Source of the DNA: Sphaerisporangium rufum
GTDB taxonomy: Bacteria > Actinomycetota > Actinomycetes > Streptosporangiales > Streptosporangiaceae
Assembly: GCF_016863395.1 (NCBI RefSeq)
Contig: NZ_BOOU01000052.1
Span: forward strand, 1-64,000
DNA length: 64,000 bases
Direction of reading: 5' to 3'
The position numbers and the translations under genes were made by a program. The notes below the pieces were generated by a model. It was not told where the DNA came from. It worked only from the letters and a program-made list of their open reading frames with translations, and did no database searches. Below are positions 1-64,000 of this stretch, in pieces. Position 1 is the first letter of the stretch. Each line of letters starts with the position of its first letter.

Positions 1-1
1 G

Positions 2-1705
2 ACCGGCGGGCCCCCGCCGGCCGGGCCGCTGACCGCCAACGCCTACCTGGGCGGCCGGCCGGTCGCCGAGGCGCTGCGGCGCGGCGCCGACGTGGTGGTG
101 ACCGGCCGGATCACCGACGCGGCCCTGGTCACCGGGCCGGGCATCTGGCGGTTCGGCTGGGGGCCCGGCGACCTGGACGCGCTCGCCGGGTCGGTGGCCG
201 CCGGGCACGTCATCGAGTGCGGCTGCCAGGCCACCGGCGGCAACTACGCCTTCTTCGCCGAGGTCCCCGGCATCGAGCGCTGCGGGTTCCCGATCGCCGA
301 GCTGCACGCCGACGGGTCCAGCGTGATCACCAAGCATCCGGGCACCGGCGGCCGGGTGACGATCGGCACGGTGACCGCGCAACTGCTGTACGAGATCGGC
401 TCGCCGCGGTATCTCGGGCCGGACGTCACCGCCCGCTTCGACACCATCCGGCTGGCCGAGGCGGGCACCGACCGGGTACGGATCAGCGGGGTCCGGGGCG
501 AGCCGCCGCCGGAGACCCTGAAGGTCGCGCTCGGCTATCCGGGCGGGTACCGCAACACCATGACGTTCGTACTGACCGGCCTGGACATCCCGGCCAAGGC
601 CCGGCTGGCCGAGGATGCGGTGTTCGCCCGGGTGCCCCGCGAGACCTTCCGGCAGGTGCACGTGGAGCGGGTCCCCCTCGCCGGCCCCTCCCCCGCCTGG
701 CCGGCGCCCGCGGGACCGGATGACCGGCCGCCGGTCCGGCCGCCGGCGTCCACGGATCCGTCCGGCCCGCCGGCATCCGCCGGCCCCGCGCCCACCGGGG
801 ACGCCGCCGCCATGCCGGTCCGGCCGGCGGCGTTCACCGCCCCGTCCGGTCCGCCGGCATCCGCGGGGCCGCCGCCCACCGGATCACCACGGGACGCGGC
901 GGCGATGGCGCTGCTGCGGATCACGGTGCTGGACCCCGACCCGCGCGTCGCGGGCCGGGCGTTCTCCTCGGCCGCGGTGGAGACCGCGCTGGCGAGCTAC
1001 CCGGGCTGCCACCTGCTCGCCCCGCCGGGTGAGGCCTCGGCCTACGGGGTGTACCGGGCCGCCGCCGTACCGGCCGCCGCGGTACGCGCCGAGGTGTGGC
1101 TGGACGGCGAGCGGGTGTGGACCGAGCCCGCCGGGCGGCCCGGCCCTCCGGCGGACGCCCCCGCCGGCCCGCCGCCGGCCACCACCGGCCCGCATCCTGG
1201 AGCGGGGCCGGAGCCCGCCGCCGGCCAATCCGCCGGCCGGCCGGCCCCGCTGGCCGGTGGCGGTCTCCGCACCGGCCCGGAATCACCGGCCGGCGCCGGC
1301 CCGGAGACCGCCACCGAGGCCGCCCGGGCGCCCGCCGGGCCGGACGCCGCACCGGAGGTGACGGTGCCGCTCGGCGTGCTGGCCGGAGCCCGGTCCGGGG
1401 ACAAGGGCGGGGACGCCAACCTGGGCGTCTGGGTGCGCACCGCCGAGCACTACGCCTGGCTGTCGGGCTTCCTCACCACCGACCGGCTGCGCGCGCTGCT
1501 GCCACGGCTCGGCGACCTGCCGGTGGAGCGGCACGAGCTGCCGAACCTGCTCGCGCTCAACTTCGTGGTGCGCGGCCTGCTCGGCCAGGGCGTCGCGGCG
1601 AACCCGGCGCTGGACGCGCAGGCCAAGGCCCTCGGCGAGGAACTGCGCGCCCGCCCGGTCCCCGTCCCCGCCGCCCTGCCGCCCCCGCCGCCCGCCACGG
1701 GCTGA
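2..1705 (+). CDS. AtuA-family (acyclic terpene utilization, DUF1446) protein, 5'-truncated
   Basis: The reading frame is open from the window edge, so the true start lies upstream; 567 residues are visible. The N-terminal part reads TANAYLGGRPVAEAL and VVVTGRITDAAL, typical of AtuA/DUF1446 proteins. The C-terminal part carries LGVLAGARSGDKGGDANLGV, the hallmark of the AtuA-like ferredoxin-fold domain. AtuA proteins sit in acyclic-terpene (citronellol/geranyl) and related branched acyl-CoA degradation clusters; their exact reaction is unclear. A leucine-type carboxylase operon lies 12 kb downstream, so a role in branched acyl-CoA metabolism is plausible but inferred. Two Pro/Ala/Gly-rich linkers (about nt 680-900 and 1130-1350) separate the domains. 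The second AtuA-like domain is normally a separate or directly fused module. Confidence 0.85.
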   Translation, partial: TGGPPPAGPLTANAYLGGRPVAEALRRGADVVVTGRITDAALVTGPGIWRFGWGPGDLDALAGSVAAGHVIECGCQATGGNYAFFAEVPGIERCGFPIAELHADGSSVITKHPGTGGRVTIGTVTAQLLYEIGSPRYLGPDVTARFDTIRLAEAGTDRVRISGVRGEPPPETLKVALGYPGGYRNTMTFVLTGLDIPAKARLAEDAVFARVPRETFRQVHVERVPLAGPSPAWPAPAGPDDRPPVRPPASTDPSGPPASAGPAPTGDAAAMPVRPAAFTAPSGPPASAGPPPTGSPRDAAAMALLRITVLDPDPRVAGRAFSSAAVETALASYPGCHLLAPPGEASAYGVYRAAAVPAAAVRAEVWLDGERVWTEPAGRPGPPADAPAGPPPATTGPHPGAGPEPAAGQSAGRPAPLAGGGLRTGPESPAGAGPETATEAARAPAGPDAAPEVTVPLGVLAGARSGDKGGDANLGVWVRTAEHYAWLSGFLTTDRLRALLPRLGDLPVERHELPNLLALNFVVRGLLGQGVAANPALDAQAKALGEELRARPVPVPAALPPPPPATG

Positions 1706-2016
1706 ACCGGGCATCGCCCGGCGAAAGTGATCAGACGGCGGCCGGCCGAAACGGGCTGCTTCACCCTGCTGAGGAACTGCCGCTCACCCTGGTGCCGCGT
1801 CTGTCGGATCTGCGCGACACCGCGTTGGGCCGCGCCCGCTTCGCCGTCCCCGACACGGGACGACGACCCGAGCACTAACCCTCCGCCCGATCTCCGCTCG
1901 CCCGCACAAGCCGCGGCCTGCGGTAGTCTCAGCCCTTTCCTTCCCCCTTCACAAGGGACGTGGCCGCAGGACAAGCCGCCCTGCGACCCGAGGCACAGAA
2001 AGGGCGAAGCGGACGC
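1706..2016. other. Intergenic region with possible gene remnant and repeat copy 1
   Basis: This is a 311-bp spacer between the AtuA-like gene and the APH-like gene. It contains one copy of a degenerate repeat (1714-1747) that recurs at 2973-3007. From about 1744 to 1878 the plus strand reads as protein-like sequence (PLTLVPRLSDLRDTALGRA) ending at TAA, without a convincing start, so a decayed gene 3' end is possible. A purine-rich AAAGGGCG just upstream of 2017 is the likely ribosome binding site of the next gene. Confidence 0.4.
1714..1747 (+). repeat. Degenerate direct repeat, copy 1 (flanks APH-like gene)
   Basis: This stretch (core GGCGAAAGTGATCAGACGGC) matches 2973-3007 with about three mismatches and one inserted base over 34 positions. 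The two copies lie 1,259 bp apart and bracket the APH-like gene. On the minus strand both copies encode a similar peptide (RRLITFAGR here, RRLIAFAAR in copy 2), which suggests both derive from one ancestral coding sequence. Confidence 0.6.
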
Positions 2017-2835
2017 ATGACGGCTGGCCGATGCACCCACAGCCTCGACATTCGAGACGACGTCGTGGTCAAGCGCTACACCTCCTGGGGACGAGGAGAG
2101 CCCCGCCGGGAGTGGGCGGCGCTCAACCTGCTCGCCGAGCACGCGCCCGGCCTCGCGCCCGCACCCGTCGAGGCCGCGCTGGCGGCTCACCCGCCCGTGA
2201 TCGTGATGAGCAGGCTTCCCGGCCGCGTCCTGCGCGGCGAGAACGCCACCGGCGAGCAGATCACGGCCATGGCCACCGCCTTGAACCGGCTGCATCAGAT
2301 CCCGGCCCACGTGGTGGACAAGGTCGAGCCCGCCCCATGGGGACCGCCGGCGGCCGTGGATAAGACCCGCGCTTGGGCCGACAAGCAGCCCGACCTCGGC
2401 GATGACCCGCTGGTACAGGAGGCGTTGCGCGCTGGATCCGCCTGGCTGGCCTCCACCGCCCCCGACAAGCTGATCAGCAATCCGCGTCCCTCCGTCCTTG
2501 GACTGGCGGACGGAAACCGCGCCAACTATCTGTGGGACGAGCACGAACGCCGGGTACGGCTGATCGACTGGGAAGACTCCGGCCGCAGCGACCGGGCGTT
2601 CGAGCTCGGCGAGGTCTGCGAGCACATCTCCCGCCTCGACGGCGTCCTGGACGCCGAGCAACTCCTGGCTCACCTCGATCTGCTCCCAGCAGAAACCGAG
2701 CGAGTTCGCGATTTCCGCCGCCTGATCGCGCTGGGCTGGTTCCTCCAGCTCGGCCCCGGCGGGCCGGCGGCACCGCACAACCCAGCCGGCACTCTCAAGC
2801 GGCAGGCCAAGAGAGTACTGCACCTGCTCAATTGA
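2017..2835 (+). CDS. Aminoglycoside phosphotransferase (APH)-fold family protein
   Basis: The product is 272 aa and has the layout of APH/choline-kinase-like small-molecule kinases. An N-lobe with VVVKRY (ATP-anchoring Lys) is followed by IVMSRLPGRVL near residue 63, then a catalytic-loop-like ADGNRANYL and the metal-binding LIDWEDSG. The catalytic loop departs from the usual HGDxxxxN by having Leu-Ala in place of His-Gly, while Asp and Asn are kept. The ATG at 2017 is preferred to an in-frame one at 1960 because it follows a purine-rich AAAGGGCG. The substrate is unknown; antibiotic resistance should not be assumed. The gene lies between two copies of a degenerate repeat and remnants of another gene, which suggests insertion or local duplication. 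Confidence 0.8.
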   Translation: MTAGRCTHSLDIRDDVVVKRYTSWGRGEPRREWAALNLLAEHAPGLAPAPVEAALAAHPPVIVMSRLPGRVLRGENATGEQITAMATALNRLHQIPAHVVDKVEPAPWGPPAAVDKTRAWADKQPDLGDDPLVQEALRAGSAWLASTAPDKLISNPRPSVLGLADGNRANYLWDEHERRVRLIDWEDSGRSDRAFELGEVCEHISRLDGVLDAEQLLAHLDLLPAETERVRDFRRLIALGWFLQLGPGGPAAPHNPAGTLKRQAKRVLHLLN

Positions 2836-2886
2836 CCAGAGCACAACTGCCCCGCCGCATTGCCCCGCCTGTCTAAAGAAATCGGT

Positions 2887-3018
2887 CAGCCTTGCGGCGG
2901 CAACACCATCACGTCGTACACCTGCTGCAGCTCCTGCGCGACGGCTACCGGCGCATGATCGGCACCCATATATCGCGCGGCGAAAGCGATCAGGCGGCGG
3001 CCTGGCCGGCCCGCCTTC
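2887..3018 (-). pseudogene. C-terminal gene remnant of unknown family
   Basis: The minus strand reads RRLIAFAARYMGADHAP followed by VAVAQELQQVYDVMVLPPQG and a TGA stop. It looks protein-like and well terminated, but there is no start or recognisable domain upstream, where the frame runs into a tandem repeat. I do not recognise the family. The shared RRLI(A/T)FA-R peptide in the copy at 1714-1747 suggests both are leftovers of a single gene disrupted around the APH-like gene. Confidence 0.3.
2973..3007 (+). repeat. Degenerate direct repeat, copy 2
   Basis: This is the second copy of the repeat at 1714-1747 (core GGCGAAAGCGATCAGGCGGC). It overlaps the minus-strand gene remnant and the beginning of the tandem repeat next to it. 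Confidence 0.6.
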
Positions 3019-3120
3019 CCTTCGGCCACCGCGCGCCCGCATGGATGACGTCCGGTGTCGGCGGCCGGGCCGGCCGCGGTCTCCCCGGCCGCCGCGCGCC
3101 CGCGTCGATGACGTCCCGTT
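2995..3120 (+). repeat. Two-copy degenerate tandem repeat (~64 bp unit)
   Basis: Units 2995-3058 and 3059-3120 align with clear similarity. Both begin CGGCGGCC-GGCCGGC and both end with GCGCGCCCGC followed by GATGACGTCC. On the minus strand they encode two similar Arg/Gly-rich peptides. This looks like a local duplication in decaying sequence and not a structured element. Confidence 0.55.
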
Positions 3121-3163
3121 AAATGGTTCGACAGGTGGGACGCGGATCAGAAAGCCTGCCGGA

Positions 3164-3667
3164 ATGACACGTACCGATACGCCCGATACCTGGGACGAAC
3201 GCGCCACGCTGACCACGATGCTCGACTACGTCCGCGCCACCGTGCACGCCAAGTGCGCGGGGGTCTCGGAGCAGGACGCCGCGCGGGCGCCGCTGCCGGG
3301 CTCGCCGCTGATGACGATCAAGGGGCTGGTCTCCCACGTGCACTGGGTGGAGTACTCCTGGATCCAGGTGCGCTTCCTCGGCGAGCCGGACCGGGGCCCG
3401 TGGACCGACGAGGACCCCGACCGCGAGTTCCGGGTCGCGCTGGACGAACCGCTGGAGCGCCTGCTGGCCGACTACGAGGCCCAGTGCGCCCGCTACCGGG
3501 AGCTGGTCGCGGCCACCGACCTGGACGCCCTGGCCAAGGAGCCGCTGCGCGACGGCCGGCACGCCACGCTGCGCTGGATCCTGCACCACCTGGTCGAGGA
3601 GACCGCCCGGCACAACGGCCACCTGGACATCCTGCGCGAGATCGTCGACGGCGTCACCGGCGACTGA
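3164..3667 (+). CDS. DinB-family (DUF664-like) four-helix protein
   Basis: This 167-aa protein has the DinB/YfiT fold signature of actinobacterial DUF664 members. An N-terminal TLTTMLDYVRATVHAKC helix is followed by LVSHVHWVEYSW (His of the metal triad), and by RWILHHLVEETARHNGHLDI near the C-terminus, where the His residues complete the usual three-His site. Members of this superfamily are often bacillithiol- or mycothiol-dependent transferases, but the substrate cannot be told from sequence. The ATG at 3164 follows a weak purine stretch. An upstream in-frame ATG at 3041 would run through repeat-derived sequence and is unlikely. The gene converges on the TetR gene at 3686. Confidence 0.85.
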   Translation: MTRTDTPDTWDERATLTTMLDYVRATVHAKCAGVSEQDAARAPLPGSPLMTIKGLVSHVHWVEYSWIQVRFLGEPDRGPWTDEDPDREFRVALDEPLERLLADYEAQCARYRELVAATDLDALAKEPLRDGRHATLRWILHHLVEETARHNGHLDILREIVDGVTGD

Positions 3668-3685
3668 CGCCGGCCGTTCCGCCGC

Positions 3686-4420
3686 TCAGCCGGCGGGGAA
3701 GGCGGCGCGGGGCAGCCCGACCTCGCGGGCGGCGGCGACCCGGGCGTGCTCCAGGATGCGGGCGCGGCTGAGCACCGAGGGGTGCAGCGTGTACCGGATG
3801 ATCAGGCCGTCCAGCATGCCGTCCAGCCGCTCGGCGGCGCCGCGCGGATCGTCGCAGCTGAACTCCCCGGTCGCGGTGCCGGCCCGGACGACCTCCTCGA
3901 CCGCGCCGATCCAGGCGGTCTCCAGCTCCAGCAGGTTCTGCTGGACGACCGTCTCGCGCAGTCCGGCGGCGAAGGCGTCGATCCACAGGATCCAGCTCTG
4001 GTCGGCGCGCGAGCCCGGGATGTAGAAGCGGAGCACCCGGTCCAGCCGCTCGACGGCGGGCCCGGTGCCACCGACCAGCTCGCGCAGCCGGGCGACCTCG
4101 CCGTCGACGGTCGCCCGGAGCATCGCGTTGATCAGCTCGTCCTTGGTGGCGAAGTGGTAGTGGATCAGACCGCCGCTGACGTTGGTCGCCCGGGCGATGT
4201 CGGCCACCCTCGTGCTGGACATGCCGCGTTCCAGGACCACCCGGCGGGCTGCCGCCAGCAGCTCGGCCCGGCGCTGGTCGGCCTGGTCGGCCCGGCTGCC
4301 CCGGGCGCCGTCGGCCGCGCCCTCCACCCTGCCCACGGCGTTGATCCTACCTCCGCCGGCGAGCCGGTCCACCGTGCCGGCCGGGGCGGGCCCGGCCGGC
4401 ACGGGGCCCGCGCGGCTCAC
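3686..4420 (-). CDS. TetR-family transcriptional regulator
   Basis: The 244-aa product has an N-terminal TetR helix-turn-helix (RRAELLAAARRVVLERG, then TRVADIARATNVSGGLIHYH and FATKDELI) and a C-terminal ligand domain resembling the TetR_C_6 / BetI-like type. The GTG at 4420 overlaps the stop codon of the upstream ferritin-like gene (GTGA), pointing to translational coupling. However, the first ~45 residues are Pro/Ala/Gly-rich and not conserved-looking, so a downstream GTG near 4336 is an alternative start. Co-transcription with a ferritin-like protein suggests control of iron, stress or membrane-related genes, but no operator was recognised. Confidence 0.85.
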   Translation of the reverse strand: MSRAGPVPAGPAPAGTVDRLAGGGRINAVGRVEGAADGARGSRADQADQRRAELLAAARRVVLERGMSSTRVADIARATNVSGGLIHYHFATKDELINAMLRATVDGEVARLRELVGGTGPAVERLDRVLRFYIPGSRADQSWILWIDAFAAGLRETVVQQNLLELETAWIGAVEEVVRAGTATGEFSCDDPRGAAERLDGMLDGLIIRYTLHPSVLSRARILEHARVAAAREVGLPRAAFPAG

Positions 4421-4833
4421 CGGCCGAGGGCGGTCTGCAGGTCCATCACGTGGTCCTGCGTCTGCTGCAGCAGCGGGCGCAGCGCCTCGGCCACGTCGGG
4501 CAGCCCCAGCTCCATGGCCTGGGTCACCCGCTCCCGGTAGCGGCGCAGCTGCTCCTCCTCCAGCTCCAGGTCCTGGGCCAGCGCCGCCGCGCCGTCCGGC
4601 ACGCTCGGGATCTCCGGCACCGAGACCGACGGGACGCCGCCCAGGAAGGCGATCTGCCCGGCCAGCGTCGTCGCGTGGTTCAGCTCCTGGCCGAGATGGG
4701 CCTTCAGCTCCTCGATGAGGCTCTGGTACTCGGCACCGGTGATCGTCGCGGTGTGCTGCGTGTACTGCACGATCGAGCGGTACTCGCTCTCCAGGTCCTC
4801 GTTGAGGAGCGCGACGAAACTCTGCTGGTCCAC
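4417..4833 (-). CDS. Ferritin-like / bacterioferritin-like four-helix protein
   Basis: The product is 138 aa and entirely helical-looking. It has ferritin-type metal-ligand spacing: ESEYRSIVQYTQH in helix 1 and ELKAHLGQELNHA in helix 2 (E-x6-H-like pairing), then ELEEEQLRRYRERV and LLQQTQDHVMDLQ in helices 3 and 4. It is shorter than bacterioferritin (~158 aa) and resembles the Dps/ferritin-like domain proteins annotated in many actinomycetes. The GTG at 4833 is preceded by GGAAGG with a 6-nt spacer. The downstream TetR gene begins inside the stop codon, so the two are one operon. Iron binding is inferred from the fold. Confidence 0.8.
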   Translation of the reverse strand: MDQQSFVALLNEDLESEYRSIVQYTQHTATITGAEYQSLIEELKAHLGQELNHATTLAGQIAFLGGVPSVSVPEIPSVPDGAAALAQDLELEEEQLRRYRERVTQAMELGLPDVAEALRPLLQQTQDHVMDLQTALGR

Positions 4834-4929
4834 GTCCGACCTTCCTTTCCTGTCCTGTCCTGCACGTCCGAGGTCCCGCGTCCTACCCCGGATCCGGGCC
4901 CCGATACCGCCGCGACCAGGAGTTCCCTC

Positions 4930-6315
4930 TCAGCCGGGATGCCGGCCGGCCGGGCGGGGGTCCGGGCGGCCGGGGAGGGTGAGGCGGGCGACGGCGCCGC
5001 CGCCGGGGGCGTTGGCCAGGGTGACCCGGCCGCCGGCGTCCCGGACGGCCTGGGCGACGATGGCCAGGCCGAGCCCGGAGCCGGGCATGCTGCGGGCGGT
5101 GGAGGAACGCCAGAACCGCTCGAACACCTGCGGCAGCTCCTCCTCGGGGATCCCGGGGCCGTGGTCGCGCACGGTCAGCTCGCCCCGGCGCAGCCGCACG
5201 GTGACGGTGCCGCCGGGCGGGCTGAACTTGACCGCGTTGTCCAGCAGGTTGACCACCGCCCGCTCCAGCGCCTGCTCGCGGCCGTCGACGTACCAGGGCG
5301 TGGTCTCGGCGGCTAGGCGCACGTCACCGGCCCGCAGCCGGACCCGGTCGGCGGCGGCGGCGACGATCTCGTGGAACGGCAGGCCGGCCACCGGCTCCTC
5401 GCCCCCGGACACCCGGGACAGTTCCAGCAGGTCGCCGATCAGGCTGGACATCTCGGCCATCTGTGCCTTGACGCTGCCCAGCAGCCGGGTGCGGGCGCCC
5501 GGGTCCAGCGACCGGCCGGAGTTCTCGCTGTGCAGCAGCAGGTCGATGTTGGCGCGCAGGCTGGTCAGCGGGGTGCGCAGCTCGTGCCCGGCGTCCCCGA
5601 TGAGCTGCCGCTGGCGCTCGCGGGAGCCGGCCAGCGCGGCGGTCATCGCGTTGAACGAGGCGCTCAGCCGGGCGATCTCGTCCTCGCCCTCGACCGGGAT
5701 GCGGGTGTCCAGGTCCTCGGTGCGGGTGATGTGCTCGACGGCGCCGGTCAGCCGGCGGATCGGGCGCAGCGCCGCGCCGGAGATGACCCGGCCGGCCGCC
5801 GCGGCGCCGAGCACGCCGAGCGCGGTGACCACGCCCAGCAGCAGGGCCAGGCCGCGCAGCGCGCCCTCGACCTCGGCCGTCGAGCGGGAGACGCTGACCG
5901 CCACCCCCGGGCCGACGTTCACGGTGAGCACCCGGACCGGCTCCCCGGCGTCGGTCGTCCCGTCGCGCAGCCGCCGCCCGCCCGGCGTGGTGGTGATCGG
6001 CAGGTCGGCCGGGGCGACCTTGACCGCCTCCCAGCCCTGGGCGCAGCGGACGCCGTCGGCGGTGACGATCTGCTGCAGGCGCAGGAACGGCCCGGGACTG
6101 CTGTCACCGGTGGGGTCGGCCGAGCACTCCCGCTGGATCATCTGGGCGATCCGGGCGTCCACCGGCGGCTGCTGCAGCGACTCGTCCAGCTTGCGCCACA
6201 GCTCGTCGCGGACCAGAAGCCAGCAGAGGCCGGCGCAGACCGCGATCGCCACGGTGACCGCGGCCGCCACCAGCAGGGTGATCCGCGACCGCAGCGATCC
6301 GCCGCCGGGCGGCAT
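4930..6315 (-). CDS. OmpR-type two-component sensor histidine kinase (MprB-like)
   Basis: This 461-aa membrane kinase has a TM segment at residues 12-34, an extracytoplasmic loop to about 150, a second TM at 152-179, HAMP, HisKA with the phospho-acceptor H244 in DAGHELRTPLTS, and a HATPase_c domain (NLLDNAVKFS, DHGPGIP, GSGLGLAIV). The layout and length match actinobacterial MprB/TcrY-type kinases. The ATG at 6315 overlaps the response-regulator stop (TGATG), so the pair is translationally coupled with the regulator first. The loop contains Cys residues near positions 64 and 91 that could form a disulfide; the stimulus is unknown. Confidence 0.92.
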   Translation of the reverse strand: MPPGGGSLRSRITLLVAAAVTVAIAVCAGLCWLLVRDELWRKLDESLQQPPVDARIAQMIQRECSADPTGDSSPGPFLRLQQIVTADGVRCAQGWEAVKVAPADLPITTTPGGRRLRDGTTDAGEPVRVLTVNVGPGVAVSVSRSTAEVEGALRGLALLLGVVTALGVLGAAAAGRVISGAALRPIRRLTGAVEHITRTEDLDTRIPVEGEDEIARLSASFNAMTAALAGSRERQRQLIGDAGHELRTPLTSLRANIDLLLHSENSGRSLDPGARTRLLGSVKAQMAEMSSLIGDLLELSRVSGGEEPVAGLPFHEIVAAAADRVRLRAGDVRLAAETTPWYVDGREQALERAVVNLLDNAVKFSPPGGTVTVRLRRGELTVRDHGPGIPEEELPQVFERFWRSSTARSMPGSGLGLAIVAQAVRDAGGRVTLANAPGGGAVARLTLPGRPDPRPAGRHPG

Positions 6316-7028
6316 CAGGCCGGGGCCCGCAGCACGTACCCGACGCCGCGCACGGTGTGGACGAGCCGGGGGGCGCCGCCGGCCTCGGTCTTGCGGCGCA
6401 GGTACATGACGTACACGTCGAGGGAATTGGAGGAGGGCTCGAAGTCGAACCCCCACACCTCGCTGAGGATCTGCTCGCGGGTGAGCACCTGGCGGGGATG
6501 GCTGAGGAACAGCTCCAGCAGGAGGTATTCGGTGCGGGTGAGCTCCAGCGGCCGGCCGTCCCGGGTGACCTCCCGGGTGGCCGGGTCCATGCGCAACCCG
6601 GCGTGGGCGAGCACGCCGGTGCCGCCGACCGGGGCCGACCGGCCGCCGCGCCGCAGCAGGGCCCGCACCCGGGCGAACAGCTCGTCCAGCTCGAACGGCT
6701 TGACCAGGTAGTCGTCGGCGCCGGCGTCCAGCCCGGAGACCCGGTCGCCCACGGCGTCGCGGGCGGTGAGCATGAGCACCGGCACCGCGTCGCCGGCCGC
6801 GCGCAGCCGGCGGCAGGCGGTCAGCCCGTCCAGCCGGGGCATCATGACGTCCAGCACCACCAGGTCGTACCGTTCCCGGCCGAGCTCCTCCAGCGCCTCG
6901 GCGCCGTCGCGGGCCAGCACGACCTGGTGACCCTCGAACTCCAGGCTGCTCTGCAGGGCCTCGCGCAGCGCCGGCTCGTCGTCGACCACCAGCAGCCGGG
7001 CGGGGCGGCCCTCCGTCGTCACGCTCAC
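6315..7028 (-). CDS. OmpR/PhoB-family response regulator (MprA-like)
   Basis: The product is 237 aa. The receiver domain has the acidic pair in VVDDEPA, the phospho-acceptor D60 in LVVLDVMMP, the conserved Thr in LMLTARD and K110 in YLVKPF. The C-terminal winged helix reads [28 protein letters not shown] and [12 protein letters not shown]. It strongly resembles actinobacterial MprA-type regulators, which respond to envelope stress in mycobacteria; that role here is by analogy only. The start is GTG at 7028, after a GAGGGC stretch. The gene precedes and overlaps the kinase gene. Confidence 0.93.
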
Positions 7029-7062
7029 GCCCTCACGGTATGCCGCCGAGATGAGAGGACGC

Positions 7063-8613
7063 TTAGCGCGGCCGGCCGCCGGCCAGCACGGCCATGGCCG
7101 CGTTGTGGCCGGGGATGCCGCTGACCCCGCCGCCGCGCCGGGCGCCGGCCCCGCACAGCAGGACGCGCGGATGCCGGGTCTCCACGCCCCAGCGGCCGGC
7201 CTCGGCCGGGTCCTCGGCGAACGGCCAGGCCAGGTCGCGGTGGAAGATGTGCCCGCCGGGCAGCCCGGCCTCGCGCTCCAGGTCGACCGGCGTGCGGGCC
7301 TCCACGCACGGCGTGCCGTCGGGGGCGCGCAGCAGGCAGTCCTCGATCGGCTCGGCGAGCACGGAGTTCATGGAGGCGAAGGTGGCGGCCAGCGCCGCGT
7401 CCCGGGCGCCGCCGGGGTCGTCGCGGAACAGCCGGGCAGGCATGTGCAGGCCGAACAGCGTCATGGTGTGCGCGCCGGACTCCCACAGCTCCGTCCCGAG
7501 GATGGAGGGGTCGGTGAGCGAGTGGCAGTACACCTCGGCCGGCGGCAGGCCGGGGATCACGCCGGCGGCGGCCTGCCGGTAGGCGAGGTCGAGCTGGTCG
7601 CGCCGCTCGTTGATGTGGAAGGTGCCGCTGAACGCCTGCGCCTGGTCCACCGGCACGTCGCGCAGCCGGGGCAGCCGGGACAGCACCATGTTGACCTTCA
7701 GCTGGGCGCCTTCCGGCACCGGGCCGGCGGGCTCGCCGAGCAGCCGGGAGAGCACGGCGGGCGGGGCGTTGACCAGCACGTGGTCGCCGGTGACGGTGTG
7801 CTCGCCGCCGGCGGCGTCCTGGAAGGCGACCTCGCCGCCGGGGTCCACCGCGCGGACCTCCATGCCGGTGCGGATGTCGGCGCCGGCGTCCCGGGCTGCG
7901 GCGGCCAGCGCGCCGGTGACCGCGCCCATGCCGCCGACCGGGACGTTCCACTCGCCGGTGCCGTCCCCGACGACGTGGTAGAGCAGGCACCGGTTGGCGC
8001 GCAGGTCGGTCTCGGGGTCGGCGAAGGTGCCGATCAGCGCGTCGGTCAGCACCACGCCGCGCACGGTCTCGTCGGCGAACCGCTCGGCCACGGCCTGGCC
8101 GACCGGCCGTTCGAACAGGTCGCGCCAGGTCTCGGCGTCGGCGACCACCTCGTCGCGCATCGCCGCCCGGTCGCGCAGCGGTTCCAGCAGGGTGGGGGCG
8201 ATCCGCCCGGCCAGCCGGGAGGTCATGGCGTAGAAGCGTTCCCAGGCGGCGTGGTCGTGGCCGCCGCCGGTGACCCGGGCGAAGGAGGCGGCGGTGCGGG
8301 CCGGGTCCGCGTTGTCCACCAGCAGGCCGGTGTCCCCGGCGGGGGTGTAGGAGGCGTAGCGGCGGCGGCGCAGCTCCAGCCGCAGCCCCAGGTCTGAGAT
8401 GATCTTGCGGGGCAGCAGGCTGACCAGGTACGAATAGCGGGAGAGGCGGGCCGGCACCCCGGGGAACGCCTCGGCCGACACCGCGAGGCCGCCCGGGTGC
8501 GGGCGCCGCTCCAGCACCAGCACCCGGCGGCCGGCGCGCGCCAGGTAGCCGGCGGCGACCAGGCCGTTGTGCCCGGCGCCCACGATGACGGCGTCGTAGT
8601 GCGAACGGGGCAT
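7063..8613 (-). CDS. Phytoene desaturase-like FAD-dependent oxidoreductase
   Basis: The 516-aa product begins with [20 protein letters not shown], the Rossmann GxGxxG FAD-binding motif, followed by [12 protein letters not shown]. It ends with the second FAD-contacting motif [19 protein letters not shown] and IPGHNAAM. This matches the CrtI/retinol-dehydrogenase-like (COG1233) family of NAD(P)/FAD-dependent oxidoreductases. No carotenoid genes are nearby, so a carotenoid substrate is not supported. The ATG at 8613 is chosen over an upstream in-frame start at 8655 because GGGAGG lies 7-8 nt before it and the conserved domain begins right after it. It is divergent from psuG. Confidence 0.88.
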
Positions 8614-8702
8614 GACCCGGCCTCCCAACTCGGACAGTACGGTTATACGGCGCATGTAGCGGCAATCCTGGAGCGTACCGACGGAGAGGACGCGGAGCGA
8701 GA

Positions 8703-9644
8703 ATGCAGACGACCGGCCCCGGCCAGCCGATCATCCAGCCGTCGGAGGAGGTGGCCGCGGCGCTCGCCGCCGGCGCCCCGGTGGTCGCGCTGGAGAGCAC
8801 GATCATCGCGCACGGCCTGCCCCGGCCGCGCAACCTCGCCGTCGCGGCCGAGCTGGAGGACCTGGTCCGCGCGGCCGGCGCGGTGCCGGCCACCATCGCC
8901 GTGCTGGACGGGGTGGCCCGGGTGGGCCTGGACGCGGGCGCGCTGGAGCGGGTGGCCGGCGAGACGGCCATGCGCAAGCTCGGGCAGCGCGACCTGCCCG
9001 CCGCCGTGGCGCTGCGGGCCGACGGCGCCACCACCGTCTCGGCCACCGCCTTCCTCGCCGCCCGCGCCGGCATCCGGGTCTTCGCCACCGGCGGCCTCGG
9101 CGGCGTGCACCGGGACTGGCCGGCCGCCCAGGACGAGTCCGCCGACCTGGACACCCTCGCCCGCACCCGGATCACCGTGGTGTGCGCCGGGGTGAAGTCC
9201 ATCCTCGACGTCCCGGCCACCCTCCAGCGGCTGGAGACCCGCGGCGTGGCGGTGGCCGGCTACCGGACCGGCACCTTTCCCGGCTTCTACCTGCACTCCT
9301 CCGGCCTGCCGGTCGACTGGCGGATCGACGACCCCGAGCAGGCCGCCGCCGTGATGCGCGCCCAGGACGGCCTGGGCGGCCCGGCGTCGGCGTTCATCGT
9401 GGCCAACCCGGTGCCCGAGGACGAGCAACTCGACCCTGACCTGCACGACCGGGTGCTGGCCGAGGCGCTGGCCGAGGCCGGCCGCCAGGGCGTCACCGGC
9501 CAGGCGATCACCCCGTTCCTGCTGGACCAACTGGTCCGCGGCACCGGCGGCGCCTCGCTCGAGGCGAACCTGGCCGCCGTGCGCGGCAATGTCCGCCTGG
9601 CCGGGCGGATCGCCGCCGCCTTCGCCGGCGGCGCGGCGGGCTGA
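8703..9644 (+). CDS. psuG: Pseudouridine-5'-phosphate glycosidase
   Basis: The 313-aa product matches PsuG, which reversibly splits pseudouridine 5'-phosphate into uracil and ribose 5-phosphate. Family motifs are clear: VALESTIIAHGLPRPRNL (catalytic Glu region), RVGL, RDLPAAVALRADGATTVSAT, FATGGLGGVHR, VVCAGVKSILDV, TGTFPGFY and NPVPEDEQ. Length is normal for the family. It is followed without any gap by a PfkB kinase, the standard psuG-psuK pair of pseudouridine catabolism. ATG at 8703 follows a purine-rich GGACGCGGAGCGAG stretch. Confidence 0.95.
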   Translation: MQTTGPGQPIIQPSEEVAAALAAGAPVVALESTIIAHGLPRPRNLAVAAELEDLVRAAGAVPATIAVLDGVARVGLDAGALERVAGETAMRKLGQRDLPAAVALRADGATTVSATAFLAARAGIRVFATGGLGGVHRDWPAAQDESADLDTLARTRITVVCAGVKSILDVPATLQRLETRGVAVAGYRTGTFPGFYLHSSGLPVDWRIDDPEQAAAVMRAQDGLGGPASAFIVANPVPEDEQLDPDLHDRVLAEALAEAGRQGVTGQAITPFLLDQLVRGTGGASLEANLAAVRGNVRLAGRIAAAFAGGAAG

Positions 9645-10559
9645 GTGGGCGCCCTGCTGGTGATCGGGGACGTCGTCACCGACGTGGTCGCCCGGCACCG
9701 GGCGCCCGTGGTGGCCGGCGCCGACGCCGCCGCCGAGATCGCGGTCCGCCCGGGCGGGTCGGGCGCCAACACCGCCTGCTGGGCCGCGCACCTGGGCGCC
9801 GACACCCGCCTGCTCGCCCGGGCCGGCCAGGACAGCGGCGCCTGGCACGCCGCCGAGCTGCGGGCCTGCGGCGCCCGCCCGTACCTGCGCCTGGATCCGG
9901 CCCGCCGCACCGCGGTGGTGATCGCGATGGTGGACGCCACCGGCGAGCGGTCGATGCTCACCGACCGCGGCGCGGGCGGGCGCATCGGACCGGACGACTG
10001 GGACGAGAGCCTGCTGGACGGCGTCGCCCACCTGCACCTGTCCGGGTACACCATGTTCGCCGGGCCCGGCCTGGAGCTGGCCCGGCTGGCGCTGCGCGCC
10101 GCGGCCCGCCGCGGCGCGCGGATCAGCGTGGACCCCGCCTCGGCCGGCTTCCTGGCCGGATTCGGACCGGCACGGTTCCTGCGGGAGACCGCGGCCGCCT
10201 CCATCATCGTCCCGAACGAGGACGAGGCGCGGGTCCTCACCGGCCGGGACGGCGCCGAGGCGGCCGCGGCGGAGCTCAGCGCCCGGTACGGCACCGCGGT
10301 GGTCAAGCTGGGGGCGCGCGGGGCGATCCTGGCCCGGGACGGCCGAGTACGCGATCATGCACCCGCCGCCGCCGCGCGGGTCGTAGACTCGACGGGCGCC
10401 GGAGACGCCTTCGCCGCCGGGTTCCTCACCACCCTGCTGGCAGGCGGATCCGCCCGCTCGGCGCTGGCGGCCGGATGCCTGGCCGGGGCCGCGGCGGTCA
10501 CCCGCCTGGGCGGGCGCCCGCCGGTGACCGCGGTGTTCTCCGGAGATGGCAGCAGTTGA
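9645..10559 (+). CDS. psuK: PfkB-family carbohydrate kinase, probable pseudouridine kinase
   Basis: The 304-aa ribokinase-fold protein has N-terminal VRPGGSGANTACWAAHLGA (PfkB signature 1) and C-terminal VDSTGAGDAFAAGFL (signature 2, with the catalytic Asp and anion hole). It starts at a GTG directly abutting the psuG TGA, so it is co-translated with it. By position it should phosphorylate pseudouridine to pseudouridine 5'-phosphate, the PsuG substrate. The kinase family alone does not prove that specificity; a ribokinase- or adenosine-kinase-like activity is the alternative. Confidence 0.88.
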   Translation: MGALLVIGDVVTDVVARHRAPVVAGADAAAEIAVRPGGSGANTACWAAHLGADTRLLARAGQDSGAWHAAELRACGARPYLRLDPARRTAVVIAMVDATGERSMLTDRGAGGRIGPDDWDESLLDGVAHLHLSGYTMFAGPGLELARLALRAAARRGARISVDPASAGFLAGFGPARFLRETAAASIIVPNEDEARVLTGRDGAEAAAAELSARYGTAVVKLGARGAILARDGRVRDHAPAAAARVVDSTGAGDAFAAGFLTTLLAGGSARSALAAGCLAGAAAVTRLGGRPPVTAVFSGDGSS

Positions 10560-10623
10560 TAGCCTCCGGCGTAAGCTGCACCATTAGCAACATGCGTCAC
10601 ACTCGGGAGGATGCGGTCAGCCG

Positions 10624-12381
10624 ATGGACGCCGATTCAATGATCTGCCTGAGCGACCTGGTCCCGGTCCTGCGCTGGAGCCGCCCTCAGCAGATCGCCGA
10701 AGTGCTCGCCGACCCGCGCCTCCCGGGTGGCTGGTGGGCGTCGGTCGCGCTGAGTCGCGCCATGGGCACCACCGGTGTCGACTGGGTGTGCGACCGCCTG
10801 TCCCGGCTGGCCGTCAGCCGGTGGGACCACCTGGCGCTCATGGACGTGCTGCCCGCCCTGCACGTGCACGCGGTGGATCCGAACCTGACCGGCTGGCCGG
10901 AACCGGCCCGCTCGACGATCAACGGCCTGGGCGGCTGGCAGCGCCTGCGCCGGCTCAGCGCCGCCGACCTGCGCGCGGTGCCGCCGTCCGCCGAAGTGAT
11001 CATAACCGCGGTGTTCCGCGAGGTGCTCGGCCGGGTGCCCGCCGTCTCGGCGCCGCGGGCGCCGGTCACCGCCCCGCACCCGGCGCTGCCGCGGCCGGCC
11101 GCGCCCCCCGCCGCGCCCCCCACCGCGCCCCCCGCCGTGCCGCCCCCCGGCCCCGGCGCCACCGGCTCCTTCCCCGCCATACCCGGCGCCGGCCCCGCCG
11201 CCCCGGGCGCGTTCCGCGCCGGCCCGGGCGCCGGGCCGCTCGGGCCCACGACCTCCGGGCCGTTCGCCGCCACGCCCGGCGCCGGCGCGCCGCCGGCCCG
11301 GCCCGCGCCGCCGGCGCCGCCGGTGTCGGACAACCCGCTGGTCCGGCTGGTGGACGCGGTGTTCCGCGAGTGGACGCCGCTGGAGCGCGCGGTGGCCATC
11401 GAGCGGCTGTTCGCCGAGGAGCCGATCAGCCTGCGCGCGCTCGCCCACGAGTTGCACGTGGAGCGGGAGGTGCTCTCCCAGGCGCAGCGGGCGGCCGAGG
11501 AGCGGGTGCTGAACTGGCTGCGCTCGCCGGAGTCCACCGCGGTGACCGGGCACCTGTTCCGGCTCACCGAGTGGCTGGGCGTCGCCGCCACCGAGGAGCA
11601 GCTGATCGCGGCCGACCCGGCCCACCCCATCGAGGTGCCCTCGCTCGGCACCCCGCTGTGGCGGGTGCTGGTCGCGCTGATGCGCGACCGCCGGTTGCAG
11701 GACGGCTGGCTGGTCGTCGGGGACATCGCCCGGCTGCGCGAGCGCACCGTCGCGGTGCTCGGCGGGCGCACCTCCGGCGAGGACGCCGTGGAGCTGCTCA
11801 CCCAGATCGGCATCCGCGCCCACTCCGCGCAGGCGTGGATCGACGCGCTGCCCAAGGCGGCCGCGCAGCGCCCGCCGGACCCGGCCACCACCACCGGCGG
11901 GTTCACCCCGCTGCCCCGCCGCACCCCGGGCGCCAACGGCCACCAGGTCCGCGGCGGGGTGCCCATCCCGTCGGTCGCCGACCAGCTGCCGGACGCGCGG
12001 ACCGCGCTGGCCGCGCTGACCGCGCTGTCCGGCCCGCCCCGGCCGCACCTGGTGCCCGAGCCGCGGGCGGCCGGCCGCTCGCCGGTGCCGGGGCCGGCGT
12101 CCGACCCGCGCCGCTGGCAGCGCATCGACGTGACCAGCGAGCACCTGCGCGGCGAGCCGGTGCCGGTGCCGGAGGGGTACGCCACCCAGCTCGGCATGCG
12201 GCCGGGCACGCTGCTGTCGGTCACCGGGCCGGGCGAGAACGCCGTGGTGCTGGTGTGGCGGGACCGCCAGCCGGTGTTCGACTCGCTGCAACCGGTGCTC
12301 ATGCGGCTGAACGCCCGCCCGGGCGACTCGGTCTACGTGACGGTGGACGGCTACCGGCTGGACGCCCAGCTGACCACCTGA
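10624..12381 (+). CDS. Uncharacterised protein with a sigma-70-like helix-turn-helix
   Basis: The product is 585 aa and I do not recognise it as a whole. Residues 1-130 form a compact Trp-rich domain. Residues about 140-235 are a Pro/Ala/Gly linker. Residues about 240-300 read LERAVAIERLFAEEPISLRA followed by LAHELHVEREVLSQAQRAAEE and then RVLNWL, a layout like sigma-70 region 4 or a sigma-like HTH. The C-terminal ~85 residues form a separate beta-rich module (TSEHLRGEPVPVPEGYATQL...). A DNA-binding or transcription-linked role is inferred from the HTH only. A GGGAGGA lies 13 nt before the ATG, slightly far, and the second Met (10639) is an alternative start. It converges on a GNAT gene with 4 bp between the stop codons. 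Confidence 0.7.
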   Translation: MDADSMICLSDLVPVLRWSRPQQIAEVLADPRLPGGWWASVALSRAMGTTGVDWVCDRLSRLAVSRWDHLALMDVLPALHVHAVDPNLTGWPEPARSTINGLGGWQRLRRLSAADLRAVPPSAEVIITAVFREVLGRVPAVSAPRAPVTAPHPALPRPAAPPAAPPTAPPAVPPPGPGATGSFPAIPGAGPAAPGAFRAGPGAGPLGPTTSGPFAATPGAGAPPARPAPPAPPVSDNPLVRLVDAVFREWTPLERAVAIERLFAEEPISLRALAHELHVEREVLSQAQRAAEERVLNWLRSPESTAVTGHLFRLTEWLGVAATEEQLIAADPAHPIEVPSLGTPLWRVLVALMRDRRLQDGWLVVGDIARLRERTVAVLGGRTSGEDAVELLTQIGIRAHSAQAWIDALPKAAAQRPPDPATTTGGFTPLPRRTPGANGHQVRGGVPIPSVADQLPDARTALAALTALSGPPRPHLVPEPRAAGRSPVPGPASDPRRWQRIDVTSEHLRGEPVPVPEGYATQLGMRPGTLLSVTGPGENAVVLVWRDRQPVFDSLQPVLMRLNARPGDSVYVTVDGYRLDAQLTT

Positions 12382-12385
12382 GCGA

Positions 12386-12838
12386 TCAGGGCCGCGGCTC
12401 GACGGGATTCAGCACCTTGCGGTAGAAGGTGGCCGACGACTCGTACTGCAGGGCCTGGTAGAACTCCGGGGCCCGGCGGGTGGCCAGCCCGATGTACCCG
12501 GCGTTCCGGGACCGCGCCCACACCTCGAACTCCTCCAGCAGCGCCCGGCCGAGCCCGCGGCGGCGGAACCCGTGCTGGGTCATCGCCTCCTCCACCCAGG
12601 CCACGTGGCCGTTGGCGAACAGCGTCAGGTGCACGAAGCCGAGCAGGTAGCCCCGCACGTCACCGCCCACGGTCGCCACCAGCAGCCGGGCGTCGCGGTT
12701 GTCGATTAGCGCCGGGAAGGCGGCCTCGAAGGCGGCCCGCTCGGGCCGGAACGACAGGGCGAACTCGCGGGCCAGCCCGAAGATCTCCTCGGCGTCCGTC
12801 TTCTCGGCCCTCCGCACCAGGAGATCATCAGAAGTCAT
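12386..12838 (-). CDS. GNAT-family N-acetyltransferase
   Basis: The 150-aa protein has the GNAT layout: LLVRRAEKTDAEEIFGL at the N-terminus, then the strand VAWVEEAMTQHGFRRRGLGRA with the acetyl-CoA pyrophosphate loop Q/R-x-x-G-x-G/A, and finally APEFYQALQYESS near the C-terminus. The substrate is unknown. The ATG at 12838 fits the domain boundary. A -10-like TAAAGT ends 7 nt before the ATG and there is no ribosome binding site, so a leaderless transcript is likely. A longer frame upstream is Arg/Pro-rich and unlikely to be translated. Confidence 0.85.
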   Translation of the reverse strand: MTSDDLLVRRAEKTDAEEIFGLAREFALSFRPERAAFEAAFPALIDNRDARLLVATVGGDVRGYLLGFVHLTLFANGHVAWVEEAMTQHGFRRRGLGRALLEEFEVWARSRNAGYIGLATRRAPEFYQALQYESSATFYRKVLNPVEPRP

Positions 12839-12845
12839 GGCTAGG

Positions 12846-12851
12846 ACTTTA
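12846..12851 (-). promoter_or_regulatory. Putative -10 element for a leaderless transcript (GNAT gene)
   Basis: On the minus strand TAAAGT is followed by 7 nt and then the ATG at 12838, the spacing expected when transcription starts at the first base of the start codon. No Shine-Dalgarno is present. A -35 element is not obvious. Confidence 0.4.
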
Positions 12852-12897
12852 GGTAGTGGACGTGGCATTCGTCCATCCGGGGTACCCCTGACCGGCG

Positions 12898-13332
12898 TCA
12901 GGGCGGGCCGGCGAAGCGCAGGTCGCCGCCGAGCTGCACGCCGAGCTCCAGCTGGTCGTAGTAGAGGCGGTGGCTGGCGATCAGGCCGTCCTCCACGGTC
13001 GACAGGCTGCACGCGCGCACCGCGATCGGCCGGCCGGTGGCCGGGACGATCTCCCCGCCCGCGACCAGCAGCGGGCCCTCGTGGGTGCCGGTGATGATGA
13101 ACTCGGCCGCCAGCGTGTCGTGGTAGACCCCGACGGTCTGCGGGGTCACGATCGTGTCGGGGAACGCCTCCATGAACACCCCGTAGTAGGAGGCGATCTC
13201 GTCCCGATCCTCGGCGATGCCGTCCGGCGAGACCAGCACGGCCCGCTCGCCGAAGCTGCGGGCCAGGGCGACCAGGTCATGCCGGTTGTAGGCCTCGCGC
13301 AGCCGTTCGACGGCCTCTCGAGGGTCGGTCAT
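12898..13332 (-). CDS. NTF2-like / SnoaL-fold protein
   Basis: The product is 144 aa with the SnoaL/NTF2 cone-fold pattern: AVERLREAYNRHDLVALARSF at the N-terminus, then the strand pairs IASYYGVFMEAFPDTIVTPQ and AAEFIITGTHEGPLL and RLYYDQLELGVQLG. The family includes polyketide cyclases, isomerases and many non-enzymatic proteins, so no reaction is proposed. The ATG is preceded by GGAGGGGGA with an 5-6 nt spacer. It lies between the GNAT gene and the branched-acyl catabolic operon and is probably transcribed alone. Confidence 0.8.
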   Translation of the reverse strand: MTDPREAVERLREAYNRHDLVALARSFGERAVLVSPDGIAEDRDEIASYYGVFMEAFPDTIVTPQTVGVYHDTLAAEFIITGTHEGPLLVAGGEIVPATGRPIAVRACSLSTVEDGLIASHRLYYDQLELGVQLGGDLRFAGPP

Positions 13333-13455
13333 CGAGGTCCCCCTCCCCGGTCGGCGGGCCGGCCGTCCGGGGCCACCGGGCGCACGACCTCACGCTTTTT
13401 CACGATAGCGCAGGTCAGCGCCGGTGCTCGCCGCTCGGTGCCGGGCGGCCCGCGC

Positions 13456-14622
13456 TCAGGCGGGCATGCCCAGCTGGCGGGCGATCAGCATGCGCTGGAC
13501 CTCGCTGGTGCCCTCGCCGATCTCCAGGATCTTGGCGTCCCGGTAGAACCGGCCGACCGGGAACTCGTTCATGAAGCCGTAGCCACCGAAGATCTGGGTG
13601 GCGTCCCGGGCGTTGTCCATCGCCGCGTTGGACGACACGAGCTTGGCGATGGCCGCCTCCTTCTTGAAGGGCTCGCCCGCGAGCATCTTCTCCGCGGCGT
13701 GGTAGTAGGCCAGCCGGGCGGTGTGCGCGCGCGTCTCCATGTCGGCGACCTTGAACTGGATCGCCTGGTATTCGCCGATCTTCCGGCCGAACGCCTGCCG
13801 TTCCTTGACGTACCGCAGGCACTCGTCGACGCAGCCCTGGGCGAGCCCGACCGACAGGGCGGCGATGGCGATCCGCCCCTCGTCCAGGGTCTGCAGGAAC
13901 TGCGCGTAGCCGCGCCCGCGCTCGCCGAGGAGGTTCGCCGCCGGCACCCGGCAGTCGGTGAACGACAGCTCGCGGGTGTCGGAGGCCGACCAGCCGACCT
14001 TGGAGTACTTCCGCGAGACGGTGAACCCGGGCGTGCCGGCCGGCACGATGATCGTGCTGATCTCCGGTACGTCCCGCCCGGCGGCGTTGACCCGCCGCCC
14101 GGTGACCGCCGCCACCGCGACGAACCCGGTGATGTCGGTGCCGGAGTTGGTGATGAACGCCTTGGATCCGTTGATCACCCACTCCTCGCCGTCCAGGGTG
14201 GCCGTGGTGCGCATCCCGCCGGGCACGTCCGAGCCGCCGCCCGGCTCGGTGAGGCCGAAGGCGCCGAGCCGCTCGCCGCTCGCCAGCCGCGGCAGCCACT
14301 CGGCCTTCTGCCCGGCCGAGCCGAACCGGTACAGCGGCATCGCGCCGAGCGAGACGCCGGCCTCCAGGGTGATCGCCACCGAGGAGTCGACCCGGGCCAG
14401 CTCCTCCAGCGCCAGGCACAGCGCGAAGTAGTCGCCGCCCATGCCGCCGTACTCCTCGGGGATCGGCAGCCCGAACAGCCCCATCCGCCCCATCTGGGTG
14501 ACCAGGTCGTAGGGGAACTCCTCGCGCTCGTAGTAACCGCCGATCACCGGGGCGACCACGTCGCGGGCGAACTCCTCGACGGTCTTGCGCAGGGCCTCGT
14601 ACTCGTCGTCGAGCCGGTGCAT
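13456..14622 (-). CDS. Acyl-CoA dehydrogenase, probably branched-chain (leucine catabolism)
   Basis: The 388-aa flavoprotein has acyl-CoA dehydrogenase motifs: GAFGLTEPGGGSD and WVINGSKAFITNS (FAD and substrate binding), RQAFGRKIGEYQAIQFKVADM, QIFGGYGFMNEFP, and the catalytic-base region IGEGTSEVQRM with Glu near residue 370. It is the last gene of a four-gene operon with HMG-CoA lyase and both subunits of a 3-methylcrotonyl-CoA-type carboxylase. Isovaleryl-CoA or another short branched acyl-CoA is therefore the likely substrate. True isovaleryl-CoA dehydrogenases use a differently placed Glu, so 2-methylacyl-CoA or citronellyl-type substrates are alternatives. The start lies 4 nt after the HMG-CoA lyase stop, with AAGGAG overlapping that gene's end. 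Confidence 0.92.
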   Translation of the reverse strand: MHRLDDEYEALRKTVEEFARDVVAPVIGGYYEREEFPYDLVTQMGRMGLFGLPIPEEYGGMGGDYFALCLALEELARVDSSVAITLEAGVSLGAMPLYRFGSAGQKAEWLPRLASGERLGAFGLTEPGGGSDVPGGMRTTATLDGEEWVINGSKAFITNSGTDITGFVAVAAVTGRRVNAAGRDVPEISTIIVPAGTPGFTVSRKYSKVGWSASDTRELSFTDCRVPAANLLGERGRGYAQFLQTLDEGRIAIAALSVGLAQGCVDECLRYVKERQAFGRKIGEYQAIQFKVADMETRAHTARLAYYHAAEKMLAGEPFKKEAAIAKLVSSNAAMDNARDATQIFGGYGFMNEFPVGRFYRDAKILEIGEGTSEVQRMLIARQLGMPA

Positions 14623-14626
14623 GATG

Positions 14627-15577
14627 TCACTCCTTGGTTTCGGCAGCTGCCGCGGACAGGGCCTGGACGACCCGGGACGGGCTCGGACGGCCGAGCCGCC
14701 CGGCCAGCCAGGCGCTGGTGGCCGCCAGGGACGGCAGGTCCACGCCGGTCTCCACGCCGAGACCGGACAGCATCCAGACCAGGTCCTCGGTGGCCAGGTT
14801 GCCGGTGGCGCTGCGAGCGTAGGGGCACCCGCCGATGCCGCCCGCCGAGGCGTCCACCTCGGTCACCCCGCCGCGCAGCGCGGCCAGGGTGTTGACCAGC
14901 GCCTGCCCGTAGGTGTCGTGGAAGTGCACCGCCAGCCGCTCGGGCCCGACGCCGGCCGCGGCGAAGGCGGCCAGCAGCGCGGTGACGTGCCCGGGGGTGC
15001 CGACGCCGATCGTGTCGCCCAGCGACAGCCGGTGGCAGCCGAGGTCGAGCAGCCGCACGCCGGCCGCGACCACCTGGCCGACCGGCACCGGCCCCTCCCA
15101 GGGGTCGCCGAAGCACATCGACAGGTAGGCGCGGACCGCCACCCCGCTGTCCCGGGCCCGGGCGACGACCGGGGCGAACATCTCCATCGACTCGGCGACC
15201 GTGCGGTTGAGGTTGCGCCGGGCGAAGGTCTCGGTGGCGCTGCCGAAGATCGCGATGTCGGTGACGCCCAGGGCCAGCGCCCGGGACAGGCCGCGCTCGT
15301 TGGGCACCAGCACCGGGTACCGGACGCCCGGCGCGCGGTCCATCGTGGCCAGCAGCTCCTCGGCGTCGGCCAGCTGCGGCACCCATTTCGGGTGCACGAA
15401 GCTGGTCGCCTCGATCGTGGTGAGCCCAGCGGCGGCCAGCCGGGCCACCAGCTCGGCCTTGACCTCCACCGGAACGATCGCCGCCTCGTTCTGCAGGCCG
15501 TCGCGCGGGCCGACCTCGTAGATCGTCACCCGCTCCGGCAGCCCGTCCAGCGGGAACTCCTGCGGCGCGCGCATCAT
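14627..15577 (-). CDS. Hydroxymethylglutaryl-CoA lyase
   Basis: The 316-aa TIM-barrel enzyme has all lyase markers: [12 protein letters not shown] (catalytic Arg and metal Asp), [28 protein letters not shown] (metal-binding H-x-H) and [14 protein letters not shown] with the catalytic Cys. It splits HMG-CoA to acetoacetate and acetyl-CoA, the last step of leucine catabolism. The ATG at 15577 overlaps the carboxylase alpha-subunit stop (ATGATG, with TGA inside), and the second ATG at 15574 is equally possible. No 3-methylglutaconyl-CoA hydratase (LiuC type) is in the operon, so that step must be encoded elsewhere. Confidence 0.95.
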
Positions 15578-17586
15578 GATCCTTCCGTTCCGGCGGACCC
15601 GGCGGGCTCGCCGGCCTCGGCGTCGGCGCGGACGACGGCGAGCGGCTCGTCCATCTCGACCGGCCGGCCGGCCCGCACCGGCAGCTCGGCGACCACGCCG
15701 TCCACCGGGGCGGTCACGGTGTGCTCCATCTTCATGGCCTCCACGACCAGCAGCGGCTGGCCGGTGGTGACCCGGTCGCCCGGGTTGACCTTGACCAGCA
15801 GCACGGTGCCCGGCATCGGGCTGCGCACCACGCCGTCGCCGGCCGTTCCGGCTCCGGGACGGTCGCCGGGGTCGCCGGGGCGGTGCGGGGTCACCGCCCA
15901 CGCCTCGCCGTCGCGGCCCAGCCAGACGGTCTCGCCGGTCACCGCGCAGTACAGCCGGGTGGTCCGGCCGTCCAGGGTGACCAGCGCCTCGCCGTCGCCG
16001 CCGGCCAGCGCGGCGGCGCGCGGCGGCCCGTCACCGAGCGCGACCTCGGCCCGCCCGGCCGTGCCGCGCACGCCGACCGCGGCGCTCTCGCCGCGCACGG
16101 CGAGCAGCCAGGTGGTCCAGGCGGGCTCGCCGATCCGCCACCCGTCCGGCACGTCCCACGGGTCGTCGCCGGCCCGGGCGGCCAGGCCGTCCTGCATGAC
16201 CAGCGCGGCGGCGGCGAGCACGTCGTCGGGGACCGGGCCGTGCGCGGCGGCGAGCAGGGCGTCCAGCCGCCGGTCGATCAGCCCGGTGCCGAGCCGGCCG
16301 GCGGCCACGTCGGGGTCGGCGAGCAGGGCGCGCAGGAAGGCGATGTTGGTGGTCACGCCGAGCACGGCGGTGGCCCGCAGCGCCGCGTCCAGCCGGCGCA
16401 GCGCGGCCGGCCGGTCCGGGGCCCAGGCGACCACCTTGGCGATCATCGGGTCGTAGTCGCTGCCGACCACGCCGCCGGCCGCCACCCCGGCGTCCACCCG
16501 CACCCCGTCGCCGCCGGCCGGGTGGCCGAAGGCCAGCACCCGCCCGCCGGTGGGCAGGAACCCGCGTGCCGGGTCCTCGGCATAGACGCGGGCCTCCACG
16601 GCGTGACCGCGCAGCCGCACGTCGGCCTGGGCGATGGGCAGCGGCTCGCCGGCCGCCACCCGCAGCTGCAGCTCCACCAGGTCCAGCCCGGTGACCATCT
16701 CGGTGACCGGGTGCTCGACCTGCAGCCGGGTGTTCATCTCGATGAAGTACGCCGGGTGGCCGGCCTGGCCGCCGGAGACGATGAACTCGACGGTGCCCGC
16801 GCCCACGTAGCCGACCGACCGGGCGGCGCGCACCGCGTCCTCGCCCATCCGGCGCCGGGTCTCCTCGTCCAGCAGCGGGGACGGCGCCTCCTCGATGATC
16901 TTCTGGTGCCGGCGCTGCAGGCTGCACTCGCGCTCGCCGAGATGGATCACGTTGCCGTGCGCGTCCGCCATGACCTGGATCTCGATGTGCCGGGGGTCGG
17001 GCACGAACCGCTCGACCAGCAGGGTGCCGTCGCCGAACGCCGCGGTGGCGGTGCGGCGGGCCGATTCCACCGCGGCGGCCATCTCCCCGGCCGAGCGCAC
17101 CACCAGCATGCCCTTGCCGCCGCCGCCGGCGGCCGGCTTGAGCAGCACCGGGAAGCCGATCCGCCCGGCGGCCTCGGCCAGGTCGTCGGCGGGCTCGGCG
17201 CCGCCGGGCACGACCGGCACGCCGGCCGCGGCGACCGTCTCCTTGGCCCGGATCTTGTCGCCCATCGCCTCGATCGCCCCGGCCGGCGGCCCGACGAAGA
17301 CCAGCCCGGCCGCCGCGCACAGCTCGGCGAACCCGGCGTTCTCCGCCAGGAAGCCGTAACCCGGGTGCACGGCCCGGGCACCGGTCTCGGTGGCGGCCCG
17401 CACGACGGCCGCGCCGTCCAGGTAGCCGGTGGCCAGCCGGACCGCCACGTCGGCGGCGCGGACGTGCGGCGCCCCGGCGTCGGCGTCGCTGTACACCGCG
17501 ACGGACCGGACGCCGAGCCGGCGCAGGGTGCGGATGACGCGGAGCGCGATCTCGCCCCGGTTGGCGACAAGTACCGTGTCGAACAT
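15574..17586 (-). CDS. 3-methylcrotonyl-CoA-type carboxylase, biotin-containing alpha subunit
   Basis: The 670-aa protein combines a biotin carboxylase ([34 protein letters not shown]-grasp [49 protein letters not shown]), a BT-like middle region, and a C-terminal biotinyl domain with [11 protein letters not shown], where the biotinylated Lys is residue 619. Together with the downstream-coupled partners and the upstream carboxyltransferase it forms an MCC-type enzyme; acetyl/propionyl-CoA carboxylase alpha subunits are similar, so the assignment rests on the operon. The ATG at 17586 comes 2 nt after the carboxyltransferase stop. Biotin ligation by a BirA encoded elsewhere is required. Confidence 0.93.
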
Positions 17587-17588
17587 GA

Positions 17589-19172
17589 TCACATCCGGAA
17601 GACGCCGTAGCCGGCGGGGTCGAGCGGCGCGTTGGCCGCCGCGGACAGGGCCAGGCCGAGCACCGTGCGGGTGTCCAGCGGGTCGATCACACCGTCGTCC
17701 CACAGCCGGGCGGTGGAGTAGTACGGGTTGCCCTGCTCCTCGTACCTCTCGCGGATCGCCCGCTTGAACTCCGCCTCGTCGCCGGCGCCGGCCGGGCGCA
17801 CGGTGGCGAGCACGTTGGCGGCCTGCTCGCCGCCCATGACCGAGATGCGGGCGTTCGGCCACATCCACAGGAAGCGGGGCGAGTAGGCGCGGCCGGACAT
17901 GGCGTAGTTGCCGGCGCCGAAGGACCCGCCGACGACCACGGTGAACTTGGGGACCCGGGCGCAGGACACCGCGGTGACCATCTTGGCGCCGTGCTTGGCG
18001 ATGCCGCCGGACTCGTAGGCCCGGCCGACCATGAACCCGCTGATGTTCTGCAGGAAGACCAGCGGGATCCGGCGCTGGTCGCACAGCTCGACGAAGTGGG
18101 CGCCCTTGAGCGCCGACTCGCTGAACAGGATGCCGTTGTTGGCCACGATGCCGACCGGGTGGCCGTGCAGGTGGGCGAAGCCGGTGACCAGCGTGTGGCC
18201 GTACTCGGCCTTGAACTCCAGGAACCGGCTGCCGTCGACCAGCCGGCCGATCACCTCGCGCACGTCGTAGGGGGTGCGGGTGTCGGCGGGCACGATGCCG
18301 TACAGGTCGCGCGGGTCGTGCGCCGGCTCGGCCGGCCGGGCGCGCTCCCAGGGGGCGGCGGCGCGTGGCGCGAGGGTGGCGACGATGTCACGGACGATGG
18401 CCAGGGCGTGCGCGTCGTCCTCGGCCAGGTGGTCGGTGACGCCGCTGACCCGGGCGTGCACGTCGCCGCCGCCGAGCTCCTCGGCGGTGACCTCCTCGCC
18501 GGTGGCGGCCTTCACCAGCGGCGGACCGCCCAGAAAGATCGTGCCCTGGCCGCGCACGATGACCGCCTCGTCGCTCATCGCGGGCACATAGGCGCCGCCC
18601 GCGGTGCACGAGCCCAGCACCGCGGCGATCTGCGGGATGCCACGCCGGGACATGGTGGCCTGGTTGTAGAAGATCCGGCCGAAGTGCTCGCGGTCGGGGA
18701 AGACCTCGTCCTGCAGCGGCAGGAAGGCCCCGCCGGAGTCGACCAGGTAGACGCACGGCAGGTGGTTGTGAAGGGCGACCTCCTGGGCGCGCAGATGCTT
18801 CTTGACGGTGAGCGGGTAGTAGGTGCCGCCCTTGACCGTCGCGTCGTTGGCCACGATCACGCACTCGCGGCCGGCGACCCGCCCGACGCCGGTGATGATG
18901 CCGGCGGCCGGGGCGTCCCCGCCGTACAGGCCGGTGGCGGCCAGCGGTGACAGCTCAAGGAAGCGCGAGCCGGGGTCGAGCAGCGCGCCGACCCGGTCGC
19001 GGGGCAGCAGCTTGCCGCGCTCGACGTGCCGGGCACGGGACCGCTCGGGACCGCCGAGCGCCGCGACGGCGAGCCGCTCGCGCAGGTCCGCGGCCAGCGC
19101 CTCGTTGACCTCCGCGTTGCGCTTGAACTCCTCGCCGGCCGGGCTCACCGCCGTCCGGAGCACCGGGGCCAT
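17589..19172 (-). CDS. 3-methylcrotonyl-CoA-type carboxylase, carboxyltransferase beta subunit
   Basis: The 527-aa crotonase-fold carboxyltransferase has [56 protein letters not shown] (a characteristic MCC beta signature), [14 protein letters not shown] and [26 protein letters not shown] and [16 protein letters not shown] complete the CoA and biotin sites. It is the first gene of the operon. ATG at 19172 is preferred over a GTG at 19181 because GGGAGG sits 8 nt before it. Its promoter region shares two GTTA-N8-TAAC palindromes with the divergent TetR gene, so induction by a pathway acyl-CoA through that repressor is likely. Confidence 0.95.
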
Positions 19173-19189
19173 GGCGCACACCTCCCACG

Positions 19190-19205
19190 GTTAACGACCG
19201 CTAAC
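19190..19205. promoter_or_regulatory. Palindromic operator 1, GTTA-N8-TAAC
   Basis: The site reads GTTAACGACCGCTAAC, a 16-bp partial palindrome, 18 bp upstream of the carboxyltransferase ATG. Its outer half-sites are identical to those at 19218-19233 and 19839-19854. The position between divergent genes fits a TetR operator. Confidence 0.75.
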
Positions 19206-19217
19206 TACGCTGCCGAT

Positions 19218-19233
19218 GTTAGTCATCATTAAC
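19218..19233. promoter_or_regulatory. Palindromic operator 2, GTTA-N8-TAAC
   Basis: The site reads GTTAGTCATCATTAAC, centred 28 bp from operator 1 and 24 bp upstream of the TetR gene ATG. The AT-rich composition and overlap with the presumed regulator promoter suggest autoregulation. Confidence 0.75.
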
Positions 19234-19256
19234 GAATTCGTCTACCATTGCCGCTC

Positions 19257-19853
19257 ATGACGGTCGTCCGGAGTCCTGCCCGCGCGCCGAGCCCGCGCCG
19301 GCGGGCCATCTTGGACGCCGCGGCCGGGCTGTTCGCCGCCCGCGGCTTCCACGGCACGCCGATCGAGGAGATCGGCGCGGCGGTGGGCATCTCCGGCCCG
19401 GCGCTCTACCGGCACTTCCCCGGCAAGGAGGCCCTGCTCGCCGAGATGCTGCTGGACGTGAGCGAGCGGCTGCGCGCGGCGGGCGACGAGCGGGTCACCC
19501 GGGCGGCCGGACCGCAGGAGGCGCTGGACGCGCTGATCCGCGGGCAGATCGACTTCGCGCTGGACCACCCGGCGCTGATCACCGTGCACGACCGGGAGCT
19601 CGGCAACGTGCCCGAGCCGTCCCGCCGGCAGGTCCGCCGGCTGCAGCGGCTGTACGTGGAGGAGTGGGTCACCGTGCTGGCCGAGCTGTACCCCGGCGCG
19701 CCGCCGCCCCGGCTGCGCGCCGCGACGCACGCGGTCTTCGGCCTGCTCAACTCGACCCCGCACAGCGCCGGCGAGCTGCCCCGGGAGGCGATGGCCGTGC
19801 TGCTGCACGGCATGGCCCGGGCCGCACTGGCCACCATGGTTAACCAAGACTAA
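19257..19853 (+). CDS. TetR-family repressor of the branched acyl-CoA operon
   Basis: The 198-aa protein has a TetR HTH (RRAILDAAAGLFAARGFHGT, then IEEIGAAVGISGPALYRHF and PGKEALLAEML) and a C-terminal domain with HPALITVHDRELGNVPEPSR, seen in the TetR regulators linked to fatty-acid or branched acyl-CoA operons in actinobacteria. It is divergent from the carboxylase operon and two 16-bp palindromes lie between them, so it is the likely local regulator, with an acyl-CoA effector inferred. ATG 19257 is preferred to an in-frame TTG at 19248. A third copy of the palindrome covers its own stop codon. Confidence 0.92.
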   Translation: MTVVRSPARAPSPRRRAILDAAAGLFAARGFHGTPIEEIGAAVGISGPALYRHFPGKEALLAEMLLDVSERLRAAGDERVTRAAGPQEALDALIRGQIDFALDHPALITVHDRELGNVPEPSRRQVRRLQRLYVEEWVTVLAELYPGAPPPRLRAATHAVFGLLNSTPHSAGELPREAMAVLLHGMARAALATMVNQD

Positions 19854-19854
19854 C
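19839..19854. promoter_or_regulatory. Palindromic operator 3, GTTA-N8-TAAC, on the TetR stop codon
   Basis: GTTAACCAAGACTAAC includes the TAA stop of the TetR gene (19851-19853) and lies about 170 bp upstream of the DrrA-like ABC gene. It has the same half-sites and spacing as the two divergent-promoter sites. It may extend regulation to the exporter genes or act as a roadblock; its presence by chance is unlikely in DNA this GC-rich. Confidence 0.6.
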
Positions 19855-19926
19855 AATCGCCTGCCTCACGGGGCCGGTCCGCCGCCGGCGGGCCGGCCCT
19901 TCCTGTTGCGGGAATTGTTCATAGAA

Positions 19927-19938
19927 ATATCTAGATAT
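19927..19938. promoter_or_regulatory. Perfect 12-bp palindrome ATATCTAGATAT upstream of the ABC exporter
   Basis: The region 19910-19950 is strikingly AT-rich for this genome and contains ATATCTAGATAT followed by a further overlapping AGATATATCT. Such AT-rich palindromes upstream of DrrAB-type exporters are typical operators or promoters of PadR- or MarR-type repressors. No PadR gene is present in the window. Confidence 0.5.
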
Positions 19939-20027
19939 ATCTTCATTGTGGATGGCGCCGGTGATCGGTGGCCGCCCGGACGGCGGTCGCGGGCGCCCGG
20001 AGGAGATGATGGAGCCGAGGAGGCGAC

Positions 20028-21011
20028 GTGAGCGGAGCGGACGTCCCCGCCATCGCGGTGCGGGGGTTGCGCAAGAACTACGGTGAGGTCGAGGCCGTGC
20101 GCGGCATCGACGTCGAGGTGCGCCAGGGCGAGGTCTTCGGGTTCCTCGGGCCGAACGGCGCCGGCAAGACCACCACCATCGGCATGCTGTGCACGCTGGT
20201 CCGGCCCACCGGCGGCTCGGCCGCCGTGGCCGGCCACGACGTCGTCCGGGAACGCCACGAGGTCCGGCGCAACATCGGGCTGGTGTTCCAGGATCCCACG
20301 CTGGACGGATACCTGTCGGCCGAGCAGAACCTCCGCTTCCACGCCGAGCTGTACGGCGTGCCGAAGGCGACGGTGCCGGGCCGGATCCGCGAGGTCATGG
20401 AGATGGTCGCGCTGTGGGACCGCCGGGACGCCAAGGTGCTCACCTTCTCCGGCGGCATGAAGCGCCGGCTGGAGATCGCCCGCGGCCTGCTGCACTCCCC
20501 GCGCGTGCTGTTCCTGGACGAGCCGACCGTCGGGCTGGACCCGCAGACCAGGGCGGCGATCTGGGGGTACATCGACCGGCTGCGCCGCGCCGAGGACATC
20601 ACCATCTTCATGACCACCCACTACATGGAGGAGGCCGAGTATTGCGACCGCATCGCGATCATCGATCACGGTGAGATCGTGGTGGTCGGCTCCCCCGAGG
20701 CGCTGAAGGCCGGGGTGGGCGAGGACCGGGTGCAGATCCACACCGCCGACGACGACGCGGCCATCGCCGCGCTCCATGAGCGGTTCGGCCTGCCCGCCAC
20801 GGTCCGCGAGGGCGCGGTGACCTTCGCGGTCGCCTCCGGCGAGGAGTTCGTGCCCGCACTGTTCGCCCGGCTCGGCGTGCCGATCCGGGCGGTGAGCGTG
20901 TCACGCCCGTCACTCGACGACGTGTTCATGAAGTACACCGGTTCCACGATCCGGGACGCCGAGGCCGAGAGCGCCACGGCGAACTGGGCCCGGATGATGG
21001 CCAGGAGGTAG
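20028..21011 (+). CDS. DrrA-type ABC transporter ATP-binding protein
   Basis: The 327-aa ATPase has Walker A GPNGAGKTTT, the Q-loop in VFQDPTL, the signature FSGGMKRRLEIARGL, Walker B VLFLDEPTVGLDP and the switch His in MTTHYMEEAE. The C-terminal ~90 residues resemble the DUF4162-like tail of the daunorubicin-resistance DrrA family, ending with the SLDDVFMKYTG box. It pairs with the permease 3 nt downstream to form an exporter of unknown substrate; drugs, lipids or wall precursors are possible. The start is GTG at 20028, after a GAGGAGGCGAC-like purine stretch. Confidence 0.92.
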   Translation: MSGADVPAIAVRGLRKNYGEVEAVRGIDVEVRQGEVFGFLGPNGAGKTTTIGMLCTLVRPTGGSAAVAGHDVVRERHEVRRNIGLVFQDPTLDGYLSAEQNLRFHAELYGVPKATVPGRIREVMEMVALWDRRDAKVLTFSGGMKRRLEIARGLLHSPRVLFLDEPTVGLDPQTRAAIWGYIDRLRRAEDITIFMTTHYMEEAEYCDRIAIIDHGEIVVVGSPEALKAGVGEDRVQIHTADDDAAIAALHERFGLPATVREGAVTFAVASGEEFVPALFARLGVPIRAVSVSRPSLDDVFMKYTGSTIRDAEAESATANWARMMARR

Positions 21012-21014
21012 CCG

Positions 21015-21887
21015 ATGGCATCCGGTGTCACCGCCCCCGGGGTGGCCGGGGTCCGCGTGCCGGGCCGCGGCGTCCGGCACGACCTGCGCGCGGTCAAGAT
21101 CGTGCTGCACCGCGAGCTGCTGCGCTTCGCCAACGACCGGACCCGGCTGGTCTCCACGCTGTTCCAGCCGGTGCTGTGGCTGTTCGTGATCGGCACCGGC
21201 CTCGGCGGCCTGGTGGCCCGCGGGCCCGCCCAGGGAGTGGACTTCCGCACCTTCATCTATCCCGGCGTGATCGCGATGACGGTGATCACGACCGCGATGT
21301 TCTCCGCCGGGTCGATCGTCTGGGACCGGGAGTTCGGCTTCCTTCGCGAGATGCTGGTCGCCCCGGTGAGCCGGGCGTCGATCGTGCTCGGCAAGTGCCT
21401 GGGCGGCGGGCTGGTCGCGACCGTGCAGGGCTGCGTCATCCTCGCCATGGCCGGCCTGGTGCACGTCCCCTATTCGCCGGGACTGCTGCTGACCCTGCTC
21501 GGCGAGATGTTCCTCGCGGCGTTCACCATCACCGCGTTCGGCGTCAGCCTGGCCGCCCGGATGAAGACCATGCAGTCGTTCTTCGGGGTGATGCAGATGG
21601 CCATCATGCCGATGATCTTCCTGTCCGGCGCGGTGTTCCCGCTGGCCGGCCTGCCCGGCTGGCTCGGCGCGCTCACCAAGGTCAACCCGCTCACCTACGT
21701 CGTCGACCCGATGCGTCACGCGGTCTTCACCCACCTGGCGGTCAGCCCGGCGGCCGCCCGGACGCTCAACCCGGGGGTGCACTGGTTCGGCCACCGGGTG
21801 CCGATCGGCCTCGAACTCGGCATCGTGGCGCTGATGGGCGTGGCACTGCTCGGCGTCGCCATCGCGCAGTTCCGCCGGTCGGACTGA
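21015..21887 (+). CDS. DrrB-type ABC-2 transporter permease
   Basis: The 290-aa membrane protein has about six hydrophobic segments, including LFQPVLWLFVIGTGLGGLVA, VIAMTVITTAMFSAGSIVW, LLTLLGEMFLAAFTITAFG, MAIMPMIFLSGAVFPLAGL and LELGIVALMGVALLGVAIA. The ABC-2 signature VWDREFGFLREMLVAPVSR (EAA-like coupling helix) follows the second segment. It is the partner of the ATPase just upstream, with only 3 nt between them. A strong hairpin lies 6 bp after the stop codon and probably ends the transcript. Confidence 0.92.
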   Translation: MASGVTAPGVAGVRVPGRGVRHDLRAVKIVLHRELLRFANDRTRLVSTLFQPVLWLFVIGTGLGGLVARGPAQGVDFRTFIYPGVIAMTVITTAMFSAGSIVWDREFGFLREMLVAPVSRASIVLGKCLGGGLVATVQGCVILAMAGLVHVPYSPGLLLTLLGEMFLAAFTITAFGVSLAARMKTMQSFFGVMQMAIMPMIFLSGAVFPLAGLPGWLGALTKVNPLTYVVDPMRHAVFTHLAVSPAAARTLNPGVHWFGHRVPIGLELGIVALMGVALLGVAIAQFRRSD

Positions 21888-21892
21888 CGGCG

Positions 21893-21924
21893 GCGGCCGC
21901 GCCGGACGATGCCGGCGCGGCCGC
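21893..21924. terminator. Strong GC hairpin between convergent genes (bidirectional terminator)
   Basis: A perfect 13-bp inverted repeat, GCGGCCGCGCCGG with its complement, is separated by a 6-nt loop and lies between the permease stop and the 3' end of the convergent secreted-protein gene. There is no T tract, as is usual in actinobacteria. Confidence 0.75.
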
Positions 21925-21946
21925 GGTGGGCACTCTTTCGCCCGCG

Positions 21947-22414
21947 TTACCGGTACGGGTTGCCCGGGCCGGGCGGCGGCGGGGTGCCGGGCGGGACCGG
22001 CGTGCCGGGCGGCGGCGGGGTCTGCGGGCCCGGGCCGGTGGGCGTGGTCGGCGAGTACGGCGGATAGTGCGGCTGGCCGGGCCGGTTCCAGGTCTGGCCG
22101 TACGGCCAGTACGGGTAACCATACGGCGGGTAGTACGGGTAGCCGTAGGGATAGCCGTACGGCGGGTAGCCGCCGATCCGCACGCAGTCGTACTGCGGGC
22201 ACGGCCGGGTGAAGCACTGCTTGGGCCGGTAGACGCAGCGGTAGCCCGGCGGGCACCAGCGGCCGGCGCACCATTCCGCGCTGCAGTTCGTGGCCGGCGC
22301 GCTGCGCGCCGGCGGCGCCGCCCGGTGCCCCCCGCCCGCGGCGTCCGCCGCGGCGGCCGGTCCGGCCAGCGACAGCCCGGCCAGGACGGCCGCGGCGGCC
22401 AAGGTCGTACGCAT
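21947..22414 (-). CDS. Secreted Cys-rich / Tyr-Pro-rich small protein
   Basis: The 155-aa protein begins with a clear Sec signal peptide (MRTTLAAAAVLAGLSLAGPAAA). After it comes a Cys-rich stretch (NCSAEWCAGRWCPPGYRC, then VYRPKQCFTRPCPQYDCV) with seven Cys. This is followed by a Tyr/Pro/Gly repeat region (YPPYGYPYGYPYYPPYGYPY) and a Pro-rich tail. The Cys block resembles small disulfide-knotted modules in bacterial secreted proteins, but I do not recognise a named family. The start at 22414 is chosen because GGGGGAG lies 9 nt upstream; an ATG at 22420 is too close to it. Adhesive or wall-associated function would be a guess. Confidence 0.7.
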   Translation of the reverse strand: MRTTLAAAAVLAGLSLAGPAAAADAAGGGHRAAPPARSAPATNCSAEWCAGRWCPPGYRCVYRPKQCFTRPCPQYDCVRIGGYPPYGYPYGYPYYPPYGYPYWPYGQTWNRPGQPHYPPYSPTTPTGPGPQTPPPPGTPVPPGTPPPPGPGNPYR

Positions 22415-22584
22415 CAACATGATCTCCCCCGAGTTCTCGTCGATCCGGCCCGCCGGAACGGCGTCCGCGGCGTGGCCGGGCGCCCTGCGCGGGGCGCGGC
22501 TGATCACGAGCCTGCCTGGATCATCTCAACCGGGGCACGGGGGGAGCCGGCGCGCCGGGCATGGGTCGGCCCAGGAAACGGTAA

Positions 22585-22614
22585 GGGCGGCGGCCGTCGT
22601 GCGCGCCGCCGCCC
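22585..22614 (-). terminator. Hairpin terminator downstream of the Ig-like secreted protein gene
   Basis: A perfect 10-bp stem (GGGCGGCGGC and its complement) with a 10-nt loop lies 44 bp past the stop of the gene at 22658-23707 in its direction of transcription. Confidence 0.65.
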
Positions 22615-22657
22615 CGTCCCGGCCGGGCAGGCCGGGACCCGATGGATCAGCCGCCGG

Positions 22658-23707
22658 TCACCGGCGGACCTTCACGTGGTCGGCGTAGCTCGCCGCCGGC
22701 CCCGCCGCGCGGTCACCGGCGAAGCGGACCTGCCAGTGGCCGGAGTGCCAGGCCTTCACCTTGGCGAGGAAGGCCCCCGACCGGCCGGTGGTGGTCGTCT
22801 TGACGTACTCCCAGGTGCTCCGGCCGGAGCGCTTGAAGTACAGCGCCACCTTCTCGTACCCGTTGGACGCCCAGGAGCCGTGCTCCCGGACCTGCAGCAC
22901 GCCCCGGGCGGTGACGTACCGGCCGTACTTCACCGGCTCGGGGGAGGCGTTGAACCGGATGATCCGGCTGTCGGCCCGGCCGCGGCGCACGTCGACCTGG
23001 TCGCTGTCGCTGACCGCCTTGTGCGCCCGGGAGGAGCCGTCGTACTCGGCCCGCCACCAGCCGGCGGCCTTGGCCGTCACCCGGGCGGTGAAGTGCCCGC
23101 GGCCGTCGGTGTAGGCACGCGCGACGCGCTCGTAGCCGGCGGCGCCGCGGGCCCGGAAGGCGATGTGCACCTTCTGCCGCGGGTAGGCGTGCCACCCGCC
23201 GGAGCCGTCGATCACCAGCCGGCCGTCGAGGGTCAGCGTGCCGCCGCGGCGCACCGGCTCGGGCGAGGCGTTGAAGCCCCGGATGTCGGTGTCGCGCACC
23301 TGCCGGACCTGGAACCACCGCTCACCGATGGCGGTGCCGACCACGCTGGTCGCCTTGGAGGTGACCTTCCACCGGCCGGCGGCGTCGGCGCGGGTGAAGG
23401 TGCGGGCGCCCGCCCACTTCTGCTCGCCGCCCTCCTCGCCGGTCTTGGCCGCCGCGACGTCCACCCTGGAACCGTCCGGCCCCCGCAGGGTGATCCCGGC
23501 GGTGGTCGCGCCGCCCTCCACCTCGAAGGTGAAGGTCACCCGCGTGCCATCCGCGTCGTCGACCACGACCACTGGTGGGTCGACCTCGGGAGGTGTCACT
23601 GAGGGACCATCAAGGGCTCCGGCCGCCGTCGCGGGCGCGACCGCCAGGGTGAATGCCCCGGCGCCCACCGCCATCGCCACGACGGCGGCCCTAAAGCGTT
23701 GGAACAC
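22658..23707 (-). CDS. Secreted protein with repeated beta-sandwich (Ig-like) domains
   Basis: The 349-aa protein starts with a signal peptide (FRAAVVAMAVGAGAFTLAVA then PATAAGA). It contains three similar beta-rich domains. The last two share the motif R-x-FNASPEPV(R/K)xG near their start and a closing pattern of W-x(A/V)-x-(Y/F)-G/D near their end (GWWRAEYDGSS and GHWQVRFAGDR). This is the layout of secreted calcium-independent Ig-like adhesion or scaffold proteins of actinomycetes; no catalytic residues are evident. GTG at 23707 with GGAAGGA ten nt before it is preferred over an upstream GTG. It is divergent from the E1 gene. Confidence 0.75.
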   Translation of the reverse strand: MFQRFRAAVVAMAVGAGAFTLAVAPATAAGALDGPSVTPPEVDPPVVVVDDADGTRVTFTFEVEGGATTAGITLRGPDGSRVDVAAAKTGEEGGEQKWAGARTFTRADAAGRWKVTSKATSVVGTAIGERWFQVRQVRDTDIRGFNASPEPVRRGGTLTLDGRLVIDGSGGWHAYPRQKVHIAFRARGAAGYERVARAYTDGRGHFTARVTAKAAGWWRAEYDGSSRAHKAVSDSDQVDVRRGRADSRIIRFNASPEPVKYGRYVTARGVLQVREHGSWASNGYEKVALYFKRSGRSTWEYVKTTTTGRSGAFLAKVKAWHSGHWQVRFAGDRAAGPAASYADHVKVRR

Positions 23708-23895
23708 GGGTTTACCGTCCTTCCCGTCGCTTGGACGCGGCGTTGAGGGTGCCACGTCATGTCATTAAAGAAGACGTCAGGAAACGTCCAGTGGTTGTGA
23801 TTTCTGACGAACTGTCATTTACCTTTGTCAAGTAGATGGCCGTCTCAGGACCCGCCGACTTGCCGCAACAGGGGGACGGGCCGTGGCGGTGGCGA

Positions 23896-23901
23896 CATAA
23901 T
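23896..23901 (+). promoter_or_regulatory. Putative -10 element for a leaderless transcript (E1 gene)
   Basis: CATAAT is followed by 7 nt and then GTG at 23909. There is no ribosome binding site before this GTG, so a leaderless message is likely. Confidence 0.45.
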
Positions 23902-23908
23902 CGGCGTT

Positions 23909-26116
23909 GTGGCCCGCGATGCAGTCGAGACGCACTTCGCCGAGTCGGTCGCCGCGCTCGTCCCCGGCCGGCCGCGCGATCCAGGCCTGCCGGTGCGGCC
24001 GGACACGACGCTGACCGGCGCCCGCTGCCGGGAACTGTTCGAGATCCAGCTCGCCAGCCGGCTGCTGGACGTCGCGGCCCGCTGGCTGCGCGAGCAGGGT
24101 GAGGGCTTCTACACGATCGGCTCGGCCGGGCACGAGGGCAACGCCGCCGTCGCGGCCGCGCTGCGCCCGACCGACCCGGCCCTGCCGCACTACCGGTCCG
24201 GCGCCTTCTACCTCGCCCGGTCGGCGCAGGCCGGCCGGCTCGCCGAGGAGGGCCTGCGCGACGTGCTGCTCGGCCTGGCCGCCGCCGCCGAGGAACCGAT
24301 CGCCGGCGGCCGGCACAAGGTCTTCGGCCATCCGGACCTGGCGGTCATCCCGCAGACCTCGACGGTGGCCAGCCACCTGCCCCGCGCGGCCGGCGTCGCC
24401 TTCGCCATCGAGCGGGCCCGCAAGCTCGGCGTCGATGCGGCCTGGCCGGCCGGGTCGGTGGTGATGTGCGGCTTCGGCGACGCCTCCGCCAACCACGCCA
24501 CCGCGCTGACCGGCCTCAACACCGCCGCCTACGCCGCCTACCAGGGCCTGCCGCTGCCGGTGCTGTTCGTCTGCGAGGACAACGGCATCGGCATCAGCGT
24601 GCGCACCCCGCCGGGATGGGTGGCCGCCGCCGCCCACCCGCTGCTCCCCCGGTTCGAGGCCGACGGCTGCGACCTGGCCGGCGCCTACGACACCGCCGCC
24701 CGCGCGGTGGCGCACGTCCGTGCCCGCCGCGCCCCCGCGCTGCTGCACCTGCGCACCGTCCGGCTGATGGGACACGCGGGCTCGGACGTGGAGGCGGCCT
24801 ACCGCACGCCGCGCGAGATCGCCGCCGACCTGGCCCGCGACCCGCTGGTCGCCACCGCCGCGCTGCTGGTGCACGGCGGCCTCGCCACGCCCGACGAGAT
24901 CCTCACCCGGTACGAGACGCTGCGCGAGCACGTCCTGAAGCTGGCCCTGGAGTGCACCCGGCGACCCCGGCTGCGGTCGGCGGCCGAGGTCATGGCGCCG
25001 CTCGCGCCGCGCCGGCCCGCACGGGTCGCCGCCGAGGCCGCCCGCTTCTCCCTGGACCGGACCCCGCCCGGCGAGGCGCCGCCGGAGCAGCAGGGGCCGC
25101 TGACCCTCGCCCAGGCGATCAACCGCACGCTCGCCGACATCCTGGCCGCGCACCCCGAGGCGCTGGTCTTCGGCGAGGACGTCGGCCGCAAGGGCGGAGT
25201 GTACGGCGTCACCCGCGGCCTGCTGAAGCGGTTCGGCGCCGGGCGGGTGTTCGACACCATGCTCGACGAGCAGGCCCTGCTCGGGCTGGCGCTCGGCGCC
25301 GGAGTGGCCGGCCTGCTGCCCATCCCGGAGATCCAGTACCTGGCCTACCTGCACAACGCGCTGGACCAGCTGCGCGGCGAGGCGGCCAGCCTGCCGTTCT
25401 TCTCCCAGGGCGCCTACCGCAACCCCATGGTCGTCCGGGTGGCCGGTTACGCCTACCAGCAGGGGTTCGGCGGCCACTTCCACAACGACAACTCCGTCGC
25501 CGCGCTGCGCGACATCCCGGGGCTGGTGATCGCCTCCCCGGCCCGGCCGGACGACGCCGCCGCGATGCTGCGCACCTGCGTCGCCGCGGCGCGCGCCGAC
25601 GGCACGGTGTCGGTGTTCATGGAGCCGATCGCGCTCTACCACACCCGCGACCTGGTGGACGACGGCGACAACGGGTGGCTCGCCCCCTACGTGCCGCCGG
25701 CCCGCTGGGCCGAGACGCACGTGCCGATCGGCCGCGCCCGCGCCTACGGCGACGGCCGCGACCTCACCATCGTCAGCTTCGGCAACGGCCTGCGGATGAG
25801 CCTGCGCGCCGCGATCCGGCTGACCGCCGAGGGATACGGCTGCCGGGTGCTCGACCTGCGCTGGCTGGCGCCGCTGCCGGTGGAGGACCTGCTGCAGGCC
25901 GCCGAGCTGACCGGCCGGGTGCTGATCGCCGACGAGACCCGCGCCTCCGGCGGCGTGTCGGAGGGCGTGCTGGCCGCGCTGAACGACAGCGGGTTCACCG
26001 GCACGGTGGCCCGGGTGACGTCCCGGGACAGCTTCGTCCCGCTCGGCGACGCCGCCGCGCACGTCCTGCTGTCCGAGGCGGAGATCGAGAAGGCGGCCCG
26101 CCGGCTGCTCGGCTGA
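23909..26116 (+). CDS. 2-oxoacid dehydrogenase E1 component, alpha-beta fusion (thiamine-diphosphate dependent)
   Basis: The 735-aa protein fuses both E1 subunits. Residues ~50-340 are the alpha-like ThDP domain, with the ThDP-Mg motif in CGFGDASANHATALTGLNTA and PVLFVCEDNGIGIS. From about residue 390 comes the transketolase-like pyrimidine domain (VFGEDVGRKGGVYGVTRGLL, GLALGAGVAGLLPIPEIQYL) and a C-terminal domain (LIADETRASGGVSEGVLAAL). The family oxidatively decarboxylates pyruvate or branched 2-oxoacids together with E2 and E3. None of those is adjacent, so a stand-alone or trans-acting role is possible. The GTG start follows a -10-like element; an upstream in-frame start near 23825 is less likely. 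Confidence 0.88.
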   Translation: MARDAVETHFAESVAALVPGRPRDPGLPVRPDTTLTGARCRELFEIQLASRLLDVAARWLREQGEGFYTIGSAGHEGNAAVAAALRPTDPALPHYRSGAFYLARSAQAGRLAEEGLRDVLLGLAAAAEEPIAGGRHKVFGHPDLAVIPQTSTVASHLPRAAGVAFAIERARKLGVDAAWPAGSVVMCGFGDASANHATALTGLNTAAYAAYQGLPLPVLFVCEDNGIGISVRTPPGWVAAAAHPLLPRFEADGCDLAGAYDTAARAVAHVRARRAPALLHLRTVRLMGHAGSDVEAAYRTPREIAADLARDPLVATAALLVHGGLATPDEILTRYETLREHVLKLALECTRRPRLRSAAEVMAPLAPRRPARVAAEAARFSLDRTPPGEAPPEQQGPLTLAQAINRTLADILAAHPEALVFGEDVGRKGGVYGVTRGLLKRFGAGRVFDTMLDEQALLGLALGAGVAGLLPIPEIQYLAYLHNALDQLRGEAASLPFFSQGAYRNPMVVRVAGYAYQQGFGGHFHNDNSVAALRDIPGLVIASPARPDDAAAMLRTCVAAARADGTVSVFMEPIALYHTRDLVDDGDNGWLAPYVPPARWAETHVPIGRARAYGDGRDLTIVSFGNGLRMSLRAAIRLTAEGYGCRVLDLRWLAPLPVEDLLQAAELTGRVLIADETRASGGVSEGVLAALNDSGFTGTVARVTSRDSFVPLGDAAAHVLLSEAEIEKAARRLLG

Positions 26117-26118
26117 CC

Positions 26119-26150
26119 GCCGCCCCGCCGCCCGGCCGGCGGCGGGCGGC
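26119..26150. terminator. GC-rich hairpin between convergent genes
   Basis: GCCGCCCCGCCGCC and its complement (one base bulged) pair around a 5-nt loop, starting two bases after the E1 stop codon. It probably terminates E1 transcription and possibly the convergent TIGR03086-type gene. Confidence 0.65.
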
Positions 26151-26271
26151 GACGACCGGTCAACGGCGACGCCGACCAGGAGTGCGCCCGATCATGATCG
26201 CGCCCGCCTGGGATCGCGGCCATCAGGAGCGGCGGCGGTGCTGGATCGCGGGCGCCAGGGACGGCGGCCGC

Positions 26272-26841
26272 TCAGGGGCGGCGGCCGGTCAGGGCCAGCG
26301 TCCGGGTCTGCGGGTCGGCGTCGTCCGGCACCGGGACCGGCGCGCCGAACAACCCGCTCTTCTCCAGCTCGCCCGCCATCGGCGCCAGGTACCCCAGCAC
26401 CTCGCCCATCAGCACCGGGTCCACCCGGTCGTCCACGCCCAGGCCGCGGGCCAGGTCCCAGGCGTGCACCGCCAGGTCGGCCGTCATCTCCATGCAGTAC
26501 CGGCGGGCCTTCACCGTCCCGGACGACAGCCGGACGTCCCGGTCCAGCGCGCCCGGCTCGGCCAGCGCGCGCTGCGCCGCCGCCGCGGCGTCGGTCCAGG
26601 CGCCCACCGGGTCGCCGCCCAGCCGGTCGCCGTCGAACCGGTCCCCGACGTCGGACACCGTCGCCCCGGCCAGCAGCGGCGGCACCCACAACTGCTCGAC
26701 CACCAGATGGTTCACCAGCTCGCGTACGGTCCAGTCCGCGCACGGCGTCGGGGCGTCCCAGTGCGCCTCGTCGATCATCGAGACCCGCAGGCCGAACTCG
26801 TCCATGGCCATGGCGTGCAGTTCAAGTGTGCGATCTTCCAT
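26272..26841 (-). CDS. TIGR03086-family metal-binding protein (DinB / maleylpyruvate isomerase-like fold)
   Basis: The 189-aa protein has the actinobacterial TIGR03086 layout. WDAPTPCADWTVRELVNHLV carries the first metal His and the characteristic CxDW-VRELV/NHL pattern, and ADLAVHAWDLARGLG carries the later His and the AVHAWDLA box. A third His in the N-terminal helix (LELHAMAMDEF) completes the usual triad. Members of this superfamily include mycothiol-dependent maleylpyruvate isomerase; the substrate here is unknown. No clear ribosome binding site precedes the ATG. Confidence 0.9.
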   Translation of the reverse strand: MEDRTLELHAMAMDEFGLRVSMIDEAHWDAPTPCADWTVRELVNHLVVEQLWVPPLLAGATVSDVGDRFDGDRLGGDPVGAWTDAAAAAQRALAEPGALDRDVRLSSGTVKARRYCMEMTADLAVHAWDLARGLGVDDRVDPVLMGEVLGYLAPMAGELEKSGLFGAPVPVPDDADPQTRTLALTGRRP

Positions 26842-26885
26842 ACCGTCGGCCTACCCCGAAAGGCGCGCCCGTCCCGTGGCGCCGA

Positions 26886-28031
26886 TCACAGCCAGTCACG
26901 ACGCTTGAAGACCAGGTACAGGGTGCCGCAGACCGCCGCCATCAGCGCGACGGCGAACGGATAGCCGAACACCCAGCCCAGCTCGGGCATGTGGGTGAAG
27001 TTCATCCCGTAGATCGTGCCGACCAGGGTGGGCGCGAACAGGATGGCCGCCCAGGAGGAGATCCGCTTGACCTCCTCGCTCTGCGCGTAGCTGGCCTGGG
27101 TGACGTTCTTCATCTCCTCGTTCTGCGCCTGGCTGACCAGCGTCGAGTTGACGATCAGGATGTCCTGCAGCATCTGCCGGAAGTTGTCCACCCGCTCCAC
27201 CACTGTGATCGCGTGGTCGGCCACGTCGCGCAGGTAACGCTGCAGCTCGCCGTCCACCCCGTACTTGGGCGAACCGGCGATCAGGCCGTTCAGCATGTCC
27301 AGCAGCGGGCGGGTGGCCCGCTGGAACTCGATGACCTCGCGGGACAGGGCGTAGATGCGCCGCGGCGCGGCCGGGTCGCCGCCGAACACCTGGACCTCGA
27401 TCTCGTCGATGTCCTTCTGCAGGCCGGCCACCACCGGCGCGTACCCGTCGACCACCGCGTCCAGGATCGCGTACAGCACCGCCTGCGGGCCCTGGCGCAG
27501 CAGCTCCGGGTCGGTCTCCATCCGCCGGCGGACCTTGCCCAGGTCGGGCGCCTCGCTGTGCCGGACGGTCAGCACGAAGTCGGGCCCGACGAAGACGTGC
27601 AGCTCGCCGAACTCCACCTTCTCCGGCGAGTCCAGGTAGCGGGCGGCGCGCAGCACCACGAACAGCGTCTCGCCGTACCGGTCGGCCTTGGGCCGCTGGT
27701 GGGCGACGATGGCGTCCTCCACCGCCAGCTCGTGCAGCCCGAACTCGTCGGCCACCCGGAGCATCTCGGCCTCCGCCGGGCGGTAGAGCCCGATCCACCC
27801 CATGCTGCCCGGCCGGGCCCGCAGCGCGGCGAGCGCGCCGGACAGCGACGGCGGGCTGTCCACCCGCCGGCCGTCCACGTAGATCGCGTTGTCGATGACG
27901 CTCGGCCGGGACGGCGCGCCGTTCTCGCCGTGCCGGGGATCCATCGAATGCTCCGGCGCGACCTCCCGCTCGGTGCCGCGCGCCGGCGGCCGCATCAGGT
28001 CGCGCAGCCCGCGCATTCGCCGGTCCGGCAC
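26886..28031 (-). CDS. corA: CorA-family magnesium/cobalt transporter
   Basis: The 381-aa protein has the CorA layout: a long cytoplasmic alpha/beta domain, the long pore helix region (LVSQAQNEEMKNVTQASYAQ, SEEVKRISSWAAILFAPTL), and two C-terminal TM helices. The selectivity motif YGMNF is at the end of TM1, and a short acidic loop (HMPELGW) leads into TM2, followed by the basic KRRDWL tail. It acts in the inner membrane as a pentameric divalent-cation channel. GTG at 28031 has GGGAGG six nt upstream. Confidence 0.94.
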   Translation of the reverse strand: MPDRRMRGLRDLMRPPARGTEREVAPEHSMDPRHGENGAPSRPSVIDNAIYVDGRRVDSPPSLSGALAALRARPGSMGWIGLYRPAEAEMLRVADEFGLHELAVEDAIVAHQRPKADRYGETLFVVLRAARYLDSPEKVEFGELHVFVGPDFVLTVRHSEAPDLGKVRRRMETDPELLRQGPQAVLYAILDAVVDGYAPVVAGLQKDIDEIEVQVFGGDPAAPRRIYALSREVIEFQRATRPLLDMLNGLIAGSPKYGVDGELQRYLRDVADHAITVVERVDNFRQMLQDILIVNSTLVSQAQNEEMKNVTQASYAQSEEVKRISSWAAILFAPTLVGTIYGMNFTHMPELGWVFGYPFAVALMAAVCGTLYLVFKRRDWL

Positions 28032-28107
28032 GGCTCACCTCCCTGGTCGGCGGCGGCCGCCCCACGGTCGGCCGGCCGCCTCCCCTACTTCCGCCTCCTG
28101 CCAGACC

Positions 28108-28632
28108 TTAACCGGATATCAGGGAATTGCTGCGCAGATACTCCTCCAGCCGCCCGCGGGCCCGCCGCCGCATCCGCCGGCGCGCCACCGCCGTCAGGCC
28201 GAGCACGGTGCCGGCCGGCCGGCCGAAGGCCATCCGCGACCACCGGCGCAGGTCGAAGTCGTCATGGTGCCGGACGATCAGCCCGTCCTCGAACCGGAAC
28301 TGCGCCGTCACCTGGTTCAGCACCCGCCGGCCGGTCGGCGCGTAGATGTACCGGGCCGTCCACCGGGCCGAGCCGGAGTAGTGGTCGGCGGCGACGTCGC
28401 GCACCGTCACCTCGACCTCTCGGGTGCGGTCCACCAGCATGCGCCACATGCCGATGACGCGGTCCCGGCCCTCCAACTCGGGGAAGACCGGGTCCCCGAA
28501 ACTGATCTCGGGGTGGTAGCAGCCGCCCAGGGCGTCGATGTCGCCCCGCGCGAAGGCGTCGAAGAACACCTCGATCAGCCGCTGGTGCGACGCGGCGTCA
28601 CCACGTGACGCCGGTGTTGCGGGATTTTGCAT
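28108..28632 (-). CDS. NTF2-like / SnoaL-fold protein with basic C-terminal tail
   Basis: The 174-aa protein has a SnoaL-type fold in residues 15-130 (RLIEVFFDAFARGDIDALGG, CYHPEISFGDPVFPELEGRD, ARWTARYIYAPTGRRVLNQV, RFEDGLIVRHHDDFDLRRW). It ends with an Arg-rich segment (TAVARRRMRRRARGRLEEYL) that could be a membrane- or nucleic-acid-contacting tail. Function is unknown. The ATG at 28632 follows TAAGCT at 6-nt spacing, suggesting a leaderless message. Confidence 0.8.
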   Translation of the reverse strand: MQNPATPASRGDAASHQRLIEVFFDAFARGDIDALGGCYHPEISFGDPVFPELEGRDRVIGMWRMLVDRTREVEVTVRDVAADHYSGSARWTARYIYAPTGRRVLNQVTAQFRFEDGLIVRHHDDFDLRRWSRMAFGRPAGTVLGLTAVARRRMRRRARGRLEEYLRSNSLISG

Positions 28633-28638
28633 TCTCCC

Positions 28639-28644
28639 AGCTTA
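28639..28644 (-). promoter_or_regulatory. Putative -10 element for a leaderless transcript (NTF2-like gene)
   Basis: On the minus strand TAAGCT is followed by GGGAGA and then the ATG. The hexamer spacing fits a transcription start at the ATG, although the GGGAGA could also serve as a very close Shine-Dalgarno. Confidence 0.35.
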
Positions 28645-28885
28645 GGCCGCGCAGTCTCCCATACCGAGCCCATCTCCCCGGTACTTCGCGTAATCCAGCT
28701 CACCCTCCCATTTCTCCGGCCCGCCCGGCCGCTCCCGGCACTCGCGCACCGGCCCGGGGCCGAGCCGGGCGCGGGAGGGTGCCGGGCGTGGCAGGCTATG
28801 TACACGCGCCCCTCCCCCGCCGGCGCCCCGCCCCGGCGGGCCGTCCGGCGGGCGGGCCTCCTGACGCTCCCCGAGGAGGTGGACC

Positions 28886-29605
28886 CTGCAGACGATCAGC
28901 GGTCTGTTCGCCCGGTTGACCACCGTGCAGCCGGACCCGCCCTGGTGGATCACGGTGCTGGCCGGGCTGGTGGCGCTGCTCGTCGTCCTGCACCCCACCT
29001 CCTGGTACATGTCCCGCGGACTGATCACCGTCGCGCACGAGGGCGGGCACGCGCTGGCCGCCCTGCTCACCCGGCGCAAGCTGGAGGGCATCCGCCTGCA
29101 CAGCGACACCTCCGGGGTGACGTTGACCAGGGGACGCCCCACCGGACCGGGCATGATCTTCACCGCCGCGGCCGGGTACGTCGCCCCCTCGCTGCTCGGC
29201 GTGGGCGCCGCCTGGCTCACCGCCGCGGGGTACGTGACGATCCTGCTGTGGACGACCCTGCTGCTGCTGGCCGGCATGCTGCTGATGATCCGCAACGTGT
29301 TCGGTGTGGTGGCGCTGCTGGCCATCGGCGGCGCCGTCTTCGCGCTGTCCTGGTTCGCGCCGCCCGACGTGCAGGGCGTCGCCGCACAGACCGCGGCCTG
29401 GTTCCTGCTCGTCGGTGGTGTCCGCCCGATCCTCGAACTGCGCGCCAAGCGGCGGCACGGCCGGGCCCGCGACTCCGACGCCGACCAGCTGGCCCGGTTG
29501 ACCCGCGTCCCCGGCGGCGTCTTCGTCTTCCTCTTCCTGCTCACCTCGCTGGCCGCGCTGGTCACCGGCGGCTACCTGCTGGCCCCCATCACCCTCCCGC
29601 ACTGA
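28886..29605 (+). CDS. M50-like site-2-protease-type membrane metallopeptidase
   Basis: The 239-aa membrane protein carries HExxH as TVAHEGGHALAAL inside a hydrophobic segment, preceded by WWITVLAGLVALLVVLHPTS. It also has four or more further TM segments (MIFTAAAGYVAPSLLGVGAA, ILLWTTLLLLAGMLLMI, VVALLAIGGAVFALSWF, VFVFLFLLTSLAALVTGGYL). This matches the short M50/peptidase-like family of actinobacteria; cleavage of membrane-anchored regulators is the family role, but the substrate is unknown. The start is uncertain: an ideal GAGGAGGT lies 6 nt before an in-frame CTG at 28886, whereas a TTG at 28916 and a GTG at 28925 have no ribosome binding site. Confidence 0.85.
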   Translation: MQTISGLFARLTTVQPDPPWWITVLAGLVALLVVLHPTSWYMSRGLITVAHEGGHALAALLTRRKLEGIRLHSDTSGVTLTRGRPTGPGMIFTAAAGYVAPSLLGVGAAWLTAAGYVTILLWTTLLLLAGMLLMIRNVFGVVALLAIGGAVFALSWFAPPDVQGVAAQTAAWFLLVGGVRPILELRAKRRHGRARDSDADQLARLTRVPGGVFVFLFLLTSLAALVTGGYLLAPITLPH

Positions 29606-29623
29606 CCGGTCAGGCCGGGGCGG

Positions 29624-32600
29624 TCACGCCGGGGCGGTCACGGTGAGGGTGGAGCCGAACCGGCCCTTGGCCACCGTCATCCGGACCGGGATCCGGCTGC
29701 GCAGCTCGGCCACGTGGCTGACGATGCCGACGGCGCGGCCGCCGTCCCGCAGCTCGTCGAGGATGTCCAGCACGGCGTCCAGCGTGTCCTCGTCCAGGGT
29801 GCCGAACCCCTCGTCGATGAACAGCGTGCCGAGCTCCACCCCGCCCGCCTCGGCGGTGACCACGTCGGCCAGCGCGAGCGCCAGGGCCAGCGACGTCATG
29901 AACGCCTCGCCACCGGACAGCGTGGCCGGGTCGCGGCCGGTCCCGGTCCAGCCGTCCAGCACCCGCAGGCCGAGCCCGCCGCCGGTGCGCCTGCGGTCGG
30001 CGGCTGACTTGCGCATGTCGTACTGCAGCAGATAGCGGCCGCCGGACATGTGGTCCAGCCGGGTGTTGGCAGCGTCCACCACCTGGCGCAGCCGCTCGCC
30101 GAGCACGTACGCCGACAGCCGCATGTCCAGCGTGTTGTCCGGTGAGGTGCCGACGACCAGCTCGGCCAGCCGCCGGGCCAGCCGGTGCCGTTCCTCGGCG
30201 GGGAGCCAGCCGGCGACGGCGTCCGCCAGCTCGCCGGCCAGCGCGCGCAGCCGGTCGCGCCGGGCGGCCGCCTGGTCACCGGCCGAGACCTCCGCCCCGT
30301 GGGCGCGCTCGGCCGTCTCGAACGCCGCGGTGAGGGCGGCGAGGTCGGGGGCGGGCGCGGCGGCCGCCGCGGCCAGCTCGGGGTCGGCCAGCAGCCGGGA
30401 CACCGCGGCGTGCTCGGCGTCCAGCTCGCGCAGCCGGGCGGCCATGGCCGCCCGGTCCGCCTCGGTGCGCGCCGCGGCCCGCGCGTCCGCGAGGCCGGAG
30501 AACCCGGCCTCGGTGGCCGCGGTCTCGGCCCGGCCGCGCGAGGCGTCCCGCTCGGCGACGGCCGCCCGCTCCTGCCGGAGCGACTCGGCGGCGTCGCGCA
30601 GCAGGTCGGCCTCGTCGGCCAGCCGCTCCAGGCGGGCCCGCAGCGTCGGGTCGTCCCCCCGGGCCTCGGCGAGCCGGGCCGCGAGCCGGCCGGCGTCCCC
30701 GGCCAGCCCTTCCCCGTGGGCACGCTCGGCGGCGATCCGCACGCCGAGACCGGCGGCGAGCTCGGCCAGCTCGGCGAGTTCGGCCTCGATCCGGGCGGCG
30801 GCCTCGGCCAGCTCCGGCTCGCGGTCCGCGGTCGCCCGGACCGCGGCCAGCGTCCGCTCCGCCCCGGCCAGCGCCACCGTCACCTCCTCGAACCGCACCT
30901 CAGGCGGCCCGGCCGCACGCTCCGCGCGGCGCGCCGGCCCGGCACCCGGCATCGTCGCGCCCGCCGCCTCCGCGCCCGAGATCCCGGCGGCCGGGCCCCC
31001 CGCGCCCGAGACCCCCGCGCCCGAGACGCCGGCGGCCGGGACCTCGGTGGCCGAGACCCCGGTGGCCGAGACCCCGGTGGCCGAGACCCCAGTGGCCGAG
31101 ACCCCGGTGGCCGGCACCTTCGCGCCTGGCTCCCCCGCCTCGGACGTCTCCGCGGCCGGCCCCGGCATGCCCGTCCCTGGCATCGGGCGAGGGCGGACGG
31201 CGGCCCGGGCCTGGTCGAGCGCGGCGGCGGCCTCGTCGGTCGCCGCCGCCGCGCGCACCGCGAGAACCAGCCGGCCGGCCTCGTCCAGGAGCCGGTCACA
31301 GCGGCTCGCGACGTCGGCGTCGCCGCCGCGGGCGGCCGCCAGCACGCCGTCCAGCCGGGCCAGCTCCTCGGCCAGGCCGGCTCGCTGGGCGCGGTGCTCG
31401 GCCAGCTCCACGCCGGTGTCCCGCAGGTCGCTCCCGGCCTCCTCCAGCGCGCGCTGCAGCCGATCGGCCGCCGCCGACAGCGCGGCGGCGCCGTCCGCCG
31501 TCACCCGCAGCCGGGCCAGCTCGCCGGCCGCCGCGTCACGCGCGGCCCGCGCGGCGGTCACCGCGAGCCCGTCCGCGCCGGCCTCCGCCTCGGCGAGCCG
31601 GGCGGACAGCACCGCGACCCGGCCCTCGGCGCGCTGCCTGGCGTCCTGAGCGGCGTCGGAGAGCGCCTGCGCGGCATCCTCGTCGTCCCGGGTGAAGGTG
31701 ACCGCCGCGGCGGACGCCGGCGCCGGATGCTCGGCGGAGCCGCAGACCGCGCACGGCTCGCCGGCCACCAGCCCGCGGGCCAACTCGGCCGCCATGCCTT
31801 CGATCCGGGCCTGGCGGACCGACTGGAGGCGGTCGCGCAACTCCTGTGCCTCGTCGGTGGCCAGCCGCCGCTCCGCCTCCGCCTCCGCCAGCCGGGCGGT
31901 GAGCGTGTCGCGCTGCTCGGCCTGCTCGCGCCGCGCCTCGGCCGCCTCGACCGCGGCCTCGGCCGCCGGGACGCGGGCCTGCGCGGCTCGGGCGTCCGCC
32001 AGCGCGGCCTCGGCTGCGGCCACCGACGCCGGCAGCTCCGCGCGCGCGTCGGCCAGCGCCGCCTCGCGCTCGGCCAGCGCGGCGAGCCGGTCGTCCAGCT
32101 CTGCCAGCCGCGCCCGGATCTCGGTGGCCCGCGACTCGTCGGCCCGGTGCAGCTCCAGCCGGGCCAGCTCCTCGCGGTGCGCTCGCTCGGCCGAGGCCAG
32201 CCGGTCGCGGAGCCCGCGCACCGCCGCCCGCAGCCCGCCGGCCACGGCGAGCTCGTCCAGCCGGGCGGCCACCGCCGCCACCGGCCACCCGCCCGCCACA
32301 CGACCGGGCACCGCCGCCACCGGCCACCCGTCCACCGCGCCACCGGGCACCGCCGCCGACCCCCCGTCCACCGCACCGCCGGAGATGACCGCCAGTCCCT
32401 CGTCCACCGCGCCACCGGGCACCGCCGGCTCCCCGCCCGCCACGCCACCGGGGATCGCCGCCGGTGGGTCCGCCGCGGCGGGATCGCCCGTATCGCCGGT
32501 CGTCCCGGCCGGCCGGCGGCCCAGGACGGCGGCGGCCAGCGGGGCCGGAAGGGCGGCCAGGGCATGGTGCAGCCCGTCGCGGACGGCGGCGAGCTCGGTG

Positions 32601-34261
32601 GCGAGCCGGTCGCGGTGCCGCACCGCGGCCAGGTCGGCCCGGGCGGTCTCCACCGCGGCCAGGACACCGGGCAGCCGGGAGGCCGCCGCCCGGGCCTGCC
32701 GCAGCCGGTCATCCGTCTCCTGGCGCGACTCGGGCAGCGCCGCCAGCCGCTCGGCGGTGGCCGCCTCCTCGGCGGTCAGCCGGGCCAGGGTGCCGCTGGA
32801 CCGGGCCAGCTCCTCGTGCAGGACGGCGAGCCTGGCGACCTCCGGCAGCAGCTGCGACAGCCGGGCGACCTCGTCGCGGCGCCCGCGCTCCAGCTCCGCG
32901 ATCCGCCCGGGGTCACGTTCGCCGGGCGGCAGCAACGGCAGCGCCCGCGCCAGCGCGTCGGCCGCGAGCCCTTCGGCCTTGGCCACCGCCTCCGCGCACT
33001 GCTCGGCGTACCGGGCGAGCGGCAGCACCCCCTCGGTCCGGGCCGCCTCGGCCAGGATGGTCTCCAGGTCGGACCGCTCGTCGGCGGTGCGGTCCAGGTC
33101 GTCGCGGCGGGCCACCGCGTCGGCGTGCCTGCGGCGCCGGTCGGCCAGCTCGCGGCCCGCCTCCAGCGCGGTCCGCGTGGCCAGTAGCACCCCGGCCCGG
33201 GCGGCGCGGACCTGCGCACCCGCGGCCACGGCCTCCTCCGCCACCGCCACCAGCGCCCGCGCCCAGCCGAGCGGATCATCCGCCGGATCGGGGACCTCGC
33301 GAAGCTCGCCGAGGTCGCGGGGCTCGCGGAACTCGGGGACCGCAGGGTCCTCGGCCGCGCCGGGCCCGCCCAGACCGGCACCGGCAGGCGTACCGCCGGA
33401 TGGGACACCGGTGGCGGAAAGGTCGGCGGGCGGGCGCGGACCCGGGATCCGCGGCGCGCCTGCCAGGGACGGGACGGGGGACGCACCGTCCGGGACAGGG
33501 GGTACGCCATCCGAGGCCAGAGAGGCGCCGTCCGGGGCGAGAGGCGCGCCGTCCGGGGCGGGGGGCGCGCCGAGGCGATCCAGCAGTGCCGGGCCGGCGG
33601 CACCGCGCAGGTGGTCCACCACCGAGTCGACCCGCCGCCGGGCATCGCCGCGCTCCTGGCCGGTGCGGGTGCGGTGTTCGGCCAGCCACTGCTCGATGTC
33701 ACCGAACACGCGGACCGCGAACAGGCGCTCCAGCAGCCGCCGCCGCTCGTCGCCGTCGGCGCGCAGAAAGCGGGCGAAGTCGCCCTGCGGAAGCATCGCG
33801 ACCTGCCAGAACTGGTCGGCGTTCATGCCGAGCAACCCGCCGATCAGCTCGCCGGCCTCGTCGGCGCGCCCGGACAGGAACCGCCATTCGCCGGCCGGGG
33901 GAAGCTCCTCCAGCAGCACCTTGGCCTTCTCCTCGACGAGCCCCTCGCCGCGCAGCTTGGGCCGCTGCCAGACCGGTGACCGGGTGACCCGCAGCCGCCG
34001 CCCGCGCAGGCTCACCTCAAGCATGACCTGCGGCCCCCGGGCCGGCGGGGCGTGGTCGCAGCGCAGCCGGCGGGCGCTGTTGCGCTGCCCGGGCACCTGG
34101 CCGTAGAGGGCGTAGCAGACCGCGTCCAGGACGGTGGTCTTGCCGGCGCCGGTCGGGCCGTGCACCAGGAACAGGCCGGCCTCGCCGAGCGTGTCGAAGT
34201 CGATCTCCTCCTCGCCGGGGAAGGAGCCGAAGGCGGTGAGCCGCAGCCGGTGGAGTCTCAC
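29624..34261 (-). CDS. sbcC: SbcC-type SMC-like nuclease ATPase subunit (unusually long)
   Basis: The 1545-aa protein has Walker A FLVHGPTGAGKTTVLDAVCY at its N-terminus and the C-terminal signature LSGGEAFMTSLALALALADV plus Walker B TLFIDEGFGTLDEDTLDAVL. Between them are two coiled-coil arms meeting at a zinc hook GEPCAVCGSAEHP near residue 835. It acts with SbcD on DNA hairpins and blocked ends. It is ~500 residues longer than E. coli SbcC because of three Pro/Ala/Gly/Val-rich low-complexity insertions (about residues 233-330, 583-660 and 1024-1120) encoded by short tandem repeats. The GTG at 34261 overlaps the TGA of the preceding 74-codon ORF. Confidence 0.94.
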   Translation of the reverse strand: MRLHRLRLTAFGSFPGEEEIDFDTLGEAGLFLVHGPTGAGKTTVLDAVCYALYGQVPGQRNSARRLRCDHAPPARGPQVMLEVSLRGRRLRVTRSPVWQRPKLRGEGLVEEKAKVLLEELPPAGEWRFLSGRADEAGELIGGLLGMNADQFWQVAMLPQGDFARFLRADGDERRRLLERLFAVRVFGDIEQWLAEHRTRTGQERGDARRRVDSVVDHLRGAAGPALLDRLGAPPAPDGAPLAPDGASLASDGVPPVPDGASPVPSLAGAPRIPGPRPPADLSATGVPSGGTPAGAGLGGPGAAEDPAVPEFREPRDLGELREVPDPADDPLGWARALVAVAEEAVAAGAQVRAARAGVLLATRTALEAGRELADRRRRHADAVARRDDLDRTADERSDLETILAEAARTEGVLPLARYAEQCAEAVAKAEGLAADALARALPLLPPGERDPGRIAELERGRRDEVARLSQLLPEVARLAVLHEELARSSGTLARLTAEEAATAERLAALPESRQETDDRLRQARAAASRLPGVLAAVETARADLAAVRHRDRLATELAAVRDGLHHALAALPAPLAAAVLGRRPAGTTGDTGDPAAADPPAAIPGGVAGGEPAVPGGAVDEGLAVISGGAVDGGSAAVPGGAVDGWPVAAVPGRVAGGWPVAAVAARLDELAVAGGLRAAVRGLRDRLASAERAHREELARLELHRADESRATEIRARLAELDDRLAALAEREAALADARAELPASVAAAEAALADARAAQARVPAAEAAVEAAEARREQAEQRDTLTARLAEAEAERRLATDEAQELRDRLQSVRQARIEGMAAELARGLVAGEPCAVCGSAEHPAPASAAAVTFTRDDEDAAQALSDAAQDARQRAEGRVAVLSARLAEAEAGADGLAVTAARAARDAAAGELARLRVTADGAAALSAAADRLQRALEEAGSDLRDTGVELAEHRAQRAGLAEELARLDGVLAAARGGDADVASRCDRLLDEAGRLVLAVRAAAATDEAAAALDQARAAVRPRPMPGTGMPGPAAETSEAGEPGAKVPATGVSATGVSATGVSATGVSATEVPAAGVSGAGVSGAGGPAAGISGAEAAGATMPGAGPARRAERAAGPPEVRFEEVTVALAGAERTLAAVRATADREPELAEAAARIEAELAELAELAAGLGVRIAAERAHGEGLAGDAGRLAARLAEARGDDPTLRARLERLADEADLLRDAAESLRQERAAVAERDASRGRAETAATEAGFSGLADARAAARTEADRAAMAARLRELDAEHAAVSRLLADPELAAAAAAPAPDLAALTAAFETAERAHGAEVSAGDQAAARRDRLRALAGELADAVAGWLPAEERHRLARRLAELVVGTSPDNTLDMRLSAYVLGERLRQVVDAANTRLDHMSGGRYLLQYDMRKSAADRRRTGGGLGLRVLDGWTGTGRDPATLSGGEAFMTSLALALALADVVTAEAGGVELGTLFIDEGFGTLDEDTLDAVLDILDELRDGGRAVGIVSHVAELRSRIPVRMTVAKGRFGSTLTVTAPA
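31046..31116 (+). repeat. 15-bp tandem repeat inside sbcC
   Basis: Four to five copies of GGTGGCCGAGACCCC run in tandem. In the sbcC frame they encode a repeated five-residue Ser-Ala-Thr-Gly-Val unit, part of the low-complexity insertion in the second coiled-coil arm. Confidence 0.8.
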
Positions 34262-34482
34262 CGGGCGCCCCCCGCACCGGCCCCGGCCCGACCCCGGACC
34301 ACACCGTCCCGGACCACACCGTCCAGGGCCGCCGCGGCCCCGATCGCGCCGTCGCGGGCCGCACAGGCACGGGCCGGACCGTCATGGGCAACACAGCCGG
34401 CGGTCATGCCGGCACCGGCCAGACCGCCGGCGACCACCTCGCCGGCGGTCGTGCCGTCGCGGTGCACCCCGTCTCGGGTCAT
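34258..34482 (-). CDS. Possible 74-residue ORF wedged between sbcD and sbcC
   Basis: The frame starts with an ATG that overlaps the sbcD stop (ATGA at 34479-34482) and ends with a TGA that overlaps the sbcC GTG start (GTGA at 34258-34261). It thus fits exactly between the two genes with coupling-type overlaps on both sides. The product is Ala/Gly/Asp/Arg/Val-rich with loose internal repeats (TRDGVHRDG near the start, DGVVRDGVVRG near the end) and two Cys. I recognise no family. It may be a real small subunit, a translated coupling spacer, or decayed tandem-repeat DNA that merely keeps the frame. Confidence 0.45.
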   Translation of the reverse strand: MTRDGVHRDGTTAGEVVAGGLAGAGMTAGCVAHDGPARACAARDGAIGAAAALDGVVRDGVVRGRAGAGAGGAR

Positions 34483-35606
34483 ACCAGGGTCTCCTGCGCG
34501 CGGCACGCCTCGACCGCCTCGCGCAGCAGCGCGCGCTCCGCCTCGTCGGCGGGCTCGCCCCGCACCGCGCGGACGAAGTCGAGGGCCACCTCGATCTCCG
34601 GGCGCCCGGCCAGCCGCGGCGGCCGCGGCGCGACCGGCGAGCCGCCCTCGGGGTCGAAGGCGAGGCCGAGAGTGTGCGGGAACCGGCGGCGCAGCCGCTC
34701 CATCGCGCCCTTGGGCCGCTCGGGGTCGGTCAGCGTGACGTGCAGCCAGTGGTCTTCGTACCGGGCCCACTCGGGGCCGGCCAGCAGGTCGGCCAGCCGG
34801 CCGCGCAGCCGGCCGACCGGCCGCGGCACCGGGGCGGGCACGAAGCCGGCGGTGACCTGGCCGGCCGGCGGCAACTCGACCAGCCAGGACCCCTTGACCT
34901 GATGGGCCTCGGAGAACGAGTACGCGATCGGCGAGCCGGAATAGCGGACCGACTCGCTCATCCGCTGGCGGCCGTGCAGGTGGCCGAGGGCCACGTAGTC
35001 GACGCCGGCGAAGGCGGCCAGCGGCACGTGGGCGACGCCGCCGACGCTGATGTCGCGCTCGCTGTCGCTGCTCTCGCCGCCGGTGACGAAGGCGTGCGCC
35101 AGGACGACGGAGCGGCCGCCGCGGGCGGCCAGGTCGGCGCGGATGCGGCCCATGGCGTGCCCGATCGCCGCGGTGTGGGTGCGCTCGGCCAGCTCCCACG
35201 GGCCGCGGACCACCTCCGGCTCCAGGTAGGGGATGCCGTAGAAGGCGACTTCGCCGATGACGACCGGCTCGGCGACCCGCGCGGGGTCGGTGCGCAGGTG
35301 CACGCCGGCCGCGTCGATGAGGTCGGCGCCGAAGCCGAGCCGGCGCGGCGAGTCGTGGTTGCCGCTGATCAGCACGGTCCGCGCCCCCGCGGCGGCCAGC
35401 CGCCGCAGCGCCTCGTCGCACAGGGCCACCGCGTCGGCCGAGGGCAGCGCCCGGTCGTACACGTCGCCCGCCACGACCACCACGTCGACGGACTCGGCGC
35501 GGACGGTCTCCACCAGGTGATCGACGAAGGCCGCCTGGGCCCCGATCAGGCTCTCCCGGTGGAACGACCGGCCGAGATGCCAGTCGGAGGTGTGCAGCAC
35601 ACGCAT
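34479..35606 (-). CDS. sbcD: SbcD-type exonuclease subunit (Mre11-like)
   Basis: The 375-aa calcineurin-like nuclease has all metal-site motifs in order: HTSDWHLGR, VVVAGDVYDR, LISGNHDSPRR, VLAHAFV and VALGHLHGRQ. A C-terminal capping domain follows (HWLHVTLTDPERPKGAMERL). It forms the SbcCD complex with the ATPase encoded downstream. The start codon ATG begins the conserved MRVLHTSDWHLG. Only the 74-codon ORF separates it from sbcC, with overlapping start/stop codons on both sides. Confidence 0.95.
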   Translation of the reverse strand: MRVLHTSDWHLGRSFHRESLIGAQAAFVDHLVETVRAESVDVVVVAGDVYDRALPSADAVALCDEALRRLAAAGARTVLISGNHDSPRRLGFGADLIDAAGVHLRTDPARVAEPVVIGEVAFYGIPYLEPEVVRGPWELAERTHTAAIGHAMGRIRADLAARGGRSVVLAHAFVTGGESSDSERDISVGGVAHVPLAAFAGVDYVALGHLHGRQRMSESVRYSGSPIAYSFSEAHQVKGSWLVELPPAGQVTAGFVPAPVPRPVGRLRGRLADLLAGPEWARYEDHWLHVTLTDPERPKGAMERLRRRFPHTLGLAFDPEGGSPVAPRPPRLAGRPEIEVALDFVRAVRGEPADEAERALLREAVEACRAQETLV

Positions 35607-35810
35607 GTCGCAGGAAGCTAACAGGTCCCACCGACAAATGCGGTACCTCTCGCACCATCGTTCGACCCGTGTGACTTAATCTGATGATCGGAGGGCCGGT
35701 CCGGGGCGAACGTCCCATGCGCCGGCGGGTCCGGGCCAGGCACCCTGGAGGTGTGCGCCCGGGCGCGGTGGCATCACCCCGCCACCTGCCCCCGCTCGTG
35801 AGGAGGCGGC

Positions 35811-37307
35811 GTGAGCGATCGGAGCCGGGTGAGCCTGGCGACCGGGATCCTGCTGGTGATCCTGGCCACCATGGGTTACGCCATCTCCCCGCCGGCGTTC
35901 GACCCGCCGCCGATGGTCGGCGGCGCGGCCCTGCCCGCCCTGCCGCCGCAGCCGCCGGCCGAGTACCGCCCGGTCGCGACGCCCGCAGCGGTCACCGTGC
36001 AGGAGGTGCGCGTCCCGGTCCGCGGCGAGACGCTCACCGCGACGATCCGGTCGCCGCGCACGCCGGGGCGGCATCCGGCGATGGTCTTCGTCCAGGGGTC
36101 GGGCTCCGGTGACCGCGGCGAGTTCACCACCCAGGCGACCTGGCTGGCCCGGGCCGGCGTCATCACGCTCGCCTACGACAAGCGGACGGCCGGCTACGAC
36201 TTCCGGCACCGCGACTTCGCCCTGCTGGCCGAGGACGCGCTGCACATGGTCGAGCTGCTGCGCCGGCGCGCGGACGTGGACCCGGCCCGGACCGGCCTGT
36301 GGGGCGTCAGCGAGGGCACCTGGGTCACCCCGATCGCGGCGGCGCGCAGCGCGGACGTCCGCTACATGGTGATGGTGTCCGCCCCGAACGTGACGCCGGT
36401 GCGCCAGGTGGCCTGGGCGCTGAACGAGCAGCTGGAGCGGCTCAGCGCGCCGGACGGCGTCCGCGACCTGCTGACGCGCGCGATGGGCGGGGTGGGCTTC
36501 GACTTCCTGCGTTACGACGGCGTGCCGGCGCTGCGCCGGATGCGGCAGCCGGTGCTCGCGCTGTACGGGACCACGGACCCGTCCATCCCGTTCGTGGAGA
36601 GCACCCGCACCCTGGTGTCGGCGCTGGCCGACGCCGGTAACGCCGACTACACGATCCGGTTCATCGCGGGCGCCGACCACGCCATGCGGATCAAGGGCGG
36701 CGCGTTCACCCAGCAGTACCTGCGGACCATGGCCAACTGGATCACCGCCCTGCCCGGCACGGCGCGGCCGGCGGCGGAGGTCCGGGTGGCCGGCGCGACC
36801 CCGGTGCAGCGTTACGAGACGGCCGACGTCCCGAAGGCGCCCTGGTACGGCCGTGGCGCGTTCCTGGGGCTGGCGGTGATGCTGGCGGCGGTCGGTTACG
36901 TCGCGGTGCCGGTGACCGAGATGGTGGCCCGGCTGCGCGGGCGCGACCTGCTGCCCGCCGGGCGGCCGGACCGGTGGCCGGCCGTCCGCCGCCGGCTGCG
37001 CCGGCTCGTGTGGACCGGGGTCGGGCTGTTCGCCTCGGTGATGGCGTTCATCATGCTGATCGTGCTGTTCTCGGTGAACCAGGCGGGCGCCTGGCCCGCG
37101 GTGCTGGCCGGGTGGCTGGTCGTCCGGGTGCTGGCGATGCTCATGCTGGTCCAGGAGGTCACCGCGGTCGCGGCGGTGGCCGGCGCGCTGCGGGACGGCT
37201 GGCAGCCGTCCCGCGGGCAGCGGTTCGCGCTGGCGGCCGTGCTGGGCGGTACGGCGCTGCTGCTGGTGGCCGCCGCCTATTACGGGCTGTTCGGCATCCC
37301 CTGGTGA
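35811..37307 (+). CDS. Membrane-anchored alpha/beta-hydrolase
   Basis: The 498-aa protein has an N-terminal TM anchor (LATGILLVILATMGYAI), then an alpha/beta-hydrolase domain with the oxyanion region VFVQGSGSGDRG, the nucleophile elbow GVSEGTW, the acid-bearing LALYGTTDPSIPF and the catalytic His in IAGADHAMRI. The C-terminal ~170 residues contain four TM helices (FLGLAVMLAAVGYVAVPVTE, WTGVGLFASVMAFIMLIVLF, AVLAGWLVVRVLAMLMLVQE, ALAAVLGGTALLLVAAAYYG). The catalytic domain is likely on the outer face. The substrate is unknown. GTG at 35811 follows GAGGAGGCG. It precedes the LCP gene by 116 bp, suggesting an envelope context. Confidence 0.82.
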   Translation: MSDRSRVSLATGILLVILATMGYAISPPAFDPPPMVGGAALPALPPQPPAEYRPVATPAAVTVQEVRVPVRGETLTATIRSPRTPGRHPAMVFVQGSGSGDRGEFTTQATWLARAGVITLAYDKRTAGYDFRHRDFALLAEDALHMVELLRRRADVDPARTGLWGVSEGTWVTPIAAARSADVRYMVMVSAPNVTPVRQVAWALNEQLERLSAPDGVRDLLTRAMGGVGFDFLRYDGVPALRRMRQPVLALYGTTDPSIPFVESTRTLVSALADAGNADYTIRFIAGADHAMRIKGGAFTQQYLRTMANWITALPGTARPAAEVRVAGATPVQRYETADVPKAPWYGRGAFLGLAVMLAAVGYVAVPVTEMVARLRGRDLLPAGRPDRWPAVRRRLRRLVWTGVGLFASVMAFIMLIVLFSVNQAGAWPAVLAGWLVVRVLAMLMLVQEVTAVAAVAGALRDGWQPSRGQRFALAAVLGGTALLLVAAAYYGLFGIPW

Positions 37308-37423
37308 CCGGCCGGCCCCGCCGCACCCGGCGACCGCCGGATGTCTGCGGATAAGGCGGTATTGGTGAGGCGTTAACCGGGCGGTCCACCGCACCGGCTA
37401 CCGTTCCGCTCCTTGATCTATAC

Positions 37424-38869
37424 ATGGGGGCGGCATTGCCTTGGACGAGCGGACCGCGCGGGACGGCGGCGGTCATCGGGTGGACGGCCCTGTCGGCGGT
37501 GCTGCCGGGCGCGGCGCACCTGCGTGCCGGGCGCCGCCGCACCGGGTTCGTCCTGGCCGGCGGGTTCCTCGCCGCGTGCGCCGGCGGCGCGGCGACCGCG
37601 CTGGCCGGCGGCGCGCGGCTGGCCGGCCGGCTGGCCGACCCGGTGTGGCTGCGCTCGCTGACCGCCGTCGCGGCGCTGGCGGCGGTCGCCTGGTTCGCGC
37701 TGCTGGTCCGCTCGTACGTGGTGCTGCGGCCGGGCCGGCTGCCCCCGGCCGGGCAGGTCGTGTCCGGCGTGCTGGCCGGGACACTGTCGGTGGCCGCCGC
37801 GCTGCCGTTCGCGGTGGCCGCCCAGTACGCGCTGGTGTCACAGGAGGCGCTGGACGCCGTCTTCGACGCCCCCGCCACGGTGGCCGCCGCGCCCACCGGC
37901 GCGCCCGTCCCGGCCGACCCGTGGGCCGGTCGCACCCGGGTCAACGTCCTGCTGCTCGGCGGTGACTGGCAACCGGACCGGGTCGGCGTGCGCACCGACA
38001 GCATCAATCTGGCCAGCGTCGACGTGCGCACCGGCGACACCGTGCTGCTCAGCCTGCCGCGCAACCTGGAGAAGGTCCGCTTCCCGCCGGGCAGCCCGAT
38101 GCGCCGCGCCTTCCCCGGCGGGTTCCGGCTGCCCGCCAACCCGGACGGTTCCCGCGAGGACCTGCTGTTCTCGGTCTGGGAGTACGCCGAGACCCATCCG
38201 GAGCTGTTCGGCGGGCGCAGACACATGGGCCCGCAGACGCTCAAGGAGACCATCGGCCACACCCTGGGAGTGCAGGTCGACTGGTACGCGCTGGTCAACA
38301 TGTGGGGCCTGGCCCGGATGATCGACGCCCTCGGCGGCCTCACCCTCACCGTCCCGGCCGACATCGTGTTCGGCAAGCACGACGAAGGGCTGATCAAGGC
38401 GGGCACCCGGCGGCTGCGCGGCGCGGACGCGATGTGGTTCGCCCGCTCGCGCACCAACAGCGACGACTATACGCGGATGGGCCGCCAGCGGTGCGTGATG
38501 GACGCGCTGCTCCACCAGGCCGACCCGGCCACCGTGCTGCTCCGGTTCACCGAGCTGGCCCGGGCGTCCAAGGGCATGTTCCGCACCGACGTCCCCCGCG
38601 CGGTGCTGCCGGAGCTGGTGCCGCTCGCGCTGAAGGCACGGGACGCCCGGATCAGCGGCGTGCAGTTCGTCCCGCCGCTCGTCAACACCGGCGACCCGGA
38701 CTTCTCCCTGATCCGCCGGCTCAGCGCCAAGGCGATCCGCGAGTCCACCCGCACCGGCGCCCGGTCCACCGCCGAGGCGAGCGCGCCCGGCCGGCCCACG
38801 GCCGATCCGTCGGGGTCCGCCGCCCGGCCCCGGGCCACCGCGACGCCGCGCGGCATCTGCGCCGGCTGA
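37424..38869 (+). CDS. LytR-CpsA-Psr (LCP) family wall-polymer transferase
   Basis: The 481-aa protein has four N-terminal hydrophobic helices (residues ~14-140). The LCP domain begins at RVNVLLLGGDWQP with the catalytic/phosphate-binding features RTDSINLASVDV, LSLPRNLEKV, TIGHTLGVQVDWYALVNM and FARSRTNSDDYTRMGRQRCV. LCP enzymes attach undecaprenyl-linked glycopolymers such as teichoic acid or arabinogalactan to peptidoglycan on the outer membrane face. The C-terminal tail is Ser/Thr/Pro-rich. A TATACA overlaps the ATG, so the transcript may begin just downstream and translation at the TTG at 37436. Confidence 0.9.
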   Translation: MGAALPWTSGPRGTAAVIGWTALSAVLPGAAHLRAGRRRTGFVLAGGFLAACAGGAATALAGGARLAGRLADPVWLRSLTAVAALAAVAWFALLVRSYVVLRPGRLPPAGQVVSGVLAGTLSVAAALPFAVAAQYALVSQEALDAVFDAPATVAAAPTGAPVPADPWAGRTRVNVLLLGGDWQPDRVGVRTDSINLASVDVRTGDTVLLSLPRNLEKVRFPPGSPMRRAFPGGFRLPANPDGSREDLLFSVWEYAETHPELFGGRRHMGPQTLKETIGHTLGVQVDWYALVNMWGLARMIDALGGLTLTVPADIVFGKHDEGLIKAGTRRLRGADAMWFARSRTNSDDYTRMGRQRCVMDALLHQADPATVLLRFTELARASKGMFRTDVPRAVLPELVPLALKARDARISGVQFVPPLVNTGDPDFSLIRRLSAKAIRESTRTGARSTAEASAPGRPTADPSGSAARPRATATPRGICAG

Positions 38870-39020
38870 CCCGAGGCGGGGCCGGACACGGCATGCGCCT
38901 GCCGTGCGCCTGCTGTGCACCTGCTGTGCGCCGCCGGGCGGCGGGCCGGGGCGGCCGTGGTGGAGCGCGCCCGCCGGACGCCCGGCCGCGGCAACGCCGG
39001 GCAAGGCGGCGCGGCGGCCG

Positions 39021-40100
39021 TCAGATCCGGAAGGAGTCGCCGGCCAGCCGGCGGACCCGGTCCTCGTCGACCAGATGGCCGAGGCCGGGCTGGGTGAGCG
39101 GGACCGCGACGACCCCGCCGGCCGCGCCGACCGGCGGCGTGACGATCTGCGCGTTGCGCGGCGGCTCGGTGACATCGCCCGGCAACGTGCAGCCGGGCAG
39201 GCTGGCGACGGCCACCGTGGCGGCCCGGGCCAGGCCGGTGCCGCGCCCGCCCGCCGCGGCGATGTCCCAGCCGGCGGCCGCCGCCCGGTCGTGCGCGAGC
39301 CGGGCGGCGCGCAGCGAGCCGAACCGTCCCGGGCGCAGCAGCAGGGCGCAGCCGGCCCGCGCGGCGATCGCCTCCTCCAGCGCGGCCACCGAATGCACCT
39401 CCACGGCGACCACCGCGTCGACCTGCTGCTGCAGCTCGGCGTGCCGGTCGAGATCCGCCGCGCCGCCGGGGCCGGCGAACGGCCGCTCGATCGCGGTGAC
39501 GCCGTAGGCGTCCAGGGCCGCCAGTTCCGCGGTGGAGGTGTAGGCGCCGCGGGCGTCCACCGCGAGCGCCAGCGCGGGATAGGCCCTGCGGACGGCGCGC
39601 ACCGGTTCCACGTCCCACCCGGGATGCACGTCCAGGGTGACGTGCGAGTACCCCGCGCAGACGTGCCGGTTGACCCGCGCCACCATGGCCTCCAGCGACC
39701 GCTCCGCGGCCACCCGGACGGTCGCCGTGATGGACGTGCGGGTGCCGCCCAGCGCGTGCGCGAGCGGCACCCCCGCCATCCGGCCCCACAGGTCCCAGCA
39801 GGCCAGGTCGGCCGCCGAGCCGCCGGGGACCGCGCCCAGCTCGTCGGGATGCTCCCAGTCCAGGCCGAGGAGGGCCGGGGCCAGGGACTCCTCCAGGTTC
39901 GCCCAGGTCTTGGCAAGGACATGCCCCCGGTCGGCGCCGCTCTGCTCGGCCGGGGCCGCCGGCCGCGGCTCGGGCGGCTGCACGACCTCGCCCCAGCCGG
40001 TCATGCCCCCGTAGTCGGTGAGCTTCACCAGGATGCTCTCCGGGCGCCTGCCGTAGGGCAGAACCACCCGGAAGACCTCGAGCTCACGGACGCGCGGCAT
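39021..40100 (-). CDS. Enolase-superfamily protein, OSBS/NSAR-like, with lost catalytic lysines
   Basis: The 359-aa protein matches the o-succinylbenzoate synthase / N-succinylamino acid racemase branch: VKLTDYGGMTGWGEVV, ACWDLWGRMAGVPLAHALGG, HPGWDVEPVRAVRRAYP, AVDARGAYTS, IERPF, and RPGRFGSLRAAR. Two of the metal-site acids are recognisable (D182, E205) and the third position is Glu (234). However, the K-x-K pair of the second barrel strand is T155-L-D157, and the Lys of the sixth strand is Arg256. It therefore cannot act by the normal two-base mechanism. The start at 40100 follows GGGGTCCC-type sequence and fits the domain start. A dedicated menaquinone role is doubtful. Confidence 0.8.
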   Translation of the reverse strand: MPRVRELEVFRVVLPYGRRPESILVKLTDYGGMTGWGEVVQPPEPRPAAPAEQSGADRGHVLAKTWANLEESLAPALLGLDWEHPDELGAVPGGSAADLACWDLWGRMAGVPLAHALGGTRTSITATVRVAAERSLEAMVARVNRHVCAGYSHVTLDVHPGWDVEPVRAVRRAYPALALAVDARGAYTSTAELAALDAYGVTAIERPFAGPGGAADLDRHAELQQQVDAVVAVEVHSVAALEEAIAARAGCALLLRPGRFGSLRAARLAHDRAAAAGWDIAAAGGRGTGLARAATVAVASLPGCTLPGDVTEPPRNAQIVTPPVGAAGGVVAVPLTQPGLGHLVDEDRVRRLAGDSFRI

Positions 40101-40190
40101 GGGACCCCCTCGTCGGACACCTTCCTCTCCATGGTGCCTGCTGCGCGCCACCACTCCGAACGGCACCCGCCCCCGGGACGGCCGGACCCG

Positions 40191-41558
40191 TCAGCCCCGG
40201 GCCCGGCCGGCGGCCAGCGCGCCGAGGAGGGCCGGGACCAGGATGACCGCGAAGCAGGCGAGGAAGACCCACCCGGCGGTGCCGGCCGCGGCGAAGACCG
40301 CACCGGTGACCGCCAGGACGACGACGGCGAAGACCGACTCGCCGATCTGCAGCGACGAGGAGTTCCGCCCCTCCTCCCCGGCCGCCGACAGCTCCAGGGT
40401 GAGCACCGACAGCGTCGGGTACACCAGCCCCATGCCGAAGCCGGCGATCAGCCAGGCGACGAACCCGACCGCCAGCGGAACGGCGGAAAGGGCCGGCGTC
40501 GCGGCGCCGGCGACACCCACCGCGATCAGCGCGGTGCCGCCGCGCAGCAGCAGTCGGCGGTTGCCGGGACGCCTGCCCTGCACCCAGGAGGCGAGCGACC
40601 AGCTGAGCGCGCCCCCGGTGAGGAACAGCCCGGCCTGCGTGGCGCTCAGGTCGCGCGACGTGGTCAGCATGAGGGGGACGAACGCGTCGCCGGCGAAGAA
40701 CGCGCCGGCGGTCAGCCCGCGCAGCAGCACCACCGAGGGGAACCCGCGCACCGACCGCATCGTGCCGGCGGGCAGCAGCCGGGGCAGCGCGACGGCCAGC
40801 ACGGCCAGGCCCGCCAGCAGCAGCGGCAGGCCGGAGGTGCCGAGCCCGCCGCCGTACTGCAGCAGCGTCGCCCCGGCGGCCACCATGCCGCCCCAGGCGA
40901 GCCGGACGGCGAACCGCCCCGCCGGCGGGGCGGCCGGCTCGTCCCGCGGCGCCGTCGGCCGCCCGGCCAGGCCGCGCCACAGCACCAGCGCGGCCGGGAG
41001 GGAGACCAGCGCCACGCCCAGGAAGACCCAGCGCCACCCGGCGTGCTCGACCACGATGCCGCTGACCGCCGGGCCGACCAGGGACGGCAGCACCCAGGCC
41101 GCGGCCAGCAGCGAGAACACCTTGGGATGCATGGCCGGCGGGTACACCTGGGCGACCAGCACGTACAGCGCCACCGAGAACAGGCCGGCGCCGACGCCCT
41201 GCACGAAGCGGCCGGCCACCAGGATGTGCATGGTGGGCGCGAACCCGGCGACCAGCAGCCCGGCCACGAAGGCGCCGACGCCCGCCCACGCCGGGGCGAC
41301 CGGGCCGCGCACGTCGCTCCACCGTCCGCCGGCCACCGTGGCGATCACTCCGGCGGCCATCGACCCGCTGAACGCCAGGCCGAAGAGCGCCAGCCCGTCC
41401 AGCTCACGGGCCACCGCCGGCATGGCGGTGGCCACCGCCAGATACTCGAAGGCCATCAGGAACACCAGCGCCACCATGCCGGTGCTGAGCGCCCGGTAGG
41501 GGCGGCCGAAGACGCCGGACGGCGCGGCGGCCGGGGACTCGATCACTGTGGAAGACAC
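40191..41558 (-). CDS. MFS drug:H+ antiporter-like transporter
   Basis: The 455-aa protein has 12-14 hydrophobic segments and MFS motifs: FEYLAVATAMPAVARELDG at the first helices, GGRWSDVRG (motif A-like), AGRFVQGVGAGLFSVALYVL (motif C-like) and YPPAMHPKVFSL between halves. The pattern fits DHA2-type multidrug or metabolite exporters. No dedicated regulator lies next to it. GTG at 41558 is taken as the start; a second in-frame GTG at 41546 is possible. The gene lies upstream of a tandem-repeat spacer and downstream of the vWA gene on the same strand, but the 208-bp gap suggests a separate transcript. Confidence 0.88.
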   Translation of the reverse strand: MSSTVIESPAAAPSGVFGRPYRALSTGMVALVFLMAFEYLAVATAMPAVARELDGLALFGLAFSGSMAAGVIATVAGGRWSDVRGPVAPAWAGVGAFVAGLLVAGFAPTMHILVAGRFVQGVGAGLFSVALYVLVAQVYPPAMHPKVFSLLAAAWVLPSLVGPAVSGIVVEHAGWRWVFLGVALVSLPAALVLWRGLAGRPTAPRDEPAAPPAGRFAVRLAWGGMVAAGATLLQYGGGLGTSGLPLLLAGLAVLAVALPRLLPAGTMRSVRGFPSVVLLRGLTAGAFFAGDAFVPLMLTTSRDLSATQAGLFLTGGALSWSLASWVQGRRPGNRRLLLRGGTALIAVGVAGAATPALSAVPLAVGFVAWLIAGFGMGLVYPTLSVLTLELSAAGEEGRNSSSLQIGESVFAVVVLAVTGAVFAAAGTAGWVFLACFAVILVPALLGALAAGRARG

Positions 41559-41699
41559 CTGTCCAACCTATGGATCGGCACCGACAGATCGCATCGGTCC
41601 CCGTGCTCGGCCTTCCGTCCTAGGTCGCGCGGGGCACCACGCTCCGGCGCCGGAGCCGCCGCGGCCGACCGGCGCCGGTCAGCCGCCGCAGCCAGCCGC

Positions 41700-41751
41700 G
41701 GCCAACCGGCACGGCCAACCGGCACGGCCAACCGGCACGGCCAACCGGCAC
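41700..41751 (+). repeat. 13-bp perfect tandem repeat between MFS and vWA genes
   Basis: Four perfect copies of GGCCAACCGGCAC run head to tail, embedded in a further GC-rich degenerate repeat region (about 41640-41770) with several copies of CCGCCGC-GG-CAGCC. It lies in the spacer between the MFS promoter region and the vWA stop codon. Confidence 0.85.
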
Positions 41752-41766
41752 GGTCAGCCGCCGCGG

Positions 41767-42936
41767 TCAGCCGGTGCGGACGGCGAGGGTGCGCTCGGCC
41801 CAGGCGGCGATGTCGCGGCGCTCGATCGCGGCGGCCATCAGCCCGGGGAAGGCGTCCGGCGTGCAGGCGAACGCCGGGACGCCGAGCGCGGCGAGCGCCT
41901 CGGCGTTGTCCCGGTCGTAGTGCGGCTGGCCCTCGTCGGAGAGGGCGAGCAGCACGATGACCTGGACGCCCGCCGCGGTCATCGCCGCTACCCGGCGCAG
42001 CATCTCCTCCCGGACGCCGCCCTCGTACAGGTCGCTGATCAGGATGAAGATGGAGTTCGCCGGGCGGGTGATCAGCCCCTGGCAGTAGGCGATGGCCCGG
42101 TTGATGTCGGTGCCGCCGCCCAGCTGGGTGCCGAAGAGCAGCTCGACCGGGTCGTGCAGCTGGTCGGTGAGATCGACCACGCTGGTGTCGAAGACCACCA
42201 GGGAGGTGCGCAGCGAGCGCATCGAGGCCAGCACGGCGCCGAAGACGCTGGAGTACACGACCGACGCGGCCATCGACCCGCTCTGGTCGATGCACAGCGT
42301 CACCTCGCGGACGATCGCCTGCTGCCGGCGCGCGTACCCCACCAGCCGGGACGGCACCACGGTGCCGCGGTCCGGCAGGTAGTTCTTCAGGTTGGTCCGG
42401 ATGGTGCGGTCCCAGTCGATATCGGCGGCACGCCGCGGCCGGTGGGTACGCGCCGAGCGGTCCAGCGCGCCGGTCACCGCGGCCCGGGTGCGCTGCGCCA
42501 GGCGGCGCTCCAGGTCGGCCACCACCTTGCGGACGACCTCGCGGGCCGAGCGCCGCGCGGTCTCGGGCATCACCCGGTTCAGCGACAGCAGCGTGCCCAC
42601 CAGATGCACGTCCGGCTCCACCGCCTCGAGCATCTCCGGCTCCAGCAGCAACCGGGTGAGGTTGAGCCGCTCGATCGCGTCCTTCTGCATGACCTGGACG
42701 ACCGTCGAGGGGAAGTAGGAGCGGATGTCGCCGAGCCACCGGGCGACCCGCGGCGCCGAACCGCCGAGACCGGCGCCCCGGGCGGAGTCGCCGCCGGAGG
42801 ACCCGCCGGAGCCGCCGCTGTTGTAGAGGGCGGCGAGCGTGGCGTCCATCCGGGCGTCGTCGCCGCCCAGCTCGCAACCGGTGCCGTCGGCGTCGCCGCC
42901 GAGCACCAGCCGCCACCTGCGCAACCGCTCGTCCAT
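41767..42936 (-). CDS. vWA-domain protein of the SWIM/MoxR/DUF5682 operon
   Basis: The 389-aa protein has an N-terminal helical region (SYFPSTVVQVMQKDAIERLN and HLVGTLLSLNRVMPETARRS) and a C-terminal von Willebrand A domain with a complete MIDAS: TLCIDQSGSMAASVV (D-x-S-x-S), LGGGTDINRAI (Thr) and FILISDLYEGG (Asp). The ATG overlaps the upstream DUF5682 stop (TGATG), so it is translationally coupled. vWA proteins encoded with MoxR ATPases usually recruit substrates to the AAA ring. It is the last gene of the operon. Confidence 0.9.
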   Translation of the reverse strand: MDERLRRWRLVLGGDADGTGCELGGDDARMDATLAALYNSGGSGGSSGGDSARGAGLGGSAPRVARWLGDIRSYFPSTVVQVMQKDAIERLNLTRLLLEPEMLEAVEPDVHLVGTLLSLNRVMPETARRSAREVVRKVVADLERRLAQRTRAAVTGALDRSARTHRPRRAADIDWDRTIRTNLKNYLPDRGTVVPSRLVGYARRQQAIVREVTLCIDQSGSMAASVVYSSVFGAVLASMRSLRTSLVVFDTSVVDLTDQLHDPVELLFGTQLGGGTDINRAIAYCQGLITRPANSIFILISDLYEGGVREEMLRRVAAMTAAGVQVIVLLALSDEGQPHYDRDNAEALAALGVPAFACTPDAFPGLMAAAIERRDIAAWAERTLAVRTG

Positions 42937-45311
42937 CAGGCCCTCCCCAGGATCGCCAGCACGGTGCGCACGGCCGGTGCCGCGCGCTCTTCGTCGGTCT
43001 CGGGCGCGGCCGCCGCCGTCTCGCCGGCGGCCACCCGCCGGCCGACGGCCCGGCGCTCGGGCGCCGGGAACGCCCCGAAGGTGCGGCGCAGCAGCGGCAG
43101 CACGTCGACGAAGGCCTCGCCGGACAGGCCGGTGAGCCAGGCGTCGACCAGGCCGAGCAACGCCTGGTCGTGAACCAGCAGCAGGCCGCCGCCCGACAGG
43201 AAGCCCTCGACCCAGGTGGCCGCCCGGGCGGGCGGGTTGCCCGGGGACATCGACCGGGACATCCGCCGCGCCACCTCCTCGGCCGCGAACTCGCCGGCGT
43301 CCAGCAGGATGCGGGTGAGCCGGCCGTCGATCAGGCCGGGCAGGCCGCGCCGCCCGGCGAGGCCGCGCAGGGCGGCCGTCCAGGCGTCGCCGCGCGAGCC
43401 GAGCAGGCCGGCGGCGGCGTGCACCGCGTCGATATGGCCGGCCAGCTCGCGGGCCGCGTCGTCGTCCAACCCGGTGACCGCGGCGGGCAGCCCGGCGCAC
43501 ACCCGGTCGAGCAGGGAGGCGACGATGCCGGCCAGCCCGTCGGCCGGCGTGCCGCGCACGTCGCCGTACCGCTGGGCGCGCACCAGCGCCGGCAGCGCGG
43601 CCATCAGGTGGGTGACGTCGTTGTCCAGCGCCGCCCGGGCCGAGATGGCCGACAGCACGGCGGGCAGCGCGCCGGGCAGGTCGGCGAGCAGGCACCGCTC
43701 GGCCAGGCCGGTGAGCTCCGCCAGGGACGCCGCGGTCCGGCCGGGCCGGCGCGCGGCGCCCGGACCCGCGGGATCCGGCGGCCTGGAGCCCGGGCCGGCC
43801 AGCTCGCGGACCCGCCCGGTGGCGGCGGCCGGCACGGTGGTGCCGTACGCGCCCGCCTCGATCAGCTCGATGTCGAACTCGGGCCGCCATTCGAGCGTCC
43901 ACGACTCGCGGAAGGTGCCCTTGCCCCGGGCCTCCCGGGGCCGGCCCCAGGGGACGCCGAGCAGCGCCAGCCGGTGCAGCAGCCGGCTGCGGTCGAGATC
44001 GAGTTGTTTGCGCAGGTCGAGGTCGAGCTCGCGTTCGAGCGCCTCGGCGCGCAGCTTCAGCCTGCGCTGCCGGTCGCGCAGGTCGCGTTGCAGCGGCACC
44101 ATCGGCGTGGTGTCCGGCACCGCGCCGAGCCGCTCGCCGACCACCATCCGGCGCTGCACCAGCTCGACCGGCAGGTCGTCACCCTCGCACAGCACCGCCC
44201 GCACGGCCTCGGTGACCTCCCCCAGCCCGGCGAGCGGCCGGCCGCGGACGGTGGCCAGCGCCTCCGCCAGCCGGACGGCCTCGATGACGTGGGCGGAGGA
44301 CACCGGCAGGTCCTCCTCGCGCAGCACCGCCGCGGCGGCCGCCAGCCACCGCTCGACCGGCCGGTCGGCCGCGGCGAACAGGTGGTCGTACCAGCCGGGC
44401 GAGGTGACGCCGGCGCCGTACCCGCTCCACGACGCGAGCCGGCCGTAGGTCCACGGCACCCAGGTGACCTCGACCTTCACCTTGGGCAGGCCCTTCAGCA
44501 GGCGGTCGTCCGGCGCGCCGGGGCCGGGCCGGACCAGCGCCGGGACGTGCCAGGCGCCGCAGACGACCGCGACGTTCCGGTACCCCTCCTTGGCGGCGGC
44601 CCGCATGGTCCGGCGCATGTACGCCTCGCGCCGGGCCTCGCGCTCGTCCGGCACGTGCCCTTCCCGCACCGCGGCCATCGCGTCGGCGATCACCTCGAAG
44701 GGCGTGTCCCCCCGGTGCTCGACCGCGTCCTCCCACCAGCGTTCGGGATCGTCATAGCCGGCCGCCCGGGCCAGCTCCCCGATGGGATCACGCCGCTCCC
44801 CCACCACCGGAGCGCCCGGCGCACCGCCGGCATCGTCCGCCCGCGTCTCCGGCCCGGCCGGTACCTGCCCGGCGTCCCGATCGCCCGGCGCCTGATCACT
44901 CCCGGCGCCCGGGCCGGACCCCGCCGGGGCCGGACCGGAGCCCGCCGAACCCGGACCAGGAGCGGCGGGCTCCGCGAGACCCGGGACGGGCTCGGCCAGG
45001 GCGTGCGCGGCGGGCAGGTCGCAGAACCGGACCGGGACGCCGGCGGCCAGCGCGTGGCGGATCGCCTGCCACTCGGGGGAGAAGGCGGCGAACGGCCAGA
45101 ACGCCGCCCGGGACGACTCGCCGGGCACGTGCGCCAGCAGCGCCACCGGGGGCTCCATGCCCGGGTCGCCGGCCAGGTGGACCAGCGGGTCGGCCTCCGG
45201 CGGGCCCTCGATGAGCACGATGTCGGGACGCAGGCGGGCCAGCTCGGCGGCCACCGCGCGGGCCGACCCCGGGCCGTGGTGCCGCACCCCCATCACGGTG
45301 AACGTGGTCAT
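42936..45311 (-). CDS. DUF5682-family protein with TraB/TIKI-like motifs
   Basis: The 791-aa protein begins TVMGVRHHGPGSARAVAAEL, followed by DIVLIEGPPEADPL. Further in are REAYMRRTMRAAAKEG and VAVVCGAWHVPALV. G-x-x-H near the start, the Glu of IEGPPE, an R-x-x-M helix and a late G-x-x-H are the shared landmarks of the TraB/PrgY/TIKI/EreA-like fold, so a metal- or His-dependent hydrolase is possible. A Pro/Gly/Ala insertion sits at residues ~100-165. The C-terminal half is helical. It is encoded between the MoxR-like AAA gene and the vWA gene. The family has no established activity. Confidence 0.82.
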   Translation of the reverse strand: MTTFTVMGVRHHGPGSARAVAAELARLRPDIVLIEGPPEADPLVHLAGDPGMEPPVALLAHVPGESSRAAFWPFAAFSPEWQAIRHALAAGVPVRFCDLPAAHALAEPVPGLAEPAAPGPGSAGSGPAPAGSGPGAGSDQAPGDRDAGQVPAGPETRADDAGGAPGAPVVGERRDPIGELARAAGYDDPERWWEDAVEHRGDTPFEVIADAMAAVREGHVPDEREARREAYMRRTMRAAAKEGYRNVAVVCGAWHVPALVRPGPGAPDDRLLKGLPKVKVEVTWVPWTYGRLASWSGYGAGVTSPGWYDHLFAAADRPVERWLAAAAAVLREEDLPVSSAHVIEAVRLAEALATVRGRPLAGLGEVTEAVRAVLCEGDDLPVELVQRRMVVGERLGAVPDTTPMVPLQRDLRDRQRRLKLRAEALERELDLDLRKQLDLDRSRLLHRLALLGVPWGRPREARGKGTFRESWTLEWRPEFDIELIEAGAYGTTVPAAATGRVRELAGPGSRPPDPAGPGAARRPGRTAASLAELTGLAERCLLADLPGALPAVLSAISARAALDNDVTHLMAALPALVRAQRYGDVRGTPADGLAGIVASLLDRVCAGLPAAVTGLDDDAARELAGHIDAVHAAAGLLGSRGDAWTAALRGLAGRRGLPGLIDGRLTRILLDAGEFAAEEVARRMSRSMSPGNPPARAATWVEGFLSGGGLLLVHDQALLGLVDAWLTGLSGEAFVDVLPLLRRTFGAFPAPERRAVGRRVAAGETAAAAPETDEERAAPAVRTVLAILGRA

Positions 45312-45434
45312 CCCCGCTCCCTTCTTCGCAGCTCCACCCGGCCGGCCGTCACCGCTCGGCGCGGCCGGGCCGAAGCGCAGGCGGCCGGCCCCGTCCCGCC
45401 CGGCGGGCCCGGTGCCGGCCGGGCGCGCACCGGC

Positions 45435-46502
45435 TCAGGACGCATCGCGGCAGGCGCGGTAGAAGTCACGCCAGTCAGTGCGCTCCCGCACGACGGTCTC
45501 CAGGTACTCCTGCCAGATCACCCGGTCCGACACCGGGTCCTGCACCACCGCTCCGACGATGCCCGCCGCCACGTCGCCGGCGCGCAGCACGCCGTCGCCG
45601 AAGTGCGCGGCCAGCGCGATGCCGCTGGTCACCACGGAGATGGCCTCGGCGGTGCTCAGGGTGCCGCTCGGCGACTTCACCGTGGTGCGGCCGTCGGCGG
45701 TCACCCCGGCGCGCAGCTCGCGGAACACCGTCACCACCCGCCGGATCTCGGTGAGGCCGGCCGCCTCGGACGGCAGGTCGAGGGAGCGGCCCAGCTGGGC
45801 GACCCGCCGGGCGACGATGTCCACCTCCTCCTCGGCAGTGGCCGGCACCGGCAGCACCACCGTGTTGAACCGGCGGCGCAGCGCGCTGGACAGCTCGTTG
45901 ACGCCGCGGTCGCGGTCGTTGGCGGTGGCGATCACGTTGAACCCGCGGGCCGCCTGCACCTCCTCGTTCAGCTCGGGGATCGGCAGCGTCTTCTCCGACA
46001 GCACCGTGATCAGCGCGTCCTGCACGTCGGAGGGCATCCGGGTGAGCTCCTCCACCCGGGCCAGCCGCCCCTCCGCCATGGCCCGCATGACCGGGCTCGG
46101 GGTCAGCGCGGCCCGCGACGGCCCCTCCGCCAGCAGCCGGGCGTAGTTCCAGCCGTACCGGACGGCCTCCTCGGCGGTGCCCGCCGTTCCCTGCACCAGC
46201 AGCGTCGAGTCACCGCTGATCGCCGCGGCCAGGTGCTCCGACAGCCAGGTCTTGGCGGTGCCCGGCACACCGAGCAGCAGCAGCGCGCGGTCGGTGGCCA
46301 GGGTCGCGACGGCCACCTCCACGATGCGGCGCGGCCCGATGTACTTGGGCGTCACCTGCGCACCGTCGCCGAGCAGGTAGGTGGTGACCGCCCACGGCGA
46401 GAGCCGCCAGCCGGGCGGCCGCGGCCGGTCGTCGGACTTGGCCAGCAGCGCCAGCTCCTCGGCGAACTGGTCCTCCGCGTGCGGTCGCAGAACGGTCGTC
46501 AT
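45435..46502 (-). CDS. MoxR-type AAA+ ATPase
   Basis: The 355-aa AAA+ protein has Walker A LLLLGVPGTAKTWLSEHLA, Walker B ARVEELTRM (weak, in the usual MoxR position before the DVQDALITVLSE sensor region), sensor 1 FNVIATANDRDRGVNEL and the arginine-finger region SALRRRFNTVVLP. MoxR ATPases partner with vWA proteins as chaperones that assemble or activate target enzymes. Start ATG 46502 follows CGGAG. It lies between the DUF5691 and DUF5682 genes on the same strand, with gaps of 52 and 123 bp. Confidence 0.9.
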   Translation of the reverse strand: MTTVLRPHAEDQFAEELALLAKSDDRPRPPGWRLSPWAVTTYLLGDGAQVTPKYIGPRRIVEVAVATLATDRALLLLGVPGTAKTWLSEHLAAAISGDSTLLVQGTAGTAEEAVRYGWNYARLLAEGPSRAALTPSPVMRAMAEGRLARVEELTRMPSDVQDALITVLSEKTLPIPELNEEVQAARGFNVIATANDRDRGVNELSSALRRRFNTVVLPVPATAEEEVDIVARRVAQLGRSLDLPSEAAGLTEIRRVVTVFRELRAGVTADGRTTVKSPSGTLSTAEAISVVTSGIALAAHFGDGVLRAGDVAAGIVGAVVQDPVSDRVIWQEYLETVVRERTDWRDFYRACRDAS

Positions 46503-46554
46503 CACATCTCCGTGATCGGTCGAGGGGATCTTGAGGGGGCATCGGCCGGCGGGA

Positions 46555-48054
46555 TCAGCCCGGTGGTCGTCGATCACCGGGCGGCCCCAGCTCGGCCAGC
46601 ATGTCGAAGCGGAAGCGCAGGGTGGCGGCGGCCTCCTGGACGGGCGGCTCCGGCGAGCGCGCGGCGGCGGCCGCGTGCATGGCCGGGTCGGCGCGCTCCC
46701 CGGCCAGCCGGACCAGCTCGGCCAGATTCCACGGCTGGCGGCCGGCGGTATCGACGATCTTGTCGAGCACCGCGCCGGTCAGCGCCGCGCCCCACGGCGC
46801 CGGCACCCCGCCCAGCATCATGATCAGCTGTCCGTCGACGGGCTGGTCGCGCACCAGCTCGGCCGCCCTGTCGGCGCGTTCCTCGACGGGCAGGACGGCC
46901 AGCAGGTCGGTGAGCGGCTCGACGGCGAACAGCGCGCGCGCCCAGGTCGGGTCGTTCTGCAGCACGGTGGCCCGCTCCCAGCCGAGCCTGATCTCCCGGG
47001 ACCACTCGCCGCGGTTGAGCGCCACGATCTCCTTGGCGGTGCGGCCGAGATGGGCGGTCCAGAACGGCAGCGGGGTGTGCGCGATGATCTGCTGCAGCCA
47101 CCAGCTGCGCTGCCCGGTGCCGCCCGGGGCGCGCAGCCGGATGCCGTCGCGTTCCATTCCGCCGTCGCACGCCTGCGGCGGCTCGGCGTGCAACATGTCA
47201 CCGGCCGGTCGTACGCAGGCCGCGGCCCGCGCGGCCATCCGGCGGCCGAGCCGGGAGTCGGGAAGGCGGGTCAGCAGGTCGGCCGCCTGGGTGCGCACCT
47301 CGCGCCGCCGGTCGTCCAGTGCCGACTCCAGGAACGGCTCGTCGGCCATGGACAACCCGTCAGCCAGCGCGTTGACGAAGGCGGCCCGGTCTTCGGGCGC
47401 CTCCCGGTCCCAGCCGGAGAGCAGCAGCGTGCGGGCCCGGGCGGGGTCGACGGCTCGCAGCCCGCGCAGCGCCGACAGCCGGTCGCCGCGGGTGCCGAAC
47501 TCCCACCGGCGCAGCGTCTCGGCGTCCGGCCCGCCGCCCGCCGCGTCGCCGGCGGCGGGCGGCGGGGCACCACCGGGCGTGGTGGCCTCGTGCAGCAGGT
47601 AGCCCCACGGCGGGTTGAGCCCGGCGAGCCAGCGGCCGCGCTCCCCGGCCAGCACGCCGATCGGGGCGCGCAGCGAGCGATCGCGGGCGCCGAGGTCCAG
47701 CACGCGCGGCAGCAGGCCCGGCGGCAGCCGCAGGCCGCGGGCCGCGGCCGCCTCCAGCCATTCCGCCAGCAGCCGCGGCTGCTCCCCGTCGAGCATGCGC
47801 GCCACCCGGTCACCGGCGGCGCGCGGCACCGGCGGCTGCGCCTCGGCGGGCGCGGCGGGCAGCGGCCGGCCCCGGGACGGCCGGCGGCCCGCCCGCGCCC
47901 CGACGACGTGCGCCGCGGCCCGGTCCAGCAGGCCCGGCGCCGGTCGCCGGTCGGTGCCGACCAGTGCCGCCGACACCAGACGCTCCCATTCCGCCACCGC
48001 GACCACGTCCGGCGCCGGGCCGGGCGACGCTTCGGGGTCGTCGATCGTGCTCAC
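46555..48054 (-). CDS. DUF5691-family protein
   Basis: The 499-aa protein is helical and repeat-like, with HEAT-like segments (EDRAAFVNALADGLSMADEP, FLESALDDRRREVRTQAADL, LTRLPDSRLGRRMAARA) in the middle and conserved WWLQQIIAHTPLPFW, SREIRLGWERATVLQNDPTW near the C-terminus. It matches the uncharacterised DUF5691 group, which is usually found in this gene neighbourhood. No catalytic motif is evident. Scaffold or adaptor function is inferred from the HEAT-like pattern. GTG at 48054 overlaps the SWIM-gene stop (GTGA), showing translational coupling. Confidence 0.82.
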   Translation of the reverse strand: MSTIDDPEASPGPAPDVVAVAEWERLVSAALVGTDRRPAPGLLDRAAAHVVGARAGRRPSRGRPLPAAPAEAQPPVPRAAGDRVARMLDGEQPRLLAEWLEAAAARGLRLPPGLLPRVLDLGARDRSLRAPIGVLAGERGRWLAGLNPPWGYLLHEATTPGGAPPPAAGDAAGGGPDAETLRRWEFGTRGDRLSALRGLRAVDPARARTLLLSGWDREAPEDRAAFVNALADGLSMADEPFLESALDDRRREVRTQAADLLTRLPDSRLGRRMAARAAACVRPAGDMLHAEPPQACDGGMERDGIRLRAPGGTGQRSWWLQQIIAHTPLPFWTAHLGRTAKEIVALNRGEWSREIRLGWERATVLQNDPTWARALFAVEPLTDLLAVLPVEERADRAAELVRDQPVDGQLIMMLGGVPAPWGAALTGAVLDKIVDTAGRQPWNLAELVRLAGERADPAMHAAAAARSPEPPVQEAAATLRFRFDMLAELGPPGDRRPPG

Positions 48055-49478
48055 AGCAGAACCACCTCTCCGTCTTCGGCCCACGCGCTGAGCGGGCGCA
48101 GGCCGTCCGGGGTCCATTCGGCGGCCACGGTCAGCGGATGGCCGCCCGACACCGCGAGCAACCGCCAGGGCGTGCCGCCCGCCGGATGCAGCGCCAGGCC
48201 GTCCACCGCAGGACCGGCCGGCTCGTCGTCCTCGGCGACGGGCCCGCCTTCGGCCGCCGGTGCGGCGGACGGGCCGGGCGGATGGCCGAGCAGCCAGCCG
48301 TCCCGGCCCCGGGCCGGCACCACGCCCGACAGCAGCACCGGCCAGGAGTCGAGCCAGGGGTCGCCCGCCAGGGCGGCGGCCACCTCCGCCAGCGCCTCGG
48401 CCACGCCACCCCCGGGCGGCGTGGTCGCGGGGAGCGCGCCATGCCGGGCGGCCACCAGGGCGCGCAGCGGTGCCGCGCCCGGATAGAAGGCCAGCTCGGC
48501 CTCGACGCGCGACCCGCTGACCAGGGAGGCGTCCAGCGCCTGCCCCGGCGGCGCGAAGGACAGCACCAGCGCGAACCTGCCGGTGGACTCGCCCTTCAGC
48601 CAGACCCGGCGGGACATGAGGTTGTCCTGCTGGTCGTCGCGGTGCCCCAGCACGTGCCACCGGTCGCGCAGCACCGGGCCGGCCAGCACCTCCTCCCGGG
48701 CGACCTGGAAACCGACCCGCGAGCGGACGGTGTCGCGCAGCGGGCCCGGCAGCTCCGGCGCGCGGTGATATCCGGTCGCGAGCAGGTGCAGCAGGCCGTA
48801 CTCGCCCAGCAGGCGGGCCGGCCAGTCTTCGGCGGTGAGCACCGAGGGCAGCCGCGACACCACCCCCGCCACGCCGGCGGCCTGCGCGTCGACCAGGCGC
48901 CGGGCCAGGTCCGTCCACTGCGCGGGCGCGCCCTGCCGGGCCCCGGCGACCCCGTGGGCGATCTGGTCGGCCAGCCAGCGCTCCAGCTCCGACAGGCCCG
49001 CGGCCACCCGCTCCTCCCGCTGGGCGGCCCGGCGGGCGGCGGCCTGCTGGTCACCGCCGCCCGCGTCGCGCCGGGCCCCGTCCGCGGCCGCGGCGGGCGG
49101 GCCGGCCGCCTCGGGTGCCGGGCTCGCGGCCTTGGCCGCGCGGGCGCGGCGCTGCTCGAGCCACTCGGCCGCCCAGGGCGGCGCGTCGGCCGGCGGCACG
49201 CCGTCGGCCGACCAGAGCAGCAGCAGGCCGAGCGCGTGCTTGCACGGGAACTTCCGGCTCGGGCAGCTGCACCGGTAGGCCGGCTCGGCGAGATCGACAC
49301 AGGCGCGGTACGGCGTGGCACCGCTGCCCTTGCACTCGCCCCACAGCAGCCCGGCCGCGAGCCCGGCGGCCGGCCACTTCGCCGGGCCGCTCACGCTGTG
49401 CGCCCCCTTCTGGGAGGAGGCGTCGGGGGCGAGCGCGAGCACCTGATCACGGCTCCAACGTTCGATCACGAGCGGCAC
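48051..49478 (-). CDS. SWIM zinc-finger family protein (first gene of the five-gene operon)
   Basis: The 475-aa protein has a SWIM zinc finger near residue 70-90, YRCSCPSRKFPCKHALGL (C-x-C-x(n)-C-x-H), preceded by WGECKGSGATPYRACVDL. The rest is an alpha/beta region with no recognised fold. SWIM fingers bind DNA, RNA or protein partners; here it probably recruits a target for the MoxR/vWA pair. GTG at 49478 is chosen because GGAGGGCG lies about 9 nt upstream, and an upstream in-frame start near 49571 is less likely. No regulator lies nearby. Confidence 0.87.
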   Translation of the reverse strand: MPLVIERWSRDQVLALAPDASSQKGAHSVSGPAKWPAAGLAAGLLWGECKGSGATPYRACVDLAEPAYRCSCPSRKFPCKHALGLLLLWSADGVPPADAPPWAAEWLEQRRARAAKAASPAPEAAGPPAAAADGARRDAGGGDQQAAARRAAQREERVAAGLSELERWLADQIAHGVAGARQGAPAQWTDLARRLVDAQAAGVAGVVSRLPSVLTAEDWPARLLGEYGLLHLLATGYHRAPELPGPLRDTVRSRVGFQVAREEVLAGPVLRDRWHVLGHRDDQQDNLMSRRVWLKGESTGRFALVLSFAPPGQALDASLVSGSRVEAELAFYPGAAPLRALVAARHGALPATTPPGGGVAEALAEVAAALAGDPWLDSWPVLLSGVVPARGRDGWLLGHPPGPSAAPAAEGGPVAEDDEPAGPAVDGLALHPAGGTPWRLLAVSGGHPLTVAAEWTPDGLRPLSAWAEDGEVVLL

Positions 49479-49648
49479 ACTATCGGCGCCCTCCGACAAA
49501 ATCCGGCCCTCGTCAGGGCCAACACTCCCAGGTGAAAGGGCAGATCTTCCCACTCGCCCCGCCCAAGACACCTAGGACGAACTCGACACGAACCCGACCC
49601 CGCCCCCCCATGGAGCCTCACCTCCCCACCGCCCCACCGACCGTCACG

Positions 49649-49755
49649 TCATCCGCCGCAGGCCCCTCCCAGGCCGCTCCGGCGAGGCGGACTCCCCCAT
49701 TTCGCGCGGAGCGAGTGATTCATCCGCCGTAGGCCCCTCCCAGGCCGGTTCGGGC
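49649..49755 (+). repeat. Two-copy repeat, 71-bp period
   Basis: TCATCCGCCG(C/T)AGGCCCCTCCCAGGCCG occurs at 49649 and again at 49720 with only a few differences. Between the copies is CGGAGCGAGTGATT, which has a relative (GGAGGAGCGAGTAAG) just after the second copy. Confidence 0.7.
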
Positions 49756-49859
49756 GCGCCGGTGTTGTGAGGAGGAGCGAGTAAGCCTGAGGAACGAAGA
49801 CTTGCGAGCGACGCTCGAACAACGCCGGCTGAAGGCGCCCGAACCCGCGCGCGCGAAGC

Positions 49860-49893
49860 GCGCGCCAAAAAACACAGCGCGCCAAGAAACACC
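49860..49893 (+). repeat. Two tandem 17-bp repeats (GCGCGCCAA-AAACAC)
   Basis: GCGCGCCAAAAAACACA is followed immediately by GCGCGCCAAGAAACACC. The pair is just upstream of the VOC gene promoter region. Confidence 0.7.
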
Positions 49894-49927
49894 GCATAAG
49901 TAATCGTCGTCGGGTACGCAGGAGGGC

Positions 49928-50293
49928 ATGAGTCTTATCTGGGAGCAAGTGGTGATCGACGCGGCCGACCCGGTCCGGCTGGGCGAATGGTGGTCCAAGG
50001 CCCTGGGCTGGGTGGTCGTCAACGGGTCGGCGGACGAGTACGAGATCCGGGTGGCCGAGGAGATCCTCCCCGGGCTGCTGTTCGCGCCGGTCCCCGAGGG
50101 CAAGAAGGCGAAGAACCGGCTGCACCTGGACTTCCGGCCCCAGGACCAGCAGGTGGAGGTGGAGCGGCTGCTGGCCCTGGGCGCGACCAGGGTGGACGTC
50201 GGCCAGGACGAGGACGTGTCGTGGGTGACACTCGCCGACCCGGAGGGCAACGAGTTCTGCGTCCTCGGCGCGCGCGCGTCCCAGCACGGCTGA
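49928..50293 (+). CDS. VOC (glyoxalase-like) superfamily protein
   Basis: The 121-aa protein shows the paired beta-alpha-beta-beta-beta fold of VOC proteins: WEQVVIDAADPVRLGEWWSK, RLHLDFRPQDQQVEVERLLA and TLADPEGNEFCVLG, the last carrying the Glu that usually binds metal. Actinobacterial VOC proteins include bleomycin-resistance-like binders and many enzymes; no specific substrate is proposed. ATG is preceded by GCAGGAGGGC, an excellent ribosome binding site. It is the first gene of the accessory-looking stretch. Confidence 0.88.
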   Translation: MSLIWEQVVIDAADPVRLGEWWSKALGWVVVNGSADEYEIRVAEEILPGLLFAPVPEGKKAKNRLHLDFRPQDQQVEVERLLALGATRVDVGQDEDVSWVTLADPEGNEFCVLGARASQHG

Positions 50294-50482
50294 CCGGCGG
50301 GACCTCACCGGTGACCGCCGGCGAGGTCCGTACCGCCCTGCCGTGACCCGAGCCGTCCGGCGGGCGGGCAGATGGGGGGCGCGGTGACATCGCTGGTTGT
50401 CCCGGTTCCGCGCCGGGGTGGGCGGTAGCATCGGGCGGTTCATGAAAAATCGCTTCGCATCGCTTCCAGGAGGCGCTCCGAC

Positions 50483-52765
50483 GTGGCGCGGCCCCACTTA
50501 CCGAGAACGACCGGCCCGCGCCTAGGGCATCGGCTCAGGTCACGGCGGCCGATCCTCGTCGCCGTCGCGACCGTGGTGGGCACCGCGCTGGCCGGCATCG
50601 CGACGAACCTGGTGTCGAGCCCGCTGGACGACCTGCGATTACCGTGGTGGGCAACCTGGCCGGTCCTGGCTCTGCTGGTTTACGGCCTGGCGTATCTCGC
50701 CGTGCTCGCTTTGGACCGGCCGGGGCACGCCGGTGACCCGGGGAACCCGGAGGCGGCGCGGGCCGTGGCGCTGGAACGGGTGCGCGGCACCTGGATCGAC
50801 GGCGTGCTGCGCCATTCGCTGCACCGGACGGCGCGGGTGGAGCTGGGGCTCGCGGTGGCCGACGGCCTGCCGCGCCCGTGGCGGATGACCGCCACCCGCC
50901 GGCACGGACCGGACCGCCGTCCGCGCCCGGCGAGCGCCGTGCCCGAGGTCTACGACGACCTGGACCGGGCCATGCTGATCGCCGGCGCGCCGGGGGCCGG
51001 GAAGTCCACGCTGCTGCTGGAGCTCCTGGAGCACCTGCTCGACCGGGCGGCGGCCGATGACCGGCAGCCGGTGCCGGTCGTCCTGCAACTCCCGGGCTGG
51101 GCGGCCGAGCGCCGGCCGTTCGCCGAGTGGGTCGCCGGTGAGGTCGGCACCCGGTACGACATCCCGGCGCGATACGCCGAGGCCTGGCTCCACGGCGACC
51201 GGCTGGCGCTGCTGCTGGACGGCCTGGACGAGGTGGCCGAGAAGTACCGCGAGGACTGCGTCCAGGAGATCAACGCGTTCCGGGGTGAACACCGGCTCAC
51301 GCCGCTGGTGGTGTGCAGCCGGACCACCGACTACGAGAAGCTCACCGCGCGGCTGGACGTGTACGGCACGCTCACCGTCCTGCCGCTGGAACGCGCGACG
51401 GTGGAGCGCTTCCTGCGCGAGGGCGGTGCCGGGCTGGCCGGCATGCGCGCCGCGCTGGCCGCCGATCCCGGCCTGTGGGAGCTGCTGGACTCGCCCCTGC
51501 TGCTCAGCGTGATGGCGCTCGCCTACCGCGACGGCGGGCCGGTCGCCGCGCCCGGGGAGCCGGGCGACGGGCCGCGCCGGTGGCTGCTGTTCGACACGTA
51601 CACGGCCACCATGGTGCGCCGCCGGCCCGACCCCCGGTTCGGTGTCGAGCAGACCGTGACCTGGCTCGCGTTCCTGGCCCACCAGATGAATCGCGACGCG
51701 CAGGTGTTGTTCACTCCGGACCGCGTCCGGGAGACATGGGCGATCGACGCCGGCGGGCGGTTCCTGCTGGACGATGGCGCCGGGCTGATGGGCCTGGCCG
51801 GCGCGTCGCTGCTGGCGATCCCGGGCTACCTCGCCGCGGGCCTGCCGGGCGCGCTGGGCGCCATCGCCGTCGGCTCGCTGTTCGGGAGGCCGAGGAGCGT
51901 CGCCTACCCGCCGCTCCGGCTGGATCTGCTACATCTCACCCTGCGCGTGGACGAAGAACGCCGGGAGACCAGGTTCGGCCGGACCAGATGGGCCCAGGCC
52001 GTCCACACGCTGAAGCGCGACTTCGGGCTGCTGACCGGACGCGAGCGGCGGTTCGAGCGCCGGTACCGCATCCGCCTCCATCACGATCGCAAGGTGCGGC
52101 GGGCCCGGCCGGCCGCCCTCGGGGCCGGGGCCGCGGCGGGCGCGCTGTTCGGATGGGATCAGGGATGGCCGGCGGTCGCCGGCGGCGCGGCGGCCGTCGC
52201 CGTGGTGATGACGGTGGCGGGGGTGGTGGTGTGGCGGTTCGCCGAAGCGGTATACCAGGCCGAGCCCGGTCCCCGGTGGAGCGAGGTGCCAGGGCCGCGG
52301 GTGCGCGGAGTGCTGGCCGAGGGGGTGCGTACGGCGCTCGCCCTCGGGACCGCGGCCGGCACGTTCACCGGCCTGGTCGTGGCGCTGACCTCGCTGGCCG
52401 CCCGCGGCCTGGCGGTGGGCGCGCTGGTCGCCTTCGGCACCTTCCTGTACGGGCTCGGCGCGCTCGGCGGCCAGGCCGCGATCCAGCAGTACCTGCTGCG
52501 CCGGGGACTTCGGCGGGCCGGTCTCTTCCCCCTGCCGAGCCGGCCGTTCCTGGACCACGCCGTGCGCTGCCAGTTCATGCGGCCGGCCGGTGAGGGGTAC
52601 CTGTTCGTGCACCGGTCACTGCTGGAGTACCTCGCGTCGCTGACCGACGCGCGCGGCCGCGTCAAGCCCGATCATGTGCACCGATTCGCCGCCGGGGACA
52701 GCGCGCCGTTCGTACCGTCGGCCGGATCGAAGCCGGCGGAGTCCGGCGGCCGCTCACCCGGGTGA
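50483..52765 (+). CDS. Membrane-anchored NACHT-domain NTPase
   Basis: The 760-aa protein begins with two TM helices (ILVAVATVVGTALAGIAT at ~24-44 and VLALLVYGLAYLAVLAL at ~61-77). A NACHT-type STAND NTPase follows: Walker A LIAGAPGAGKSTLL (residues 165-178), Walker B LLLDGLDEVAE (residues 243-253), then VVCSRTTDYEKL and LLDSPLLLSVMALAY in the NACHT-associated helices. The C-terminal ~330 residues hold four to six further TM-like segments (LMGLAGASLLAIPGYLAAG, VAGGAAAVAVVMTVAGVVV, AAGTFTGLVVALTSLAARGL, ALVAFGTFLYGLGALGG) and end with VHRSLLEYLAS. Bacterial NACHT proteins often sense phage or stress. GTG at 50483 has CAGGAGG before it. Confidence 0.88.
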   Translation: MARPHLPRTTGPRLGHRLRSRRPILVAVATVVGTALAGIATNLVSSPLDDLRLPWWATWPVLALLVYGLAYLAVLALDRPGHAGDPGNPEAARAVALERVRGTWIDGVLRHSLHRTARVELGLAVADGLPRPWRMTATRRHGPDRRPRPASAVPEVYDDLDRAMLIAGAPGAGKSTLLLELLEHLLDRAAADDRQPVPVVLQLPGWAAERRPFAEWVAGEVGTRYDIPARYAEAWLHGDRLALLLDGLDEVAEKYREDCVQEINAFRGEHRLTPLVVCSRTTDYEKLTARLDVYGTLTVLPLERATVERFLREGGAGLAGMRAALAADPGLWELLDSPLLLSVMALAYRDGGPVAAPGEPGDGPRRWLLFDTYTATMVRRRPDPRFGVEQTVTWLAFLAHQMNRDAQVLFTPDRVRETWAIDAGGRFLLDDGAGLMGLAGASLLAIPGYLAAGLPGALGAIAVGSLFGRPRSVAYPPLRLDLLHLTLRVDEERRETRFGRTRWAQAVHTLKRDFGLLTGRERRFERRYRIRLHHDRKVRRARPAALGAGAAAGALFGWDQGWPAVAGGAAAVAVVMTVAGVVVWRFAEAVYQAEPGPRWSEVPGPRVRGVLAEGVRTALALGTAAGTFTGLVVALTSLAARGLAVGALVAFGTFLYGLGALGGQAAIQQYLLRRGLRRAGLFPLPSRPFLDHAVRCQFMRPAGEGYLFVHRSLLEYLASLTDARGRVKPDHVHRFAAGDSAPFVPSAGSKPAESGGRSPG

Positions 52766-52852
52766 TCTCGGGCCACCTGCGGTGAACGCCAGGGTGCGGC
52801 ACCTGAAGACGGCCGCCATTCGGATGACGGGCACCCGGCGCTTCGGCGCGGT

Positions 52853-53695
52853 TCAGCCGGTGGGCGCGACCGGCCGGCGGGCGGTGCGCAGGTCGCGGAG
52901 GGTCCAGCCGCGGCCGGCCGGGTCCAGCGGCGCGGTGGCGGCGGTGAACAGCTCGGCGGCGCGCCGGTAGGACAGCCGGCCGCGGCCGGTGACCGGGCAG
53001 CGGTCCCGGGCCGGCGTCCCGGCCGCGGCGCGACGCTCGGTGAGGAACACCGGCCCGGACGCCCGGCCGGCCACCAGCAGCGGCAGCAGCCGGCCGGCCC
53101 CGGCGCCCCACCGGACGGCCGGTTCGGCGCGGATCCGGCGGCGGACCAGGTCGAGGTCGTCCACGTCCAGGGCCAGCAGGCGCTCGATCGGCGCCGCCGT
53201 CTCGTGGACCAGCCGCCAGCACGCCTGCTCCCGCAGCCCGGCGGGCAGCCGGAAGATCGCCTTGAGGTGCTCAGGGCCGAGGACCGCGGCCGGTGCGGCG
53301 GCGGCCGCCGCGGGCGGGCGGAGCCGGTGCAGCGGGTCGCCGGTGATCCAGCCGTTGGTCCGCCACCAGGTGACCGCGCCGCGCAGGATGGACAGCTCGC
53401 GCCCGACGGTGCGCGGGTCGGCGCCGGCCGCGCGCCGCTCGAGGGCGTCCCGCAGCCGGCGGGCGCCGTCCGGCGGGTCCAGCAGCGCCAGCGGCAGCAC
53501 GGGCGGCGCCGCGCCGCGCCGGGACCGGCCGGGCGGCGGCACCCGGCCGACCAGGTGCCAGGCCCAGGTGGCCAGCGCGATGCGGTAGACGCGCCGGGAG
53601 GCCGTCCCGAGGCGCAGGCTCGCCAGGTACAGCTCGGCGGCGACCGCGTACTCGACCGGTGCCGGATGCTCGACCGGTGCCGGGCCGGTGGCCAC
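52853..53695 (-). CDS. Degenerate tyrosine-recombinase-like protein (truncated)
   Basis: The 280-aa protein has an intact N-terminal SAM-like domain (VAAELYLASLRLGTASRRVY, RELSILRGAVTWWRTNGWIT) and the first half of a catalytic domain. In box I the expected Arg of the ETAAR-type sequence is replaced by Pro (ETAAPIERLLALDVDDLDL). The protein stops within box II, GWTLRDLRTARRPVAPTG, so the H-x-x-R and the nucleophilic Tyr are missing. It is therefore not an active recombinase. A good GGAGGGAG precedes the GTG at 53695, so the truncated product is probably made. Confidence 0.75.
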   Translation of the reverse strand: MATGPAPVEHPAPVEYAVAAELYLASLRLGTASRRVYRIALATWAWHLVGRVPPPGRSRRGAAPPVLPLALLDPPDGARRLRDALERRAAGADPRTVGRELSILRGAVTWWRTNGWITGDPLHRLRPPAAAAAAPAAVLGPEHLKAIFRLPAGLREQACWRLVHETAAPIERLLALDVDDLDLVRRRIRAEPAVRWGAGAGRLLPLLVAGRASGPVFLTERRAAAGTPARDRCPVTGRGRLSYRRAAELFTAATAPLDPAGRGWTLRDLRTARRPVAPTG

Positions 53696-53871
53696 GTGAC
53701 TCCCTCCTGCGGACTAGGGCTCTACCGCAGTAAAAAACAGACGCCGGTGATGACGATGAGCCGACCCTACCGCTGCGGCAATGCCCTCGACCAGGTGGTT
53801 CCTCCCGGCCTGCTGTGCGCGCCGTTGCTGCAGTAAAGGGACTCAACTTTCCTCAGCGAAGGTATTGAAGA

Positions 53872-55203
53872 GTGCCGGGGCGCGGCGTCAGGCTGGCGGG
53901 CGTGATCGGAGATACGGTCCGGCGGCGGCTCGTCCCGCTCGCCCATCGCGACCTGCGGCTGTTCTTCGCCGGTGAGGCGGCGTCCCTGCTCGGCTCGGCC
54001 ATGGCCTCGCTGGCGCTCAGCTTCGCGGTGCTCGGCGCCGGCGGGTCCGGGCGGGAACTCGGGCTGGTCATGGCCGCCCGCATCCTGCCGATGGTGGTGC
54101 TGATGCCGGCCGGCGGAGTGCTGGCCGACCGGCTGGGACCACGCCGGATGATGGTGGCCGGGGACCTGATCCGCTGCCTCGGCCAGGCGGCGCTCGCCGT
54201 CGCGCTGATGTCCGGCCGCCCGCCGACGGTGGTGTTCGCCGTCCTGGCGGTGATATCGGGGACCGGCGAGGCCTGCTACCTGCCCGCGCGCGGCGCGGTG
54301 GTCCCCCGGGTCGCGGCGGCCGGCCGGCAGTACGAGGGCAAGCTGCAGGATGCCAACGCGCTCGGCGGGCTGGCGCAGTCGCTCGCCACGGTGAGCGGCC
54401 CCGCGCTGGCCGGCCTCGCCGTCGCGGCGGCCGGCCCTGGGCCGGTCATCGCGCTGGACGCCGCCACCTACGCGTTCAGCGCGATCATGCTGGCCCGGCT
54501 GGCGGTGGACGACTCCCCCGCCGCGTCCGGCGGAGGATCCGAGGCGGCCGCGCTGCGCGCGGGCTGGCGGGAGTTCCGCTCGCGCGGCTGGCTGTGGGTC
54601 AGCACGCTGCAGTTCACGCTGTTCAACATGCTGGTGTGGGCCCCGTTCCTCGTCCTTGGCCCGGTGGTCGCGCACGACCGGCTGGGCGGCGCGTTGGACT
54701 GGGGCATCATCATGGCCTGTTACGGCGCGGGGTCGGTGGCCGGCGGCCTGGCGCTGGTCGGCGGGCGCCGCGCGTGGCGGCGGCCGCTGGCCGTCGCGAC
54801 GTTCGCCACGCTCGGCTGGGCGCTGCCGTCCGCGGCGCTGGCGGCCGGGCTGCCCGTGCCGCTGGTCGGCGCGGCGGCGCTGGTGGCGGGGGTCGGCGCC
54901 GCGGTGAGCGGCGCCCTGTACGCGATGGTCAACCAGCGGCACCTGCCGGCGGCGGTGCTGGCGCGGGTCACCTCCTTCACCGCGGTCGGCGCGTTCGCCC
55001 TGGGGCCGGCCGGGCTGGCCGCCGCCGGGCCGGCCGCCGACCTGGCCGGCGCCGGGCCGGTGCTGGCCTTCGGCGCCGCCTGGCAGGCGGTCACCGCGCT
55101 GCTCGTCCTCGCGCTGCCCGCGATCCGGCGCCTCCCCCTGGCACCGGACACCGCGCCGGCCCCGGAACCCGCCCCCGCCGCCGGCCGGACCGGCCGTACC
55201 TGA
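53872..55203 (+). CDS. MFS transporter (macrolide-efflux-like)
   Basis: The 443-aa protein has twelve hydrophobic segments and the features of the MefA/tetracycline-efflux-like MFS_3 family: HRDLRLFFAGEAASLLGSAM at the N-terminus, GGVLADRLGPRRMMVAGDLI (motif A), VISGTGEACYLPARGAVVPR and LQDANALGGLAQSLATVSGP. A Pro/Ala-rich tail of ~20 residues follows. It probably exports a small molecule. The start is uncertain: GTG 53872 is given, and a GTG at 53902 (VIGDTVRRRLVPLAHRDL) is nearer to the conserved region. Confidence 0.85.
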   Translation: MPGRGVRLAGVIGDTVRRRLVPLAHRDLRLFFAGEAASLLGSAMASLALSFAVLGAGGSGRELGLVMAARILPMVVLMPAGGVLADRLGPRRMMVAGDLIRCLGQAALAVALMSGRPPTVVFAVLAVISGTGEACYLPARGAVVPRVAAAGRQYEGKLQDANALGGLAQSLATVSGPALAGLAVAAAGPGPVIALDAATYAFSAIMLARLAVDDSPAASGGGSEAAALRAGWREFRSRGWLWVSTLQFTLFNMLVWAPFLVLGPVVAHDRLGGALDWGIIMACYGAGSVAGGLALVGGRRAWRRPLAVATFATLGWALPSAALAAGLPVPLVGAAALVAGVGAAVSGALYAMVNQRHLPAAVLARVTSFTAVGAFALGPAGLAAAGPAADLAGAGPVLAFGAAWQAVTALLVLALPAIRRLPLAPDTAPAPEPAPAAGRTGRT

Positions 55204-55330
55204 CCGACCGCGTCCGCCCGGCGCCACCGAGACCGCCGGGCGAGCCGCCGGAGGCACCCTCACCCGCAGCCGGACCGGCCATGGCGGACGCCCGGCGGCT
55301 CGACAGACCGACGCCCCGCAGCGCGCCATG

Positions 55331-55480
55331 ACCCGGCGGCCCAGTGGCCCAGTGACGCGGTGGCCCGGTGGCCCGGTGGCCCGGTGGCCCGGTGGCGCGG
55401 TGGCCCCGTGGCGCGGTGGCGCGGTGACCCGGCGCCCGGGTGGCGCGGTGACCCGGCGGCCTGCGCGGTGACCCGTGGCC
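55331..55480 (+). repeat. Minisatellite of ~9-bp GGTGGCCC-type units
   Basis: About 12-16 degenerate head-to-tail copies of CGGTGGCCC (with CGGTGGCGC and CGGTGACCC variants) fill this 150-bp stretch between the MFS stop and the cupin gene. It has no spacing of unique sequence, so it is not CRISPR-like. Such arrays can vary in length by slippage. Confidence 0.85.
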
Positions 55481-55497
55481 AGGCGGCCAGGTGTCGA

Positions 55498-55503
55498 TAA
55501 GAT
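55498..55503 (+). promoter_or_regulatory. Putative -10 element for a leaderless transcript (cupin gene)
   Basis: TAAGAT is followed by 7 nt and then GTG at 55511. There is no ribosome binding site before that GTG. Confidence 0.4.
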
Positions 55504-55510
55504 CATCGGT

Positions 55511-56131
55511 GTGCTGCTGATGACGTTCCAGGCGTATCCGGACGGCCCCGGGGAGCCGGTGGCCGGCGAGCAGGAGGCGCTGCGCGTCGCCAACGAGCGG
55601 TTCACCGAGTCCGGCCAGCTGGTCGTGGTGGACGGGGACCGGGTCGGGTTCCTGCGCCGGGACGTGCGCGGCCGGTTCGTCGCCGTGCGGGAGCGGCCGC
55701 CGGTCGCCGAGGCGCTCGGCCTGCTGCCCCATCCGGAGGGCGGCTGGTACCGGGAGACCTGGCGGACGGAGGTGGCGCTGGAGCCGCCCGGGTACGGCGG
55801 CCCGCGCCGGACCGCCACCGGCATCTACTTCCTGCTCCAGCCGGGCGAGGAGTCGGTGTGGCACGCCGTGCGTTCCGACGAGGTCTGGTTCTGGCATCGC
55901 GGCGGTCCGCTGGCACTGGTGCTCGGCGGCACCGGCGAGCACCCGCCGGCCGGCGGGACGCCGGGCGTCGAGACGGTGCTGCTCGGTCCGGAGGTGGAGG
56001 CCGGTCAGGTGCCGCAGGCGCTGGTTCCGGCGGGCACCTGGCAGGCGGCCCGCCCGGCCGGCGACGCGGCGGTGCTGGTCAGCTGCGTGGTGTCCCCCGG
56101 CTTCGACTTCGCCGACTTCACCGCCCGCTGA
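55511..56131 (+). CDS. Cupin (DUF985-like) protein with an extra N-terminal segment
   Basis: The 206-aa protein has a C-terminal DUF985/cupin_5 domain from about residue 70: LGLLPHPEGGWYRETWRTEV, RRTATGIYFLLQPGEESVWH, SDEVWFWHRGGPLALVL and AGTWQAARPAGDAAVLVSCV with SPGFDFADF. His and Glu residues in these strands form the typical cupin site. The first ~60 residues form a small separate beta-rich domain. A longer reading from 55475 is possible, but it would run through repeat-like sequence; the leaderless GTG at 55511 or ATG at 55520 is preferred. Function is unknown. Confidence 0.78.
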   Translation: MLLMTFQAYPDGPGEPVAGEQEALRVANERFTESGQLVVVDGDRVGFLRRDVRGRFVAVRERPPVAEALGLLPHPEGGWYRETWRTEVALEPPGYGGPRRTATGIYFLLQPGEESVWHAVRSDEVWFWHRGGPLALVLGGTGEHPPAGGTPGVETVLLGPEVEAGQVPQALVPAGTWQAARPAGDAAVLVSCVVSPGFDFADFTAR

Positions 56132-56175
56132 ACGCAAGAAAGGCGTCGTACACCACATTTTCCTACCAGATCCCT

Positions 56176-56189
56176 ACATTTCATAATGT
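56176..56189. promoter_or_regulatory. 14-bp inverted repeat in AT-rich promoter of the ThiF gene
   Basis: ACATT-TCAT-AATGT lies within an unusually AT-rich stretch (about 56150-56225) about 100 bp upstream of the ThiF start. It is a candidate operator or promoter element for the ThiF-peptide cassette. Confidence 0.45.
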
Positions 56190-56283
56190 ATTAGCATCGA
56201 GTCCAGTACGGTATTGACGAGATCCTCCGGGGCCAGCATCATCCTTTAGCCGGTTCCGTCGGCCACGAGTACCCGAGGTCTCC

Positions 56284-57375
56284 GTGCGGTTGCCCAGAGT
56301 GAAACCGGAACACCGTCCCCATAAATACGGACAAGACAAAATCCGCATTGGTGGCGCCATTTATGGGATCGCCGCGGAAATCACCGACCCGGACGGTTTC
56401 GCCTGGGCCGCACTCAACATCATGGACGGCACCCGGACCCAGCGGGAGATCGCCGGCCATCTGCACGATCGTTTCCCCGGTCTAAGCGTGGACGCCGCGC
56501 AGCGGATCGTCGACCTGCTGGTGGGGTCGGGATACGTCGAGGACGCCGCCGCCACTCCGCCCGGCGAGCTGAGCGCCACCGAGCAGGAGCGATACTCGCG
56601 CAACATGGCCTTCTTCCGCCGGGTCGACCTGCGGCCGCGCCCGCACGGCTGGGACGCCCAGATCCGCCTCAAGCGGGCCCGGGTACTCGTCCTCGGGCTG
56701 GGCGGCACCGGCAGCCACGCCGCCTGGGCGCTGGCCGCCTGCGGCGTGGGCACCCTGCACTGCGTCGACCGCGACGTGGTGGAACTGTCGAACCTCACCC
56801 GCCAGTCGCTGTACCGGGAGTCCGACATCGGGCGGCCGAAGGCGAGCGTCGCGGTCGCCCGGCTCGCCGAGGTGAACTCGTCGGCCGAGATCACCGGCGA
56901 GGTCCGGCAGATCGTCCGGGCGGAGGAGCTGGCCGAACTCGTCCGCGGGTTCGACGCGCTGGCGCTGTGCGCGGACGAGCCCGCCGGCCCGGACGGCATC
57001 CGGGTCTGGGCCAACCGGGCGTGCCGGGCGGCCAAGACGCCGTGGGCGGTCGGCGGGTACAGCGGCCCGCTGGTCAGCGTGGCCGTCTTCGACCCCGCCG
57101 GCCCCTGCTACGAGTGCCTCACCGAGACCGTCGAGGCGTCGCTCGACGCGCCGCCGCCCGTGCTGGGTGACACGGGGGTGATCGCCACCTCGGCCGGCGT
57201 GTCGGGCCATCTCACCGCGCACGCGGTCATCTCCCTGGTGACCGGAGTGCCGGAGCTGCCCGGCGGTTACGTCACCGGCGTCAACCTGGTCGCCCCGGAC
57301 CAGCACGTCTATACCCGCCACCCGCCGGACCCCCGCTGCCCGGCATGTGGGCCCCCATCCCCCGGCCCGCCATGA
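56284..57375 (+). CDS. ThiF/E1-like adenylyltransferase with N-terminal PqqD-like (RRE) domain
   Basis: The 363-aa protein starts with a winged-helix/PqqD-like leader-binding domain (RIGGAIYGIAAEITDPDG, ALNIMDGTRTQREIAGHLH, residues ~15-90). The E1 fold follows: ATP-binding VLVLGLGGTGSHAAWALAA (134-152), VDRDVVELSNLTRQ, the DIGRPKASVA loop, and paired zinc Cys C275/C278 (GPCYECL) and C352/C355 (RCPACG). This domain order matches peptide-modifying ThiF enzymes (MccB of microcin C, PaaA of pantocin A, and TOMM leader-binding ThiF proteins). It would adenylate a peptide carboxylate. A 44-aa peptide gene follows 56 bp later. GTG at 56284 has GAGG seven nt upstream. Confidence 0.85.
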   Translation: MRLPRVKPEHRPHKYGQDKIRIGGAIYGIAAEITDPDGFAWAALNIMDGTRTQREIAGHLHDRFPGLSVDAAQRIVDLLVGSGYVEDAAATPPGELSATEQERYSRNMAFFRRVDLRPRPHGWDAQIRLKRARVLVLGLGGTGSHAAWALAACGVGTLHCVDRDVVELSNLTRQSLYRESDIGRPKASVAVARLAEVNSSAEITGEVRQIVRAEELAELVRGFDALALCADEPAGPDGIRVWANRACRAAKTPWAVGGYSGPLVSVAVFDPAGPCYECLTETVEASLDAPPPVLGDTGVIATSAGVSGHLTAHAVISLVTGVPELPGGYVTGVNLVAPDQHVYTRHPPDPRCPACGPPSPGPP

Positions 57376-57431
57376 CCTCCCGGCGCTGCGCACGGCGGCA
57401 CCGATGCCGCCACGTCGAGAAAGGGGAAGAT

Positions 57432-57566
57432 ATGGAAGAGGCTCCATCCGTACCGGTGGCGGGGTCCACCGGCACGACGGCGGGCACGGGCGTCGACCGG
57501 ATCTCGATCCGGCTGCTCGACAAGGTCGAGACGACCACGACGTACTGCGGGAATTCCAACAGCTGA
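57432..57566 (+). CDS. Putative RiPP precursor peptide
   Basis: The 44-residue peptide starts MEEAPSVPVAGSTGTTAGTG and continues VDRISIRLLDKVETTTTYC with the tail GNSNS. An acidic/Gly-rich leader, a hydrophobic recognition-like stretch (ISIRLL, the type bound by RRE domains) and a short Thr-rich, Cys-containing C-terminus is the normal layout of a RiPP precursor. AAAGGGGAAG lies 3-6 nt before the ATG, a good ribosome binding site. It is encoded directly after the ThiF-RRE gene and nothing else is close on that strand. No homologous family name comes to mind. Confidence 0.75.
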   Translation: MEEAPSVPVAGSTGTTAGTGVDRISIRLLDKVETTTTYCGNSNS

Positions 57567-57847
57567 ACCGGGCCCGGCCCGGACGACGCGACCGGTGGCG
57601 GCCCGCGGGGACCGCCCGCCGGCCCGTTACCGGACCGGGCCCGGGCGGGTGGCCGTCCGCCGGCCGCCCGCAGGCGGCGGAACGACTCCGCCAGGTCCGC
57701 ACCACACTGCACGCCGCGGGCCACGGCCCGTGCCTGAGCCCGCGGCGGCGGGTGCTCGACTTTCCTGGCCGGCACCTGCGCGTGCGGCCACGCGCGGCCG
57801 TGGCCGGGGATGTCCGGCAGCGGCATCCGCCGGGCGACCGGAGGCGG
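57567..57847. other. Intergenic region, no gene recognised
   Basis: This 281-bp spacer separates the peptide gene from the convergent TNT gene. It contains only GC-rich open frames without starts or motifs. A terminator for the ThiF-peptide transcript might lie in the GGGCCCGG-rich stretch directly after the peptide stop codon. Confidence 0.4.
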
Positions 57848-58765
57848 TCAGTTGAGCCGGCGCAGGAATCCGTTGGCGATGAGCCAGCTCACCGGCACCT
57901 CCTCGGGGACCGGCGGCGCCTCGGGGATGAACCTGCTGACCAGGTGGTACTGGGTTCCGCCGCCGGGCTGCTGGAACGCCGGCGCGGCCGGGCCGCCGTC
58001 CACCGCGAAGTCGCGGATCACCTCGTACTGGTGGTAGTTGCACGGGTATTGCGGCGACTGCGGGTTGGTGTCCAGGTTGGTGGGCGGCAGTGCCCGCTGC
58101 GGGAACGGCATGCCGAGCGGCGCCATGAACGAGCCGCCCTCCCCGCCGAACCGGTCCAGCTTCTCCCCGGCCCGCAGCGTCATCCCGGCGGCCAGCACCT
58201 TCCCGTTCGGGTAACCGCCCGCATGGGCGAAGCCGGCGTCCGGCGGGAAGCGGTAGAAGTTGGTGGCGAAGTCCCAGTAACGGTTGAGGAACCGCTGCGG
58301 TGAAAGGCCGCCGAGCGGCACGTAGGGCTTGAGGATCCGGCCGAGCAGGCCCTTCTTTGGCAGGTACTTGGGGCCGAGCCGCGGATCCAGGTTGATGAAG
58401 GGCGCGGTGCAGACCGGCCGGGTACCGTCGCCGGCCGCGGCGGCCGGACGGGCCGGAGCCTGGACGCCTGGACCGGCCGCACCGGCGGCGGCCGAGCCGC
58501 CAACGGTCGAACCGCCAACGGTCGAACCGGCAATGGTCGAACCGGCAATGGTCGAACCGGCATTGGTCGAGCCGGCGGCGGTCGAGCCGGCGGTGCCGAG
58601 GGACACGGCGGAGACGGCGGGCCGGGCGGGTGGCGCGCCGGCCGGCACGGCACGTGCCGGATCCGGGGTGACGGTACCGGCCAGCGCCGGCACGGCGGAC
58701 AGAGAGAGGGCCGCGATGCCGAGCCCGGCGGCGGCCAGCGGCGCGCGCCGGCGAAGATTTCGCAC
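57848..58765 (-). CDS. Secreted TNT-type (NAD+ glycohydrolase-like) toxin-domain protein
   Basis: The 305-aa protein has a signal peptide (APLAAAGLGIAALSLSAVP, then ALAG), a low-complexity linker of Gly-Ser-Thr repeats encoded by 15-bp repeats, and a C-terminal TNT/DUF4237 domain (about residues 190-300). Its motifs are EKLDRFGGEGGSFMAPLGMP, FPQRALPPTNLD, EVIRDFAVDGGPAAPAF and PGGGTQYHLV. TNT of Mycobacterium CpnT hydrolyses NAD+. There is no transmembrane, WXG or PE module and no immunity gene next to it. GTG at 58765 is preceded by AGGAGG with a 5-nt spacer. Confidence 0.8.
   Translation of the reverse strand: MRNLRRRAPLAAAGLGIAALSLSAVPALAGTVTPDPARAVPAGAPPARPAVSAVSLGTAGSTAAGSTNAGSTIAGSTIAGSTVGGSTVGGSAAAGAAGPGVQAPARPAAAAGDGTRPVCTAPFINLDPRLGPKYLPKKGLLGRILKPYVPLGGLSPQRFLNRYWDFATNFYRFPPDAGFAHAGGYPNGKVLAAGMTLRAGEKLDRFGGEGGSFMAPLGMPFPQRALPPTNLDTNPQSPQYPCNYHQYEVIRDFAVDGGPAAPAFQQPGGGTQYHLVSRFIPEAPPVPEEVPVSWLIANGFLRRLN
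58498..58590 (+). repeat. 15-bp tandem repeat in the TNT gene linker
   Basis: About six copies of a GGTCGAACCGGCAAT-type unit encode the repeated Gly-Ser-Thr-Ile/Val-Ala/Gly linker of the TNT protein. Confidence 0.8.
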
Positions 58766-59252
58766 AGGATCCTCCTGAACACCGGCCGCCTGAACCGGAA
58801 TATCGCTCGATAGCCGGACATGGCGGATAACTGGAGCAATTACGGGGATCGCCCTTTTCCGGCGGCCGGTCCGACGCGATTACCGCGGCCGGACGCTCCG
58901 GCCGCGCCGGGCCGGGCACGAGCCCGATTCCCGATGGAGGAGGACGATCGCTGCGTGATTACCCGCTTCTTGATCATGAGCTGGGCAGTCCCGGCAAGGA
59001 ATGCACAAAACCCGAATGACAAACACCGTGAAGCACCGGTCAATCCGCACGACTGCGATATCCCGACCCGCCACGCATTTACCGCCATGGCGGTACGAGG
59101 CCCGCGCGGGCCCGGCAGCCGACCGGATATCGACCGGCCGGGCGGGAGGGCCGGATCCCGGACGGAACCGGCCGCGAGCAAGCGGGGCCGGCTGGGAAAT
59201 CGGTCGGCGGCGCGGAACAATGCAGGAAAGCGCCCGAACGAGGAGGTCAACG
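58766..59252. other. Divergent intergenic region, no gene recognised
   Basis: This 487-bp spacer between the TNT gene (minus) and the aldehyde dehydrogenase gene (plus) is somewhat more AT-rich than its surroundings, with AATTACGG and CATTTACC stretches that could hold promoters. I see no protein-coding pattern. It should carry the promoters of both flanking genes. Confidence 0.5.
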
Positions 59253-60794
59253 GTGACCCGCCAGCTCGTCTCCGTCGTCGGTGGCAAGCCCGCCGACGAC
59301 GCCAACGCCGCGACCTACGACTCGGTCGATCCGGCCCGCACCGAGCGGGTGGTGGCCCGGGTCCGGCTCGCCGGCGCCGACACCTTCGCCTGGGCGTGCG
59401 GGGCGGCCGCCGCCGCGCAGCGAGAGTGGGCGCAGGTGCCCGCGCCGGTGCGCGGCCGGGTGATCGCCTCGATCGGCCGGCTGGTGGAGGCCAACGCCGA
59501 GACGCTGGCCCGGCTGGTCACCGAGGAGATCGGCAAGCCGTACGCCGAGGCGCTCGGCGAGGTGCGGGAGATCGTCGACACCTGCGACTTCTTCCTCGGC
59601 GAGGGCCGCCGGCTGTACGGCCAGACCGTGCCGTCGGAGATGCCGGACAAGAGCCTGTTCACCTTCCGGGTCCCGGTCGGCGTGGCGGCGGTGATCACCG
59701 CCGGCAACTTCCCGGTCGCGGTGCCGAGCTGGTACCTGGTGCCCGCGCTGCTGTGCGGCAACGCCGTGGTGTGGAAGCCCGCCGAGTACGCCGCCGCCTC
59801 CGCGCACGCGCTGTACCGGCTGTTCGCGGCGGCCGGGCTGCCCGAGGGCGTGCTCAACCTGGTGTTCGCCGACGGGCCGGCGACCTTCGCCGGGCTGTCG
59901 GCCGCGCTCGGCGAGGGCACGGTGCACAAGGTCGGCTTCACCGGGTCCACCGCGGTCGGCCGGGAGATCGGCGAGCTGTGCGGGCGGCACCTGCAGTCGC
60001 CCTGCCTGGAGCTCGGCGGCAAGAACCCGATGGTCGTCATGCCGGACGCCGACCTGGACCTGGCGGTGGAGGGCGCGCTGTTCTCCGGGTTCGGCACCGC
60101 CGGCCAGCGGTGCACCTCGCTGGGCACCGTGCTGGTGCACGAGTCGGTGCACGACGAGTTCGTCACCAGGTACGCCGCGGCCGTCCGCGACGCCGCCGTC
60201 GGCGACCCGGCGGGCGCCGTGCTGTACGGGCCGATGCTGGACCACCGGTTCGCCGAGCGCTACGAGGAGTACCTGGGCTGGATCCGGCCGCACCACACGG
60301 TGGTCACCGGCTCGAGCGGGCGCATCTCGCCGGAGAATCCGCGGGGCGGCTTCGACGGCGCCGGCGGCCTCTACTACCACCCGGTGGTGGTGGACGGCGT
60401 GCGCCCCGACGACCGGCTGTTCCTGGAGGAGACCTTCGGCCCGATCGTCGGCGTCACCTCGTTCGGCGAGCTCGCCGAGGCCGTCGAGCTGGCCAACCGC
60501 CCCGGGTACGGCCTGTCGGCCTCGATCTACACCACCGACCCGGCGGCCGCGTTCCGGTTCCGGGAGGGGGTCGGCGCGGGGATGGTCAGCGTGAACAACT
60601 CGACCTCCGGTGCCGAGGCGCACCTGCCCTTCGGCGGCAACGGCCGGTCCGGCAACGGCAGCCGGCAGTCCGGTATGTGGGTGCTCGACCAGTTCACCCG
60701 GTGGCAGGCGCTGAACTGGGACTACTCCGGGCGGCTACAGAAGGCGCAGATGGACGTGGCCGAAATCATCCCCGACCTGGAGTTCCGCCTCTGA
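59253..60794 (+). CDS. Aldehyde dehydrogenase (NAD(P)+-dependent)
   Basis: The 513-aa protein has ALDH landmarks: the NAD-binding VITAGNFPVAVPSWYLVPAL and VVWKPAEYAA, KVGFTGSTAVGREIG, the general-base Glu in CLELGGKNPMVV, the nucleophile Cys in GTAGQRCTSLGTVLV, and the C-terminal LEETFGPIVGVTSF and HLPFGGNGRSGNG. The C-terminal motif resembles 2-aminoadipate-semialdehyde-type and related amino-aldehyde dehydrogenases, but the specificity is open. GTG at 59253 is preceded by GAGGAGGT with a 5-nt spacer. Confidence 0.93.
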   Translation: MTRQLVSVVGGKPADDANAATYDSVDPARTERVVARVRLAGADTFAWACGAAAAAQREWAQVPAPVRGRVIASIGRLVEANAETLARLVTEEIGKPYAEALGEVREIVDTCDFFLGEGRRLYGQTVPSEMPDKSLFTFRVPVGVAAVITAGNFPVAVPSWYLVPALLCGNAVVWKPAEYAAASAHALYRLFAAAGLPEGVLNLVFADGPATFAGLSAALGEGTVHKVGFTGSTAVGREIGELCGRHLQSPCLELGGKNPMVVMPDADLDLAVEGALFSGFGTAGQRCTSLGTVLVHESVHDEFVTRYAAAVRDAAVGDPAGAVLYGPMLDHRFAERYEEYLGWIRPHHTVVTGSSGRISPENPRGGFDGAGGLYYHPVVVDGVRPDDRLFLEETFGPIVGVTSFGELAEAVELANRPGYGLSASIYTTDPAAAFRFREGVGAGMVSVNNSTSGAEAHLPFGGNGRSGNGSRQSGMWVLDQFTRWQALNWDYSGRLQKAQMDVAEIIPDLEFRL

Positions 60795-60797
60795 GCT

Positions 60798-63779
60798 CTA
60801 GCCCGGCGGCCGGGCACCGGGCGGGTCGTATCCGAGCACCCGCATGGCGGTCTCCGGGTCCAGCGCCGCGGCGAGCAGCTGGGCGCGCTCGACGGCCCGG
60901 TCCCGGGCCTGCTCGGCCCGGACGCGCCGCACATGCTGGCCGCGCACCGCCACCAGCGCGGCGGCGCCCCCGGTGACCAGCAGTACCAGCGCCGCCGCCA
61001 CCGCCAGCACCCCGCCGGGCGAGGGCCCCTGGCCCGGCCCGGGCGTGCCCCGGGTGCCACCGAACGCGGCCACCGCGAGCAGCACCAGCAGCACCAGCGC
61101 GAGCACGCCGGCCACCGCGACGCCGAGCGGCCAGACCCGGCGGCGGGCGGCGGCCCGGTCCGGGACGGCGGCGGGCGGCGCTCCAGCCGGTCCCGCTACG
61201 GCGGGCCGTTCCTCGCGCCACGGGATGAAGTGCGGCGCGCCGTTCCCCTCACCGTCCGGCGGTCTCGCGTCGCCGGATCGCCCGCCGTTGGCCGGGCGTC
61301 CCACGACCGGCGCCCCGTTCGAGCGGCCCGGCTCCGCGTCCGGGCCGCCGCCGGCGAAAGCATGCGGCGCGAAGCCCGGAACGTAGGAGACGTGGCCGAG
61401 GGCGGGAGGAAGCTCGCCGGTCATCGCCGGCACCGGGGCGCCGGCCGGCACGGGCTCGGGCAGCGCCGCGGTCACCCGGCTGTGCGTGCGGTGCGCCTCG
61501 GCGGCCAGCTCGTGGTACTCCTCCAGCCGCCGGTAGAAGTCGTCGGAGGCGTATCCCGACCCGTCGACCAGCGGGCCGGGCCGCCGCTCGATCACCGCGA
61601 CCACGTCGTCGCCGGCTAGCGTCTTGTGCCGCTCCAGGGCGTGCGCCAGGCTCAGCACCTCGCGGCGGCTCTCCCGGAGCAGCTCCTCGGTGCGGGCCAG
61701 CAGCCGGGTGAGGTTGTACTCGATGCGCTCGGCCAGCATCTCCGGGGTGACCGGGTCACGAGGCTCGGGTACCTGCCCGGCGGCGCCCGGCCGCAGGGAC
61801 GCCTTGCCGTCCCGGATGCCGAGCAATTGCAGCGCGGGCAGGGAGGCGACGCCGACGCCCATCCCCCAGTGGGCCTCCATCATGCCGGTGACCATAGTGG
61901 CGCTCTCCAGGTCGCCGCTCACCCCGGAGGAGTTGTCCTCGCCGAAGAACATCCGCTCGCCGGCCAGCGAGGCGAGCGAGACGATGATGTCGGACTCGTA
62001 CTCGCTCCGCCACCGGGTGAACTGGTCCTCGGGCTTGATGCTGGAGACCATGCCGAGGTAGTCGGCGCCCTTCTCGATGGTGGCGATGTCGATCTCCAGG
62101 TGCCGCCGGGTGCGGTAGGCGGCCACCGCGTGGCAGGCCTCGTGTACCGCGACGGCGTGCCGCTCGCGCTCGATGTACTCCACGTCCTCGGGCGGGCCGA
62201 GCTGCTTGAGGCGCTTGGCGACCATCACGTCCGCCCAGGTGATGACCTCGCGGCCGGCCCGGATCGCGGTGATCAGCGACTCGTTGACCAGGTCCTTGAT
62301 GGTGGCGCCGGTGGCGTAGGGGGTGATGGTGGCGAGCTTGTCCAGCTGCTCGGCGGTCAGCTCATGGCGCACCTTTCCGAAGTAGCCCTGGTAGGTGCGC
62401 ACCCGGCCGGCCTTGGAGGGGTAGCCGACCTTGTAGATGCGGTCGATCCGGCCGGGCCGCAGCAGCGCCTCGTCCAGCGAGTTCGGCATGTTGGTGGCCA
62501 TCATGACCAGGATGCGGTACTTGGGCGGCGGCTTGGGGCGCATGCCGAACAGCCGGCGCACGTACCGGTTGACCAGGCCGCGCGGCTTCTTCAGCCCGGA
62601 CAGCTCGGTGAGCAGGGCCTGCAGCGTGCCCATGTCGCCGCTGCCGCCCATCCCCATGCCGCCCATCATCACCCGGTCGCGCTGCTCGGCCGGGGCGTCC
62701 GGCCCGGCGGTGCTCCGCAGCAGCGCCGACCGGGCGTCCGGCGACAGGTAGCCGAACCCGTGGCAGCCGGGCGCCTGGAAGGGGGTGGCGTGGCCGCCGC
62801 CGGGCGGCCCCTGCTGGGCCAGCGCGCCGCGCCGGCCGAGCGAGTCGGCCTCGTCGAAGAAGACGATCACCCCGCCGTAGCGCAGCGCGAGCTTGCGCAG
62901 CTTGCGGAACAGCGACTTCACCTTCAGGATGCCGATGCCCATGAACATGTTGATGAAGGCGCCGGGGTCCACGAAGACGTACGGCCGGCCGGTCTCGCCG
63001 GCGACCGCCTCGGCCATCAGTGTCTTGCCGGTGCCCGGCGGCCCCCACAGCAGCAGGCCGCTCGGCACGTAGCCGCCCTTGGCCTCGATCTCGTCCGGCT
63101 TCTCCAGGAAGACGATGTTCTCCTTGACCCGCTCCACCACGTGGTCCTGGCCCCACACATCGGTGAACCGGGTCTTGATGTCGTCGGGGAAGTAGGTCTC
63201 CACGCCGCCGCGGGACATGAACCAGAACAACCCGACGAACTGCACGATGACGAAGAAGAACCCGAAGGCCAGCTGCAGCCCGTACGGCAGCACCTGCCAG
63301 AGCAGCGCGGGCGCCTGGAACAGGGCGAGGGCCGGCGGGACGTCCAGGATCTGGCCGAGCACCAGGGCCAGCACCCCGATCCAGAACAGCCATTTCAGCG
63401 CCCGGGCGATCCGGTAGCGGTTCCAGTCGCTGAACCGGCGCCGGCTCCACCGGTCGAACCCGCCGAACACCCGGGCGGTCCAGAACCGGTGGTAGCGAGC
63501 GGACCGCTCGCTGACCAGGAAGTGGACCTGCCGCACCGCCTCGGCGGCCAGCAGGATGAGGATGATCGACCCGCCGCGGCCGGCGGCGGTGGTGCGCAGC
63601 GCGTCGCCGAACGGCATGATGCCCTCGAAGGACGCCATCTGGTGCCAGGCCAGCACCAGGAAGGCCAGGCCGAGCACCAGCAGGATCCTGGTCCGGTCCC
63701 ACAGCGGCAGCCGGCCGCGGCCGGCTTCGCTGGGGCCGGAGCCGGGCGGGCGCAGGCCCGCGGGTGCCTCCTGTGTCAT
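60798..63779 (-). CDS. FtsH-like membrane AAA+ protease, extended
   Basis: The 993-aa protein has four N-terminal hydrophobic segments (for example ILLVLGLAFLVLAWHQM and LFWIGVLALVLGQIL). The AAA domain carries Walker A LLLWGPPGTGKTLMAEAVAG, Walker B GVIVFFDEADSLGRRG and the second region of homology ILVMMATNMPNSLDEALLRP. The M41 zinc site is VAVHEACHAVAAY, and the third metal ligand lies in SGVSGDLESATMV. Between Walker B and the SRH is a ~70-residue Gly/Met/Gln-rich insertion. Two TM segments and a basic region form the C-terminus (residues ~890-970). It would degrade membrane or cytosolic proteins. The order of domains is FtsH-like but length exceeds FtsH (~650 aa). Confidence 0.9.
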   Translation of the reverse strand: MTQEAPAGLRPPGSGPSEAGRGRLPLWDRTRILLVLGLAFLVLAWHQMASFEGIMPFGDALRTTAAGRGGSIILILLAAEAVRQVHFLVSERSARYHRFWTARVFGGFDRWSRRRFSDWNRYRIARALKWLFWIGVLALVLGQILDVPPALALFQAPALLWQVLPYGLQLAFGFFFVIVQFVGLFWFMSRGGVETYFPDDIKTRFTDVWGQDHVVERVKENIVFLEKPDEIEAKGGYVPSGLLLWGPPGTGKTLMAEAVAGETGRPYVFVDPGAFINMFMGIGILKVKSLFRKLRKLALRYGGVIVFFDEADSLGRRGALAQQGPPGGGHATPFQAPGCHGFGYLSPDARSALLRSTAGPDAPAEQRDRVMMGGMGMGGSGDMGTLQALLTELSGLKKPRGLVNRYVRRLFGMRPKPPPKYRILVMMATNMPNSLDEALLRPGRIDRIYKVGYPSKAGRVRTYQGYFGKVRHELTAEQLDKLATITPYATGATIKDLVNESLITAIRAGREVITWADVMVAKRLKQLGPPEDVEYIERERHAVAVHEACHAVAAYRTRRHLEIDIATIEKGADYLGMVSSIKPEDQFTRWRSEYESDIIVSLASLAGERMFFGEDNSSGVSGDLESATMVTGMMEAHWGMGVGVASLPALQLLGIRDGKASLRPGAAGQVPEPRDPVTPEMLAERIEYNLTRLLARTEELLRESRREVLSLAHALERHKTLAGDDVVAVIERRPGPLVDGSGYASDDFYRRLEEYHELAAEAHRTHSRVTAALPEPVPAGAPVPAMTGELPPALGHVSYVPGFAPHAFAGGGPDAEPGRSNGAPVVGRPANGGRSGDARPPDGEGNGAPHFIPWREERPAVAGPAGAPPAAVPDRAAARRRVWPLGVAVAGVLALVLLVLLAVAAFGGTRGTPGPGQGPSPGGVLAVAAALVLLVTGGAAALVAVRGQHVRRVRAEQARDRAVERAQLLAAALDPETAMRVLGYDPPGARPPG

Positions 63780-63804
63780 GGGCTCTCCTCAAGACCCCGG
63801 CCGG

Positions 63805-64000
63805 TCAGCCGGGCAGCCGCTTGACCTTGAACGAACCGACCACCGTGCCGATCTCGGCCGCCCGCTCCCGGTAGCAGGCGGCCGAGCAGCGGACCAGCAG
63901 CACCGACACCGAGCCGCCGTCGGCGGCCAGGTAGGCGGTCTGGTCGAACGTCTGCACCGGCCCGCCCAGCACCCGCAGGTTGTAGACGACGTGCACGCCG
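63805..64000 (-). CDS. Uncharacterised protein, C-terminal part (runs off the window)
   Basis: Only the last ~65 residues are visible, ending SFKVKRLPG. The segment reads VHVVYNLRVLGGPVQTFDQT, AYLAADGGSVSVLLVRCSA and ACYRERAAEIGTVVGSFKVK. It resembles the beta-rich C-terminal end of secreted or kinase-associated lipoprotein-like proteins with two Cys, but no family can be named. It precedes the FtsH-like gene with a 25-bp gap, so the two are likely co-transcribed. Confidence 0.6.
   Translation of the reverse strand, partial: GVHVVYNLRVLGGPVQTFDQTAYLAADGGSVSVLLVRCSAACYRERAAEIGTVVGSFKVKRLPG

Follow-up and report, generated by a model that had tools for sequence, protein, structure and literature searches.

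Based on our computational analysis, we propose that a 363-residue RRE-ThiF enzyme and a 44-residue peptide encoded side by side in Sphaerisporangium rufum belong to a true and widespread actinobacterial family of ThiF-type RiPP loci, apparently undescribed and new within a known kind. The window, that is, the whole stretch of 64,000 nucleotides that we analysed, carries the pair on its forward strand (Table 1). By computation, we find the pair itself, an RRE fold at the N-terminus of the enzyme, intact catalytic residues and partner genes that recur in relatives. We further propose, with a probability of roughly 55%, a RiPP pathway in which the RRE-bound peptide would be adenylated by the enzyme at its C-terminal carboxylate and closed into a macrocycle. 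An earlier reading made from the sequence alone (the sequence-only reading) had singled out this cassette as a candidate new RiPP class; the family does appear to be undescribed, but it falls within the known ThiF-RiPP kind. By titles, starts of abstracts and the texts opened, we found no description of the motif or the family in the literature; a published survey may contain the family unnamed. Characterised ThiF-type RiPP enzymes are few and, in the available parts of PMC12250964 and PMC12150305, include those of the microcin C type (E. coli, Bacillus, Yersinia), PaaA (Pantoea), GrcB and IndF (both from Streptococcus pneumoniae) and EnfB (Enterococcus). As these same parts describe, such enzymes use ATP to adenylate a carboxylate, which a neighbouring group then attacks.

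Table 1. Positions of the enzyme-peptide pair and of the genes just upstream of it in the window.
Feature	Position	Strand	Remarks
MFS transporter	53872..55203	+	Pfam MFS_1 6.3e-26; kept in the syntenic locus L041
Cupin_5 (DUF985) protein between MFS and ThiF	55520..56131	+	Pfam 2e-48
Predicted RRE-ThiF adenylyltransferase, 363 aa	56284..57375	+	GTG start; RRE ~1-88, adenylation domain ~120-357
N-terminal winged-helix RRE (PqqD-like) domain	56284..56547	+	AlphaFold2 model and alignment with the PaaA N-terminus
Ribosome-binding site AAAGGGGA of the peptide gene	57420..57427	+	By eye from the sequence
Predicted precursor peptide, 44 aa	57432..57566	+	ATG start, 56 bp after the enzyme ORF

The cassette is real: both open reading frames are present where the sequence-only reading had placed them, and the good ribosome-binding site that it had noticed upstream of the peptide's ATG can be seen by eye. 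The enzyme contains a ThiF domain (Pfam PF00899, 7.3e-46), and its AlphaFold2 model has a pLDDT of 93.9. In this model the order of the N-terminal elements (strands 4-6, 13-15, 19-22 and 31-34; helices 39-46, 53-63 and 69-80; strand 85-87) is that of a winged helix of the RRE type. In a Foldseek comparison of the model with the PDB, the top 24 rows are all MccB, with 363-378 columns and a TM score of 0.72-0.78 by query length. The best of them reaches 2.6e-25 over 367 columns, and after these rows come MoeB (3.6e-22) and ThiF (1.0e-21), at about 265 columns, and PaaA (2.0e-21 over 346 columns). By sequence profile, one run gave PaaA and MccB as the nearest solved structures, and the other ranked MccB ahead of PaaA. 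The alignment of the family profile with PaaA starts at residue 4 and therefore includes the RRE, which bears out the PqqD-like N-terminal domain that had been read from the sequence; TIGR03882 is matched by 13 of 46 family members at E <= 1e-5. The GxGGxG motif, R173, K186, D231 and four zinc-type cysteines are invariant in 46 aligned homologues. Judged by equal spacing, the three numbered residues would be the counterparts of Arg167, Lys180 and Asp225 of EnfB, which are required for ATP or Mg according to the accessible part of PMC12250964. With an RRE fused to ThiF, intact ATP-site residues and a conserved adjacent precursor, the enzyme shows the features of the RRE-ThiF (TLAT) kind, and we predict it to be an ATP-dependent peptide modifier of this kind.

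That the enzyme is a housekeeping MoeB or ThiF standing next to a chance open reading frame is already contradicted, and we give this reading practically no weight. The ThiF domain does score with the MoeB and ThiF models, but the best NCBIfam scores are far below the cut-offs (128.8 versus 266 and 128.1 versus 275 bits). In a tree of 51 rows the paralogue on contig C70 of the same genome groups with MoeB and the window enzyme does not, deep joins being unsure on account of long branches; the conservation of the peptide also speaks against this reading. On these scores and the tree we reject the housekeeping assignment, in agreement with the earlier view of an RRE-ThiF enzyme with its own substrate peptide; the housekeeping clustering and lack of N-terminal RRE similarity that were to speak against that view did not appear. 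Because MccB, PaaA and the paralogues of the same genome sit on long branches of this tree, from which the loci L036 and L041 are excluded, we draw no deep relations from it. Both L036 and L041 have a peptide, and the enzyme of either locus shares 73% identity with that of the window; between the window and L041, the ThiF genes differ by a dN of 0.192 and a dS of 0.68.

We then asked how far the pair is conserved. Our sample of 179 loci consists of a first set of 99 (98 with a ThiF match, plus the window) and the best 80 of at least 508 relatives from a single scan of genome contigs; removal of 21 duplicates left 158. Peptides were sought within 4 kb of ThiF, and 7 of the 134 motif loci were added by hand because the search pattern missed them. 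A motif peptide was found at this distance in 134 of the 158 loci (again including the best 80 of at least 508): downstream on the same strand in 60, upstream on the same strand in 45 and upstream on the opposite strand in 29. Seven loci have a variant peptide of the Amycolatopsis and Saccharothrix type, and in 17 none was found. In a control comparison, 64 of 78 ThiF-centred 5.5-kb windows contained the motif, versus 0 of 78 flanking windows. Among the best-matching loci, 26 of 30, the window included, have a like peptide downstream (25 of the 29 others). The check that the sequence-only reading had proposed, a search for a conserved downstream peptide in homologous loci, thus came out in its favour. 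Selection on the peptide is evident in some comparisons and weak in others: dN lies clearly below dS against L041 (dN 0.107 and dS 0.66 over the last 22 codons; 0.349 and 1.17 over the whole peptide) and less so against L038 and L043 (0.29 and 0.65 over the last 22 codons). A chance open reading frame is rejected by the 25 of 29 other loci, the 64 versus 0 of 78 windows and the excess of dS over dN against L041. No NCBIfam model matched the peptides, and in Pfam 1 of 24 peptides had a match, at chance level (E 0.09).

The family is widespread. Within the same order, 107 of 345 genomes have a match to the first 139 residues of the enzyme, and a profile built only from the peptides matched 76 of 342 whole genomes at E <= 0.01. 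In an even sample of the class, the RRE domain of the family was present in 14 of 394 genomes, and 10 of these belong to the same taxonomic family as the window. The best 80 of at least 508 relatives, 77 of which are Actinomycetota, come mainly from Streptosporangiaceae (29) and Streptomycetaceae (28), with Streptomyces (22), Nonomuraea (12), Microbispora (5), Amycolatopsis (4) and Micromonospora (3) as genera. Of four plasmid matches, we examined two, both linear plasmids, and each has motif peptides near ThiF. Annotation of these two plasmids misses the system, because the peptides are absent from the gene table (PLSDB, an incomplete table) and the membrane protein described below is labelled "hypothetical protein".

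In the 17 loci without a peptide, the peptide may lie elsewhere or be too divergent, or else the pair may be separable. Two of them, from Microbispora (L138 and L142, the same as L065 and L060), neighbour the window enzyme in the 51-row tree, which was built without first-set entries other than the window, L036 and L041 among them. RRE-ThiF enzymes of the Microbispora group with no recognisable peptide nearby occur at L044, L046, L049, L056, L060, L065, L066, L068 and L073, and they are possibly served by peptides encoded elsewhere. At L133 (G078:C1:579670), a motif peptide is followed by a DUF6879 gene, with no ThiF within the 19.5 kb taken; other Microbispora have second peptides like that of L133 about 2.4-2.5 kb past ThiF. 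The genome of the window itself has two more RRE-ThiF genes, at C128:1-417 and C129:4366-4776 (L127 and L128), each with a motif peptide upstream and each cut by a contig end at nearly the same residue. At L115 (G341:C29), four tandem motif peptides lie downstream of ThiF and an M50-like gene and ahead of an MFS gene; all four are LECT-type, one with a repeated LDK.

The precursor of the window (MEEAPSVPVAGSTGTTAGTGVDRISIRLLDKVETTTTYCGNSNS) consists of a variable leader, the recognition stretch ISIRLLDKV, E-T-T and the tail TTYCGNSNS. For the family, we clustered 139 distinct peptides at 70% into 56 representatives of 20-45 residues. Their motif is IxIRxL[DE][KR]x-E-T-T with 8-15 residues after the Glu (9-11 in 43 of 56), and an alignment of 24 peptides gives the consensus KIxIRRLDKIETTxxSxGNSN. 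Counted back from the Glu, position -9 is I in 44, L in 9, V in 2 and M in 1 representative; I stands at -7 in 48, R at -6 in 53, L at -4 in 56, D or E at -3 in 50 and K or R at -2 in 53, where the search pattern itself required R/K/H/Q at -6 and L/M at -4. Within E-T-T, the Glu is kept in 53, the first Thr (T+1) in 52 and the second (T+2) in 46. The sequence-only reading had stressed four consecutive Thr and one Cys as the core, but only E-T-T recurs: relatives read ETTNTYSGNSNS, with neither the last two of the four Thr nor the Cys conserved, and we rejected a Thr4/Cys core as the chemical site for this reason. The length from Glu to the end is near-fixed (sd 1.4) versus that from Met to Glu (sd 8.0). 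The last residue is G in 19, N in 16, A in 8, S in 7, T in 3 and another in 3 representatives. One of G, A, S, N or T thus ends 53 of the 56, versus a mean of 34.9 and a maximum of 47 in 5000 shuffles of the tails, and the final two residues are both small in 45 (shuffle mean 22.1, maximum 34). Small C-terminal residues exceed what the composition of the tails provides.

In addition to the pair, the loci of relatives have recurrent partner genes, with neighbour genes called by a simple GC-position method. Near ThiF, an RRE-bearing HExxH membrane protein occurs in 77, DUF6879 in 46 and an M14 carboxypeptidase in 26 of the 158 loci (including the best 80 of at least 508). An MFS gene, scored in the first set only, occurs in 14 of 99 loci, the window included, and 115 of the 158 loci have at least one of these four partners. 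The sequence-only reading had described a ThiF enzyme acting alone on a peptide, which holds at best for the window copy. The membrane protein, of about 404 residues, occurs in 49 first-set loci; in 48, its gene follows ThiF on the same strand at a distance of up to 3 kb. HExxH is present in 86 of 87 of its sequences, duplicates included, and its Pfam M50 matches are below cut-off (0.2 and 2.1e-4). Its model has a pLDDT of 92.1. For its N-terminal domain, the first five Foldseek rows are leader-bound RREs of lasso peptides, weak by E-value (0.07-0.5) with a probability of 1.00 and a target TM of 0.67-0.71. For the membrane protein as a whole, Foldseek gave no match at E <= 0.001. The 50 matches listed include no M50 structure, and the protease label therefore rests on HExxH, helices and weak Pfam matches, from which we take it to be a probable membrane protease, M50-like. 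M50 proteases are known in the maturation of epipeptides and pearlins, as the available part of PMC10885120 describes. In the first set, 46 DUF6879 genes (Pfam 5.1e-33 for one representative) lie within 6 kb downstream of ThiF, all on its strand.

The type of the peptide's end goes along with the partner. The M14 carboxypeptidase (Pfam 6.8e-10 for one representative) is found in 24 of the 29 loci whose peptide is on the opposite strand. Peptides ending in G-[AST] make up 24 of 30 with M14 versus 4 of 119 without it, or, counting distinct tails, 11 of 16 versus 4 of 86 (Fisher 2.7e-8, kinship ignored). Asn ends are found in 35 of 45 DUF6879 loci, the other ten ending in GNSNS or GNST, versus 20 of 83 loci without DUF6879; three opposite-strand Streptomyces loci without M14 combine an SN end with DUF6879. 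In a tree test of these links, which dropped 6 of 134 loci for a short ThiF or a short downstream contig, 8 supported independent pairs differ in DUF6879, and on average the end type changed concordantly in 2.0, oppositely in 0.1 and not at all in 5.9 of them; only 2 independent pairs differ in M14. Since these pairs, which count kinship, give no significance, we treat the links between partner and end as leads.

From these features, we suggest the following scheme. The RRE of the enzyme would bind the strand-like IxIRxL[DE][KR]x stretch, with E-T-T and the tail placed in the adenylation site. The enzyme would then adenylate the C-terminal carboxylate of the peptide, as E1 enzymes do with the tails of ThiS or ubiquitin, and an internal nucleophile, most simply a Thr of E-T-T, would attack to give a macrocycle that is 18 Da lighter. 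Roughly half of the relatives have the RRE-bearing, M50-like membrane metalloprotease, which would then cut off the leader, probably while the product is released at the membrane. For the window copy, protease and exporter would come from elsewhere, M50-like genes being present on contigs C34, C76 and C129 of the same genome (those on C76 and C129 partial), or else the upstream MFS protein would export the product. We place the activation at the C-terminal carboxylate because small end residues stand at a near-fixed distance and the end type tracks the partner type. The tails of ThiS, MoaD and ubiquitin likewise end in small residues. Since 4 of the 56 representatives lack T+1 and 10 lack T+2, neither Thr alone need be the nucleophile.

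The Glu of E-T-T is itself almost invariant (53 of 56), so that its side chain could instead be the acid that becomes activated. In this main rival, which we regard as a possibility of rather low probability, the pathway would be the same, with the Glu adenylated and a Thr, Ser, Cys or backbone nitrogen attacking. There are precedents in E16 with PaaA and in the Glu-Cys link of the GrcB product, and it is with PaaA that the profile alignment spans the RRE; in the accessible part of PMC12250964, PaaA modifies a Glu a few residues past the leader motif FXXLXXRI. The two variants with Q in place of the Glu both carry a Glu in the tail, which also suits side-chain activation. On the other side, some Nonomuraea peptides (GPTAWAPSQGNSN, GAAAAPSHGTSN) have lost E or T and kept a C-terminal SN, and activation of the Glu leaves the rule of small C-terminal residues unexplained.

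If activation is at the C-terminus, the product could also be something other than a macrocycle. The enzyme could put a nucleotide on a C-terminal Asn to make a Trojan-horse antibiotic of the microcin C type, exported by the MFS protein. MccB heads the structural matches, the window has an MFS gene close by, and many tails end in GN or SN, like MccA (MRTGNAN in the available text of PMC12250964). We nevertheless think this improbable: the window peptide ends in Ser, 40 of the 56 representatives lack an Asn end, the precursors have 20-45 residues versus the usual 7, and no MccD, MccE or MccF was noticed among the recurrent neighbours identified. Strict membership in the microcin C group is rejected on the C-terminal residue (Ser in the window, Asn in 16 of 56). 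The C-terminal Asn/Ser, which had been said not to match MccA, is thus unlike it for the family as a whole, but not for the 16 representatives that do end in Asn.

The thin, often Gly-ending tails, and the M14 carboxypeptidase beside peptides with one residue past Gly, would also suit a minimal ubiquitin-like tag, whose adenylated C-terminus would be joined to another molecule or protein. We find this very improbable, as the recurrent neighbours identified showed no gene of E2/E3 type and no target gene, and the combination of HExxH and an RRE in one membrane protein suits peptide maturation better. Returning to activation at the C-terminus, we can extend the scheme, speculatively, to a RiPP class of ubiquitin-like logic. 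Here the E1-like enzyme would activate a thin Gly/Asn C-terminus, M14 would first trim one residue beyond the Gly (in Streptomycetaceae), DUF6879 would serve the Asn-ending type, and the RRE-bearing membrane protease would cleave and release the product. If this is true, a peptide of 20-45 residues pairs an RRE-binding strand with such a C-terminus. The family as such gives DUF6879 and the RRE-bearing membrane protein a first functional context. Because the signature of the precursor is sharp (12 residues), the 20-45-residue substrates can be synthesised and directly tested.

The family resembles several known systems. PaaA and its precursor PaaP (pantocin A) share with it the RRE-ThiF fusion, alignable from residue 4 through the RRE, a short precursor and, as the available part of PMC12250964 indicates, a Glu following a hydrophobic/Arg leader motif. 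They differ in hosts and in core, which is E-T-T plus a tail in the window family versus two Glu modified by PaaA; the two-Glu core is absent, and no PaaB-type (2OG) oxygenase was found among the window neighbours scanned by Pfam. MccB and MccA share the full-length fold (TM 0.72-0.78 by query length) and the Asn end of some tails, but the family precursors are 20-45 residues long and have a recognition stretch of their own, Ser is the last residue in the window, and no tailoring genes of microcin C were noticed among the recurrent neighbours identified. MccC is an MFS protein. The MFS protein upstream in the window is 63% identical to that of L041 and 28-33% identical to other ThiF-linked MFS proteins. 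From the accessible parts of PMC12150305 and PMC12250964, IndF and EnfB cyclise at the C-terminus and GrcB forms a Glu-Cys thiolactone; cyclisation by an RRE-ThiF enzyme is what these systems would share with the window family. Unlike the family described here, these systems have, in the same sources, precursors ending in NWYFI or WIVI, or a Glu-Cys pair, and an M16 peptidase or radical SAM enzymes as partners. Finally, the ocin-ThiF/TOMM leader-binding proteins (TIGR03882, TIGR03693) also join an RRE to a ThiF-like fold, but they act with other TOMM enzymes, whereas the window family has invariant ATP-site residues. No YcaO was found among the window neighbours scanned by Pfam or among the recurrent partners identified in relatives.

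The window holds a reduced copy of the family locus: no protease adjoins the pair, and neither the membrane protein nor DUF6879 is adjacent. Six DUF6879 genes above cut-off lie elsewhere in the same genome. The neighbours recognised by Pfam are MFS, cupin, TNT, Aldedh, FtsH-like, NACHT-like and glyoxalase proteins. The cassette had been described as without an exporter beside it; the MFS gene in fact lies upstream on the same strand, with the cupin gene between. Within 3 kb upstream of ThiF, a zone complete in 91 loci, there are 16 MFS genes, 12 on its strand, and the upstream MFS protein may possibly export the product. The cupin gene stands beside ThiF solely in the window and L041 among 99 loci; we rejected it as a partner for this reason, and it is probably outside the system.

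Further genes lie around the cassette. Convergent with the peptide gene, a gene at 57848-58765 on the minus strand encodes a protein whose N-terminus looks signal-like by eye and which carries a TNT (tuberculosis necrotizing toxin) domain (Pfam 8.8e-31) at its C-terminus; a relative of it also stands beside the syntenic L041. A NACHT-like NTPase gene at 50483-52765 on the plus strand has a Pfam NACHT match just below cut-off (9.8e-6) and a weak match to an antiphage NACHT model, far below cut-off (4.8e-4). A gene for a divergent tyrosine-recombinase-like protein (XerC model 1e-6, below cut-off) occupies 52853-53695 on the minus strand. Between the MFS and cupin genes, at 55328-55480, dense short repeats of the GGTGGCCC/GGTGGCGC type can be seen by eye.
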